IMG/VR virus record: IMGVR_UViG_3300003794_000007
Location: 1 to 34,727 of that record
Strand: one strand, 5' to 3'
Length of the DNA: 34,727 bases
From: a virus
The notes below the pieces were generated by a model. The model saw nothing but the letters and a program-made list of their open reading frames with translations. It was not told the DNA's origin and made no database searches. Of the stretch, positions 1 to 34,727 are shown piece after piece. The stretch's first letter is position 1. Every line of letters starts with the position of its first letter. The position numbers and the translations under genes were made by a program.

Positions 1-62
1 TGATACATATAAGGATGGCGCGCCAACTAGACAACCTTTTGGCCCACACACCATTTTGTCAT
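1..62 (-). other. Left-edge remnant: start of a gene cut short after 11 codons
   Basis: An ATG at 62-60 overlaps the stop of the upstream small gene in ATGA fashion, as expected for another gene of the late operon. It reads MTKWCVGQKVV and meets TAG at 29-27. The beginning resembles the start of small phage proteins of the 'VGQKVV' kind, which are normally longer. The stop lies next to GGCGCGCC, an AscI-type octamer, near the window end. This could be a real break, an assembly junction or a foreign joint. No function can be assigned. Confidence 0.3.
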
Positions 63-238
63 CTCGGCCTCTTTGGTGTTTTGACCGCCACAGCCGCTCC
101 ATGAGCCACAGCCTCGCGCGCGCATTCTCGTGTCACCGGATAGCGGCCATCCTTGAACGGCCCGCCATCCGGCTTGAAAACGATGTTCACAGCGGTCGTT
201 GCTTTCCAGCAGTAGGCCGCGGTGAACTTCAGCCACAT
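59..238 (-). CDS. Small hypothetical phage protein (59 aa)
   Basis: The start ATG (238-236) shares one base with the stop of the preceding decoration-like gene (TGATG), so translation is probably coupled. The product begins MWLKFTAAYC and is short and basic, with a C-terminal stretch ending KTPKRPR. No domain is recognised. Its place after the connector and decoration genes suggests a minor virion or morphogenesis role, which is inference from position only. A longer in-frame extension upstream to 310 was rejected because it would run inside the previous gene and lacks the coupled start. Confidence 0.55.
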   Translation of the reverse strand: MWLKFTAAYCWKATTAVNIVFKPDGGPFKDGRYPVTRECAREAVAHGAAVAVKTPKRPR

Positions 239-648
239 CAGAGCGCAACGCCGGCAGGCTGGAAGTTCACGGCGAGTACGGTAGTGGACTTGGCAATGCC
301 AATGATACACGGGTACTCGCCAGAGCCGACGTCAGCCACGGGGCAGATGCCGCCGGGGGTATCGCTGAGGTAGTATGCAACGCCAGCAGTCAGCGTGGCG
401 CCGATCGTGATGTCGCCAGCCTTCAGGATGGCTACGGGCTGGTTAAGAGACGCACCGTTCAGCGCGATCGCCTTCGGCGTGCGTGCTTCCGCGGTGCCTG
501 CGTTCGAATCCGCCTTCATCCACTTGTTGGTGGCCGCGGCAAGGTAAAGCACCTGCCCCGCGGTAATGGTTTCGCCGGCGATGCCTGCATCGCGCGTAGC
601 ATTGCTGCCCGCAACGACGCTCGTTGCGGTGATTGTGATGTCTGCCAT
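238..648 (-). CDS. Putative head decoration/fibre-like structural protein (136 aa)
   Basis: The product begins MADITITATSVVAGSNAT and is rich in Ala, Gly, Thr and Val, with alternating small and hydrophobic residues typical of beta-rich capsid-surface proteins. It has no long helices and ends in a short hydrophobic strand. The ATG at 648 has a GGAAAG ribosome site about nine bases upstream, which decides this start over an in-frame codon at 687. It lies 17 bases after the gp6-like connector gene and is coupled to the next small gene. Proteins of this composition occur in the head module of many siphoviruses. The decoration role is inferred from composition and position. Confidence 0.6.
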   Translation of the reverse strand: MADITITATSVVAGSNATRDAGIAGETITAGQVLYLAAATNKWMKADSNAGTAEARTPKAIALNGASLNQPVAILKAGDITIGATLTAGVAYYLSDTPGGICPVADVGSGEYPCIIGIAKSTTVLAVNFQPAGVAL

Positions 649-665
649 GGGTGTTTCTTTCCGCC

Positions 666-1235
666 CTATGAGGGCCAGTTTCTGCAAGGCATAAGGAGCG
701 CGTCAACTGCCATTGGCATGTCGCTCAACTTAGCTTCTGTCGCGGCTTCTCTGTTCTCGTACCAATGGCCGATCATGAGCAGCGCTGCCTGTCTGATAGA
801 CGCAGGCAATTCGGTATATCCAGCCGTGAATTCGATTCTGACTGAACCCGGCTCGCCGTCGGTCGCTGGCCAAGCCTCGCCCTTGGCTGGAAGAATGTAG
901 CCACCGTCCCTGACGCCCACGTCTAAAGTTCGAAAGCCGACTAGTTCGACTTCAGAGCCCCCCGCAGCAGGGACGTAGAAGACGTTATCGACAGAAACCA
1001 GCGGTGGCTTCGGTATTGTCACGCAGCCGGCTGGGAACGACGAGAAAGTCAATTCCCAGGTTGCGCCGGCGAAAGTCCGACCAATCCAGCTATTTTCACC
1101 GAATAGGTGGTCTCCAGTCGCCTCAATCAAGCCATCGATGTAGGCGTCATCATCGTCATGAAAGACGCGCAGATGCGCCTTGGCCTCGGCGGTCGTCATT
1201 ATCGGGCCGATTGCCGAGACAAGGCGCAGGCTCAT
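666..1235 (-). CDS. Head-tail connector protein, HK97 gp6-like (189 aa)
   Basis: The protein shows the pattern of the phage head-tail connector family (gp6/YqbG-like). An N-terminal helix reads TTAEAKAHLRVFHDDDDAYI, followed by a second helix with IEATGDHLFG. Then come a beta-rich middle with PPLVSVDNVFYV, a GSVRIEFTAGYTELPASIRQA segment and a final helix MIGHWYENREA. In HK97 this protein forms a ring below the portal that joins head and tail. The start (1235) overlaps the stop of the upstream gene by four bases (ATGA). Length and motif order fit the family well. Confidence 0.85.
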   Translation of the reverse strand: MSLRLVSAIGPIMTTAEAKAHLRVFHDDDDAYIDGLIEATGDHLFGENSWIGRTFAGATWELTFSSFPAGCVTIPKPPLVSVDNVFYVPAAGGSEVELVGFRTLDVGVRDGGYILPAKGEAWPATDGEPGSVRIEFTAGYTELPASIRQAALLMIGHWYENREAATEAKLSDMPMAVDALLMPCRNWPS

Positions 1236-1492
1236 CGTGAATTCCTCTTGCGCCGCGGCGATACAGGCCCATCAACCGGCTGAACCGGAGCGAACAGTGC
1301 CGGAGCGGGATCTGGGGCCGATACGACTGCGGTTGGTGTGACGTCTGGCTTTGCAACGTCGACGCTGACATAGCCCTCGGCCACCAATCCATCGGTGTGC
1401 GAGCCAAAATCTTCACGCACGTCCCCGATGTCCAGGTCAACGCGCGTGAAGCCGTCCAGCGAGAACGCGAACGGCTTCACAACCTTGAACAT
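1232..1492 (-). CDS. Hypothetical head-module protein (86 aa)
   Basis: The start ATG (1492-1490) overlaps the stop of the preceding structural gene (TAATG), and its own stop overlaps the connector start (ATGA), so it sits in a tightly coupled chain. The product begins MFKVVKPFAFSLDGFTRVDL, a short beta-type start seen in small phage head proteins. It continues with an Ala/Pro/Val-rich linker and a basic tail (SPRRKRNSR). The function is unknown. The basic tail might contact DNA or acidic capsid surfaces, but that is a guess. A longer frame starting at 1636 was rejected because it runs antiparallel-looking Arg-rich sequence through the preceding gene. Confidence 0.65.
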   Translation of the reverse strand: MFKVVKPFAFSLDGFTRVDLDIGDVREDFGSHTDGLVAEGYVSVDVAKPDVTPTAVVSAPDPAPALFAPVQPVDGPVSPRRKRNSR

Positions 1493-1923
1493 TACGACAG
1501 CGTCGGAGTCGGCTTGCTGCGCGAATTGCCAAGAACGGCAACGCCAGCGATGAAGATGTTGCCCGAATCGTTGCCAGACGGCGTTACCGTGAGGCGGACG
1601 TATCGCTTGTTTCCGATGTAACCGAGCTTGCGGCACTCGTTGTCATCGGAGAAGATGAAGCCGGACTCGGCAAGCGTGCCGATCAGCTTTGCGTTCGTGA
1701 CGGCGACAGCGTCAGAAAGTCCAGAGTTGTCGCCCTCATCAACCGTCACGGCGAAGGTGGCGTTGGTGTCGGTGTTGGTGCCGGTGGTCAACACGAACTC
1801 AACGGACTCGTACCCAGCGGTGTCGATGATCGACGAAACGATGGCGGTATTGTCAGTGCGGGCCGCGACCGGAACGATCAACGGCACAAAGTGCAGATTG
1901 TTATGCAGATCCTTGGAAGCCAT
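1492..1923 (-). CDS. Phage structural protein of the capsid module (143 aa)
   Basis: The product begins MASKDLHNNLHFVPLIVPVA and has repeated Thr/Asn/Asp-rich beta segments (TTGTNTDTNATFAVTVDEGD) and the phrase RKLGYIGNKRYVRLTVTPS. This pattern, with DLHNN at the N-terminus and LGYIGxKRYV near the C-terminus, recurs in proteins encoded directly after HK97-type capsid genes. Their exact role is usually not annotated. A capsid-associated or head-completion role is likely from position. A good ribosome site (AAGGAGATAGCCTG before ATG) supports the start. Confidence 0.7.
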   Translation of the reverse strand: MASKDLHNNLHFVPLIVPVAARTDNTAIVSSIIDTAGYESVEFVLTTGTNTDTNATFAVTVDEGDNSGLSDAVAVTNAKLIGTLAESGFIFSDDNECRKLGYIGNKRYVRLTVTPSGNDSGNIFIAGVAVLGNSRSKPTPTLS

Positions 1924-1951
1924 CAGGCTATCTCCTTTTCTGTGAAAGAAT

Positions 1952-1972
1952 GGGCGCCCCCGAAGGACGCCC
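1952..1972 (-). terminator. GC-rich hairpin after the capsid gene
   Basis: On the minus strand GGGCGTCC and GGGCGCCC can pair around a TTCG-containing loop, and the stem is followed by ATTCTTTC. It lies just after the capsid stop codon and before the next gene's ribosome site. The T-run is weak, so a partial terminator or an mRNA-stabilising hairpin that raises capsid over downstream products is plausible. Confidence 0.4.
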
Positions 1973-1981
1973 GCCTGTGGA

Positions 1982-3274
1982 TTAGGCTGCGCAGGTCAGC
2001 TTCTTGAACGCTTCAGCAAGCGTCACCTGGCCACCGAGGCGGCGGCGGAAGATGAAACGGATGTTGCCGCTAGTTGCCTGTGTATACGGGTCGCGAAGCA
2101 TTTCCATCTGGATGCGATCGACGAGGGTGTACGCACGGGCGAAATCGCCGTATGCGATCGGCACGAGGCCGGCACCTTCCGAAGGCATGTCAGGAACTTC
2201 GACGTAGGGGTCGCCATCGATGGTGTTCGGTGCGCCGAGCGCAATGCCGGGAGTCCAGATGTAGCCCTTCTGCGCATCCTTGAGCTTGCGGACAGAACCG
2301 AGCGTTGTGCGGTTCATGATCCAGTTCGCGTTGCGAGCGTAGGAAGACTTCAGGCTGTACTTCAGCGTCAGCAGGCCATTGGCCTGGCCGTCGGCGTCTG
2401 CAATCGTGGCGGCGGAACCGGAGTTGTTGCCGCCGACGCCAGAGGCGACGAGGATGCCTTCGGGGCGACCTACGCCGGTGCCGGAAACGAATGCAGCGCC
2501 TTCGGCAACGGCAAACTGCTCGGTTGCTTCGAAGCTGATTTCCGACTCCATGTTGAACGCGGAGTCTTCAAGGTTCTGGTTCGAGATGTCGATGAGAGCG
2601 TACATCTCGTGGGTCGGGATTTCCCACATGCCGTAGCGCAGACCGTCGGTCTCGGACTTCGTGCCCTGGTCAGCAACCCACTGCGCCGCAAACTGGCCGG
2701 TGCGCTTCGGGATCATGATGGCCTTGGCTGCGGTCTGGCGAACGCGTGCCAGCGAGCGGACCGGGGAGACGTCGGTGACGCCCTTGATGATCTCGCGAAT
2801 GTACTCCGCCGGCGCAAGATAGCCGCCAGTGGTGTCATTTGCGATGCCCATGGCCTTGTATTCGGCTGCGACATCCGCCAGCGCCTTCTGCTGTTCGGCA
2901 GAAAGATTGTGGATACCGACGAGGTTGGCGCCCACGACCGCGCGCGACCACGCCTCAACCTTGGACTTCAGTTCAGCCTTGCGTTCGGCCGGATCGGACG
3001 AACCCTTAAGCGAAAGAAGATTGAGCTTGGCTTCCAGTTCGTCGACGTGCTTCTTCTCTTCGTCGGCGGCCTTCTTGGCCTCCAGCAGAGCAGCAGTTGC
3101 CTTCTGGTTAGCGTCTTCGAAAGAAGCGAGAGTGGTTTCAATCTTGTTCAGCTTCTCGGTGACGAGCGGGTCGTTGACGCCCTTCTTCTTCAGCTCGAGG
3201 ATGGCGGCGTCATTGGTTGCCTTAAATTCTTCGAAGGCAGTCATGACCTGTTCGATGGCGGTTTTGTCCGTCAT
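1982..3274 (-). CDS. Major capsid protein, HK97 family (430 aa)
   Basis: Residues 1 to about 105 are charged and helical (KKAADEEKKHVDELEAKLN) and match the delta/scaffold domain that the prohead protease removes. The rest has the HK97 fold signature: DTTGGYLAPAEYIREII, then SPVRSLARVRQTAAKAIMIP, QWVADQGTKSETD, AFVSGTGVGRPEGIL and a C-terminal YGDFARAYTLVDRIQMEMLR. It forms the icosahedral shell. The start has an AAGGAGACCACC leader preceded by CCACCACC repeats, the same leader used by early genes in this window. The protease gene precedes it in transcription, which is the classic portal-protease-capsid order. Confidence 0.96.
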   Translation of the reverse strand: MTDKTAIEQVMTAFEEFKATNDAAILELKKKGVNDPLVTEKLNKIETTLASFEDANQKATAALLEAKKAADEEKKHVDELEAKLNLLSLKGSSDPAERKAELKSKVEAWSRAVVGANLVGIHNLSAEQQKALADVAAEYKAMGIANDTTGGYLAPAEYIREIIKGVTDVSPVRSLARVRQTAAKAIMIPKRTGQFAAQWVADQGTKSETDGLRYGMWEIPTHEMYALIDISNQNLEDSAFNMESEISFEATEQFAVAEGAAFVSGTGVGRPEGILVASGVGGNNSGSAATIADADGQANGLLTLKYSLKSSYARNANWIMNRTTLGSVRKLKDAQKGYIWTPGIALGAPNTIDGDPYVEVPDMPSEGAGLVPIAYGDFARAYTLVDRIQMEMLRDPYTQATSGNIRFIFRRRLGGQVTLAEAFKKLTCAA

Positions 3275-3326
3275 GGTGGTCTCCTTGGTGATGTGGTGGT
3301 GGGTTGGTGAGCGTGCCGCAGCCTGG

Positions 3327-4064
3327 TTAGCCGGCGATCAGCGCTTTGATGCGCGTAGCCAGCTCGGTAAGCTCGACTTCGCTCTTTTTGGCCGTCACAT
3401 CCTCATCACGAGGAGTCGTGTCCTGTTCCGCTTCGTCTCGAAGCGCATTCTTGAAGACCGCAACAGCTTTCACGCTGTCCGCCCGCGACAAACCTGCTTC
3501 ACGCAGGGCATCTTCGATTTCGCGCGGATTAAATTCAGATTTGACGCTCAAAATGCGCGCCTTTCCGTTCATCGGGAACGTGACAAGGCTGCATTCCAGC
3601 AGATCAACGGCCTTCAACGTGCGCCGCGGCTCGGTTGGTGTGCTGCGAAGCGTCCATTCCTTGGCTCGGTAACCAATGGAAAGGCCAGAAATCGCAGGTC
3701 GTGGCTTCATTTTCAGAAGCTCATAGACTTCCCGACCGCGTTCCGTGTTGGCGAGCTTTCCCTCGACGTAGAGGCCAACATTGTCCTCTTTCATCTCGGT
3801 CCAGACCCCAATCGGGGTCATCTGGCTGCCGTAAACACCATGCTGAGACAGCATTGCGGGCCAGATTCCGGTGGATTTTGCTGATTTGATCGTCTCGGCA
3901 AATGCGCCCTTCAAGATCAGGTCATCGCCTGCGTCAACATTGTTGAACACCGCGCCGTAACCTGAAAACGTCATTTCGCCGTCGGAAGCGCTGATATCGG
4001 CTACTTTGAGCTCGCCGAGACCAAAACTGCGGTGCTCGATAGCACCGACACCCTTAATTGTCAT
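3327..4064 (-). CDS. Prohead protease, HK97 family (peptidase S78, 245 aa)
   Basis: This enzyme trims the capsid delta domain during head maturation. The first 165 residues carry the family pattern: FSGYGAVFNNVDAGDDLILKG, a catalytic His in MLSQH (about residue 75), a catalytic Ser in SGLSIGY (about residue 129) and the ECSLVTFPMN segment around 157. The C-terminal 80 residues are charged and helical (REIEDALREAGLSRADSVKAV) and may act as a scaffold or be processed. Its start overlaps the portal stop by ATGA. Length and motif spacing are normal for the family. Confidence 0.93.
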   Translation of the reverse strand: MTIKGVGAIEHRSFGLGELKVADISASDGEMTFSGYGAVFNNVDAGDDLILKGAFAETIKSAKSTGIWPAMLSQHGVYGSQMTPIGVWTEMKEDNVGLYVEGKLANTERGREVYELLKMKPRPAISGLSIGYRAKEWTLRSTPTEPRRTLKAVDLLECSLVTFPMNGKARILSVKSEFNPREIEDALREAGLSRADSVKAVAVFKNALRDEAEQDTTPRDEDVTAKKSEVELTELATRIKALIAG

Positions 4065-5305
4065 GTTTTTGGATCCTGTCCGCCGGACGACGGCTTTTTA
4101 GGCGCGGGAGCGCCACCAACGTTTGTCGGTTTCGGCAATTCATCGCCGCCAGCAATCGGATTGAGGTCTTCCAGCGCTCGAATTTCGTTCGGCGTCATGT
4201 AAGCCGGCGACCCTCCGGTCCCCAAAGCCTTGGAATAGAACTCGGCGCGGTCTTGGTGGGCGCCCTTAAGCAGGCCGTTCGCGTTGAATTTCGCGTAATA
4301 ACCAACATCCTCTGGGCCATCGAGCAAATTTACGTCGATTGACTGCTGGATTCTCTCCCACCATGGGCCAAGCGTGTGCACGACGTGCGCCAGAAACACC
4401 TGTTCGGCGCTCGCGAAGGTCATTGCCTGACCAGCATGGCCGATCATCTGCGGAAACACACCAAGCGACTGGCAAACCTGCTCGGTTTGGAATTTTCTCG
4501 TATCGAGATGCTGCGCATCGACGCCAGTCATGGACTGCTGGGTCCACTTAAACCCTGCATCGATGACAAACGGCTTATGCTTGTTCGCGCCGCCTGTTTG
4601 AGCCGCAATCCATTTCTGGATTTTGATATATTCTTCCGGCGCGATCTTCTGCTCGGTCGAGTATGTGCCTGACATCTGCAGGCCATTGGCGTGAAGCTCG
4701 GCCTGAGTGTTTTCCGTAGCAATCGTGAGGCCAATTGCCTCGCGCGCCTGCTGAACAGCGTCAAGGCCGCGCCACGTGTCCCATGAAGGTCCTTTGACGT
4801 GCCAGATCAGCGACTGAGGAAGCTCGACTGAACTGCCATCCAGCCCCGTAACGCGATAGGTCAACGAATAGTCGTTATGCCGCGTGATGGTTACGCTGCC
4901 GGGGTCTATCGGGATAAGTTCGACGACCTTGCCGCGGACGATATTCTTGTAGAAAAAGGCATTGCCGGTCAGCGCGGCATGGAAAATCAGCGTCTCGCGA
5001 AGCTCGAAAGACGTCATCCACTTGTTCGGGCGACGGTTCAGAACAGCATAAAGTGGGTGCTCCGTGGCCGGAACCCCGCCCTTGCCGTCTGGCAACTCCT
5101 TCATGACGCGCAGCGGTACCTGCGCGACGCCGTTGGCGATTACGCGGATGCAGGCAAAGACAGTGCTGACATCCATGGCGCGCTCCCAAGAAACGGGAAC
5201 GCCTGCCTTTGAGGTGCGCGAGCCGAAGAAATCAAGCCACACCGGGTCAAACGACACGGCTTTCTGCTCGGACTCGCGACCGAACACCTTGCTCCAAAAA
5301 CCCAT
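4061..5305 (-). CDS. Portal protein, HK97 family (414 aa)
   Basis: The portal forms the dodecameric ring at the special head vertex through which DNA is pumped. Family features are VSWERAMDVSTVFACIRVIANGVAQVPL near the N-terminus (quoted with normal spacing), HPLYAVLNRRPNKWMTSFE, a TGNAFFYKNI segment and VCQSLGVFPQMIG in the C-terminal half. The tail is Pro/Gly/Lys-rich and probably disordered. The start at 5305 lies inside the 3' arm of a perfect inverted repeat, with AAGGA exposed in the loop, so translation may be controlled by RNA structure. It is followed by the protease gene with a four-base overlap. Confidence 0.95.
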   Translation of the reverse strand: MGFWSKVFGRESEQKAVSFDPVWLDFFGSRTSKAGVPVSWERAMDVSTVFACIRVIANGVAQVPLRVMKELPDGKGGVPATEHPLYAVLNRRPNKWMTSFELRETLIFHAALTGNAFFYKNIVRGKVVELIPIDPGSVTITRHNDYSLTYRVTGLDGSSVELPQSLIWHVKGPSWDTWRGLDAVQQAREAIGLTIATENTQAELHANGLQMSGTYSTEQKIAPEEYIKIQKWIAAQTGGANKHKPFVIDAGFKWTQQSMTGVDAQHLDTRKFQTEQVCQSLGVFPQMIGHAGQAMTFASAEQVFLAHVVHTLGPWWERIQQSIDVNLLDGPEDVGYYAKFNANGLLKGAHQDRAEFYSKALGTGGSPAYMTPNEIRALEDLNPIAGGDELPKPTNVGGAPAPKKPSSGGQDPKT

Positions 5306-5335
5306 CGGGAATTCCTTGTTTTTATGCCCGATGGG
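5301..5335 (-). promoter_or_regulatory. Hairpin covering the portal start codon
   Basis: CCCATCGGG (5301-5309) and CCCGATGGG (5327-5335) form a perfect nine-base inverted repeat. In the leftward mRNA the 3' arm contains the portal AUG, the 17-base loop contains the AAGGA ribosome site, and five U residues follow the stem. It begins directly after the terminase stop codon (5336). It could act as an attenuator, as a start-codon clamp, or both. The pairing is seen directly; the function is inferred. Confidence 0.55.
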
Positions 5336-6925
5336 CTAGGCAGCGGCCGAATAATCCGTCTCAGGGTCGAGGACCGACCAGAAGGAAGTGCCCGATGCTG
5401 GTGACTCGTAAGTCCCGGCCATCGCAGCAGCCATTGCAAGGGCGACCGCGCCGTCGATGCGACCGCGTGACTTTTGCTTGTCTAGCTTACGGTTTCCGCT
5501 CGGATCCTGCTTCACGGTGGCATTCATCATGCACATCGTGAGAACCGGATGCCCGCCGTGGGCTATCTTCTTGTTAAGAATCAAGCTCTCAAGGTCACGG
5601 AGCGCCGGTGACATTGACGCAAAACCCTGGCCGAATTGCTCAAAAACGGCATTGTCGCCATCCAATTGATCTTCCGTGAAGCCAGCTTTTTGAAGCCAAG
5701 GTTTGAGGTGCCGCCAGTTCCATCGGTCAAATGCGATCTTCCTGACGTCCAACTTGTCGAACAGTTCGCGCAGGTGGTGAGCGACATACTCGTAATCTAC
5801 CGTTGGGCCGTCGGGCGCCTCCAGCAAGCCATTAGAATGCCAGACGTCGTATGGAACGCGGTCGGCTTTAGCTTTCTCGCGCAAATTATCGCCAGGAAGC
5901 CAAAATGTCGGCCTCACATGCCATATGGTGCCTGCTTCCGTCTCCTTCGGCGCCATCAGCGCCAAGGCCGTCAAGTCCGATACTTCTGACAGGTCAAGTC
6001 CGCCGAAAACTGGCAGCTCCGCAAAATCATCAACCGATCCGTCACAAGCGCGCCAGACCGCAGGCGAAACGAATGGCGCCGAGGCGTCAATACGTTGATT
6101 GAGGAAAAGCCAGCGAAAGCTAGATTCCTTGGTAGGCATTCGGCTCGCCAGGAGCGAGAAGTCTTCGACGTCCTTGATCGACCTGAATACGCCGAGCGCC
6201 GGATTGGCAGCCGCCCACGCTTCACGGTCATCGAGATCGCAATCGGCCGGCGCTGAATAAATATGGCTTACAATACGCGGATCCTTCGACGTTTCTGCGT
6301 CATCGATCCAGCGTGAGAAAAGGTCGTTGTCAGTAGCGGCCTGCGTCGATATAGCGAACAGCATCGCCCGGCCTTCATAGGCGCCCTGTGAAGTCTCGAT
6401 TGCCTCTACGAAGTCATCCGTCGGACCCTTAATCTGGCCAACCTCGTCAAGGATGGCCAGGATGGGCGAACCGCCATGCGCGCTCTTTGCCTCGGCCGAA
6501 CTGGCCTGGTATTCAACGTTCTTGGCGAGGCCGACGATCATCTTTGCTGACGGCACGATTCGCGCGAGCCTCGAAAGCTCCGGCGACATCATCACCATCT
6601 TGGCTGCGTAGTTGAAAACCTCGGCTGCCTGCTTGCGCGACCGTGCACCTGAGACGATGCGGCCGTTTTGGTATGCCTCTGGACCGACAATGTGGGCCAA
6701 CAAAAGGCAGGCGATAAGGCCGGTCTTGCCGTTCTTACGTGCGATCGAGAGATATGCTCGCGATGTACCTGCCGGATTGTCATACACGGCCAGGATGAAT
6801 TTACGCTGGAACGGCAGCAGTTTTACTGGCTTGCCAAGCAAGGTTCCTTCTGGGACCAAGCAATAGCGTTCGATGAACGCTATCACACGCTCGCCGCGGG
6901 TGAGTGGCCTTGGCTTCTTTGCCAT
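5336..6925 (-). CDS. terL: Terminase large subunit (529 aa)
   Basis: This is the DNA-packaging motor ATPase and nuclease. The ATPase half has a Walker A (ARKNGKT, residues 62-68), a Walker B (ILAILDE, 155-161) and the coupling region around STQAATDN. The nuclease half has GGLDLSEVSDLTA (308-320) with the first metal-binding Asp at 311, and a final Asp in RIDGAVALAMA (about 491). It is of the cos-type, HNH-associated class seen in HK97-like phages. The ribosome site is weak. A 14-codon mini-ORF (6979-6935) that overlaps the small-subunit stop may couple translation between the two subunits. Confidence 0.95.
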   Translation of the reverse strand: MAKKPRPLTRGERVIAFIERYCLVPEGTLLGKPVKLLPFQRKFILAVYDNPAGTSRAYLSIARKNGKTGLIACLLLAHIVGPEAYQNGRIVSGARSRKQAAEVFNYAAKMVMMSPELSRLARIVPSAKMIVGLAKNVEYQASSAEAKSAHGGSPILAILDEVGQIKGPTDDFVEAIETSQGAYEGRAMLFAISTQAATDNDLFSRWIDDAETSKDPRIVSHIYSAPADCDLDDREAWAAANPALGVFRSIKDVEDFSLLASRMPTKESSFRWLFLNQRIDASAPFVSPAVWRACDGSVDDFAELPVFGGLDLSEVSDLTALALMAPKETEAGTIWHVRPTFWLPGDNLREKAKADRVPYDVWHSNGLLEAPDGPTVDYEYVAHHLRELFDKLDVRKIAFDRWNWRHLKPWLQKAGFTEDQLDGDNAVFEQFGQGFASMSPALRDLESLILNKKIAHGGHPVLTMCMMNATVKQDPSGNRKLDKQKSRGRIDGAVALAMAAAMAGTYESPASGTSFWSVLDPETDYSAAA

Positions 6926-6975
6926 GCTGGAAAATTACCCTCGCGTGCGCGCAATGCGCGATCGCGCGCGAGACC

Positions 6976-7443
6976 TCATCCAGGCCTCGCCAGAAGATCG
7001 TCCTCTAGTGGGTTGTCACCCTCAATTTGCTTTGCCGCCTCGCGTCTCTTGGCCGCGTCTCTTGCTTCGCCCTGTTGGGCCCTCGCATGAAGTGCCAGAG
7101 AACGTCTAAATGACAGGATAGACGCGGCATGCATTTGAACGATCGTCTTGCGCGGATTAGCCATCATCGTGCCTTTTTCGGTCACAGACACGCCACCCTC
7201 GTCTCGCAGCAGAGCCTGCTCTCTAACTAAGTCAGCCATCGTTCTGGCAAGCATCGCGGCAAGCTCAAGCTGGTGATCAGACCATTCCGACCGTGCGAAC
7301 TCGGCGACGACATTGCGGAAGAACGGCAAGTCACCGTCATCAAGCGGTACGTTTGTCGGCGGGAGTATTTCGGTGGTAGCCTTCGCCATCACGCGCACGG
7401 CCTCGGCTGCGCTGTCAATGCGTGCCTTCCTTCTCGAAGCCAT
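6976..7443 (-). CDS. terS: Terminase small subunit-like protein (155 aa)
   Basis: Its position directly before terL and its length fit a DNA-recognition small terminase subunit. The sequence is helical: an N-terminal basic segment (MASRRKARIDSAAEAVRVM), a middle with DLPFFRNVVAEFARSEWSDHQLELAAMLARTMADL (given here as two adjacent helices), then EGGVSVTEKGTMMANPRKTIV, a phrase typical of P27-like small terminases. It ends in a charged tail. It presumably binds the packaging site and recruits TerL. The GIY-YIG gene stop directly abuts its ATG. Confidence 0.8.
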   Translation of the reverse strand: MASRRKARIDSAAEAVRVMAKATTEILPPTNVPLDDGDLPFFRNVVAEFARSEWSDHQLELAAMLARTMADLVREQALLRDEGGVSVTEKGTMMANPRKTIVQMHAASILSFRRSLALHARAQQGEARDAAKRREAAKQIEGDNPLEDDLLARPG

Positions 7444-8103
7444 CTATGCCGCCTCTCGCTCCATGCGTTTTCGCAACCTATAGTCTGCGCCGTACTCGCG
7501 CGACTTCTGGAGCGCCTGCTCGCGGAACTCATTATCGTTCGCGTACCTAGTGGCCATGCTCTTGCGGTTTGCTTCCCGCTGCTTTGCAGCATATTCAGGG
7601 TCATTGGCACGTCTGTTGGCTAGGTATGTGCGCATGTATTCGTTCTTGGTTACGCGCTTCTCGCCACCTGAAGCCGGAACACCCTCGCCACCGACCGTGG
7701 AATTCGTCAACCTAGCTCCTGCCGCCCGGTAGGCAATAATCAGAGCCTTTTCTGCCGCCCCGGCGCCGGTCGCACCACGATCACACGATAGGCCAGTTAT
7801 CACAGGCGTGATGCGAAGCGCGTCTCGTCCCTCATTGGAAATTACAGACCGTATCCACCGAGCTCGGTGCGTTTCAGATTTGAATGACCCGTCAGGATGC
7901 TTAGTCGATGATTCCGCTATATGACCGGAAAGCCTTGCGCGTAGACCTTGGCAAGTGAGCCCGATATATCTGCAGTTCGACGGATCCAATGGATCTCCAT
8001 CTCCTGACGACAAGACGTAAACAATGATGCGGTCGGCCCCGCCCTTGAAACTGGCAATCACCTCATTCAGGCCATCGCAACGATTGTCGTTTGCATACCG
8101 CAT
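7444..8103 (-). CDS. GIY-YIG homing-type endonuclease (219 aa)
   Basis: The GIY-YIG core lies at residues 25-62: RIIVYVL, then CRYIGLT, then a conserved Arg in GLRARLSGHI. The C-terminal third is very basic and holds two related units around RRANDPEYAAK and RYANDNEFREQ, like the DNA-binding modules of homing nucleases. ATG 8103 is chosen because AGAGGTG lies eight bases upstream. A longer frame to 8226 would start in the promoter. It abuts terS and has its own near-consensus sigma-70 promoter, which suggests it inserted as a selfish gene and now drives or reinforces terminase transcription. Confidence 0.8.
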   Translation of the reverse strand: MRYANDNRCDGLNEVIASFKGGADRIIVYVLSSGDGDPLDPSNCRYIGLTCQGLRARLSGHIAESSTKHPDGSFKSETHRARWIRSVISNEGRDALRITPVITGLSCDRGATGAGAAEKALIIAYRAAGARLTNSTVGGEGVPASGGEKRVTKNEYMRTYLANRRANDPEYAAKQREANRKSMATRYANDNEFREQALQKSREYGADYRLRKRMEREAA

Positions 8104-8216
8104 GCAACCACACCTCTTGGGATTTTCTGAGTTAGCACTAACGATAACCCCCGACGCCGATACCCAGCCCGACGGTCCCGAAGATCGACCCACCCCCTCC
8201 GGCAGGCCAACCTTCA

Positions 8217-8245
8217 AGTATACCACGTTCGGGTCGACATGTCAA
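8217..8245 (-). promoter_or_regulatory. Strong sigma-70 promoter, TTGACA-N17-TATACT
   Basis: On the minus strand a perfect -35 (8245-8240) is followed after 17 bases by TATACT (8222-8217). It lies 110 bases before the GIY-YIG start, in an otherwise AT-rich gap after the HNH gene. It would transcribe GIY-YIG, terS, terL and the head genes. No repressor palindrome is present here, so it may be constitutive or controlled in another way. Confidence 0.75.
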
Positions 8246-8290
8246 CAGCAAAATGAAATATTTTTCAATATATTTTCGATTTGTTTCGGT

Positions 8291-8584
8291 CTATCCAAGT
8301 TCAATCGGATATCCATCGACGCCAATGACTGCAACCTTGCGCCCATTATCCATCATCTGCTTTGCGCTATCATGATGATGCTTACACAGTGATTGAAGGT
8401 TGCTTGGATCATGGAATAACCCGACATCGCCCTTATGTGCTTTGCGATGGTCGACTACCGTTGCTGCCGTCACCTCTTCCGTGATCAAGCAGAACTCGCA
8501 CAGTGGCTGCACACTTAGCTGATGGTTGCGAAGCCTCTTCCATGCGGCCGTCTGGTATAGGCGATGCCATGGCGCCTTGTTCAT
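8291..8584 (-). CDS. HNH endonuclease next to the terminase (97 aa)
   Basis: A compact HNH nuclease. A zinc pair CEFC (residues 29-32) is followed by VVDHRKAHKGD (catalytic His about 46), LFHDPSNLQSLC with the conserved Asn near 62, and CKHHH completing the zinc site. In many cos-type phages an HNH protein encoded beside terS and terL is needed for cos cleavage, and this one has the expected size and place. ATG 8584 (MNKAPWHRLYQ) is taken as the start because the family begins there. An upstream extension to 8701 looks non-coding. Confidence 0.88.
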   Translation of the reverse strand: MNKAPWHRLYQTAAWKRLRNHQLSVQPLCEFCLITEEVTAATVVDHRKAHKGDVGLFHDPSNLQSLCKHHHDSAKQMMDNGRKVAVIGVDGYPIELG

Positions 8585-8911
8585 GGTGTCACCGTGAAAA
8601 CGAAAGCCGCTGGGAGCACCGTAGATGCTACAACCAGCGGCAGGACTGCCCGTCGCCGAGAGGAGGCGGCGCCAGGCAATATGGATGCAGGCGGCGCCCA
8701 TACGGTGCGCCTTTGGTTATCCGGGCTTACGAATTCAAAGCCGGTCCCGCATGACGAAAGCCGGTTTACAATGCCGGCTCCGCAGATAGTTACCCGGCAC
8801 GAGGCCGGGTCGATCGCCTTGAATGGTATCGGCGCATCGAACTGTGAAAGAGATGGAAGCGATGTTGTTGCTTCCCATCCCTAGTCACTTTCGCGCCAGT
8901 CAGGTTATAAC
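8585..8911. other. Gene-free region with three hairpins, possible cos region
   Basis: No convincing gene is seen on either strand. The stretch holds three inverted repeats: AGCCGG/CCGGCT (8759-8779), ACCCGGC/GCCGGGT (8792-8810) and GATGGAAGC/GCTTCCCATC (8852-8879, one bulge). It also has a direct repeat AAAGCCGGT at 8737-8745 and 8757-8765. It lies between the HNH gene and the preceding operon, where cos sites of HNH-type phages are often found. It may also hold terminators of the upstream operon. Confidence 0.4.
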
Positions 8912-9652
8912 TTAGGTGGCAAGGTCTTCCCTGCGTATTTCGCCCATCATGTCTCTCAGCGTCACCAGGGCCGTGTGCACCAGCGCCCGACCTGCGCCCA
9001 TTGCTCCAGCTCGATTGGCGATGCCTACCGCGTTACCTACCGCCTCAAGTGTTGCTCCGTCGATACATGCGAGCTCGAACGGTTCGCAGAGGTGGCCGAG
9101 GCATGAACGAAGCCTGGAAAGCTGGCGCTCCGCATCCAGCCTGTCGTTGACCGGTCTGTCACCGTTCCACGGCTTTGGGATATTCGACCAGTTCTTCTCC
9201 GCCACATCGCTGTCGTCTGCTGTGCTGGCATCGAACCGTCGACGCGCCGGGATATCTACGTTGGCCGCCGTTGACTGGCGAACACGGCGATAGGCGATAG
9301 AGCCGTTGTCACGAATGACGCTATGGCGGTCGATAGCAACACCCTCGCCAAGCCGTACAGACGATCCACCTAGCATCGCTCCGTTCTTGGCGGTGTCGTG
9401 CACCTTGCGGTACATCATGGCATACTTGAGAAGCTCGGTGTTCTTCTCTTTGACAAGCGCAGTCGCCAGCGGCCATGCGATATTGTCGTTTGCCGCGACG
9501 CGATCCCAGTCCCTGCCCTTACTCGCCCTGATGGCAAGGCGGGACTTCTGGATGTGCACAGCTTCCCGCTCGTGGTCCTCGTAGAATGTTTTGGTGGGGA
9601 GGTTCGAGCCGTCGCCGGAAAGTGCGCGCTGGTGGCTAGATGATCTTCTCAA
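8912..9652 (-). CDS. Hypothetical protein with HTH-like C-terminus, possible late regulator (246 aa)
   Basis: The start is TTG at 9652, preceded by an almost perfect ribosome site (GGAGGTAAAAG). No ATG alternative fits as well. The N-terminal half is basic, carries an ANDN motif near residue 55 and is otherwise not recognised. Residues about 175-240 (RLRSCLGHLCEPFELACIDG, then LEAVGNAVGI and VHTALVTLRDMM) look like a helical sigma-region-4 or DUF6456-style HTH. The position just before the packaging and head genes is where late activators or antiterminators sit in many siphoviruses. The regulator role is inference. It overlaps the upstream gene by 17 bases. Confidence 0.55.
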   Translation of the reverse strand: MRRSSSHQRALSGDGSNLPTKTFYEDHEREAVHIQKSRLAIRASKGRDWDRVAANDNIAWPLATALVKEKNTELLKYAMMYRKVHDTAKNGAMLGGSSVRLGEGVAIDRHSVIRDNGSIAYRRVRQSTAANVDIPARRRFDASTADDSDVAEKNWSNIPKPWNGDRPVNDRLDAERQLSRLRSCLGHLCEPFELACIDGATLEAVGNAVGIANRAGAMGAGRALVHTALVTLRDMMGEIRREDLAT

Positions 9653-10217
9653 CTTTTACCTCCGATATATGATGTGGAGTTACGGCAATGAAGCCCAACA
9701 CAAGAGATCTGCATGCCTTTATGATTGTCTCATGTGCTGAGGTCGTTGAGCAATCAAACCATTCTCCAACGAGTCTCTTAGCTTTCTTGTCAAGGAAAGA
9801 GTGGGCAGTAGCCTCAAGCCTCCTTGCCGCATCTGGCCTCAAGGTCCAATACACCCTGTGAAGGTATAGTTTTTCTGGGTTGCCAGTCTGCAGTTGTGCA
9901 AGCCTTGCCAATGGATCGGTCGCCATGCCAACTTTTATCGAAAGTGGTCTCAAGGTTCCAACGACATATACAGCATCGTGTATTTCGTCTGATCCTTGCC
10001 TTAGCTGCATTGTTTTTAGCCATACACCTCGAAGCATTCTTTCTGAGGCAGCTTCCACATTTCCGTCGCCGATTATCCATCGTTGATTGACGGCACTATC
10101 ATATCCGCTGGTGTATTTCCCATCAGAGTAGGTTTGCTCTGCATTGAGTGATTGGAATGACAGCATCCCATTTTTTGGCGCTGTCTTATCGTGTGTCATA
10201 GCTGGCGCTATTGCCAC
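9636..10217 (-). CDS. T5orf172/MUG113-type GIY-YIG-fold protein (about 193 aa)
   Basis: The C-terminal half has the T5orf172 pattern of the GIY-YIG clan: DAVYVVGTL, then SIKVGMATDPLARLAQLQTGNP, YLHRVYWTLRPDAARRLE, AHSFLDKKAKRLVGEWF. Such domains are predicted nucleases, often in phage DNA-processing proteins. A GTG at 10217 is preferred because AGGAGG lies five bases upstream and completes the shared CACCAC-AGGAGR leader. An ATG at 10232 has no ribosome site but is possible. A repressor palindrome at 10289-10304 lies upstream, so it is probably an early or lysogeny-controlled gene. Confidence 0.75.
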   Translation of the reverse strand: MAIAPAMTHDKTAPKNGMLSFQSLNAEQTYSDGKYTSGYDSAVNQRWIIGDGNVEAASERMLRGVWLKTMQLRQGSDEIHDAVYVVGTLRPLSIKVGMATDPLARLAQLQTGNPEKLYLHRVYWTLRPDAARRLEATAHSFLDKKAKRLVGEWFDCSTTSAHETIIKACRSLVLGFIAVTPHHISEVKVEKII

Positions 10218-10288
10218 ATTGGCCTCCTGCATCGTGGTGGATGGTGCGCGTGGTGGTGATGCAGGATATATAATACCGGCGCCATGAT

Positions 10289-10304
10289 TTAACAAATTTG
10301 TCAA
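10289..10304. promoter_or_regulatory. Repressor operator copy 1
   Basis: The sequence is TTAACAAATTTGTCAA, one base off the palindrome TTGACAAATTTGTCAA. The minus-strand TTGACA could be a -35, but no good -10 lies at 17 bases; TATTAT occurs at 23. It lies between the terminator after the 48-aa gene and the T5orf172 gene, so it may control that gene and those after it. Confidence 0.65.
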
Positions 10305-10333
10305 AAAATAAAGGCCGCTGGGAGTGCGGCCTT
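10303..10333 (-). terminator. Intrinsic terminator after the 48-aa gene
   Basis: AAGGCCGC (10311-10318) and GCGGCCTT (10326-10333) form a perfect eight-base stem with a seven-base loop. On the minus strand it is followed by TATTTTTT. The T-run merges with the -35 of the next operator, giving a compact terminator-promoter joint. Confidence 0.85.
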
Positions 10334-10404
10334 CTTGGTGGTCTTGTTGTGGGGTCGTAGGGCTTAGGGTCTTCTTGGGGTTGGTGTCCTCATCTGCTCT
10401 CCGA

Positions 10405-10551
10405 TTATGCTTCCTCGCGGCGAACGACGATATGACCCTGCGCTTCAAGGTGAGCCGCGACCATGTCGGCGACCGTCTTGTCCGTCGTGCGTGTTTCGCT
10501 GACGATCAGGCGGGCAGTGTTGTTGGTCAGTGCGGTGATGAAGTAGGTCAT
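10405..10551 (-). CDS. Small hypothetical early protein (48 aa)
   Basis: The ATG at 10551 follows CACCACAGGAGATCTAC, the leader shared by many genes of this phage, which strongly supports translation. The product starts MTYFITALTNNTARLIVS and ends GHIVVRREEA, a mixed alpha/beta composition without Cys. No domain is recognised. It has its own operator-linked promoter upstream and a terminator about 70 bases downstream, so it looks like a stand-alone transcription unit controlled by the repressor. Confidence 0.7.
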   Translation of the reverse strand: MTYFITALTNNTARLIVSETRTTDKTVADMVAAHLEAQGHIVVRREEA

Positions 10552-10599
10552 GTAGATCTCCTGTGGTGCTTCGTTGTTGGTGCATCCGTTTTAACAAAC

Positions 10600-10615
10600 T
10601 CTACAAATTTGTCAA
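10600..10615. promoter_or_regulatory. Repressor operator copy 2
   Basis: The sequence is TCTACAAATTTGTCAA. The minus-strand TTGACA (10615-10610) is followed after 16 bases by TAAAAC, a weak -10. The site overlaps the stop codon of the VRR-NUC gene and faces the 48-aa gene. Confidence 0.65.
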
Positions 10616-11143
10616 ACTGTATTTTTGCGAATTGTCATTTGCCGCCACTTCCGCCAGCCAACCACGCACCAGCTCCAGCGTCCTTGTCGCCGCCTCTTCC
10701 TCCGTGGCGATCTTCACAGTCACCACCGGATGCCCCAGAGCGCCGAGCAGCGGGTGGCGGATTTTCTGGCTGGCCGTAAACGTGCCTTCCGCGTTCTTGT
10801 ATTCGATCGTCCGCAGCCGGCCGTTAGGGAGGTAGATGCGCAGGTCAGGATCGCCGGCAGCGATGCCAGTGGCCTTGGCCTTCACCGCGGCGCGTTGGCT
10901 GCGATAGTCGCCGTTCATGTCTCCGGCTATGGTGAAGCTCCGCCGACCTGCCGCGGTGTTCTTTATGACCGTCTCCACAGTGTCGGCATATTCCGGCATG
11001 GCGCGCATAGCGCGGACCGCAGCCGCCTGGAGGATCCATTCTTCGACCGGCGCATCCTTGATTGTGATATTTCCATTCGCGGCGGTGACGAGGCGGACTT
11101 TCTTTCCGGCGATGCGGGTGGTCTGGGTGGTCTTGCGGGCCAT
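10601..11143 (-). CDS. VRR-NUC-type PD-(D/E)XK nuclease (180 aa)
   Basis: Residues about 85-145 match the VRR-NUC nuclease core: AKATGIAAGDPDL (metal-binding Asp about 100), RLRTIEYKN with the E-x-K pair near 114-116, and a Gln in TASQKIRHPLLGALGHPVVTVK (about 126). Phage VRR-NUC proteins act in DNA processing or junction resolution. The N-terminal 80 residues are basic and then helical and are less conserved. An ANDN motif lies near the C-terminus. The start has AAGGAGACCAGC and an upstream CCACCACC repeat. An AT-rich, repeat-containing region that may be the origin lies upstream. Confidence 0.8.
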   Translation of the reverse strand: MARKTTQTTRIAGKKVRLVTAANGNITIKDAPVEEWILQAAAVRAMRAMPEYADTVETVIKNTAAGRRSFTIAGDMNGDYRSQRAAVKAKATGIAAGDPDLRIYLPNGRLRTIEYKNAEGTFTASQKIRHPLLGALGHPVVTVKIATEEEAATRTLELVRGWLAEVAANDNSQKYSLTNL

Positions 11144-11430
11144 GCTGGTCTCCTTGGTGGTGGGTGGTTTGGTGGTGGGCGGAGGAGGCTTTATCCATTC
11201 TCCCCCTATATTCTACACAGAATAAGAAAAAGAGAGAAAATAGACTACTTATATAACGTTATGGATTAAATGGATTTTATTATATATATAGTATATAGTC
11301 CATTGATTTCATTGAGCTTTTAGGAATGACTTTCGTCAATTTCGCTGTTGGATAAAAGTCGGACGAAAGAATGGACAAATAGTTTCGTCCATGGATGAAA
11401 GTCTTCGTTGGATGGCATTCTTGGATGAAT
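11144..11430. other. Candidate replication origin: iteron-like repeats and AT-rich DNA
   Basis: No gene is seen. The left part is strongly AT-rich (about 11205-11320, including a run of alternating TA at 11281-11296). The right part carries many copies of a 12-base motif close to TGGAYGAAAGTC: forward at 11349, 11360, 11372, 11392, 11409 and 11422, reversed at 11328-11339 and 11380-11391, spaced about 10-17 bases. Related TGGAT copies occur in the AT-rich part at 11262 and 11271. A repeat array beside an AT-rich tract next to the primase-helicase gene is the usual layout of an origin. The function is inferred. Confidence 0.5.
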
Positions 11431-11457
11431 GAAAAGGTGCCTTTCGGCACCTTTTCA
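11431..11457 (-). terminator. Strong bidirectional terminator after the PrimPol gene
   Basis: AAAAGGTGCC (11432-11441) and GGCACCTTTT (11445-11454) form a perfect ten-base stem with a TTTC loop, A/T-rich at both bases. It immediately follows, and touches, the stop codon of the replication gene (11455-11457). It separates that gene from the repeat region. Confidence 0.85.
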
Positions 11458-13785
11458 TGCGACCCAAACGAGGCGCCTTGACGGGCGACCTTTTGAGTTA
11501 TCGTTAGCCACCAGATCAACCTGCCCTGTCTTCGAAAGGTCGTCCAGAATCTCCTTTCGCTGCCACCCGTCAATCGCCTTGCATCGGTCAGCCAAGCGCC
11601 CTTCAGTGATGCCTTTCGAGCCAGCCTTCTTTATGAGGCCCTGGATTTTTTTATAGTTCGCCTCGCGCTGGTTGTCCGCAAGTCGTTCCCCGACCTCGGC
11701 TAGCATTGAAGCTGCACAGGTCCAAGCGACGCCGGCCGCCCATTCGAAGATGGCCTCTGTTATTACCGGCTCCTTTGGATCGGTACCGACGGCAACGATA
11801 AGGGCGAGCTTGATCGAGTTCTCGACAATGCGCCGGACGAATGGCTGCGCGTCTGCCGCAACTGCCCTCTCTTGCTCCTCGATTGTATCCTTGACCGCGC
11901 GCAGGATGCCGACCGCGTCGGGTGTCCATGGCACCTCGTAAGGCTTCACCTCCTTCGATGATGTATCAACCGCATATCCAATCTTGCCCAGATTTCCACG
12001 CTTGGCCGCCACGTCGATTCCTGCAACATCTGCCATGCGGGACAGCAGAATGTGAGGAACGCGCCGTATGTCCACCTGTGGCGTCACAGTGGCCGGTTTC
12101 TTGCCGGTGACGTGGAACAGGATGAGGCGAGGCAGTAGGCCGTCCTCCGCACTGGCCGATGACAGGGCCGACCAGAACTGCTCTGGAGTGGACGTCCCAT
12201 GGATGCACAGGTTTGGATTGTAAATCCGCTTGGGCGGGCTACCGCGGTAGGCGGCCCCTTCGAAGAACGTCGAGCTCGCCGAATAGTAGTCGCGAAGGTC
12301 GGTGGAAATCGCCCGCTGATGCGTGCCGGCCTTCCGATCCGTGATTTCGCGGACGAAGCCGCCAAACTCGTCGATCTGGCAATTGACCGACTGGTTTGTC
12401 TCGAGCACCTCGCGCAAGGCCGAAGCAGACATGATGCGGGCCGGGCCGCTGTATTTGTCGAATATGCCATGGTCCGACATAAGCAGCCGCTTGATCTGCG
12501 TGCGGGCGTGCTCCTTGCCGAAACCGGATTCCGCCAAGGCCACGGTATAGATGTTAGGGCGCGTATCCTTGCTTCCCGTGGAATATCGTGGGCCGCACAG
12601 CGCCCCGACGAGAGGGAGCACAGCGGCAAGCGCGAGAGCCCGAGACGGTTGTTCCGCGCTGGAGACGATCCAGTCTATAAGCTCCTCTACTAGTCCGCCA
12701 GGATAGGTCAGGCTTTCTAGATCGGCCACAGCCTCGAGCTTGTATTCCGGGATTTCGTCATCGTCCTGTGCGACGGCTGGGGCTGGCTCGACGGTTGCTG
12801 CGCGCTTGGCGATTGTGTTAGCGACCATGCGGCTGGTGTCGATCGACGGCGTATCGTCCATGAATGACGCCTCCGGAATCGCCCTTGGCTGCTTCGTTCC
12901 TGCATCAAGGCCGCGCTTGATCTTGGCGCGGATCTCACGCTCCCCATCCTTGGCAACCACGCCATTGGCATAGGCCGCATCGAACAGACCGATTTCCGCT
13001 TCCGATCGGGATAGCGCGCCAGCCCCAACAAAAGTGCCAAGGCAAAAGGCTGACTTGTTGACTTGTTCGCCTCGGCCGCCCTGCGTAGTGGTAGCGAGGA
13101 GATTAAGCTCCGCTTCCACAGCGCGCTCCACATAAGCGAGGTTCTCGCCACTCCTGTGGACGTAATCGGTATGGGTGGTCGCGGCTGGCTTGGCCGGCAA
13201 CACTAGTTCCAGAAGCCATTCGGGCGCATCGGCTACCGGCGGGATGCCCTCCCCGTCGTAGTCGAGCCAGACATACTCCTTGCCCTCTGCGGTCACGCTG
13301 CCGGGTGCAATTACGTATCCGCCGCTTCCGCGGACATCGAGACCGAGTCCAAGTTTGCCACGGTTTCTAACACCTGGCACATACTTGAAATATCGGTGTT
13401 CGCCTCCGCCGGCAGTCTTGGCCGTAGCGGTTGGTGGGAGGTCGCCGTGCTTCGCCTCAAGGGCAGCAAGGGCCTCGTACCCATTGATGACCTTGCCGTC
13501 ATCATCCTTATGCATGTCCACATCGAGCACCCAAGCGCCAAGCTGTTCGCCGGTGGGGATGCCAACCATAGCCGTCGGGTTGCGGTCCCACAGGATGCCG
13601 GTCACACGCAGGTTTTTGGATGCTCCTTTAAACCCGTTGCTCACGAGTGGGGTTTTCGCCTTCAGGACGATCTCGGCGCCCTGTTCGTCATATGTGCCAG
13701 TTGCCTCATCTGCGGCGCGGCAGGGTAATACGGGCACGGCGTTGGCGATGTAGGAAAGCGCCAGTGCTTTGGGGGATTTTGTCAT
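11455..13785 (-). CDS. PrimPol plus DUF3987 helicase-like replication protein (776 aa)
   Basis: The N-terminal 190 residues form a bifunctional primase-polymerase domain: WVLDVDMHKD with catalytic Asps 88 and 90, GGGEHRYFKY (His about 130), and LDVRGSGGYVIAPGS. A linker leads to a DUF3987-type ATPase with an atypical Walker A (ESGFGKEH, 419-426) and Walker B IDEFGGF (471-477). The C-terminus has a winged-helix-like stretch and an ANDN motif before the last ten residues. It probably primes and unwinds phage DNA at the adjacent repeat region. It is coupled by ATGA to the upstream nuclease-like gene. The Lys is followed by Glu rather than Ser/Thr in Walker A, which is unusual but fits the divergence of this family. 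Confidence 0.88.
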   Translation of the reverse strand: MTKSPKALALSYIANAVPVLPCRAADEATGTYDEQGAEIVLKAKTPLVSNGFKGASKNLRVTGILWDRNPTAMVGIPTGEQLGAWVLDVDMHKDDDGKVINGYEALAALEAKHGDLPPTATAKTAGGGEHRYFKYVPGVRNRGKLGLGLDVRGSGGYVIAPGSVTAEGKEYVWLDYDGEGIPPVADAPEWLLELVLPAKPAATTHTDYVHRSGENLAYVERAVEAELNLLATTTQGGRGEQVNKSAFCLGTFVGAGALSRSEAEIGLFDAAYANGVVAKDGEREIRAKIKRGLDAGTKQPRAIPEASFMDDTPSIDTSRMVANTIAKRAATVEPAPAVAQDDDEIPEYKLEAVADLESLTYPGGLVEELIDWIVSSAEQPSRALALAAVLPLVGALCGPRYSTGSKDTRPNIYTVALAESGFGKEHARTQIKRLLMSDHGIFDKYSGPARIMSASALREVLETNQSVNCQIDEFGGFVREITDRKAGTHQRAISTDLRDYYSASSTFFEGAAYRGSPPKRIYNPNLCIHGTSTPEQFWSALSSASAEDGLLPRLILFHVTGKKPATVTPQVDIRRVPHILLSRMADVAGIDVAAKRGNLGKIGYAVDTSSKEVKPYEVPWTPDAVGILRAVKDTIEEQERAVAADAQPFVRRIVENSIKLALIVAVGTDPKEPVITEAIFEWAAGVAWTCAASMLAEVGERLADNQREANYKKIQGLIKKAGSKGITEGRLADRCKAIDGWQRKEILDDLSKTGQVDLVANDNSKGRPSRRLVWVA

Positions 13786-14327
13786 GCTGCCTTCCTTGCT
13801 ATTTCGCGCTTTGAGGCTGCTTCACGGATGCGACTGCAAATTGCTAGCTGGTTTTCGCTCCACTGAAGATGAAATCTGGGACGATCATCGAACGAAGAAC
13901 TTTGCTCTTGTGCAACTGCCTGCCATTGAATGACGTTGCCGGCCTGGCGCCATAACAGTTCGTTGCCGTTAACGTATACTGCCGATCTATCTAGTCTCAT
14001 TGCTTCGTGCTTCACAATAATAGGGCCAATCAAATCGTCGCAATAGGGCCTAACGCCAAGCAAAAGAATGATGTGGCTACCATTATGAGCATATGCTTTA
14101 CTGAATGCATTTGTTGGATCATCGAAGTTAACCGGCTTCACCTCGACCAAAATGTCATCACCGTTGGAGCGGAGCAGAAAATCCGGCGCCCACCCGTCCA
14201 GATCAAAAGGCTCATAGTCCCACTTGATGCCGGCCAAATCAAAGAATGCTCCCCATCTAGCCTCCAGCCGGGATCTGAAATTGACGCCTGCGTAGGTCGT
14301 CGGGATAGCCTTAATCGTATATTGCAT
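13782..14327 (-). CDS. PD-(D/E)XK-like nuclease or endonuclease-fold protein (181 aa)
   Basis: The N-terminal half reads FRSRLEARWGAFFDLAGI, then WDYEPFDLDGWAPDFLLR and DDILVEVKPV. This gives the Glu, Asp and E-x-K arrangement of PD-(D/E)XK nucleases, as found in many small phage proteins. The C-terminal half is not recognised. It may process replication or recombination intermediates. It begins a unit read from the operator region at 14348-14363 and is coupled to the primase gene by ATGA. The ribosome site is GAGGAAATGGA before ATG. Confidence 0.65.
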   Translation of the reverse strand: MQYTIKAIPTTYAGVNFRSRLEARWGAFFDLAGIKWDYEPFDLDGWAPDFLLRSNGDDILVEVKPVNFDDPTNAFSKAYAHNGSHIILLLGVRPYCDDLIGPIIVKHEAMRLDRSAVYVNGNELLWRQAGNVIQWQAVAQEQSSSFDDRPRFHLQWSENQLAICSRIREAASKREIARKAA

Positions 14328-14347
14328 TCCATTTCCTCATTACAATT

Positions 14348-14363
14348 TTGACAAATTTGTCAA
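14348..14363. promoter_or_regulatory. Repressor operator copy 3, perfect palindrome
   Basis: The sequence TTGACAAATTTGTCAA is exactly self-complementary. It sits between the divergent genes 13782-14327 (minus) and 14420-14644 (plus), so a bound repressor could control both. It serves as the reference for the other five copies. Confidence 0.75.
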
Positions 14364-14392
14364 TTGACAGACATGCGCGGATGTTTTACAAA
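14364..14392 (+). promoter_or_regulatory. Rightward promoter TTGACA-N17-TACAAA
   Basis: TTGACA (14364-14369) directly follows the perfect operator, and TACAAA (14387-14392) lies 17 bases later. The start of the small rightward gene is about 28 bases downstream. An operator touching the -35 implies repression. Confidence 0.6.
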
Positions 14393-14419
14393 TGATGTCA
14401 CCAACCAAGGAGCACCACG

Positions 14420-14644
14420 ATGACTTTCGACAGCGCCTATAAGCCGAACCGCGACAACCTCTCGTCGGAGATCGCAGCCATGATGGATCGCGCATTCTAT
14501 TCCCGGCGCGCGAAGGGCTTTAATGTTCAGTTCGTCAACGAGCTTGGCCAGAAGGACGAGTGGTCGTTCAACTGTCGCGAACGCGCTGAAGCATTCGCGG
14601 AAGCATTGGCGAAGAAGGGTACTGAAAGCGCGTTTTCGGCCTAA
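14420..14644 (+). CDS. Small hypothetical protein, lone rightward early gene (74 aa)
   Basis: ATG 14420 has AAGGAG with a CACCACG spacer, a variant of the phage's common leader. The product (MTFDSAYKPNRDNLSSEIAA onward) is soluble and charged, with two helices (SSEIAAMMDRAFYSRRA and RAEAFAEALAKKG). No domain is recognised. It is the only rightward gene in the middle of the window and has its own operator-linked promoter. It ends tail-to-tail with the cytosine methyltransferase, and the two stop codons overlap. Confidence 0.7.
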   Translation: MTFDSAYKPNRDNLSSEIAAMMDRAFYSRRAKGFNVQFVNELGQKDEWSFNCRERAEAFAEALAKKGTESAFSA

Positions 14645-15888
14645 GCGGCGCGGCGGGCAGGCTCTGTGACCGCCGCAAGCGCCCGTTCCACCCTCAAGAT
14701 GGCTCGCCCGATGGCTTCTGGGATTTGCGGGCAGACGGCGTCACCAAACGCCTCGACGATGAGGCTTGCCGCAACAGTCCCTTTTGGACCGCCGACTGCA
14801 ATGCGCGACTGAGCCACCCAGCCGGATAACCCATCATCCACCCGTAAGTGATAGGCAAGGCCGCTGTTCCAGTCAGCCCATGGCTCTGCAACAGGCTGGC
14901 TAGGGCTCTCGCTCCCGCCCATTTGTGCATATTGGCGTCCATGGTACCCGTCTCCAATTCGTGCATCGCTTGGTGCATGTGTTCCCCCAGTGGTCGACCC
15001 CGTGGATGCTTCCATGCATCCGACCCCGCCCGCCCACGGCCCGCGTCCCGCTTCACTGGCGTCGGCAGCAATTGCCGCTCGCCCATCGCCTTTGTCGTTA
15101 CCAGAGACACGCCTGTCGTGTTGTTGGCCAGCGCCTTGCTGATCTCCGGACCATGGTGCGCATCCGATTTCCTCGGAGTCGGCATCCCCGCATGCTTCGA
15201 CGGATAGCCCCTCAGTTGCGACAGGATATCCCCGCGCCCACCCCTGTCCGCATCTGTCTTGCGTGGCGTGGCCAGCATCACGTTCCATGGCTGGCACGAC
15301 TCCCACTTCTGCATACTTGGCGCTGCGAAATTTGCCTGCGTCGTCGGCGTGTGAAAGATTGAACCCGATAAGCCAGCTTCGCTTTCGCTCGTGGTTGGCG
15401 CCGACGTCTCCAGCACTAACCACGAATGGCCAGCAGGTGTAGCCGATTGCCGCCAGCGCATTGATGACCCGGTCTGCGCCTCGAGTTCGGAGATTAGCGC
15501 TATTTTCAAGAGCGAACCAACGAGGTCTGCATTCGTCGATGAGACGGATGGCTTCGAAGTAGAGACCGGATCGCTCTCCGTCGACACCTTTGCCTTTTGT
15601 GTTGGCGCTGCTGATGTCCTGGCACGGCGGGCTGCCGACGATGATGTCTGGAAGTCCAACACCGTCCCGAATAAGTCGGTCTGCTGTGAGGGTGGTGACA
15701 TCGTCATAAACAAGAACTCCCGGGTTGTTTTCGGAATAGAGCGCGCGGCGCCAGTCGATCACCTCGCATGCCGCAATGGTGCGATAGCCGGCGCGGTGCA
15801 TACCGAGGGACCAGCCACCAGCCGCGGCGCTGAAAAGGTCGAGGACGCGGATGGCGTGATTGTCGTTTGCTGCTTCAGAATGGCGCAC
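14641..15888 (-). CDS. C5-cytosine DNA methyltransferase (415 aa)
   Basis: It transfers a methyl group from S-adenosylmethionine to cytosine C5. Motif I is DLFSAAAGGWSLGM (17-30), the catalytic Cys89 is in GSPPCQDIS, ENS is at 128-130, HERKRSWLIGF (about 167) is motif VIII and EAFGDAVCPQIPEAIGRAI near the end is motif X. The middle (about 180-340) is low-complexity Asp/Ala/Gly/Ser sequence with repeated ADAS/DADSE phrases, as in phage Dcm-type enzymes. An ANDN motif lies at residues 7-10. The start overlaps the upstream gene by 14 bases. A second open frame of 339 codons runs through the gene. It probably protects phage DNA from restriction. Confidence 0.88.
   Translation of the reverse strand: MRHSEAANDNHAIRVLDLFSAAAGGWSLGMHRAGYRTIAACEVIDWRRALYSENNPGVLVYDDVTTLTADRLIRDGVGLPDIIVGSPPCQDISSANTKGKGVDGERSGLYFEAIRLIDECRPRWFALENSANLRTRGADRVINALAAIGYTCWPFVVSAGDVGANHERKRSWLIGFNLSHADDAGKFRSAKYAEVGVVPAMERDAGHATQDRCGQGWARGYPVATEGLSVEACGDADSEEIGCAPWSGDQQGAGQQHDRRVSGNDKGDGRAAIAADASEAGRGPWAGGVGCMEASTGSTTGGTHAPSDARIGDGYHGRQYAQMGGSESPSQPVAEPWADWNSGLAYHLRVDDGLSGWVAQSRIAVGGPKGTVAASLIVEAFGDAVCPQIPEAIGRAILRVERALAAVTEPARRAA
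14694..15713 (-). CDS. Overlapping open frame inside the methyltransferase, TPxxxD-repeat type (339 codons)
   Basis: The frame is open for 339 codons on the same strand as the methyltransferase. It has repeated phrases FHTPTTQANF, LATPRKTDAD, MPTPRKSDAH and LLPTPVKRDA, then YGWMMGYPAGWL near the end. From memory this matches a group of phage proteins that start with a DLF-type segment, carry LPTPTAxD repeats and end near EWLMGFPxGW. Those phrases are exactly the shifted reading of the methyltransferase ADTD-type repeats. It may be a genuine overprinted gene or a shadow that is widely annotated. No ribosome site is clear. Confidence 0.3.
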   Translation of the reverse strand: MFMTMSPPSQQTDLFGTVLDFQTSSSAARRARTSAAPTQKAKVSTESDPVSTSKPSVSSTNADLVGSLLKIALISELEAQTGSSMRWRQSATPAGHSWLVLETSAPTTSESEAGLSGSIFHTPTTQANFAAPSMQKWESCQPWNVMLATPRKTDADRGGRGDILSQLRGYPSKHAGMPTPRKSDAHHGPEISKALANNTTGVSLVTTKAMGERQLLPTPVKRDAGRGRAGSDAWKHPRGRPLGEHMHQAMHELETGTMDANMHKWAGARALASLLQSHGLTGTAALPITYGWMMGYPAGWLSRALQSAVQKGLLRQASSSRRLVTPSARKSQKPSGEPS

Positions 15889-16261
15889 TTTTCAAAGCCT
15901 CCCTCACCCCATGAATGCACCCCTCCCACGCCGCCTTCACCAGCATGCGCTGCATGAGCTCGTCGTAATGCGCCAGATCTGTCACGCCGCCGTTGTCGGC
16001 GATCCATTCACCTACTGCATCAACACCGGCATCCAATGCCTTGAGTTCAAACACGGAAAGCCTATCCATCTTTGACAGATCCGAAACCGCCACGACGCAC
16101 TGGCGGCAAAGGAACCCCGGATCGATCATCTTGCCGCCCCTGGTGATGGCGCGACCGATGCCCAATGCAATCCGGCCGCAGGCCATGCAGGTGGTGGGTG
16201 TGCCTGCGTCGTCGCAGGTGGGTGTGATCGGTAGGATGGGGCGGGATGGGATGGCGGTCAT
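15875..16261 (-). CDS. Small Cys-containing phage protein, DUF6511-like (128 aa)
   Basis: Two Cys pairs (CMACGRI and CRQC, about residues 25 and 53) suggest a zinc ribbon in the first half. The second half is helical (YDELMQRMLVKAAWEGCIHGV). The overall pattern reminds me of DUF6511, an uncharacterised phage family; that name is from memory. It lies between two DNA methyltransferase genes, coupled by ATGA to the one before and overlapping the one after by 14 bases, so a role in the modification module is possible but unproven. Confidence 0.6.
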   Translation of the reverse strand: MTAIPSRPILPITPTCDDAGTPTTCMACGRIALGIGRAITRGGKMIDPGFLCRQCVVAVSDLSKMDRLSVFELKALDAGVDAVGEWIADNGGVTDLAHYDELMQRMLVKAAWEGCIHGVREALKSAPF

Positions 16262-17538
16262 GCTGCCACCGTGGCGGCGCGGGTGGTGAATAGGTCACCG
16301 GCTGGTGAATTATCATTGGCTGCGACAGGTTGCGCTGGCGCGACAACTGGCTCCTTGTCCATATGCCCGATGGCCCACGCAATCCGCGCCGTGGCGATCG
16401 GCATGTATTCGTCTTCGCGCTCGCACCCGATGAACTGGAAGCCCTCAAGCACGGCTGCTTTGCCTGTCGAGCCGCTACCCATGAAAGGATCCAAGATGAC
16501 GCCGCCCGGTGGCGTGACGAGGCGGCAGAGCCACTGCATGAGAGTGGTCGGCTTGACAGTCGGGTGGGTGTTGGCGCGCAATGTAGCGTGTTTGGCTTCC
16601 TCACTTTCGCGGGGACCATTGACACGCATGTTGTTGCCTTTCGGCAGATGGTCGAGACCAGCATCCCGGTCAGCACGGCTGGCCTTGGCGCAGTAGAAGA
16701 AGCGGGCGGCTGACTTGTCGAGCTCGATGCGTGGTGCAAAATGCTCACGCGCGCCGAAGTCGCCATAAATGCCGCGGCTTTCCTTCTCTCCGTGTTCCGG
16801 ACCAACGGCACGCTGCTGCCCCGGCGCATCAGGAAACGCCGCCAACACCTCGTCGCTTCCGTCGTGGACTATGTTGGCTGGCCAGCGGCCGATGGCGGTC
16901 CGACCGCCATCCTCTGCACCCTTGAACTGCCCGTAGATCTCGTTGCGGCTGGCGGATGGATTGAACCGCTCCTCATCCCCAACCCGGCAACCATCAACGT
17001 TGATAGCACCAACACCCCACTCGGCGAGGTTCACGGCAACGGTACCGGCGAGCGGCTTCCGCGCCAGGGCAATCGGTTCCCACGCTGGCTTTAGGGCAGT
17101 GCCCCAGCCCTCCCACTCGCCGTGCTGGTTGTGCGACTTCGGAAACCCCGACCCGTAGACCCAGCCCAACTGGTCGCGGATTTCGAAGCCAGCGTCCTCG
17201 ATCGCGACAGCCATACGGTGATAGGTCCGCGTGCCGGAGAACGCCACGACATGGCCGCCGGGCTTGAGTACCCGCAGCACCTCAGCCCAGAACTCCTCGC
17301 TGAACGCGACCTCGCCGGTGTCCCACTGCTTTCCCATGAAGCCAGCTGCGCCGCGCCCGTAAACGTCTTTGGCCGGGGCGGAGCCCGGCTTGCCGAAACG
17401 CTTCTGGATGGAAACGAGCGCATAAGGTGGATCCGTCACCACCGCATGAATGGAATTGTCGGCAAGGCTGCGCAGCACGTCGCGGCAGTCAGCCTGATGC
17501 AGCACGACTCTGCCGTCGTGCATCGTTGTCACGCTCAT
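16258..17538 (-). CDS. DNA N6-adenine or N4-cytosine methyltransferase, beta class (426 aa)
   Basis: Catalytic motif IV TDPPYA lies near the N-terminus (35-40) and the SAM-binding motif DPFMGSGSTG near the C-terminus (350-359), the beta-class order. Between them a long insert (about 120-330, with GWVYGSGFPKSHN and HPTVKPTTLMQWL) matches phage and prophage members of the family. The last 70 residues are an unstructured tail with an ANDN motif. DPPY alone does not separate adenine from N4-cytosine targets. The start has AAGAGGAGACCACC and begins a block coupled to the small Cys protein and the cytosine enzyme. Confidence 0.9.
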   Translation of the reverse strand: MSVTTMHDGRVVLHQADCRDVLRSLADNSIHAVVTDPPYALVSIQKRFGKPGSAPAKDVYGRGAAGFMGKQWDTGEVAFSEEFWAEVLRVLKPGGHVVAFSGTRTYHRMAVAIEDAGFEIRDQLGWVYGSGFPKSHNQHGEWEGWGTALKPAWEPIALARKPLAGTVAVNLAEWGVGAINVDGCRVGDEERFNPSASRNEIYGQFKGAEDGGRTAIGRWPANIVHDGSDEVLAAFPDAPGQQRAVGPEHGEKESRGIYGDFGAREHFAPRIELDKSAARFFYCAKASRADRDAGLDHLPKGNNMRVNGPRESEEAKHATLRANTHPTVKPTTLMQWLCRLVTPPGGVILDPFMGSGSTGKAAVLEGFQFIGCEREDEYMPIATARIAWAIGHMDKEPVVAPAQPVAANDNSPAGDLFTTRAATVAA

Positions 17539-17606
17539 GGTGGTCTCCTCTTATGTCTTCGCTGTGGTGGCGCTATGGTGTGGTGGTGTCGAAGGCCAAC
17601 TGCGCG

Positions 17607-17894
17607 CTAGGGCGCGGCAGTGTGCCTTGGCCTGTCCTGATGGTCACACTTGATGCTTTGGACGATCTCATAGTCGGCAAGATGGCTGCCGTCGCAAATC
17701 AGCGTGTAGAAGTCGTCGGTCAGATCAAGGTGATGGACACGGAAGATGGGCGTTCCATCGCGGAATCGATCGGCAATAGCCACCTGCTTGTACATGTAGT
17801 GCTTCTTGCGGCGCAGGGCAGCAGTGAAGTGGTAGACCTTGAGCACATCGCCGACCGCGATGGCGCGGCCGGTCTTGTCGTAGATGGCGGTCAT
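17607..17894 (-). CDS. Hypothetical early protein (95 aa)
   Basis: The product begins MTAIYDKTGRAIAVGDVLKV, a beta-strand pattern with AVGDVLKVYHF that resembles small SH3-like phage proteins. It continues with FRVHHLDLTDDFYTLICDGS and a basic end. It is coupled by ATGA to the upstream gene. No catalytic motif is seen. Confidence 0.65.
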   Translation of the reverse strand: MTAIYDKTGRAIAVGDVLKVYHFTAALRRKKHYMYKQVAIADRFRDGTPIFRVHHLDLTDDFYTLICDGSHLADYEIVQSIKCDHQDRPRHTAAP

Positions 17895-18319
17895 GGGGCT
17901 GGCTCCGTCCTTGGGACGAATGGACTTGAGTTCGGAAGTTCTCCGAAGATTGGCTTAAAATCAGAAGGACAGACTGTGCCGCCGCGCCGCGCCTCCCGCG
18001 CAAGCATCTTCGCAATCGGGTTGCTAGACGGCAGCAATACGCCATACGGATCCAGATACGAGCCGTCCTCTTGCACTCCGCCGCCCTTCTGCAGATCGTA
18101 TTCCTCGTTCTCGCACCAGCCGCAGCACGGGCAGCCATACGGCCCGTAGATGATGCCGACGCCTACATCGGCGCTTTCTCGCCATAGTCCTACCTCTTCA
18201 CATCGTGGGCATGGCGTCTCGTCTGTTGTCAGAGGCCAAGGCCCATGGTCCTCGCCCGTAAGTACGGCCAGCTTCTCGCCGTCGGCAATGAGGGAAGCTT
18301 GCATCTCGGAGTCAAACAT
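17891..18319 (-). CDS. Hypothetical Cys-rich phage protein (142 aa)
   Basis: Four Cys in TPCPRCEEVG and YGCPCCGWC suggest a zinc-finger or restriction-alleviation-like (Lar type) fold, although it is longer than typical Lar proteins. The C-terminal half (SNPIAKMLAREARRGG onward) is not recognised. ATG 18319 is preferred over a TTG at 18325 because GGAG lies seven bases before the ATG. The start overlaps the end of the preceding gene by eight bases. The Lar comparison is a guess from the Cys pattern. Confidence 0.65.
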   Translation of the reverse strand: MFDSEMQASLIADGEKLAVLTGEDHGPWPLTTDETPCPRCEEVGLWRESADVGVGIIYGPYGCPCCGWCENEEYDLQKGGGVQEDGSYLDPYGVLLPSSNPIAKMLAREARRGGTVCPSDFKPIFGELPNSSPFVPRTEPAP

Positions 18320-18641
18320 TGGCAAGCTCCATCTTGTAGTCGCAGTAGAAGTCCACTTGGTCGAACCACTTGTCTTCGGACGGAGAATATCCCTCCTCGT
18401 CTACGTCGTCAGGCCGCTCGATTCGGTCGCATGTGACGGACCGAGCAACAAGCCTTCCGCCGCAATCATCGGAATGTTTCTCGCCTTCATAGATAGCGAT
18501 GTCTTCGACATATTCAGGCCATTCCGGGTCGCATTGGTCGCGGTAAATGGCGATAAGGTCATTGCCGGCCTTCATGGCGTCGGCAAGTGAAGCGTGCTCC
18601 GTCGAGTCGCAGTCACCCGGGTCGTAGAGGTAATATGCCAT
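18312..18641 (-). CDS. Acidic hypothetical protein (109 aa)
   Basis: A strongly acidic product beginning MAYYLYDPGDCDSTEHASLA, with many Asp and Glu, including DDVDEEGYSPSEDKWFDQVD. It is not recognised. The ATG at 18641 overlaps the preceding stop (TGATG); a GTG one codon upstream is an alternative. A small acidic phage protein could be a DNA mimic, but nothing beyond composition supports that. It sits in a coupled chain of four early genes. Confidence 0.65.
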   Translation of the reverse strand: MAYYLYDPGDCDSTEHASLADAMKAGNDLIAIYRDQCDPEWPEYVEDIAIYEGEKHSDDCGGRLVARSVTCDRIERPDDVDEEGYSPSEDKWFDQVDFYCDYKMELANV

Positions 18642-19390
18642 CACCGCGCCACCTTCCGCTCTTCAACCTTGAACCCAGGCACCGCGCGCGCCCCACCACG
18701 CACAACCTCCTCGGCGTTGCGCTGGGCGACAGCGAGCACCTCCGCCTTGGCACGAGCCCACAGCCAGTCCATGGCCGCCTCCTCGTCTACCAGTGTCACG
18801 TCGTACACCGTCCGCAACCCCGTCCCGGTCGTCGCCGCCTTCTCGGCACGGTTGGCGGCCTTCTCCAGCTTCTTGGCGCCGGCGAGCAGTTCTTCGGCTT
18901 CTTCGCGGGCGGCAAGATTACCCGACGAGGCGCGGATGGCCTCCTGCGCTGCCTGTCGCGCGGCTTCTGCCTTTGCAGCTACGACCGCGGCTTCTGCGGC
19001 TTTTTCTGCGGCGACACGAGCGCGCCACGGCGTCAGGAGCGACTGGCACGCCTCCTTGCCGAGAACAACCTTGCCCTTGCCTGCCTTCGTGTTACCGATG
19101 AGCGGATGGTAGCGCGACTGGATCGCAGCGATCTGGTCGTCGAGCGGCTTCTTTTCCTCTGTCCGCAGCGTGTCGGCACGCTGGCCTGCCGCGTGGATGC
19201 GGTCGTGCAGCGCCGTGATGGCGTCGGCCAGTGCCGGAGAGTCGATAGGCTCGCCGTCACAGAAGTTTTTGGCCTCGTCGAAGAGATCTTCGATTTCCTG
19301 GCGGATCTCGTCAAAGGGGCTGGGAGTCGGTTGGTTGTGGTCCTTGGGAGGAAGGCCGGCGATGTCGGTGGGGTTGAAGGTGTCGGTCAT
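18641..19390 (-). CDS. Coiled-coil early phage protein (249 aa)
   Basis: The N-terminal part reads FDEIRQEIEDLFDEAKNFCDG and EKKPLDDQIAAIQSRYHPLIG. It is followed by a long Ala/Glu/Lys coiled coil (about 120-200) and a C-terminal end with VVRGGARAVPGFKVEERK. Proteins with this layout are common in alphaproteobacterial siphophages near recombination genes, and their function is not established. It is coupled to the DUF7448-like gene by ATGA. Binding to DNA or to a nuclease is possible by analogy with Gam-type coiled-coil proteins, but I see no direct evidence. Confidence 0.7.
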   Translation of the reverse strand: MTDTFNPTDIAGLPPKDHNQPTPSPFDEIRQEIEDLFDEAKNFCDGEPIDSPALADAITALHDRIHAAGQRADTLRTEEKKPLDDQIAAIQSRYHPLIGNTKAGKGKVVLGKEACQSLLTPWRARVAAEKAAEAAVVAAKAEAARQAAQEAIRASSGNLAAREEAEELLAGAKKLEKAANRAEKAATTGTGLRTVYDVTLVDEEAAMDWLWARAKAEVLAVAQRNAEEVVRGGARAVPGFKVEERKVAR

Positions 19391-19764
19391 GCGGCCACCT
19401 TCTCAAAGTCAACGGACTCGGAATAGTAGCCATTCGACGAACCGAACCAGCGAATGTCGACGTGGCCCTTGATGGTCGCGAGTTTGTAGAAGGTCCACGT
19501 AAATGAGTCGTATTCCTGCTCTGGATCGCGGCTATCGCTGTTGCTGACTTCTTCGGCAACGAGGATAGGATTGCCGACCAGCGACTGCAGGTCTCCCTCA
19601 ATGTCATCGATCGTGACAGACTCGCAGCAGTCCTGCGAATGATACATCCTGTAGGCGTCGCCATCGGAAGTGGTGAAGAAGATTTCGTCATTGCCCACTT
19701 GTCTGACTTCGGTCAGCGTCTTGCCGAGCAGCGTGCTGAAAGACACGCAGTCAAAATAACCCAT
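19387..19764 (-). CDS. DUF7448-like hypothetical protein (125 aa)
   Basis: The pattern LLGKTLTEVRQVGNDEIFF, DGDAYRMYHSQDCCESVTID, GDLQSLVGNPILVAEEVSN and TWTFYKLATIKGHVDIRWFG matches a widespread uncharacterised phage family that I recall as DUF7448. The HSQDCCE phrase is its most striking feature and could bind metal. It is 125 residues, normal for the family. The ATG has AGAGGAGACTAGACT upstream with a CCACCAC leader and starts a block of coupled genes. Confidence 0.72.
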   Translation of the reverse strand: MGYFDCVSFSTLLGKTLTEVRQVGNDEIFFTTSDGDAYRMYHSQDCCESVTIDDIEGDLQSLVGNPILVAEEVSNSDSRDPEQEYDSFTWTFYKLATIKGHVDIRWFGSSNGYYSESVDFEKVAA

Positions 19765-19815
19765 AGTCTAGTCTCCTCTGAGATGTGGTGGTCGCGCTTG
19801 GTGGGGCGCTGGTGG

Positions 19816-20208
19816 TTAGGCTAGTAGAATGGCTAGCGCTTTCTCGTAGCGCGGCAAGAGGTGTTCGGCGCCGGGTCGCATGTTGTCTAGGATGTCGGCG
19901 ATCTTGACGCGCCGCGCTATTTCGTTGGCTTTTGCCCGACGAATGAAGTCTTCGTAAGATTCATCTTCGTCGCGAGTCAGCGCTATCACGGCTGACCAAA
20001 CATCTTCGCCGAACAAAGCGAGGATGTCGCCGTGGCCAACACCGCAATCTTCGACCACGTCGTGGAGAATGCCGACAATCATATCCACCTCGCCTTCGAG
20101 CGACAGCATGACGCGAAGTGGATGCAGGATGTATGGCTGTCCGCTTTTGTCCACCTGACCGGCGTGCAAGTTGACAGCCATATCAATGGCGTGTTCGAGG
20201 TCGGTCAT
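19816..20208 (-). CDS. Small HD-domain protein, (p)ppGpp-hydrolase-like (130 aa)
   Basis: Residues 6-110 match the compact HD hydrolase of the SpoT/MESH1 type: LHAGQVDKSGQPYILHPLRV, then GILHDVVEDCG with the metal-binding His-Asp pair, and VKIADILDN with the conserved Asp and Asn. Such enzymes hydrolyse the alarmone (p)ppGpp or related nucleotides. There is no synthetase domain. It lies five bases after RtcB without its own ribosome site, so it is probably co-translated. Lowering host alarmone levels during infection is a reasonable hypothesis. Other nucleotide substrates are possible. Confidence 0.8.
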   Translation of the reverse strand: MTDLEHAIDMAVNLHAGQVDKSGQPYILHPLRVMLSLEGEVDMIVGILHDVVEDCGVGHGDILALFGEDVWSAVIALTRDEDESYEDFIRRAKANEIARRVKIADILDNMRPGAEHLLPRYEKALAILLA

Positions 20209-20213
20209 GGTGG

Positions 20214-21386
20214 TTAGTCCTTATACGGATCGAATTCAGAGGCCCCGGCCATGATGACGCCGCGCGGATGCAGAACGTGTTCAATAGAGATCGTGCCCGA
20301 ATGTGCGGCCAGAACCTCCGGCAGACGGCGGTATGCCTGCGGCGCCTCGTCGAGATCGCTGCCCAAAACGGTCACGCCCTTATCGCGGATCCACTGCTGC
20401 CATTCGTCGTGGCGCACCTTTCCAGGCTGGCGGATCTTCTTACCATCCACCTTCACGAACCGGCCGCGCGCCTCCGTGCGAGACATAACGCGACCGGCGC
20501 CATGAACGGTCGAGTATAGCGCCGCAGCGCTTTCGGCGCTGTCCACGCCGCTCAGAATGACGGCGTCGTCTCCCATAGACCCGCCGACGAATCCGAACTG
20601 CCCCGGAAAGGCGGGTGTCGCACCCTTTCGAACGACCCACATATCGACGCCGCCGTGCGTTTCGCGCCAAGCGAAGTTGTGATGGTTGTGAACCTGAAAG
20701 GTCACGGCGCCACCGATGATCTTGCGCACCCGCTCGACCACCCATTCACGGCCAGCGTAGGCGTACAGCCCGCCAAGCTCAATGCCTGCGAGATAGCCGC
20801 GCCCCATGTCGCTATCGGCTGGCATAAGCGCCGGTGGCACTTCCATGCCGTCCTTCGCCCCGGCCATCCCCAGATATTTCGTCGTGATCTTGTGGCCAAG
20901 ACCGCGAGATCCGAAGTGCACGCCGATCCACGTTGCGCCGTCGTCATCTTCGAAGATATCGACATAATGATTGCCTGACCCGACCGTGCCAAGCTGGCCT
21001 TGAGCCATGGACTTAAGTTCCGGCACGTCTGCAGCGCGCCAAAGGTCGTCTCGGTCGAACAACTCATGCTCGACGCGCTCTTCGTTTTTTCGGCCAACGC
21101 CGAACGAAATGACGGACTGAATGTCTTGAAGTATGGTGCCGATGTGTGCGGAAATATCGGCATATGGGGTGTCTAACCGCACCGCCATGTTGCCGCACGC
21201 GATGTCGAATCCGACGCCGCTGATGCTGATGTGGTCGGTGTAACCAACCACGCCGCCGATTGGGTGCGCGTAGCCGAGATGGCCGTCGGCGCAAAGCACT
21301 CCAGCTGCAGCGCTTCCCGTGTTCATGCATGTTTCCATCTGGCCGATGGTGCGGTCATCGTGCTGACCGTAAATCTTGAAGGTCAT
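20214..21386 (-). CDS. rtcB: RtcB family RNA ligase (390 aa)
   Basis: RtcB joins 2',3'-cyclic phosphate or 3'-phosphate to 5'-OH RNA ends using GTP and manganese. Motifs in order: ADGHLGYAHPIGGVV (33-47), GVGFDIACGN (57-66, metal Asp and Cys), GTVGSGNHYVDI (133-144), GVHFGSRGLGH (155-165), HNHHNFAW (233-240), RKGATPAFPGQ (253-263) and HGAGRVMSR (295-303), where His295 should carry GMP. All key residues are present. It has its own operator-linked promoter and the common leader. In a phage it could repair tRNAs cut by host anticodon nucleases. Confidence 0.93.
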   Translation of the reverse strand: MTFKIYGQHDDRTIGQMETCMNTGSAAAGVLCADGHLGYAHPIGGVVGYTDHISISGVGFDIACGNMAVRLDTPYADISAHIGTILQDIQSVISFGVGRKNEERVEHELFDRDDLWRAADVPELKSMAQGQLGTVGSGNHYVDIFEDDDGATWIGVHFGSRGLGHKITTKYLGMAGAKDGMEVPPALMPADSDMGRGYLAGIELGGLYAYAGREWVVERVRKIIGGAVTFQVHNHHNFAWRETHGGVDMWVVRKGATPAFPGQFGFVGGSMGDDAVILSGVDSAESAAALYSTVHGAGRVMSRTEARGRFVKVDGKKIRQPGKVRHDEWQQWIRDKGVTVLGSDLDEAPQAYRRLPEVLAAHSGTISIEHVLHPRGVIMAGASEFDPYKD

Positions 21387-21435
21387 GCAATCTCCTCTGG
21401 TCGTGGTGGCTTTGGTAGCTTACCCATAGTATGTT

Positions 21436-21451
21436 TTTACAAATTTGTCAA
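21436..21451. promoter_or_regulatory. Repressor operator copy 4 with leftward promoter
   Basis: The sequence is TTTACAAATTTGTCAA. The minus-strand TTGACA (21451-21446) is followed after 17 bases by TATGGG. It lies just after the helicase stop codon and about 50 bases before the RtcB start, which makes RtcB the first gene of a separately controlled unit. Confidence 0.7.
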
Positions 21452-21453
21452 GA

Positions 21454-23235
21454 TCAGAAGGGAATATCCGTGTCCAGCAGCGCCCGCCAATCCTCGTCAC
21501 CCGCTGGCCGGTTATCATTCGCCGCCGGCTCGTCATTGTCGTTGGCGGCGTGTTCACCCACCCTGAAGTCAACGACGTTCCAATACTTCTTGTTCGGAAC
21601 GACTGATATTTCTGCGGTTTCCTTCAACTCTCCCTGCCGCTGAAGCCATTCCAGTGGCGTTTTAGGGAACGGTGTCTTTCCCCCGTGTGCTCGCCAATAC
21701 TTGTCTGCCTTGGTCTTGGGAAAGCCACTATGGGCCGGACAGGTCCACTCGTTGATCGCGGTATAGCCCGCCATGTAGACGATTTTGACGCTATCCGGCT
21801 TGCCGTCTTTACCTGGATGGTGGAAGAACTTCCTATCCGTTACCTTTCGCCAATCCTCTTCGGCCACGGTCGCCAGAATCGCAACATCGGTCGGCCGCGC
21901 CGTGAAGCCCGGCTTCTCGACAAACTCGAATTCATAGTCGCAGTTCGGGCAAACCCTAGCGCTCGCGGCGCAGATTTCCTCGCACCCAAACTTCCCAGTG
22001 CGGTCGGCTGTGTCGGTCGGGCAAAGCTTGATTGGAGCCTCACCCTTTCCGTCGCCTGGCTTCTTCGGGTTGACTGCATCCACAGGCCCGTGTCGCTCGA
22101 TGTTGCCCGCAAAGTTCATATAGCGGCAGTTAGGTTTAGGGCCGCGCGCAATTGCAGCCTTGCGCTCGTCAGCGTCATGTTCGTCTGGCTTAAAGCCAGC
22201 AGGCCAGACTACACGCGTGCCCCGAACTGCGCGCTGAACATAACGGTTTGTGCTTTCTGTGGGTGCCATATCGGCAACAAGATCAATGCACGGTATGTTT
22301 GTGCCTGTCGAAAGTACATTGTCGTTGGTGCACCCCCACAGGCGACCAGCCTTCAGATCGGCAATGATCTTCCTGCGCTCAGTCTTCGGCGTCTTGCCGC
22401 TTAATACCTCACACGACTTGCCGTATAGACGGATTTCATCACGAACGTGAGTGGCGTGCTCTATGCCGTTGCAGAAAATAACTGCAGTTCCTCTGTCCTC
22501 CGCGTGAGCAGCGGCCATGATTTCCGCGACGGCTGCCTTCGTGAGTTCTTCCTTGTCGGTCGCTTTGGCTAGGTCGGACTTCTTGAAGTCGCCACCAAGA
22601 CGATGCACGCCTGTCATGTCGTACCGTGTCTCAACCGGCTTGCTGGTGAGGCGGGAAAGGTATCCGTCCTCAATGCCCTGCGCCAGACTGTAGGTATAGA
22701 CCACGCAATCGAAAAGACGGTCTTCACCTTCGTCAAGTCGGCCAGAATCGAGACGATATGGGGTTGCGGTGAAACCGACCAGTTTCATGTCAGGGTTGAT
22801 GGCCATAAGAGCCGCAATCAGCTTGCGATACATCGTGTTGCCGTCGTTCGGCACAAGATGTACCTCGTCAATGATCATGACGTCGACGTGGCCGATTTCC
22901 AGCGCCTTGTCCCAGACCGTTTGCAATTGCGCGAACATGACTTGCGCTTGCCGATCTCTGCGCCCAAGGCTGGCGGCATAAATACCCGCAGGGGCGAATG
23001 GGCATAGGCCGATGAATTCTTTAAAATTGTCGCCGACCAACTCTTCGACGTGGACGCACGACAGAACGCGCATATCCGGCCAACCTTCGATAAGGCGCTT
23101 TATGACCATGGCCATGGTGCCTGACTTGCCAGAGCCGCCGGCCATGTCGACAAGCGGATGGCCTGGCTCGTCCTGCCAGTAGTCGAAGATCGCGTCGACG
23201 GCCTCGACTTGGTAGTATCTTGGAACGAAGGTCAT
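21454..23235 (-). CDS. SF2 DEAD/DEAH-type helicase (593 aa)
   Basis: The helicase core has a Q-like start (PRYYQVEAVDAIFDYW), Walker A AGGSGKSGT (32-40), DEVH (123-126), FTATPYR motif III (155-161) and C-terminal motifs with STGTNIPCIDLV and QRAVRGTR. A Cys cluster (CPTD...CEEIC...CPNCDYEF, about 440-480) may bind zinc. The tail holds two ANDN motifs and ends LDTDIPF, like the tip of bacterial SSB. It probably acts in phage replication or recombination. ATG 23235 overlaps the stop of the endonuclease gene (ATGA). An upstream extension to 23370 was rejected. Confidence 0.9.
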   Translation of the reverse strand: MTFVPRYYQVEAVDAIFDYWQDEPGHPLVDMAGGSGKSGTMAMVIKRLIEGWPDMRVLSCVHVEELVGDNFKEFIGLCPFAPAGIYAASLGRRDRQAQVMFAQLQTVWDKALEIGHVDVMIIDEVHLVPNDGNTMYRKLIAALMAINPDMKLVGFTATPYRLDSGRLDEGEDRLFDCVVYTYSLAQGIEDGYLSRLTSKPVETRYDMTGVHRLGGDFKKSDLAKATDKEELTKAAVAEIMAAAHAEDRGTAVIFCNGIEHATHVRDEIRLYGKSCEVLSGKTPKTERRKIIADLKAGRLWGCTNDNVLSTGTNIPCIDLVADMAPTESTNRYVQRAVRGTRVVWPAGFKPDEHDADERKAAIARGPKPNCRYMNFAGNIERHGPVDAVNPKKPGDGKGEAPIKLCPTDTADRTGKFGCEEICAASARVCPNCDYEFEFVEKPGFTARPTDVAILATVAEEDWRKVTDRKFFHHPGKDGKPDSVKIVYMAGYTAINEWTCPAHSGFPKTKADKYWRAHGGKTPFPKTPLEWLQRQGELKETAEISVVPNKKYWNVVDFRVGEHAANDNDEPAANDNRPAGDEDWRALLDTDIPF

Positions 23236-23768
23236 GCGGCGAGCCTCGCTGCGTGGAATTCTACGTAGTCGGCGGCAGCCCGTATGATGGCCGGGTCTTC
23301 CTTGAGGAGGCCGATACCTTGATTGCATGGAGAGCAAAGAAGCGAGCGAACGGCGCCAGACGAGTGACAATGATCAACGTGCATTGACCGATTGTCGGCA
23401 AATTGTTCCTTGCATATAGCGCACTTAAAACTCTGGTTTTCCGCCATTACCTCTCGTTCAGCCGATGTTATTCCGTACAATCTTACAAGTCTTTCATCCT
23501 TAGCTTTTTCGCGGCGGTTTTTTGCTGTATTAATACTGCATTCGACGCAGTTATTCGAGCTTACATACCTCAACAGGTGGCCATGCTTGCAGGGCCTAGT
23601 CGGTTCATAAGTTTTCTTCATATCCATTGATGCAATGGCTCTTTGTATATTTGCCCTTGCGGCTCTGTTATTGCCTTTGTATTCTTTGTTCTGTTGCCGT
23701 GCAGAGCTCATCCTAGTACATGCAACACACCTGCCGCCAGCAGTGTACTTGGGGGGAATCGTGGCCAT
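23232..23768 (-). CDS. Endonuclease VII-like protein, main frame (178 aa)
   Basis: The C-terminal 80 residues match recombination endonuclease VII: YGITSAEREVMAENQ, KCAICKEQF, MHVDHCHSSGAVRSLLC and NQGIGLLKED, with the His/Asp/Asn of a beta-beta-alpha-metal site and a zinc Cys cluster. Upstream are GH...C..C segments that look like zinc-binding repeats. The first of these repeats is split: its CIHGHDS half lies in another frame (23713-23910). The ATG at 23768 could allow internal initiation, giving a shorter but catalytically complete protein. It should resolve branched DNA. Confidence 0.8.
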   Translation of the reverse strand: MATIPPKYTAGGRCVACTRMSSARQQNKEYKGNNRAARANIQRAIASMDMKKTYEPTRPCKHGHLLRYVSSNNCVECSINTAKNRREKAKDERLVRLYGITSAEREVMAENQSFKCAICKEQFADNRSMHVDHCHSSGAVRSLLCSPCNQGIGLLKEDPAIIRAAADYVEFHAARLAA

Positions 23769-23910
23769 GGATGCACTCTTCGCTAGTGTAGAAGAACTTT
23801 ACACCTAAGCTTGAGGCATCCTTTGATGTTTTCGGGAGCTTGTTGAGGTCGAGTCCAGCCCAAAAGTCCTCAGCACGCGTGTTCTGATTGGCGGCGAACA
23901 GATCCTCCAT
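23713..23910 (-). pseudogene. N-terminal part of the endonuclease VII gene, shifted frame (65 codons)
   Basis: This frame starts at ATG 23910, which overlaps the sigma-like gene stop (TGATG) and has GGAGG seven bases upstream. It reads MEDLFAANQNTRAEDFWAGL and ends its useful part at EECIHGHDSP within a run of six C (minus strand; 23751-23756 on plus). Removing one C or a +1 slip at CCC-C would join it to KYTAGGRCVAC in the main frame and complete a Cys/His repeat like the second one (CKHGH...CVEC). This is a frameshift by mutation, sequencing error or programmed slip. Confidence 0.65.
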
Positions 23911-24437
23911 CACGCCGCCTCCCCCATCTCGCGCAGCCGCGCACGCTCACGCGCCTCGAGCTGCCGCACGCGCTCCGTGGAAATTCCCAGTTCGCCGGCA
24001 ATGACATGCAGTTCTTCGCCCATGGCGCGGCGCAGCAGGACAGCGCCATCGCGGCCACGCAACCGACGCAGCGTCTCGGAAAGCTCGGCCTGCGTCTGCT
24101 GGGTCGGATCCATGACATGGCGAGCGGCTTTCATCCCGTCACGGTCATCAACGATGTGCAGCGTGCCGCGCTTGCCACCATTGCTCACCAGGCCGCGCAT
24201 CTGCCAGGACAGCCAGTTCCAAAGCCCGCCGTCCTCGCGGAAGTTGGTCCAGTGTTCCAAGGCGTAAACGATCGTGTCGTTGACGAGATCGTGGCGGGCG
24301 TCACCGCGGCGGCCGTGTTTGCGGGCCAGGCGGTAGAGGCCTGGAAGATAGGCGATGATGCGGTCGTCGAAGGATGCAGGCCTTGCGGCGGTGGGTTTGT
24401 TGTCGTTGGCTGGGGTGGTGGCGGGTGCGTTGGTCAT
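23910..24437 (-). CDS. Sigma-70-like factor A (175 aa)
   Basis: After an ANDN-containing N-terminus, region 2-like helices read FDDRIIAYLPGLYRLARKHG, RHDLVNDTIVYALEHWTNF and WLSWQMRGLV. Region 4-like helices read LRGRDGAVLLRRAMGEEL and GISTERVRQLEARERARLRE, with the ERVRQLE recognition helix typical of sigma factors. There is no region 3, as in small group 4 sigma factors. It is coupled to a second sigma-like gene by ATGA. It could redirect host RNA polymerase to phage promoters. The start is ATG 24437; upstream codons are non-coding in this frame. Confidence 0.8.
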   Translation of the reverse strand: MTNAPATTPANDNKPTAARPASFDDRIIAYLPGLYRLARKHGRRGDARHDLVNDTIVYALEHWTNFREDGGLWNWLSWQMRGLVSNGGKRGTLHIVDDRDGMKAARHVMDPTQQTQAELSETLRRLRGRDGAVLLRRAMGEELHVIAGELGISTERVRQLEARERARLREMGEAA

Positions 24438-24922
24438 GCCGCAACCCTCCCCGTGCGCTGTCGCAGCAGACGCATGGCCCGCTCCTCTTTCTGCCGGATG
24501 TTTTCCCGCGATGTGCCGTTCTCGGCGCCGATATCCTTCAGTAGTTCGCCAGAGGCGCGCCGCAGCACGATGTCGCCATTGTGGATGTTGGCGAGTTTGG
24601 CGATGACCTGCGCGAGCTCGACGGCGTGCTCTTGCACCGGCGGTGTCGAAACTTCGATGCGCGACACATCGACGAATTCTGCCCGCCGCTTCATGCGGCC
24701 AGCCTTCTGCCGCAAGTCGAATTGAACCTGCCACATCTTGAGTTGCGCCCACATCTTGAACGTCTCCATGCGGCACAGGTGCCAGGATGCCAGCATGTCT
24801 GCTACTGTCTCCTGCAGCAGTTCTTCCGCCTCGGCCTCGGTATGCGTAACAAACGCGGCCCGCTTACGCAGGCCCGGCAGGTAGGCGACTAGGGCGCGGT
24901 CGAATTCGGGTGGTCTGGTCAT
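24434..24922 (-). CDS. Sigma-70-like factor B (162 aa)
   Basis: The architecture is the same as the next gene's. Region 2-like: FDRALVAYLPGLRKRAAF, EELLQETVADMLASWHLC and WAQLKMWQVQFDLRQ. Region 4-like: LANIHNGDIVLRRASGELLK and GTSRENIRQKEERAMRLLR. The two products share the phrase AYLPGL and the overall helix order but differ widely, so they are old tandem duplicates or a heterotypic pair. The recognition helix here is ENIRQKEER. It lies between a 65-aa gene (ATGA) and factor A (ATGA), so all are translated together. Confidence 0.72.
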   Translation of the reverse strand: MTRPPEFDRALVAYLPGLRKRAAFVTHTEAEAEELLQETVADMLASWHLCRMETFKMWAQLKMWQVQFDLRQKAGRMKRRAEFVDVSRIEVSTPPVQEHAVELAQVIAKLANIHNGDIVLRRASGELLKDIGAENGTSRENIRQKEERAMRLLRQRTGRVAA

Positions 24923-25116
24923 CGCGACACCTGCAAGTGCGCGAGCGCGGCACGTTTGGCATCTTCAATGAAGAAGAATTGCTTGCCGTTGAACCAAATC
25001 CCATTCTGGTTTTCTACGATCGCCCTGCTATCTAGAGCGTCCGGATGTATGTATATGCGAGCTCCGCCGTTCTCATTGCCCTTGAACTTCCGTGTCCATC
25101 CGTCTTTGCTGGTCAT
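24919..25116 (-). CDS. Small hypothetical protein (65 aa)
   Basis: ATG 25116 follows AAGAGGAGATCACG with a CACCAC leader, deciding it over an upstream start at 25173. The product begins MTSKDGWTRKFKGNENGG and has a beta-rich middle (ARIYIHPDALDSRAIVEN) and a C-terminal helix (EDAKRAALAHLQ). No family is recognised. It opens the block that contains the two sigma-like genes. Confidence 0.65.
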   Translation of the reverse strand: MTSKDGWTRKFKGNENGGARIYIHPDALDSRAIVENQNGIWFNGKQFFFIEDAKRAALAHLQVSR

Positions 25117-25138
25117 CGTGATCTCCTCTTGTGGTGGT

Positions 25139-26071
25139 CTAGGCGGTGGTGGCGCCGTCAACGTAAATGTCACCGTTCGGTGACCTGTAGGTAATCGTCT
25201 CGTTTTCCTCGTCGCAATCCACCTGCTCCCATCCGACCATCAGTGATGGGATGTACAGCATCGCCGGACAGCCGGCGTCTTGCTCGACCAGCGAGAGCGG
25301 TTTGGACCAGCGGCTGCAGTCCCATCCAGCATTGCCATCCATCAGCGGAGTGCTATGCAAACAAGTCCTGCAGTGCGAGCGCGCGCGAATCTCGCCCCAG
25401 CACACTTCGGCTTGGCGGCAGAACATGCCTCGGAAGTCATCGCGTTTGCTGCACAGGCGACCGGGTGGTTCAGGCATATTGATGATACGCTCGATCCTGG
25501 CAACGGCCCGCATGGCATATTCAAGGTCAAGTTCGACGCGCTCAAAATGCAAGTCCTCGTCGTTCTTGTTGGACATCATGTAGAAGACGCGATCGATACC
25601 AAGGCCGTACATGTAGAACTGGAATGTTGCGTAATGCTCAGGCTTGCCAATCTTTACGCCGTCCTTTTTTACCTTCTTGAATGCTGCTTCGTTTGATGAC
25701 TTGCATTCGACGACATGCTCAGTCTTCGGCGCCTCAATGAGTCCAAGGGCGCGTCCATCGATCTTCCCGCGCAGATGTCCGCCAACGGCACGAACGCGCT
25801 CTTGCTGGCCCCACACCTCAACTCCGATCAGGCGGAGCAGGTCGAGAAGCCGTTCCTCCTCAATGTTCCCACGTTCGAAGATGCGGCGCTTCTTCCATGT
25901 GATTTCCTCGGGAACAGACGCGCGACGGAAGGCAAGCCAGACGGCTCGATCGCACTCGACGCCGATGTCGCCCGCCGGCACGCCAACGGATTCCCAATCG
26001 TCGCCTTGGGCTTCCAGCGCGTCTTGAACGGTGCGCTGGGTTGATGATGTCGGGCGGGGGATGGGGACCAT
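25139..26071 (-). CDS. Cas4/RecB-like PD-(D/E)XK exonuclease with Cys cluster (310 aa)
   Basis: Nuclease motifs are RGKIDGRALG (Asp105) and EHVVECKSSNEAAF with E122-x-K124, followed by YATFQFYMYGLGIDRVFY. Four Cys arranged as Cys40 in GVECDRAVW, then 207, 218 and 224, match the iron-sulphur cluster spacing of Cas4 and AddB-type nucleases. More Cys follow (CRTCLHS, WDCSRW). It is a likely recombination exonuclease acting with the Sak4-like ATPase and the DUF669-type protein. Its ATG overlaps the previous stop (TAATG). The cluster is inferred from spacing. Confidence 0.82.
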   Translation of the reverse strand: MVPIPRPTSSTQRTVQDALEAQGDDWESVGVPAGDIGVECDRAVWLAFRRASVPEEITWKKRRIFERGNIEEERLLDLLRLIGVEVWGQQERVRAVGGHLRGKIDGRALGLIEAPKTEHVVECKSSNEAAFKKVKKDGVKIGKPEHYATFQFYMYGLGIDRVFYMMSNKNDEDLHFERVELDLEYAMRAVARIERIINMPEPPGRLCSKRDDFRGMFCRQAEVCWGEIRARSHCRTCLHSTPLMDGNAGWDCSRWSKPLSLVEQDAGCPAMLYIPSLMVGWEQVDCDEENETITYRSPNGDIYVDGATTA

Positions 26072-26349
26072 TAGGCGGCCGCAAACAATGGCGAAGAAGC
26101 CAACGCCGACTGAGGGCAGCGGATGTCACCCTTGAGGACGTAAGTAGTCCACAATTCCCTACCATTTCGCGTGACAGGGTGCATCTCCTGCACATAGAAA
26201 TTCACATCGTCGATGCTGTCGGCATCAATGTCGAAGTCATCCTTATTGACTTCGACCTCGACGATCGCCTCTGCGGCCTCTTTCGATTCGGCCACGATAG
26301 TGCGGCTTGATCGTCCTTGGAATGTGTAATCGACCATGAACTTCGGCAT
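26071..26349 (-). CDS. Small acidic hypothetical protein (92 aa)
   Basis: ATG 26349 (MPKFMVDYTFQGRSSRTIVA) has AAGGAGATGTTTTG upstream and shares a base with the previous stop (TGATG). The middle is acidic (VEVNKDDFDIDADSIDDVN). Its start resembles small proteins with a DUF-type fold that convert side-chain or stress signals, but I cannot assign one. It lies between the 98-aa protein and the exonuclease in a coupled chain. Confidence 0.68.
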   Translation of the reverse strand: MPKFMVDYTFQGRSSRTIVAESKEAAEAIVEVEVNKDDFDIDADSIDDVNFYVQEMHPVTRNGRELWTTYVLKGDIRCPQSALASSPLFAAA

Positions 26350-26645
26350 CAAAACATCTCCTTGGTGAATAAGCACGGTGCTGGACGCGCTGGATCTTGG
26401 CGGAACGCTGTGCACCACGGCATGCCATGACGAATGACGAGTTCGTCCGGCTGAAACTCTGGTGACCAAAACATCGAGTCCTGAATGATGCAGGCGCCAT
26501 CGATGTCGTTGCCAAACTCGTCTTCCCAGTCGCCGTCACCGTTCCGGTTCAGGCAATGGCTGCACCAATGGAAATCAAAATCCATCCCGTCAGTGCCGTT
26601 AGCGGGCCGCCACGGCCCGCCTTCCTGCTCCCTAGCCGACGTCAT
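26349..26645 (-). CDS. Hypothetical phage protein, PANGTDGMDF type (98 aa)
   Basis: The phrase RPANGTDGMDFDFHWCSHCLN near the N-terminus, followed by ACIIQDSMFWSPEFQPDE and a basic Pro-rich end, matches a small family I have seen in rhizobial prophages. Two Cys in WCSHC plus later Cys may bind zinc. It is coupled to dnaN before it and to the 92-aa gene after it. The function is unknown. Confidence 0.7.
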   Translation of the reverse strand: MTSAREQEGGPWRPANGTDGMDFDFHWCSHCLNRNGDGDWEDEFGNDIDGACIIQDSMFWSPEFQPDELVIRHGMPWCTAFRQDPARPAPCLFTKEMF

Positions 26646-27697
26646 ACGCGCATCGGCATAATTACGAGTGTCAGCCCCTCCTTGCCGCCGGTCACCAGCG
26701 CCGGCGAACCTGCATCCGCCAAGGCGATAGTCACCTCCCCTGCGGGCAAGACGCCGAATACTTCGCGCACGTATTGGCTGTTGAATCCGATATCGATCGG
26801 CTCGCCACTGTATGTCGCTTCGACTTCATCGTTAGCGCTGCCGGAATCAGGGTTGCTGACGTGAAGCGAAATTGATCCAGGCGCGACGGTGAGCTTTACC
26901 GCCCTGCCGCGCTCGCTGCTGACCGCAGAGACGCGGTCCGCCGCCTTCATGATCGCATCGCGATCGACGACAACAACCTTGTCATTGCTCTTCGGAATAA
27001 CGCGCTCGTAGTCAGGGAAAGTTCCGTCGATCAACTTGCTGGTGAGCGTTAGGTCGCCGGCAACGATACGGATTTTGGTTTCTGAGACCGCCACCTGCAC
27101 GACGCCCTTTGGCAGAAGGCCGACCGTCTTACGCGGAACGATGATGCCGTTGAAGGGGTAACCGCCTGGCTGGACGTGGCGCGAAAGCCGGTGGCCGTCG
27201 GTCGCAACCGCCGTGTATTCCTCAGCCGTACCCTTGAAGAACACGCCGTTCAAGTAGTATCGCGTTTCCTCCGTCGAGATCGCAAACGCCACCGGCGCAA
27301 ACAGCCCCGCCAGGTCGATGTCGAACGTCGCATCGTACTTGCCGCCATCCAGCGACGGGAATTCATTGGCGGGTAGCGTCTGCAACGTGAACCGACTGCG
27401 TCCCGACTTCACGATAAGATTGTCACCTTCCAGTGACATGGAGATATCGCCGCCGGCCTTCTTGGCGATGTCGCCGAGAAGCTTGGCATCGACGCAGATG
27501 GCGCCGGACTTGGTGACGTCTGCCTGTGCCGTTGCGGTGGCGACGATGTCGAGATCCGTGCCGGTGACGGTCAGGGTGGTACCCTCCGCAGATAGGCGGA
27601 GAGACGATAGGATGGCGATAGTATTGCGGTTTTCGACGACTCTGGCGACGCTGGAAATGACGCGCGCCAGTTCGTTCTTGCCGATAAGCAAGTGCAT
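26642..27697 (-). CDS. dnaN: DNA polymerase III beta sliding clamp (351 aa)
   Basis: The clamp tethers polymerase to DNA. Three similar domains are visible: domain 1 (MHLLIGKNELARVISSVARV, TLTVTGTDLDIVATA), domain 2 (TRYYLNGVFFKGT, AVATDGHRLSRHV) and domain 3 (GFNSQYVREVFGVL and the C-terminal LVIMPMRV, which resembles the host MPMRL clamp end). ATG 27697 has AAGAGGAGACCCCC. At 351 residues it is a little shorter than bacterial DnaN. No phage polymerase is seen here, so it may load on the host polymerase or serve other clamp partners. Confidence 0.93.
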   Translation of the reverse strand: MHLLIGKNELARVISSVARVVENRNTIAILSSLRLSAEGTTLTVTGTDLDIVATATAQADVTKSGAICVDAKLLGDIAKKAGGDISMSLEGDNLIVKSGRSRFTLQTLPANEFPSLDGGKYDATFDIDLAGLFAPVAFAISTEETRYYLNGVFFKGTAEEYTAVATDGHRLSRHVQPGGYPFNGIIVPRKTVGLLPKGVVQVAVSETKIRIVAGDLTLTSKLIDGTFPDYERVIPKSNDKVVVVDRDAIMKAADRVSAVSSERGRAVKLTVAPGSISLHVSNPDSGSANDEVEATYSGEPIDIGFNSQYVREVFGVLPAGEVTIALADAGSPALVTGGKEGLTLVIMPMRV

Positions 27698-27750
27698 GGG
27701 GGTCTCCTCTTGGTGGTGGTGCCTGCCGTGGTTAGCGGCAGGCAGGTTGG

Positions 27751-28602
27751 TTAGGCGGCCATTGGCCATCCGTCATCGCCGAGCAATGGCGGCACGTAAT
27801 CTACGCCATTCAGAGCAGCTATGTGCGCAAGCAGGCCTTCAGGCGATCCCGGCATATTGTCGTTGGCCGGTTGTACCCACGGCTCGTCCTTGGTATCGTC
27901 GACCGTCAAGGCATCAATCGCCGCCTCAAGCGTAAACGGCTTGTCCTCGTTGCCAAGCACGACCTTGTCGCCGTAGGCTCCGCCGATCTGGTCTTTCAGG
28001 TCTTCCCACGTCTCAATCCGCACGCCACGAACTGCCAGTGCGATCTTCATGACGTCGCCTTTGCCGATGGTGTAGCCGCGCTGCTGATATTTCAGGATTA
28101 GCGTCGCGGAGGCGAGCGGGTAGCGAGTGCCGGCGTTGAACTTCAGGAAGCGCTGGCTGTTGTGCTTCAGGAAGTCTGGATGGAATATGAAGCCGGATTC
28201 GGGATGCTCTTCGCCGATCTCGTCGAAGCCAATGGTTATCGGATTCCATTTGGTCTTCGGGCCTGAATCTAAATCCAGCGCACCCATGACGATAGTGTAG
28301 TCGAACGCCGAAAAGATGGCCTCGGCGGTCGGGAAGAAGTCAAAGTGCATCAGCTGCGCAATGTGGTTCGACTGGTCGGCGAACGTTACGGCTCGCTTGC
28401 TGGCCGCTACACACCACAAGCCGTCCTCATAGGCCTGATAGACCCCTGTCTCGAAAGCGATGCGCGACTTAAAATACACATCGATGTCGTTGATCTTAGA
28501 GCCGGTGAAGACGCTAGTTACCGCGCCGCCGGCCACAAACGCATTGTCAAAACGGAGCGGCGAGGCATCCATGATCTGTCTGCGTTCGGCTTCATAAGCC
28601 AT
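27751..28602 (-). CDS. Nucleotidyltransferase-fold protein (283 aa)
   Basis: FVAGGAVTSVFTGSKINDIDVYF (about residues 22-44) is the signature of the DNA polymerase beta-type nucleotidyltransferase fold, with two Asp at 39 and 41 in DIDV. The rest, with MHFDFFPTAEAIFSAFDYTIV and a C-terminal helical part, is typical of phage members of this group. The substrate is unknown; RNA, nucleotides or proteins are all possible. An ANDN motif lies near the C-terminus. ATG 28602 has AAGAGGAGATCAGTA; a frame opening upstream to 29277 is only a shadow of the next gene. Confidence 0.75.
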   Translation of the reverse strand: MAYEAERRQIMDASPLRFDNAFVAGGAVTSVFTGSKINDIDVYFKSRIAFETGVYQAYEDGLWCVAASKRAVTFADQSNHIAQLMHFDFFPTAEAIFSAFDYTIVMGALDLDSGPKTKWNPITIGFDEIGEEHPESGFIFHPDFLKHNSQRFLKFNAGTRYPLASATLILKYQQRGYTIGKGDVMKIALAVRGVRIETWEDLKDQIGGAYGDKVVLGNEDKPFTLEAAIDALTVDDTKDEPWVQPANDNMPGSPEGLLAHIAALNGVDYVPPLLGDDGWPMAA

Positions 28603-28663
28603 TACTGATCTCCTCTTGGTGGCGAATGGCGGGTCGCTGGTGACGGCCCGCCGGTGGTGTTGG

Positions 28664-29287
28664 TTAGGCTTTACGAGCCACCCACGGCTTCGACCCAGCC
28701 GGCTTTGCTGCCGCCGCCTGCTGCTGTCTGTTGTCATTGGCGGCCGGCGCCCGGTTGTCGTTGGCTGCGGCTGGCTCGTTGCGCTTCTTGCCCTGCGTGC
28801 CGTCACCGATGACGCCGAGCTCCGGAACCGGCTCCTTGGCGCCTTCGTGAGTGAAGAAGAACCGCTCGATCTGGTTCTTGTCCTTGTAGAAGGTGCCGTC
28901 TGGCTTTTTGTTGCCGATCTGGATGCCGATCTCGGCAGTGAAGGACTTGAACAGCAGGTCATCCGTGTCGGTGTCGGCGGTGATTTCCTCGCCGACCGCA
29001 TAGCCGAATCGGTCGAACATGGGCTTGCCGTACTTGTAGGCGCCGTGCTGGAAACCGTCTGCATGGACGATCGTCCAATATGCCCAGAACTTGCGCTTTG
29101 CGAACTCTGCCGGTTCGATAACTTCGAAAGTGATTTCAGCCTGCCAGCCCTTCTTGTCCTGCGTTTCAGTGAGGTTGATTGCCTCAGCCTGAAGCTGCGC
29201 ATACATGTGCGGCAGGATGCCACCGCCGCCGCCCTGCTTTTCGGTGTTCTCGTAGTCTGCCTGGTAACTGTTGCCAATTCTGGCCAT
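28664..29287 (-). CDS. DUF669-type ssDNA-binding protein (207 aa)
   Basis: The N-terminal half fits DUF669: GGGGILPHMYAQLQAEAI, KKGWQAEITFEVIEPAEFAKRKFW and KPMFDRFG, with the IGIQIGNKKPDGT strand. The C-terminal 45 residues are disordered, Ala/Asn/Gln-rich and carry two ANDN motifs, as in an SSB tail but without an acidic tip. Such proteins bind single-stranded DNA and pair with Sak4-like recombinases, encoded just before it here. The start has AGAAGGAGACTAGC and a CACCAC leader. Confidence 0.78.
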   Translation of the reverse strand: MARIGNSYQADYENTEKQGGGGGILPHMYAQLQAEAINLTETQDKKGWQAEITFEVIEPAEFAKRKFWAYWTIVHADGFQHGAYKYGKPMFDRFGYAVGEEITADTDTDDLLFKSFTAEIGIQIGNKKPDGTFYKDKNQIERFFFTHEGAKEPVPELGVIGDGTQGKKRNEPAAANDNRAPAANDNRQQQAAAAKPAGSKPWVARKA

Positions 29288-29308
29288 GCTAGTCTCCTTC
29301 TGTGGTGT

Positions 29309-29452
29309 TTAGTTGGTGGTAGCGTAGTAGCGCCAGGGCGTAGTGGCCTTTGGCGTTACGGATCGTTCGCGGATGACGGTCTGCAGCCAGACCGTGCCGC
29401 CGTTGCGGGTTGTGACGGGGAACCACGCGAACCAGCGTTCGGAGTGGAACAT
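29309..29452 (-). CDS. Small hypothetical protein, Trp-rich (47 aa)
   Basis: The ATG at 29452 shares one base with the ATPase stop (TAATG). The product begins MFHSERWFAWFPVTTRNGG and contains TVWLQTVIRER, so it is Trp- and Arg-rich for its size. Similar short proteins (WFAWxPV...GxxVWL) occur in rhizobial phages, from memory. Function unknown. It ends shortly before the leader of the DUF669-type gene. Confidence 0.65.
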   Translation of the reverse strand: MFHSERWFAWFPVTTRNGGTVWLQTVIRERSVTPKATTPWRYYATTN

Positions 29453-30252
29453 TATTCGCCGTCCTCGACAGGTGCGTGCGGCGTGTAGAAGTATTTAGAT
29501 AGCGTCGTGAAGCCGCTACCTTTCTTGAAGGGAATGGACGGTGGCATGTTAAGCCGGTTCTTCGCCAAAAAACCGGCCCGCTCATCGGTGTAGATGATAC
29601 GCTCGGCCCCAGACATTCCTTCCGCCTTGTTCTCCTTCTTGCCGAAGCCTTTATCGATCTGCTTGACCGACGTCCGCTTGCTCATGAAAAGCAGGGCATC
29701 ACTTTTTTCCATGATGATGTCGGTCGCACGGTCTTGGAGCTTAGGACGGTAGCGATCGTAAGAATCGACGAGCGGGTCATTGAACGCCTTCACCTTGCTG
29801 TGCAGGATCTGCACGACATGGACACCGGCGCGCGACACGGCTCGGATAGCTGCCATGTATTCGAGCCAATCGCTGTCGGCCTCTAGATAGCCCTTTCCGA
29901 AGGCGGTGGGAGAACCCTTGTCATTGCTGTCGATCGTGTCCCAGTTCATCCTGGCACAGGTGTAGGCCCACACCATTTTTTCGAAGGCGTCTAGGCTGTC
30001 GATGATGACGGTCTTGAACTCGTGCTCCTCCGTCAAGAGGTGCTCGAAAGCGTTCATCATCTCGTCGTAGCTTTCGATCTCGATCGAAGGCACGTCGAGA
30101 TCGACTGGCGTTTCTTCACCGACCGTATGAAGGTACAGCGGATCTGGAAATTCGCCAGCAAGCGTGGTCTTGCCGATGCCACCAATGCCGTAGAGGGCAA
30201 GGACGGGCGGCGTTTTCCGCTTGCTGGATCTCAGTTTGTCAAAGACTGACAT
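29452..30252 (-). CDS. Sak4-like RecA-fold ATPase (266 aa)
   Basis: Walker A is GIGGIGKTT (22-30) and Walker B is TVIIDSLDAF (81-90), with YGIGGIGKTTLAGEFPDPLYLHT typical of phage Sak4 and AAA_24 proteins. A sensor region with HVVQILHSKVKAF and YRPKLQDRATDIIMEKSDALLF follows. Sak4 proteins anneal single strands with help from an SSB; here the DUF669-type gene lies two genes downstream. It is likely the core of the phage recombination system, with the Cas4-like exonuclease. The start has TGAGGAGACACT. Confidence 0.88.
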   Translation of the reverse strand: MSVFDKLRSSKRKTPPVLALYGIGGIGKTTLAGEFPDPLYLHTVGEETPVDLDVPSIEIESYDEMMNAFEHLLTEEHEFKTVIIDSLDAFEKMVWAYTCARMNWDTIDSNDKGSPTAFGKGYLEADSDWLEYMAAIRAVSRAGVHVVQILHSKVKAFNDPLVDSYDRYRPKLQDRATDIIMEKSDALLFMSKRTSVKQIDKGFGKKENKAEGMSGAERIIYTDERAGFLAKNRLNMPPSIPFKKGSGFTTLSKYFYTPHAPVEDGE

Positions 30253-30261
30253 AGTGTCTCC

Positions 30262-30456
30262 TCAGATAATGCCGGTAGTGACGGCGAGAATGAATCCGGC
30301 CGCCACGATGGCGAGATACCAGCCGGCAGCCGTCAGCCCGCGACGAAGGGCCGGCGGCGTGTATGCGGTTTTTTGGTGAGCCAACGGCGGCGCCTGCAGG
30401 TGATCGACAGGCACGTAGTCGAGCGGGTTGGGCTGGATGTGGTGACGGGTGGTCAT
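30262..30456 (-). CDS. Small single-pass membrane protein (64 aa)
   Basis: ATG 30456 shares a base with the previous stop (TGATG). The first 40 residues are polar and Pro/His-rich (MTTRHHIQPNPLDYVPVD). The C-terminal part is one membrane segment (GWYLAIVAAGFILAVTTGII). It may associate with the inner membrane as an accessory or superinfection-related protein. It is not recognised. Confidence 0.6.
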   Translation of the reverse strand: MTTRHHIQPNPLDYVPVDHLQAPPLAHQKTAYTPPALRRGLTAAGWYLAIVAAGFILAVTTGII

Positions 30457-30659
30457 CAGAACGCCCCCAACCAAACACCGATGCCGTGGATGACGCCGAC
30501 GGGCGCAACGAAACAGCCGAAGGCCAGCAATATCCACGCGCCGGCCTTGATGCAGACGAGAACATGGGTGATCCAAGCCGCTACCGCGGCAAGGAGCGTT
30601 ACGATGATGAATGCTATGGCCGAAAGACCGGCGATGGTGCCTTTGTCTGCTGATGTCAT
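30456..30659 (-). CDS. Small two-helix membrane protein (67 aa)
   Basis: After MTSADKGTIAG there are two hydrophobic segments: LSAIAFIIVTLLAAVAAWI and LVCIKAGAWILLAFGCFVAP. The second contains charged Lys in its first turn. It is coupled by ATGA to the gene before and by TGATG to the gene after. Tiny phage membrane proteins like this can act in exclusion or inhibition of host functions, but no motif identifies one here. Confidence 0.65.
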   Translation of the reverse strand: MTSADKGTIAGLSAIAFIIVTLLAAVAAWITHVLVCIKAGAWILLAFGCFVAPVGVIHGIGVWLGAF

Positions 30660-30976
30660 GCCGCCACCGCCATTTCCGCCTCAAACCGACGGCGAGCTGC
30701 GCTATGCATGAATTGCGGCGCGCGCACCTCCGAGACATGCTCATTGGCCACCTGGCGCCTGATGCGCTTCATTTCTCCGCGCGTGAGGCCGTTGGCGCGC
30801 TGCTTTGGTTCTTTCGGCGCGGTGCGCCAACCCTTGCCGCCAGCCATCTGCTCCATGATGGTCCGCCGGCGCGCGGCGTGCATAGGGTCAGTTGATGGCG
30901 TACCGAGCTTGGTGTCGTTGGCGTGCTCTCTCGCCGCAATGGCGTTGATCAGCTTCGTTCCGTTACTCTTGGTCAT
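30656..30976 (-). CDS. Basic hypothetical protein (106 aa)
   Basis: A strongly basic product starting MTKSNGTKLINAIAAREHAN, with HANDTKLG (a near miss of the ANDN motif) and helical RGEMKRIRRQVANEHVSEVR in the second half. It may bind nucleic acid. The start follows GAGAGGAGACAC and opens a coupled block with two membrane peptides. No family is recognised. Confidence 0.68.
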   Translation of the reverse strand: MTKSNGTKLINAIAAREHANDTKLGTPSTDPMHAARRRTIMEQMAGGKGWRTAPKEPKQRANGLTRGEMKRIRRQVANEHVSEVRAPQFMHSAARRRFEAEMAVAA

Positions 30977-31039
30977 GTGTCTCCTCTCGCCGTGCGCTTG
31001 GTCGGCGCACGGCTCTCTGTGGTGGCGATGGTTGGGGGG

Positions 31040-32494
31040 TTAGGCGGCGCGCAGAACCGCCGTCGGGACGTTGACCACGTCAGCTATCTTGCTATCCGCA
31101 AGAACGAAGACGCCGAACTGCTGGCCGGGGAACTGCAGCGCGAGGCGCTCGGCTTCCGTTGTGGCGCTTGCTTGGTCGGGATGCACCTTCGGGCGGGTGG
31201 CCGGTTTGGCCGTGCCGTTCTCGATCAGGGCGACGACGGCGGGGATGGTGGGAGGAACGAGTTCAATCTCGTCATTGTCCATATAGTTCCACGGCTGGCC
31301 ATCTTCATCAAATAAGAGTCGCGCGCCTTCCTCGTCTACTTCCGTGATGGTGTAAACTTCACCCATCTTAACATCAAGCCAGCCCACGAGCGCCCTCACC
31401 CTATCACCAACCTTGAACTTCGGATTGGTGGCCGCGGGCTCCGAGATCTTCTCGACGATGTCGTCTTCATCGCAATTGATGCATGACTTTCCGCCCGCAT
31501 CGAAACCGTGGTATCGACCGTCACCCATATCGTGGACGAATGGGTACATTTCATCCTGATCCACATGGGTAATCGTCACAACTCGGCCATCACGAGTTTT
31601 CGCCTTGTCGCCAACTTTGAACGAAAATTGCAGCTTGGCTGGCGCCGAGTTGTCGTTGTTGGCCGCCGCTGCGGGAGTCGTCACCACCTCGTATTCGTCC
31701 TCATCGAGATCATGGCGGTCGCCGACGTCGTCCGTGATGCGAATGCAGTTGTATTCATCGTCGACATAGCCGACCGTGTAGAGGTTGCCTTTGGTGACGT
31801 CGATAAGGTCAGCGAGAGCACGGACCTTATCGCCGATCTTCGGCTTGGCTGTCGAAACCGGCTCTTCGATCCATTCGGCGATGAGGTCGTGCTCGGCGCG
31901 ACTTTCATCGCGTGGAAGTCTGCCTTCGAAAGCACTAACGCCATAGCGAGTGAAATGACCGGGAGTGCCATTGGCGCCGGAACCTGCATTCCAGTAGTCA
32001 CCTTCGTAAAACATCGGCCCGACCTTCCGACCGTCGCGCGTCTTGTAGAACTTGCCGGCTTCGATCTTCAGTGCCGCAGGTTGTGCTTGCGCGACAACGG
32101 GGGCGGCTGGCTCGACGATGGGTTCTAGGTCTGCTGCCGACACCCAGTACCCATAGCCTTCTGGAGCATTAGCTTGGGCGGTATGCCCCCACGACTGCGC
32201 TTTGTCGAATTTGATGGCGAATGGCTGATATTGGCTACCGTCGTCGAACACGACAGTCGCGCCGCAGTCGGCGATGTGCCCGTCAACTGACTTCACCATC
32301 CGCACCCGGTCGCCAACCTTCGGCTGCCAGGGTTCAACTTCTTCATTGCAAAAGAACAGATCCGAATGCTCGCCCTCCGGTTCGATGCCGTGAACGTAGG
32401 AGGCGCCAACCTCGAAGACCGAGCCAACCGGGAATTCTTCCTGGTAGTCGGTGTGCAGAACTCTCACGTACTGACCTTTTTCAAACTTACCCAT
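31040..32494 (-). CDS. Repeat protein of SH3/KOW-like domains (484 aa)
   Basis: Six beta-type units can be seen: about 3-55 (KGQYVRVLH), 58-125 (KVGDRVRMVK), 145-215 (AGKFYKTRDGRKVG), 220-275 (KIGDKVRALADLIDVTKG), 290-350 (KVGDKAKTRDGRVV) and 358-415 (KVGDRVRALVGWLDVKMG). Each has a VGDxVR start and ends in acidic D/E-rich loops. The units resemble KOW/SH3-like barrels. Linkers are Ala/Pro-rich and one carries ANNDN. The last 60 residues (TEAERLALQFPGQQFGVFVL) form a separate small domain. Such arrays could bind RNA, DNA or ribosomal or polymerase partners, which is inference. Confidence 0.7.
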   Translation of the reverse strand: MGKFEKGQYVRVLHTDYQEEFPVGSVFEVGASYVHGIEPEGEHSDLFFCNEEVEPWQPKVGDRVRMVKSVDGHIADCGATVVFDDGSQYQPFAIKFDKAQSWGHTAQANAPEGYGYWVSAADLEPIVEPAAPVVAQAQPAALKIEAGKFYKTRDGRKVGPMFYEGDYWNAGSGANGTPGHFTRYGVSAFEGRLPRDESRAEHDLIAEWIEEPVSTAKPKIGDKVRALADLIDVTKGNLYTVGYVDDEYNCIRITDDVGDRHDLDEDEYEVVTTPAAAANNDNSAPAKLQFSFKVGDKAKTRDGRVVTITHVDQDEMYPFVHDMGDGRYHGFDAGGKSCINCDEDDIVEKISEPAATNPKFKVGDRVRALVGWLDVKMGEVYTITEVDEEGARLLFDEDGQPWNYMDNDEIELVPPTIPAVVALIENGTAKPATRPKVHPDQASATTEAERLALQFPGQQFGVFVLADSKIADVVNVPTAVLRAA

Positions 32495-32497
32495 CTC

Positions 32498-32803
32498 TCA
32501 AGCCCTCCCTGCTGCGCGGACGTCCGCAAGATTGATGATTTTTGCTGTGCCGATTGGCTCATCAGGAGCCTCCGCCGGCAATGTCGCCTTGGATCCGCCG
32601 GGAACCTCAAAGTCCGGATCCGGCTCGATCTCGACGTGATCGAGATAGTCAGAGGCCAAGTTGGCCGCGAATCGAACGAGGTACTGCGTTTCCCAGTCGC
32701 GCTCGCCGATCACCTGACCTTTGATTTCCTTGTTCTGTACAAGGCGGACGCGATCGCCGTAATCGAAGAAGTATCTGCCGCAGCCGTCGCAAGCCTCGCT
32801 CAT
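32498..32803 (-). CDS. Small protein with KOW/SH3-like segment (101 aa)
   Basis: It starts MSEACDGCGRYFFDYGDRVR. A Cys pair (CDGC) precedes a beta segment (DYGDRVRLVQNKEIKGQVIG) similar to the repeat units of the next gene. It ends in an acidic then basic tail. It looks like a single-unit relative of the six-unit protein, three bases downstream. The function is unknown. It is coupled to the HTH gene by ATGA. Confidence 0.68.
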   Translation of the reverse strand: MSEACDGCGRYFFDYGDRVRLVQNKEIKGQVIGERDWETQYLVRFAANLASDYLDHVEIEPDPDFEVPGGSKATLPAEAPDEPIGTAKIINLADVRAAGRA

Positions 32804-33108
32804 GCCGCCACCTGCGCGCCGATTTCATCGCCATCGATCGTCGGCACCCGTGCCAGCGTCACCGGCATCATACCGCTCAGGGTTGAGCAGCCGCCGTTGT
32901 GCGGAGACATTTTGCGAACGCGGCCAGGCACGTTGTCATTGGCGGCTTCCGGTCGCTGCTTGTAGATTTCCAGCCCATACCTACGGCGCAGGCGCTGGTA
33001 GACGGCCATTTCCTTCAGGCCGTAAGATCTGGCGATATCCGCGACGCTTTCGCCCTTCAGGCGGCGGCCATGCATCATCGCCAGCGTTTCGCTGGTGATT
33101 TTCGTCAT
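32800..33108 (-). CDS. Small HTH protein, first gene of the leftward early operon (102 aa)
   Basis: Residues 5-50 form a resolvase/Hin-like HTH: ETLAMMHGRRLKGESVADIA and YGLKEMAVYQRLRRRYGL. The remainder is disordered, carries an ANDN motif and a Gly/Cys-containing end. As the first leftward gene divergent from the repressor, it may regulate the early operon. The start has AAGAGGAGACTAC with a CACCAC leader, and the operator lies 90 bases upstream. Confidence 0.75.
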   Translation of the reverse strand: MTKITSETLAMMHGRRLKGESVADIARSYGLKEMAVYQRLRRRYGLEIYKQRPEAANDNVPGRVRKMSPHNGGCSTLSGMMPVTLARVPTIDGDEIGAQVAA

Positions 33109-33166
33109 GTAGTCTCCTCTTGTGGTGGTGGAATGGTAACCATGCTATGCGAGCCGCCGGTTACGG

Positions 33167-33194
33167 CTTGCAAATTACTCGGGAACACTATATC
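33167..33194 (+). promoter_or_regulatory. Candidate repressor promoter
   Basis: CTTGCA (33167-33172) and TATATC (33189-33194) are spaced by 16 bases and point right toward the repressor gene. The -10 overlaps the leftward -10 (TATAGT, 33192-33187) and the operator follows at once, so repressor binding should affect both. Confidence 0.5.
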
Positions 33195-33213
33195 TTTTTT
33201 ACAAATTTGTCAA
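33187..33213 (-). promoter_or_regulatory. Leftward early promoter
   Basis: TTGACA (33213-33208), inside the operator, is followed after 15 bases by TATAGT (33192-33187). It would drive the HTH gene and the long early operon. The spacing is short, so activity may need help or be weak. Confidence 0.55.
33198..33213. promoter_or_regulatory. Repressor operator copy 5 in the switch region
   Basis: The sequence is TTTACAAATTTGTCAA. It lies between the leftward HTH gene and the rightward repressor, 17 bases before the repressor start codon. It covers the leftward -35 and the likely start of the repressor transcript. Confidence 0.75.
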
Positions 33214-33230
33214 GATACGGAGCCGACGAG

Positions 33231-33812
33231 ATGGCCAAGACATTGGCGCAAATGTTGATAGACCAGCAGAAGGCGCGCGGTATGACCGATCGCGCCGCAT
33301 CCACGGAAATCGGCGTCCTGCAACAGACCTACAGCAATTGGAAGGCCGGGACGATTCCGCGCGAGAACGCCCACGCAGGCATCGCGAAGTTCCTCGGCAT
33401 TCCAATTGGAGACATCGACGGGCTGATTGATGAAGCAGGGGCAAGTTCGAACGAAACTCCCCTCTCCGCCTACTCCTCGGCCCGCGTTTACGGACGCGTT
33501 GCCGACCGCAAAGACGGCAAGTTCAAGTTCGATACCAGCCGAAAGGCCGTGCCCGAAGGCCGGTATGCCGTTGTCGTTGATACCAAGGTCATGGAGCCAG
33601 CTTTCCGCGTCGGCTGCAAAGTGTGGCTTGATCCCGGCGTCTGGCCGCGTGTCGGTGACGACGTGATCGTCCACACCAAAGGTGGAGTTGCGTGGATCGG
33701 CCAGCTTGCCGAGCTCGGCGAAGTTGTCCGGCTCCGCCGCTATGCCGGCCCTGAAGCCGTGGTCGGCAATGTCGCTGCGGTTCACGTTATCGTCCTTGCG
33801 GAGCGAGTTTGA
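33231..33812 (+). CDS. Phage repressor with XRE HTH and S24-like domain (193 aa)
   Basis: The N-terminus is an XRE-type HTH (ATG 33231, MAKTLAQMLIDQQKARG, then STEIGVLQQTYSNWKAG). The C-terminal half has the S24/LexA fold pattern: EGRYAVVVDTKVMEPAFRVG, KVWLDPGVWPRVGDDVIV. The position of the catalytic Ser (GdSM in cleavable repressors) is occupied by TKVM, and the later Lys of the dyad is not seen. It is therefore probably not self-cleaving, and induction would need another route. The ribosome site is CGGAG eight bases upstream. It likely binds the TTGACAAATTTGTCAA palindrome. Confidence 0.88.
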   Translation: MAKTLAQMLIDQQKARGMTDRAASTEIGVLQQTYSNWKAGTIPRENAHAGIAKFLGIPIGDIDGLIDEAGASSNETPLSAYSSARVYGRVADRKDGKFKFDTSRKAVPEGRYAVVVDTKVMEPAFRVGCKVWLDPGVWPRVGDDVIVHTKGGVAWIGQLAELGEVVRLRRYAGPEAVVGNVAAVHVIVLAERV

Positions 33813-33838
33813 ATTGTTGCGTCGCCGCAATTTAACAT

Positions 33839-33854
33839 TTGACAAATTTGGCAA
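33839..33854. promoter_or_regulatory. Repressor operator copy 6
   Basis: The sequence is TTGACAAATTTGGCAA. On the plus strand TTGACA is followed after 17 bases by TTTTAC, a weak -10. It lies 27 bases after the repressor stop and points into the hairpin-rich region. Confidence 0.6.
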
Positions 33855-33871
33855 AATATGGTTTTACTCCG

Positions 33872-34002
33872 CCTGTCGCTGTGGTGGCGATATCGACCGA
33901 CAGGGTAGACTCGCAAGGTCTCCTCCCCTGTTCAGTAGGAAATTCGAACGCAAGTCGCTAAGCGGGTGGTGCCGGCCTTCGGGTCGACTTGCAGTTCGTT
34001 TT
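33872..34002 (+). ncRNA. Candidate small RNA with two hairpins
   Basis: CCTGTCG (33872-33878) pairs with CGACAGG (33898-33904). Further on, CGAACGCAAGTCG (33945-33957) pairs with CGACTTGCAGTTCG (33985-33998) over 13 pairs with one bulged A, followed by TTTT. With the operator-linked -35 just upstream, this would be a short repressor-controlled RNA of about 130 bases. No start codon with a good ribosome site is seen in this strand. All of this is inferred from structure. Confidence 0.4.
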
Positions 34003-34140
34003 AAGCAATTTATCAGCACATCGGGTCAGAAACGAAAATAACGCCGTTGGCTACCGCCAGCGGACGTCGTCGTTTCATTTCTGATGTTCAGTGCCCTTCT
34101 CATCGTATCCCCTCTACTAGGTCCTTCTACTAAAAGGTAA

Positions 34141-34158
34141 AGCCGCCAAGAGGCGGCT
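34141..34158. terminator. Hairpin AGCCGCC-AAGA-GGCGGCT
   Basis: A perfect seven-base stem with a four-base loop. On the minus strand it is followed by TTTACCTTTTAG and on the plus strand by CTAATCTTCTTCT. It may stop transcription from either side of the control region. Confidence 0.6.
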
Positions 34159-34259
34159 CTAATCTTCTTCTCGGCGGGTCACGCCCTTTTATCGGCGATC
34201 TTCTTCTGTCGCGTTCCTGTTCCATCCCCTGCCGCATCTCTGTTCTCCTGCTGCCGCAT

Positions 34260-34391
34260 TTAAAATTGCTTGCCGCCTTCATGGCGTCGTATATGCCCAC
34301 CAACCGGTGGACCGCGCCCCTTACGATCTACTCTTCTGGAGCGCTCCATTTCAGAAAATCTTCTTCTTGGAACTTCGTGTTGGTCTGCCAT
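34260..34391 (-). CDS. Small Arg-rich hypothetical protein (43 aa)
   Basis: ATG 34391 follows GGAGACAAAC. The product starts MADQHEVPRRRFSEMERSRR and has PVGGHIRRHEGGKQF at the end. It is Arg-rich, about a quarter Arg and Lys. A second Arg-rich mini-ORF with its own ribosome site (MRQGMEQERDRRR, about 35 codons) follows on the same strand. No family is recognised. It is divergent from the XRE gene at the right edge. Confidence 0.35.
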   Translation of the reverse strand: MADQHEVPRRRFSEMERSRRVDRKGRGPPVGGHIRRHEGGKQF

Positions 34392-34526
34392 GTTTGTCTC
34401 CGCTCGGTTTTGCCCTACGACCGTTGACGAGACCACCAATACCATTACCAATTACCAAGTCAAGCAATTGGTTTGTCTTTTTGTGGGAAAAATTGTAAAC
34501 CGTTGAAAATTCATAGGGACCAGTTT

Positions 34527-34727
34527 ATGTCAAAACTTTCTGACGCTCTCTCCGCAAAGGCGGATGAGCTCAAAATTACGCAAACCGAGCTCGCCGAACG
34601 ACTCGGAATGGCGCAACAATCAATTTCCGCTCTCTTTACCGGCCAGGTGAACAACCCACGCAAATGGAAAGACCTGGCCCGCGAGCTGCAGATCCCCGAA
34701 GAGGAGATGCAGCGGCTAATTCTGGAA
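34527..34727 (+). CDS. XRE-family regulator, cut by the right edge (67 codons visible)
   Basis: The visible part, MSKLSDALSAKADELKIT, then QTELAERLGMAQQSISALFTG, is an XRE-type HTH with the recognition helix at MAQQSISALF. It continues with ALE-type helices (KDLARELQIPEEEMQRLI). It could be a Cro-like or second repressor. The plus-strand ATG at 34527 has AGGGACCAG upstream. The gene runs off the window, so length and C-terminal domain are unknown. Confidence 0.75.
   Translation, partial: MSKLSDALSAKADELKITQTELAERLGMAQQSISALFTGQVNNPRKWKDLARELQIPEEEMQRLILE

Follow-up and report, generated by a model that had tools for sequence, protein, structure and literature searches.

Nested reading frames in a virus genome are predicted to encode the two subunits of a split C5-cytosine DNA methyltransferase

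In C5-cytosine DNA methyltransferases, motif IX and the region that recognizes the target lie between conserved motifs VIII and X. The multispecific enzymes of Bacillus phages of the SPR and phi3T type are single chains with their recognition units in frame, and in the two-polypeptide enzyme M.EcoHK31I, the gene for the large chain also contains that for the small chain, in a different reading frame. Gene callers tend to drop one of two overlapping genes, and to our knowledge well-supported cases of long overlapping genes are uncommon in double-stranded DNA phages and bacteria. According to a passage in PMC3404938 that cites Lee 1995, M.EcoHK31I (YGGCCR) has motifs I to VIII and X in its larger chain and motif IX in its smaller chain, both chains are required, and the predicted recognition domain lies in the large chain. 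M.AquI is split inside the variable region, with motifs IX and X both in the small chain (PMC3404938). In the literature that we searched, we found no paper on nested phage C5-methyltransferases and no explanation of a nested second product.

The window analyzed here, a whole 34.7-kb virus record, carries two nested frames, A and B, on its minus strand (Table 1). An earlier note had drawn attention to a 339-codon frame at 14694-15713 inside a cytosine methyltransferase gene and had left it undecided between genuine overprinting and an annotation shadow. We found this frame on the minus strand, with a TTG start and shifted by +1 relative to the methyltransferase open reading frame (ORF) of 415 aa, and it contains all of the peptides attributed to it (TPRKTDAD, TPRKSDAH, TPVKRDA, and YGWMMGYPAGWL). 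The extent given for it is correct for the open frame, but the conserved start is not the TTG but the ATG at 15707, which gives a coding sequence of 14694-15707, and WMMGYPAGW, which had been taken for the end of the protein, actually lies about 40 residues short of the frame-B C terminus. The codon argument of the same note, that LPTP shifted by one base reads ADA or ADT, proved sound, as did its proposal that a single gene, read in two ways, underlies the two protein families. In a Pfam search, frame A matched PF00145 (1.2e-32) over profile positions 1 to 165 of 324 only, and frame B had no match. Among PHROGs, frame A matched phrog_363 and phrog_116, while frame B matched another family, phrog_1008 "DNA methyltransferase" (4.2e-14), which was also matched by 26/26 B homologs scanned. 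Elsewhere in the window, a second DNA methyltransferase (16258-17538, minus strand; phrog_67, 7e-74) shares an operon-like run with the C5 enzyme and sits just upstream of it, and an RtcB-type tRNA splicing ligase (phrog_1075, 4e-67) occupies 20214-21386 on the minus strand. A 255-aa ORF on that strand (16062-16829), which overlaps the end of the second methyltransferase, looks like a true shadow, as its homologs, read in +1 or +2, carry many stops.

Table 1. Features of the nested locus, in window positions
Feature	Position	Strand	Description	Basis
Frame A, predicted catalytic subunit of a C5-cytosine methyltransferase	14641..15888	-	415 aa, GTG start; motifs I-VIII N-terminal, motif X C-terminal, open and unconserved variable stretch of ~150 aa between	PF00145, phrog_363/116, codon analysis
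Frame B, predicted overprinted second subunit	14694..15707	-	337 aa from ATG, +1 inside A; TP-cassettes and motif IX-like WMMGYPAGW	Openness in intact homologs, synonymous constraint in A, kept ATG, phrog_1008 match
GGGAG, Shine-Dalgarno-like	15717..15721	-	9 nt 5' of the frame-B ATG; bases are the A codons Pro-Gly-Val	Sequence
Frame-B start codon ATG	15705..15707	-	89/89 loci	
B residues 56-101	15405..15542	-	Conserved helix and beta hairpin (LVGSLL...TPAGHSWLVL), overprinted on A motifs VI-VIII	
B residues 118-261	14925..15356	-	Four TP-cassettes belonging to a repertoire shared among B proteins: FHTPTTQ, LATPRKTDAD, MPTPRKSDAH, LPTPVKRDAG	Alignments, cassette analysis
B residues 288-299 (YGWMMGYPAGWL), motif IX-like	14811..14846	-	A reading of the same bases: RVDDGLSGW	
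A motif I (RVLDLFSAAAGGWSLGM)	15799..15849	-	Outside B, third positions free to vary	PF00145 match
A motif IV (VGSPPCQD), catalytic cysteine	15616..15639	-	Invariant among homologs	PF00145 match
A motif X (EAFGDAVCPQIPEAIGRAIL)	14695..14754	-	A amino acid conservation 0.93, third positions variable	

Homologs were sought with B, A, and a B profile as queries, which yielded sets of 38, 25, 64 (from bacterial genomes, chiefly of alphaproteobacteria), and 65 loci, and the +1 relation was found nearly everywhere among the 117 distinct loci with both hits. We defined an intact set of 91 loci in which both frames are intact, A has motifs IV and X, and B has the WMMG element. Since the loci were collected by peptide patterns, the sample is biased toward conserved B; in a set seeded by frame-A patterns alone, B was present too, except at frameshifted, deleted, or fragment loci. 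Some metagenomic homologs (L024, L036, L039, and L063) have frameshifts or deletions, and L063 has lost the region with motif VI. We considered these four single-ORF variants as fused enzymes and rejected that reading, because the single ORFs reflect deletions or frameshifts in metagenomic contigs. In deposited Rhizobium phages, the annotation covers the methyltransferase frame only. Rhizobium phages RHph_X2_25 and RHph_N2 are cultured phages that carry the pair.

If frame B were an annotation shadow, GC-rich third-position bias together with conservation of the methyltransferase would keep the +1 frame open and superficially conserved. The GC-rich genomes, the abundance of S, T, P, A, R, and G in B, and the presence of other long spurious ORFs in the window all fit such an origin. 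However, when synonymous A codons were resampled at 90 loci, approximately 286 stops were expected in frame B, or about 3.2 per locus, and none was found. Resampling of synonymous B codons likewise predicted approximately 293 stops in frame A across the cassettes, again with none found, and each of these genes has 7 to 20 stops when read in +2. The lack of stops in both A and B, set against these expectations, argues that both frames are translated. For a negative control, we analyzed eight homologs of the neighboring N-methyltransferase gene, and found no conserved +1 ORFs, 4 to 12 stops in the +1 frame, and a fourfold-site identity of 0.41. A shadow also fails to account for nested pairs near 50% GC and at loci with a GC content of 0.41 to 0.47.

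Because the third codon position of A is the second codon position of B, nearly all silent changes in A alter B, so that the overlap is readily testable. In a column-by-column comparison of 33 sequences, A third positions were free before the B start and frozen within B; GAT GAT, read as part of RVDDG in A and as WMM in B, is kept in 33/33 sequences, and GCT, CTT, and GCC are also invariant. Across 91 sequences, A fourfold-site identity increased from 0.47 upstream of B to 0.77 at B residues 64 to 102 and 0.93 at B residues 287 to 315 (Mann-Whitney P = 4e-5), with invariant third bases in up to 91/91 sequences, and it was 0.77 to 0.83 over B residues 56 to 101. Thus, substitution at A-silent sites is reduced in the overlap (0.77 to 0.93, versus 0.47 upstream), and the invariant third positions (GAT GAT, GCT, and CGC) fall where the codon choice is free. 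In 20-codon windows, A was more conserved than B at the N terminus and at motif X, and B was more conserved than A over A residues 193 to 372, save for the poorly aligned residues 253 to 272. An overlap-aware substitution estimate for the cassette region gave a dNN/dNS of 0.13 for B and a dNN/dSN of 1.0 for A. On these estimates, B is the selected protein in the cassette region and A merely a stop-free linker, a pattern that a shadow does not predict and that has no counterpart in the neighboring gene. Both frames are constrained in the vicinity of A residues 330 to 373, and the codon data indicate constraint on both frames at motifs VI to VIII and near motif X. We therefore rejected the annotation shadow on the codon tests and the neighboring-gene control and regard it as extremely improbable; the lowered substitution at A-silent sites, with the conserved initiation site, decides the question raised by the earlier note in favor of overprinting, and we are nearly certain that the second frame is real.

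We also found the nested pair in gammaproteobacterial genomes (GC content, 0.41 to 0.63) and in Stenotrophomonas, Lacticaseibacillus, and Paenibacillus phages. In Paenibacillus larvae phage Diva (DIVA_49/DIVA_50), the nested +1 ORF is annotated as "g49 internal gene," and in Paenibacillus phage Bloom, it is annotated as a second DNA cytosine methyltransferase. In a group of environmental phages with about 50% GC (L241-L271), A (~247 codons) and B (~246 codons) overlap over nearly their whole length, the codon at which B terminates is conserved, and the +2 frame has 9 to 23 stops; most members have the A and B starts spaced by 4 nt (ATGAATG) behind one Shine-Dalgarno-like element. The B proteins of this group align to motif IX of single-chain enzymes and match the window B weakly (30%) in direct profile alignment. 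The L241-L271 loci form an independent group with the same nested pair, and the layout recurs in very different phages, where gene annotation has mostly missed it. A C5-methyltransferase gene with a GC content of 0.38 (L278) has motifs I to VIII and X and three TAA stops in a phrog_1008-like +1 frame, which is possibly a decayed or rearranged B.

An initiation signal for the second frame, which the earlier note had named as part of a test, is present: in 89/89 alignable loci a frame-B ATG lies near A codon 60, at most a few codons away, compared to 72.0 ± 3.6 expected, and in the window it is preceded at 9 nt by GGGAG. The offset from A codon 60 varies by homolog (-8, +4, +7, or +10); since the place of the ATG differs between clades, the start codon is kept by alternative means. 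A Shine-Dalgarno-like element accompanies the start ATG in many loci, and at several loci a frame-B stop lies immediately 5' of it. The first ~100 residues of B are already constrained, with an A fourfold identity there of 0.60, then 0.77. These data also bear on programmed frameshifting, in which ribosomes would switch to frame B past motif VIII and return to frame A ahead of motif X, yielding a single full-length chain. Single-chain relatives exist, and a fused A-B-A order restores a canonical enzyme, but two recoding events would be needed, and the constrained B N terminus lies 5' of any switch. In addition, B begins at the very start of A in the L241-L271 group. The constrained N terminus and the conserved ATG and Shine-Dalgarno-like element favor internal initiation of B, and we consider frameshifting very unlikely.

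We then compared the content of the two frames with that of known and related enzymes. Frame A has motifs I to VIII and X and lacks a recognition domain, and no motif IX was found in it at any of the 91 intact nested loci. Single chains with motifs I to VIII, LPTP cassettes, EWMMGWPAGWVT, and GNGVVPQQ in frame are represented by gp76 of Mycobacterium phage Rita and its relatives. B matched the variable region of such single-chain enzymes in profile-profile comparison (probability, 96.8%; E = 2.5e-10), and WMMGYPAGW of B aligned with the place of their in-frame motif IX; the single-chain relatives have the same motif IX-like element after the variable region and before motif X. A model of a single-chain actinophage enzyme superposed on M.HhaI over its whole length (residues 2 to 415; Z = 19.4, root mean square deviation of 3.4, 228 residues aligned). 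Modeled alone, B had a mean pLDDT of 57 and was confident only at residues 56 to 101 (pLDDT of 83 to 92 across most of the stretch) and in the C-terminal helices; the cassette region is disordered in the single-chain model too. We dropped B as a standalone known fold, as PDB searches by sequence and by fold gave no significant match.

The piece missing from A, the cassettes and motif IX, is thus supplied by B, so that A and B are probably halves of one enzyme. B could instead be an overprinted protein with a function of its own, such as regulation or anti-restriction, and with borrowed cassettes, in which case A would act alone or with a host partner; consistent with this, the N-terminal part of B is not found in single-chain enzymes and the B fold is poorly predicted. 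However, the cassettes and WMMG element of B are exactly what A is missing and stand in frame there in relatives, and the two overlapping annotated genes of mycobacteriophages Catalina and Jarcob place motifs I to VIII in the first chain and the cassettes, together with motifs IX and X, in the second. A separate function for B is therefore very unlikely in our judgment, and the predicted role of B as the recognition and motif IX subunit of the same split C5-methyltransferase is well supported by the sequence comparisons. Two actinophage loci show further arrangements. In Gordonia phage Baddon (L068, 1900-3500), the cassettes are in the +1 frame and motifs IX and X are in frame with A, so the split of parts between frames is not universal. 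Rita gp76 (L067, 2025-3191) has more LPTP cassettes upstream in the +1 frame in addition to those in frame, which suggests that cassettes may move between frames.

We propose that overprinting at this locus gives rise to a C5-cytosine DNA methyltransferase of two subunits. Frame A would provide the large catalytic domain, with motifs I to VIII and X, S-adenosylmethionine (SAM) binding, and the catalytic cysteine, and frame B, translated from its own internal ATG, would provide the small domain, with an N-terminal helix and hairpin, a TP-cassette recognition array, and motif IX. We infer that the two chains assemble into one active enzyme, with the cassettes in contact with DNA, which would methylate the phage genome, presumably against host restriction.

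The middle of B is a string of units of 25 to 45 residues, each opening with xxTP. In 51 parsed B proteins, we counted 190 units, which fall into 30 types, recurrent or unique, and a slightly stricter grouping (36 types) gave 39 distinct orders. Near-alike backbones were found with differing cassettes, and divergent backbones with almost identical ones. The cassette order is mostly fixed (31/34 pairs), so that gain and loss of cassettes within a set order and free shuffling are equally likely. No protein has the same cassette type twice, compared to 18.9 such cases expected; this is no proof of distinct specificities, because the fixed order alone could cause the absence. The different cassette combinations suggest a modular target specificity, and we see an even chance that the cassettes are separate recognition modules; that each has its own target is our working hypothesis. 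More tentatively, at somewhat less than even chances, the nested architecture may be a widespread and repeatedly retained one in which B is a swappable specificity subunit of site-specific TP-cassettes that are recombined to change restriction protection. If so, PHROG 1008-like LPTP proteins would be the specificity subunit, and one DNA strand would serve two proteins. Since the overlapping products appear to be halves of one enzyme, the overlap has a testable functional logic. A split enzyme would also assign a function to the LPTP type of phage protein, which is common but "unknown," supply the missing piece of many phage methyltransferases that seem to have no recognition domain, and provide a natural system of swappable methylation specificity.

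The closest characterized enzyme, and the one that the predicted pair would resemble in function, is M.EcoHK31I, which shares with the window a large chain with motifs I to VIII and X but not IX, and a small chain with motif IX. In contrast to that enzyme, the predicted recognition cassettes of the window sit in the overprinted small chain, where B and not A is under selection, and the pair is phage-borne with a recombining cassette array. M.AquI is similar as a natural two-chain C5-methyltransferase, but the clade of the window keeps motif X in frame A; a small chain with both motifs IX and X is found only in the mycobacteriophage relatives, so that the two-gene versions of Catalina and Jarcob are the M.AquI-like ones. 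Like the SPR and phi3T type of enzyme, the window locus is phage-borne and its variable region is built of modular, exchangeable units, with recognition by these units predicted, but its modules lie in the +1 frame and are in frame only in the actinophage relatives. Finally, the nested ORF of Diva, whose pairing is known from annotation alone, has the same nested +1 layout as the window, where B matches PHROG 1008.
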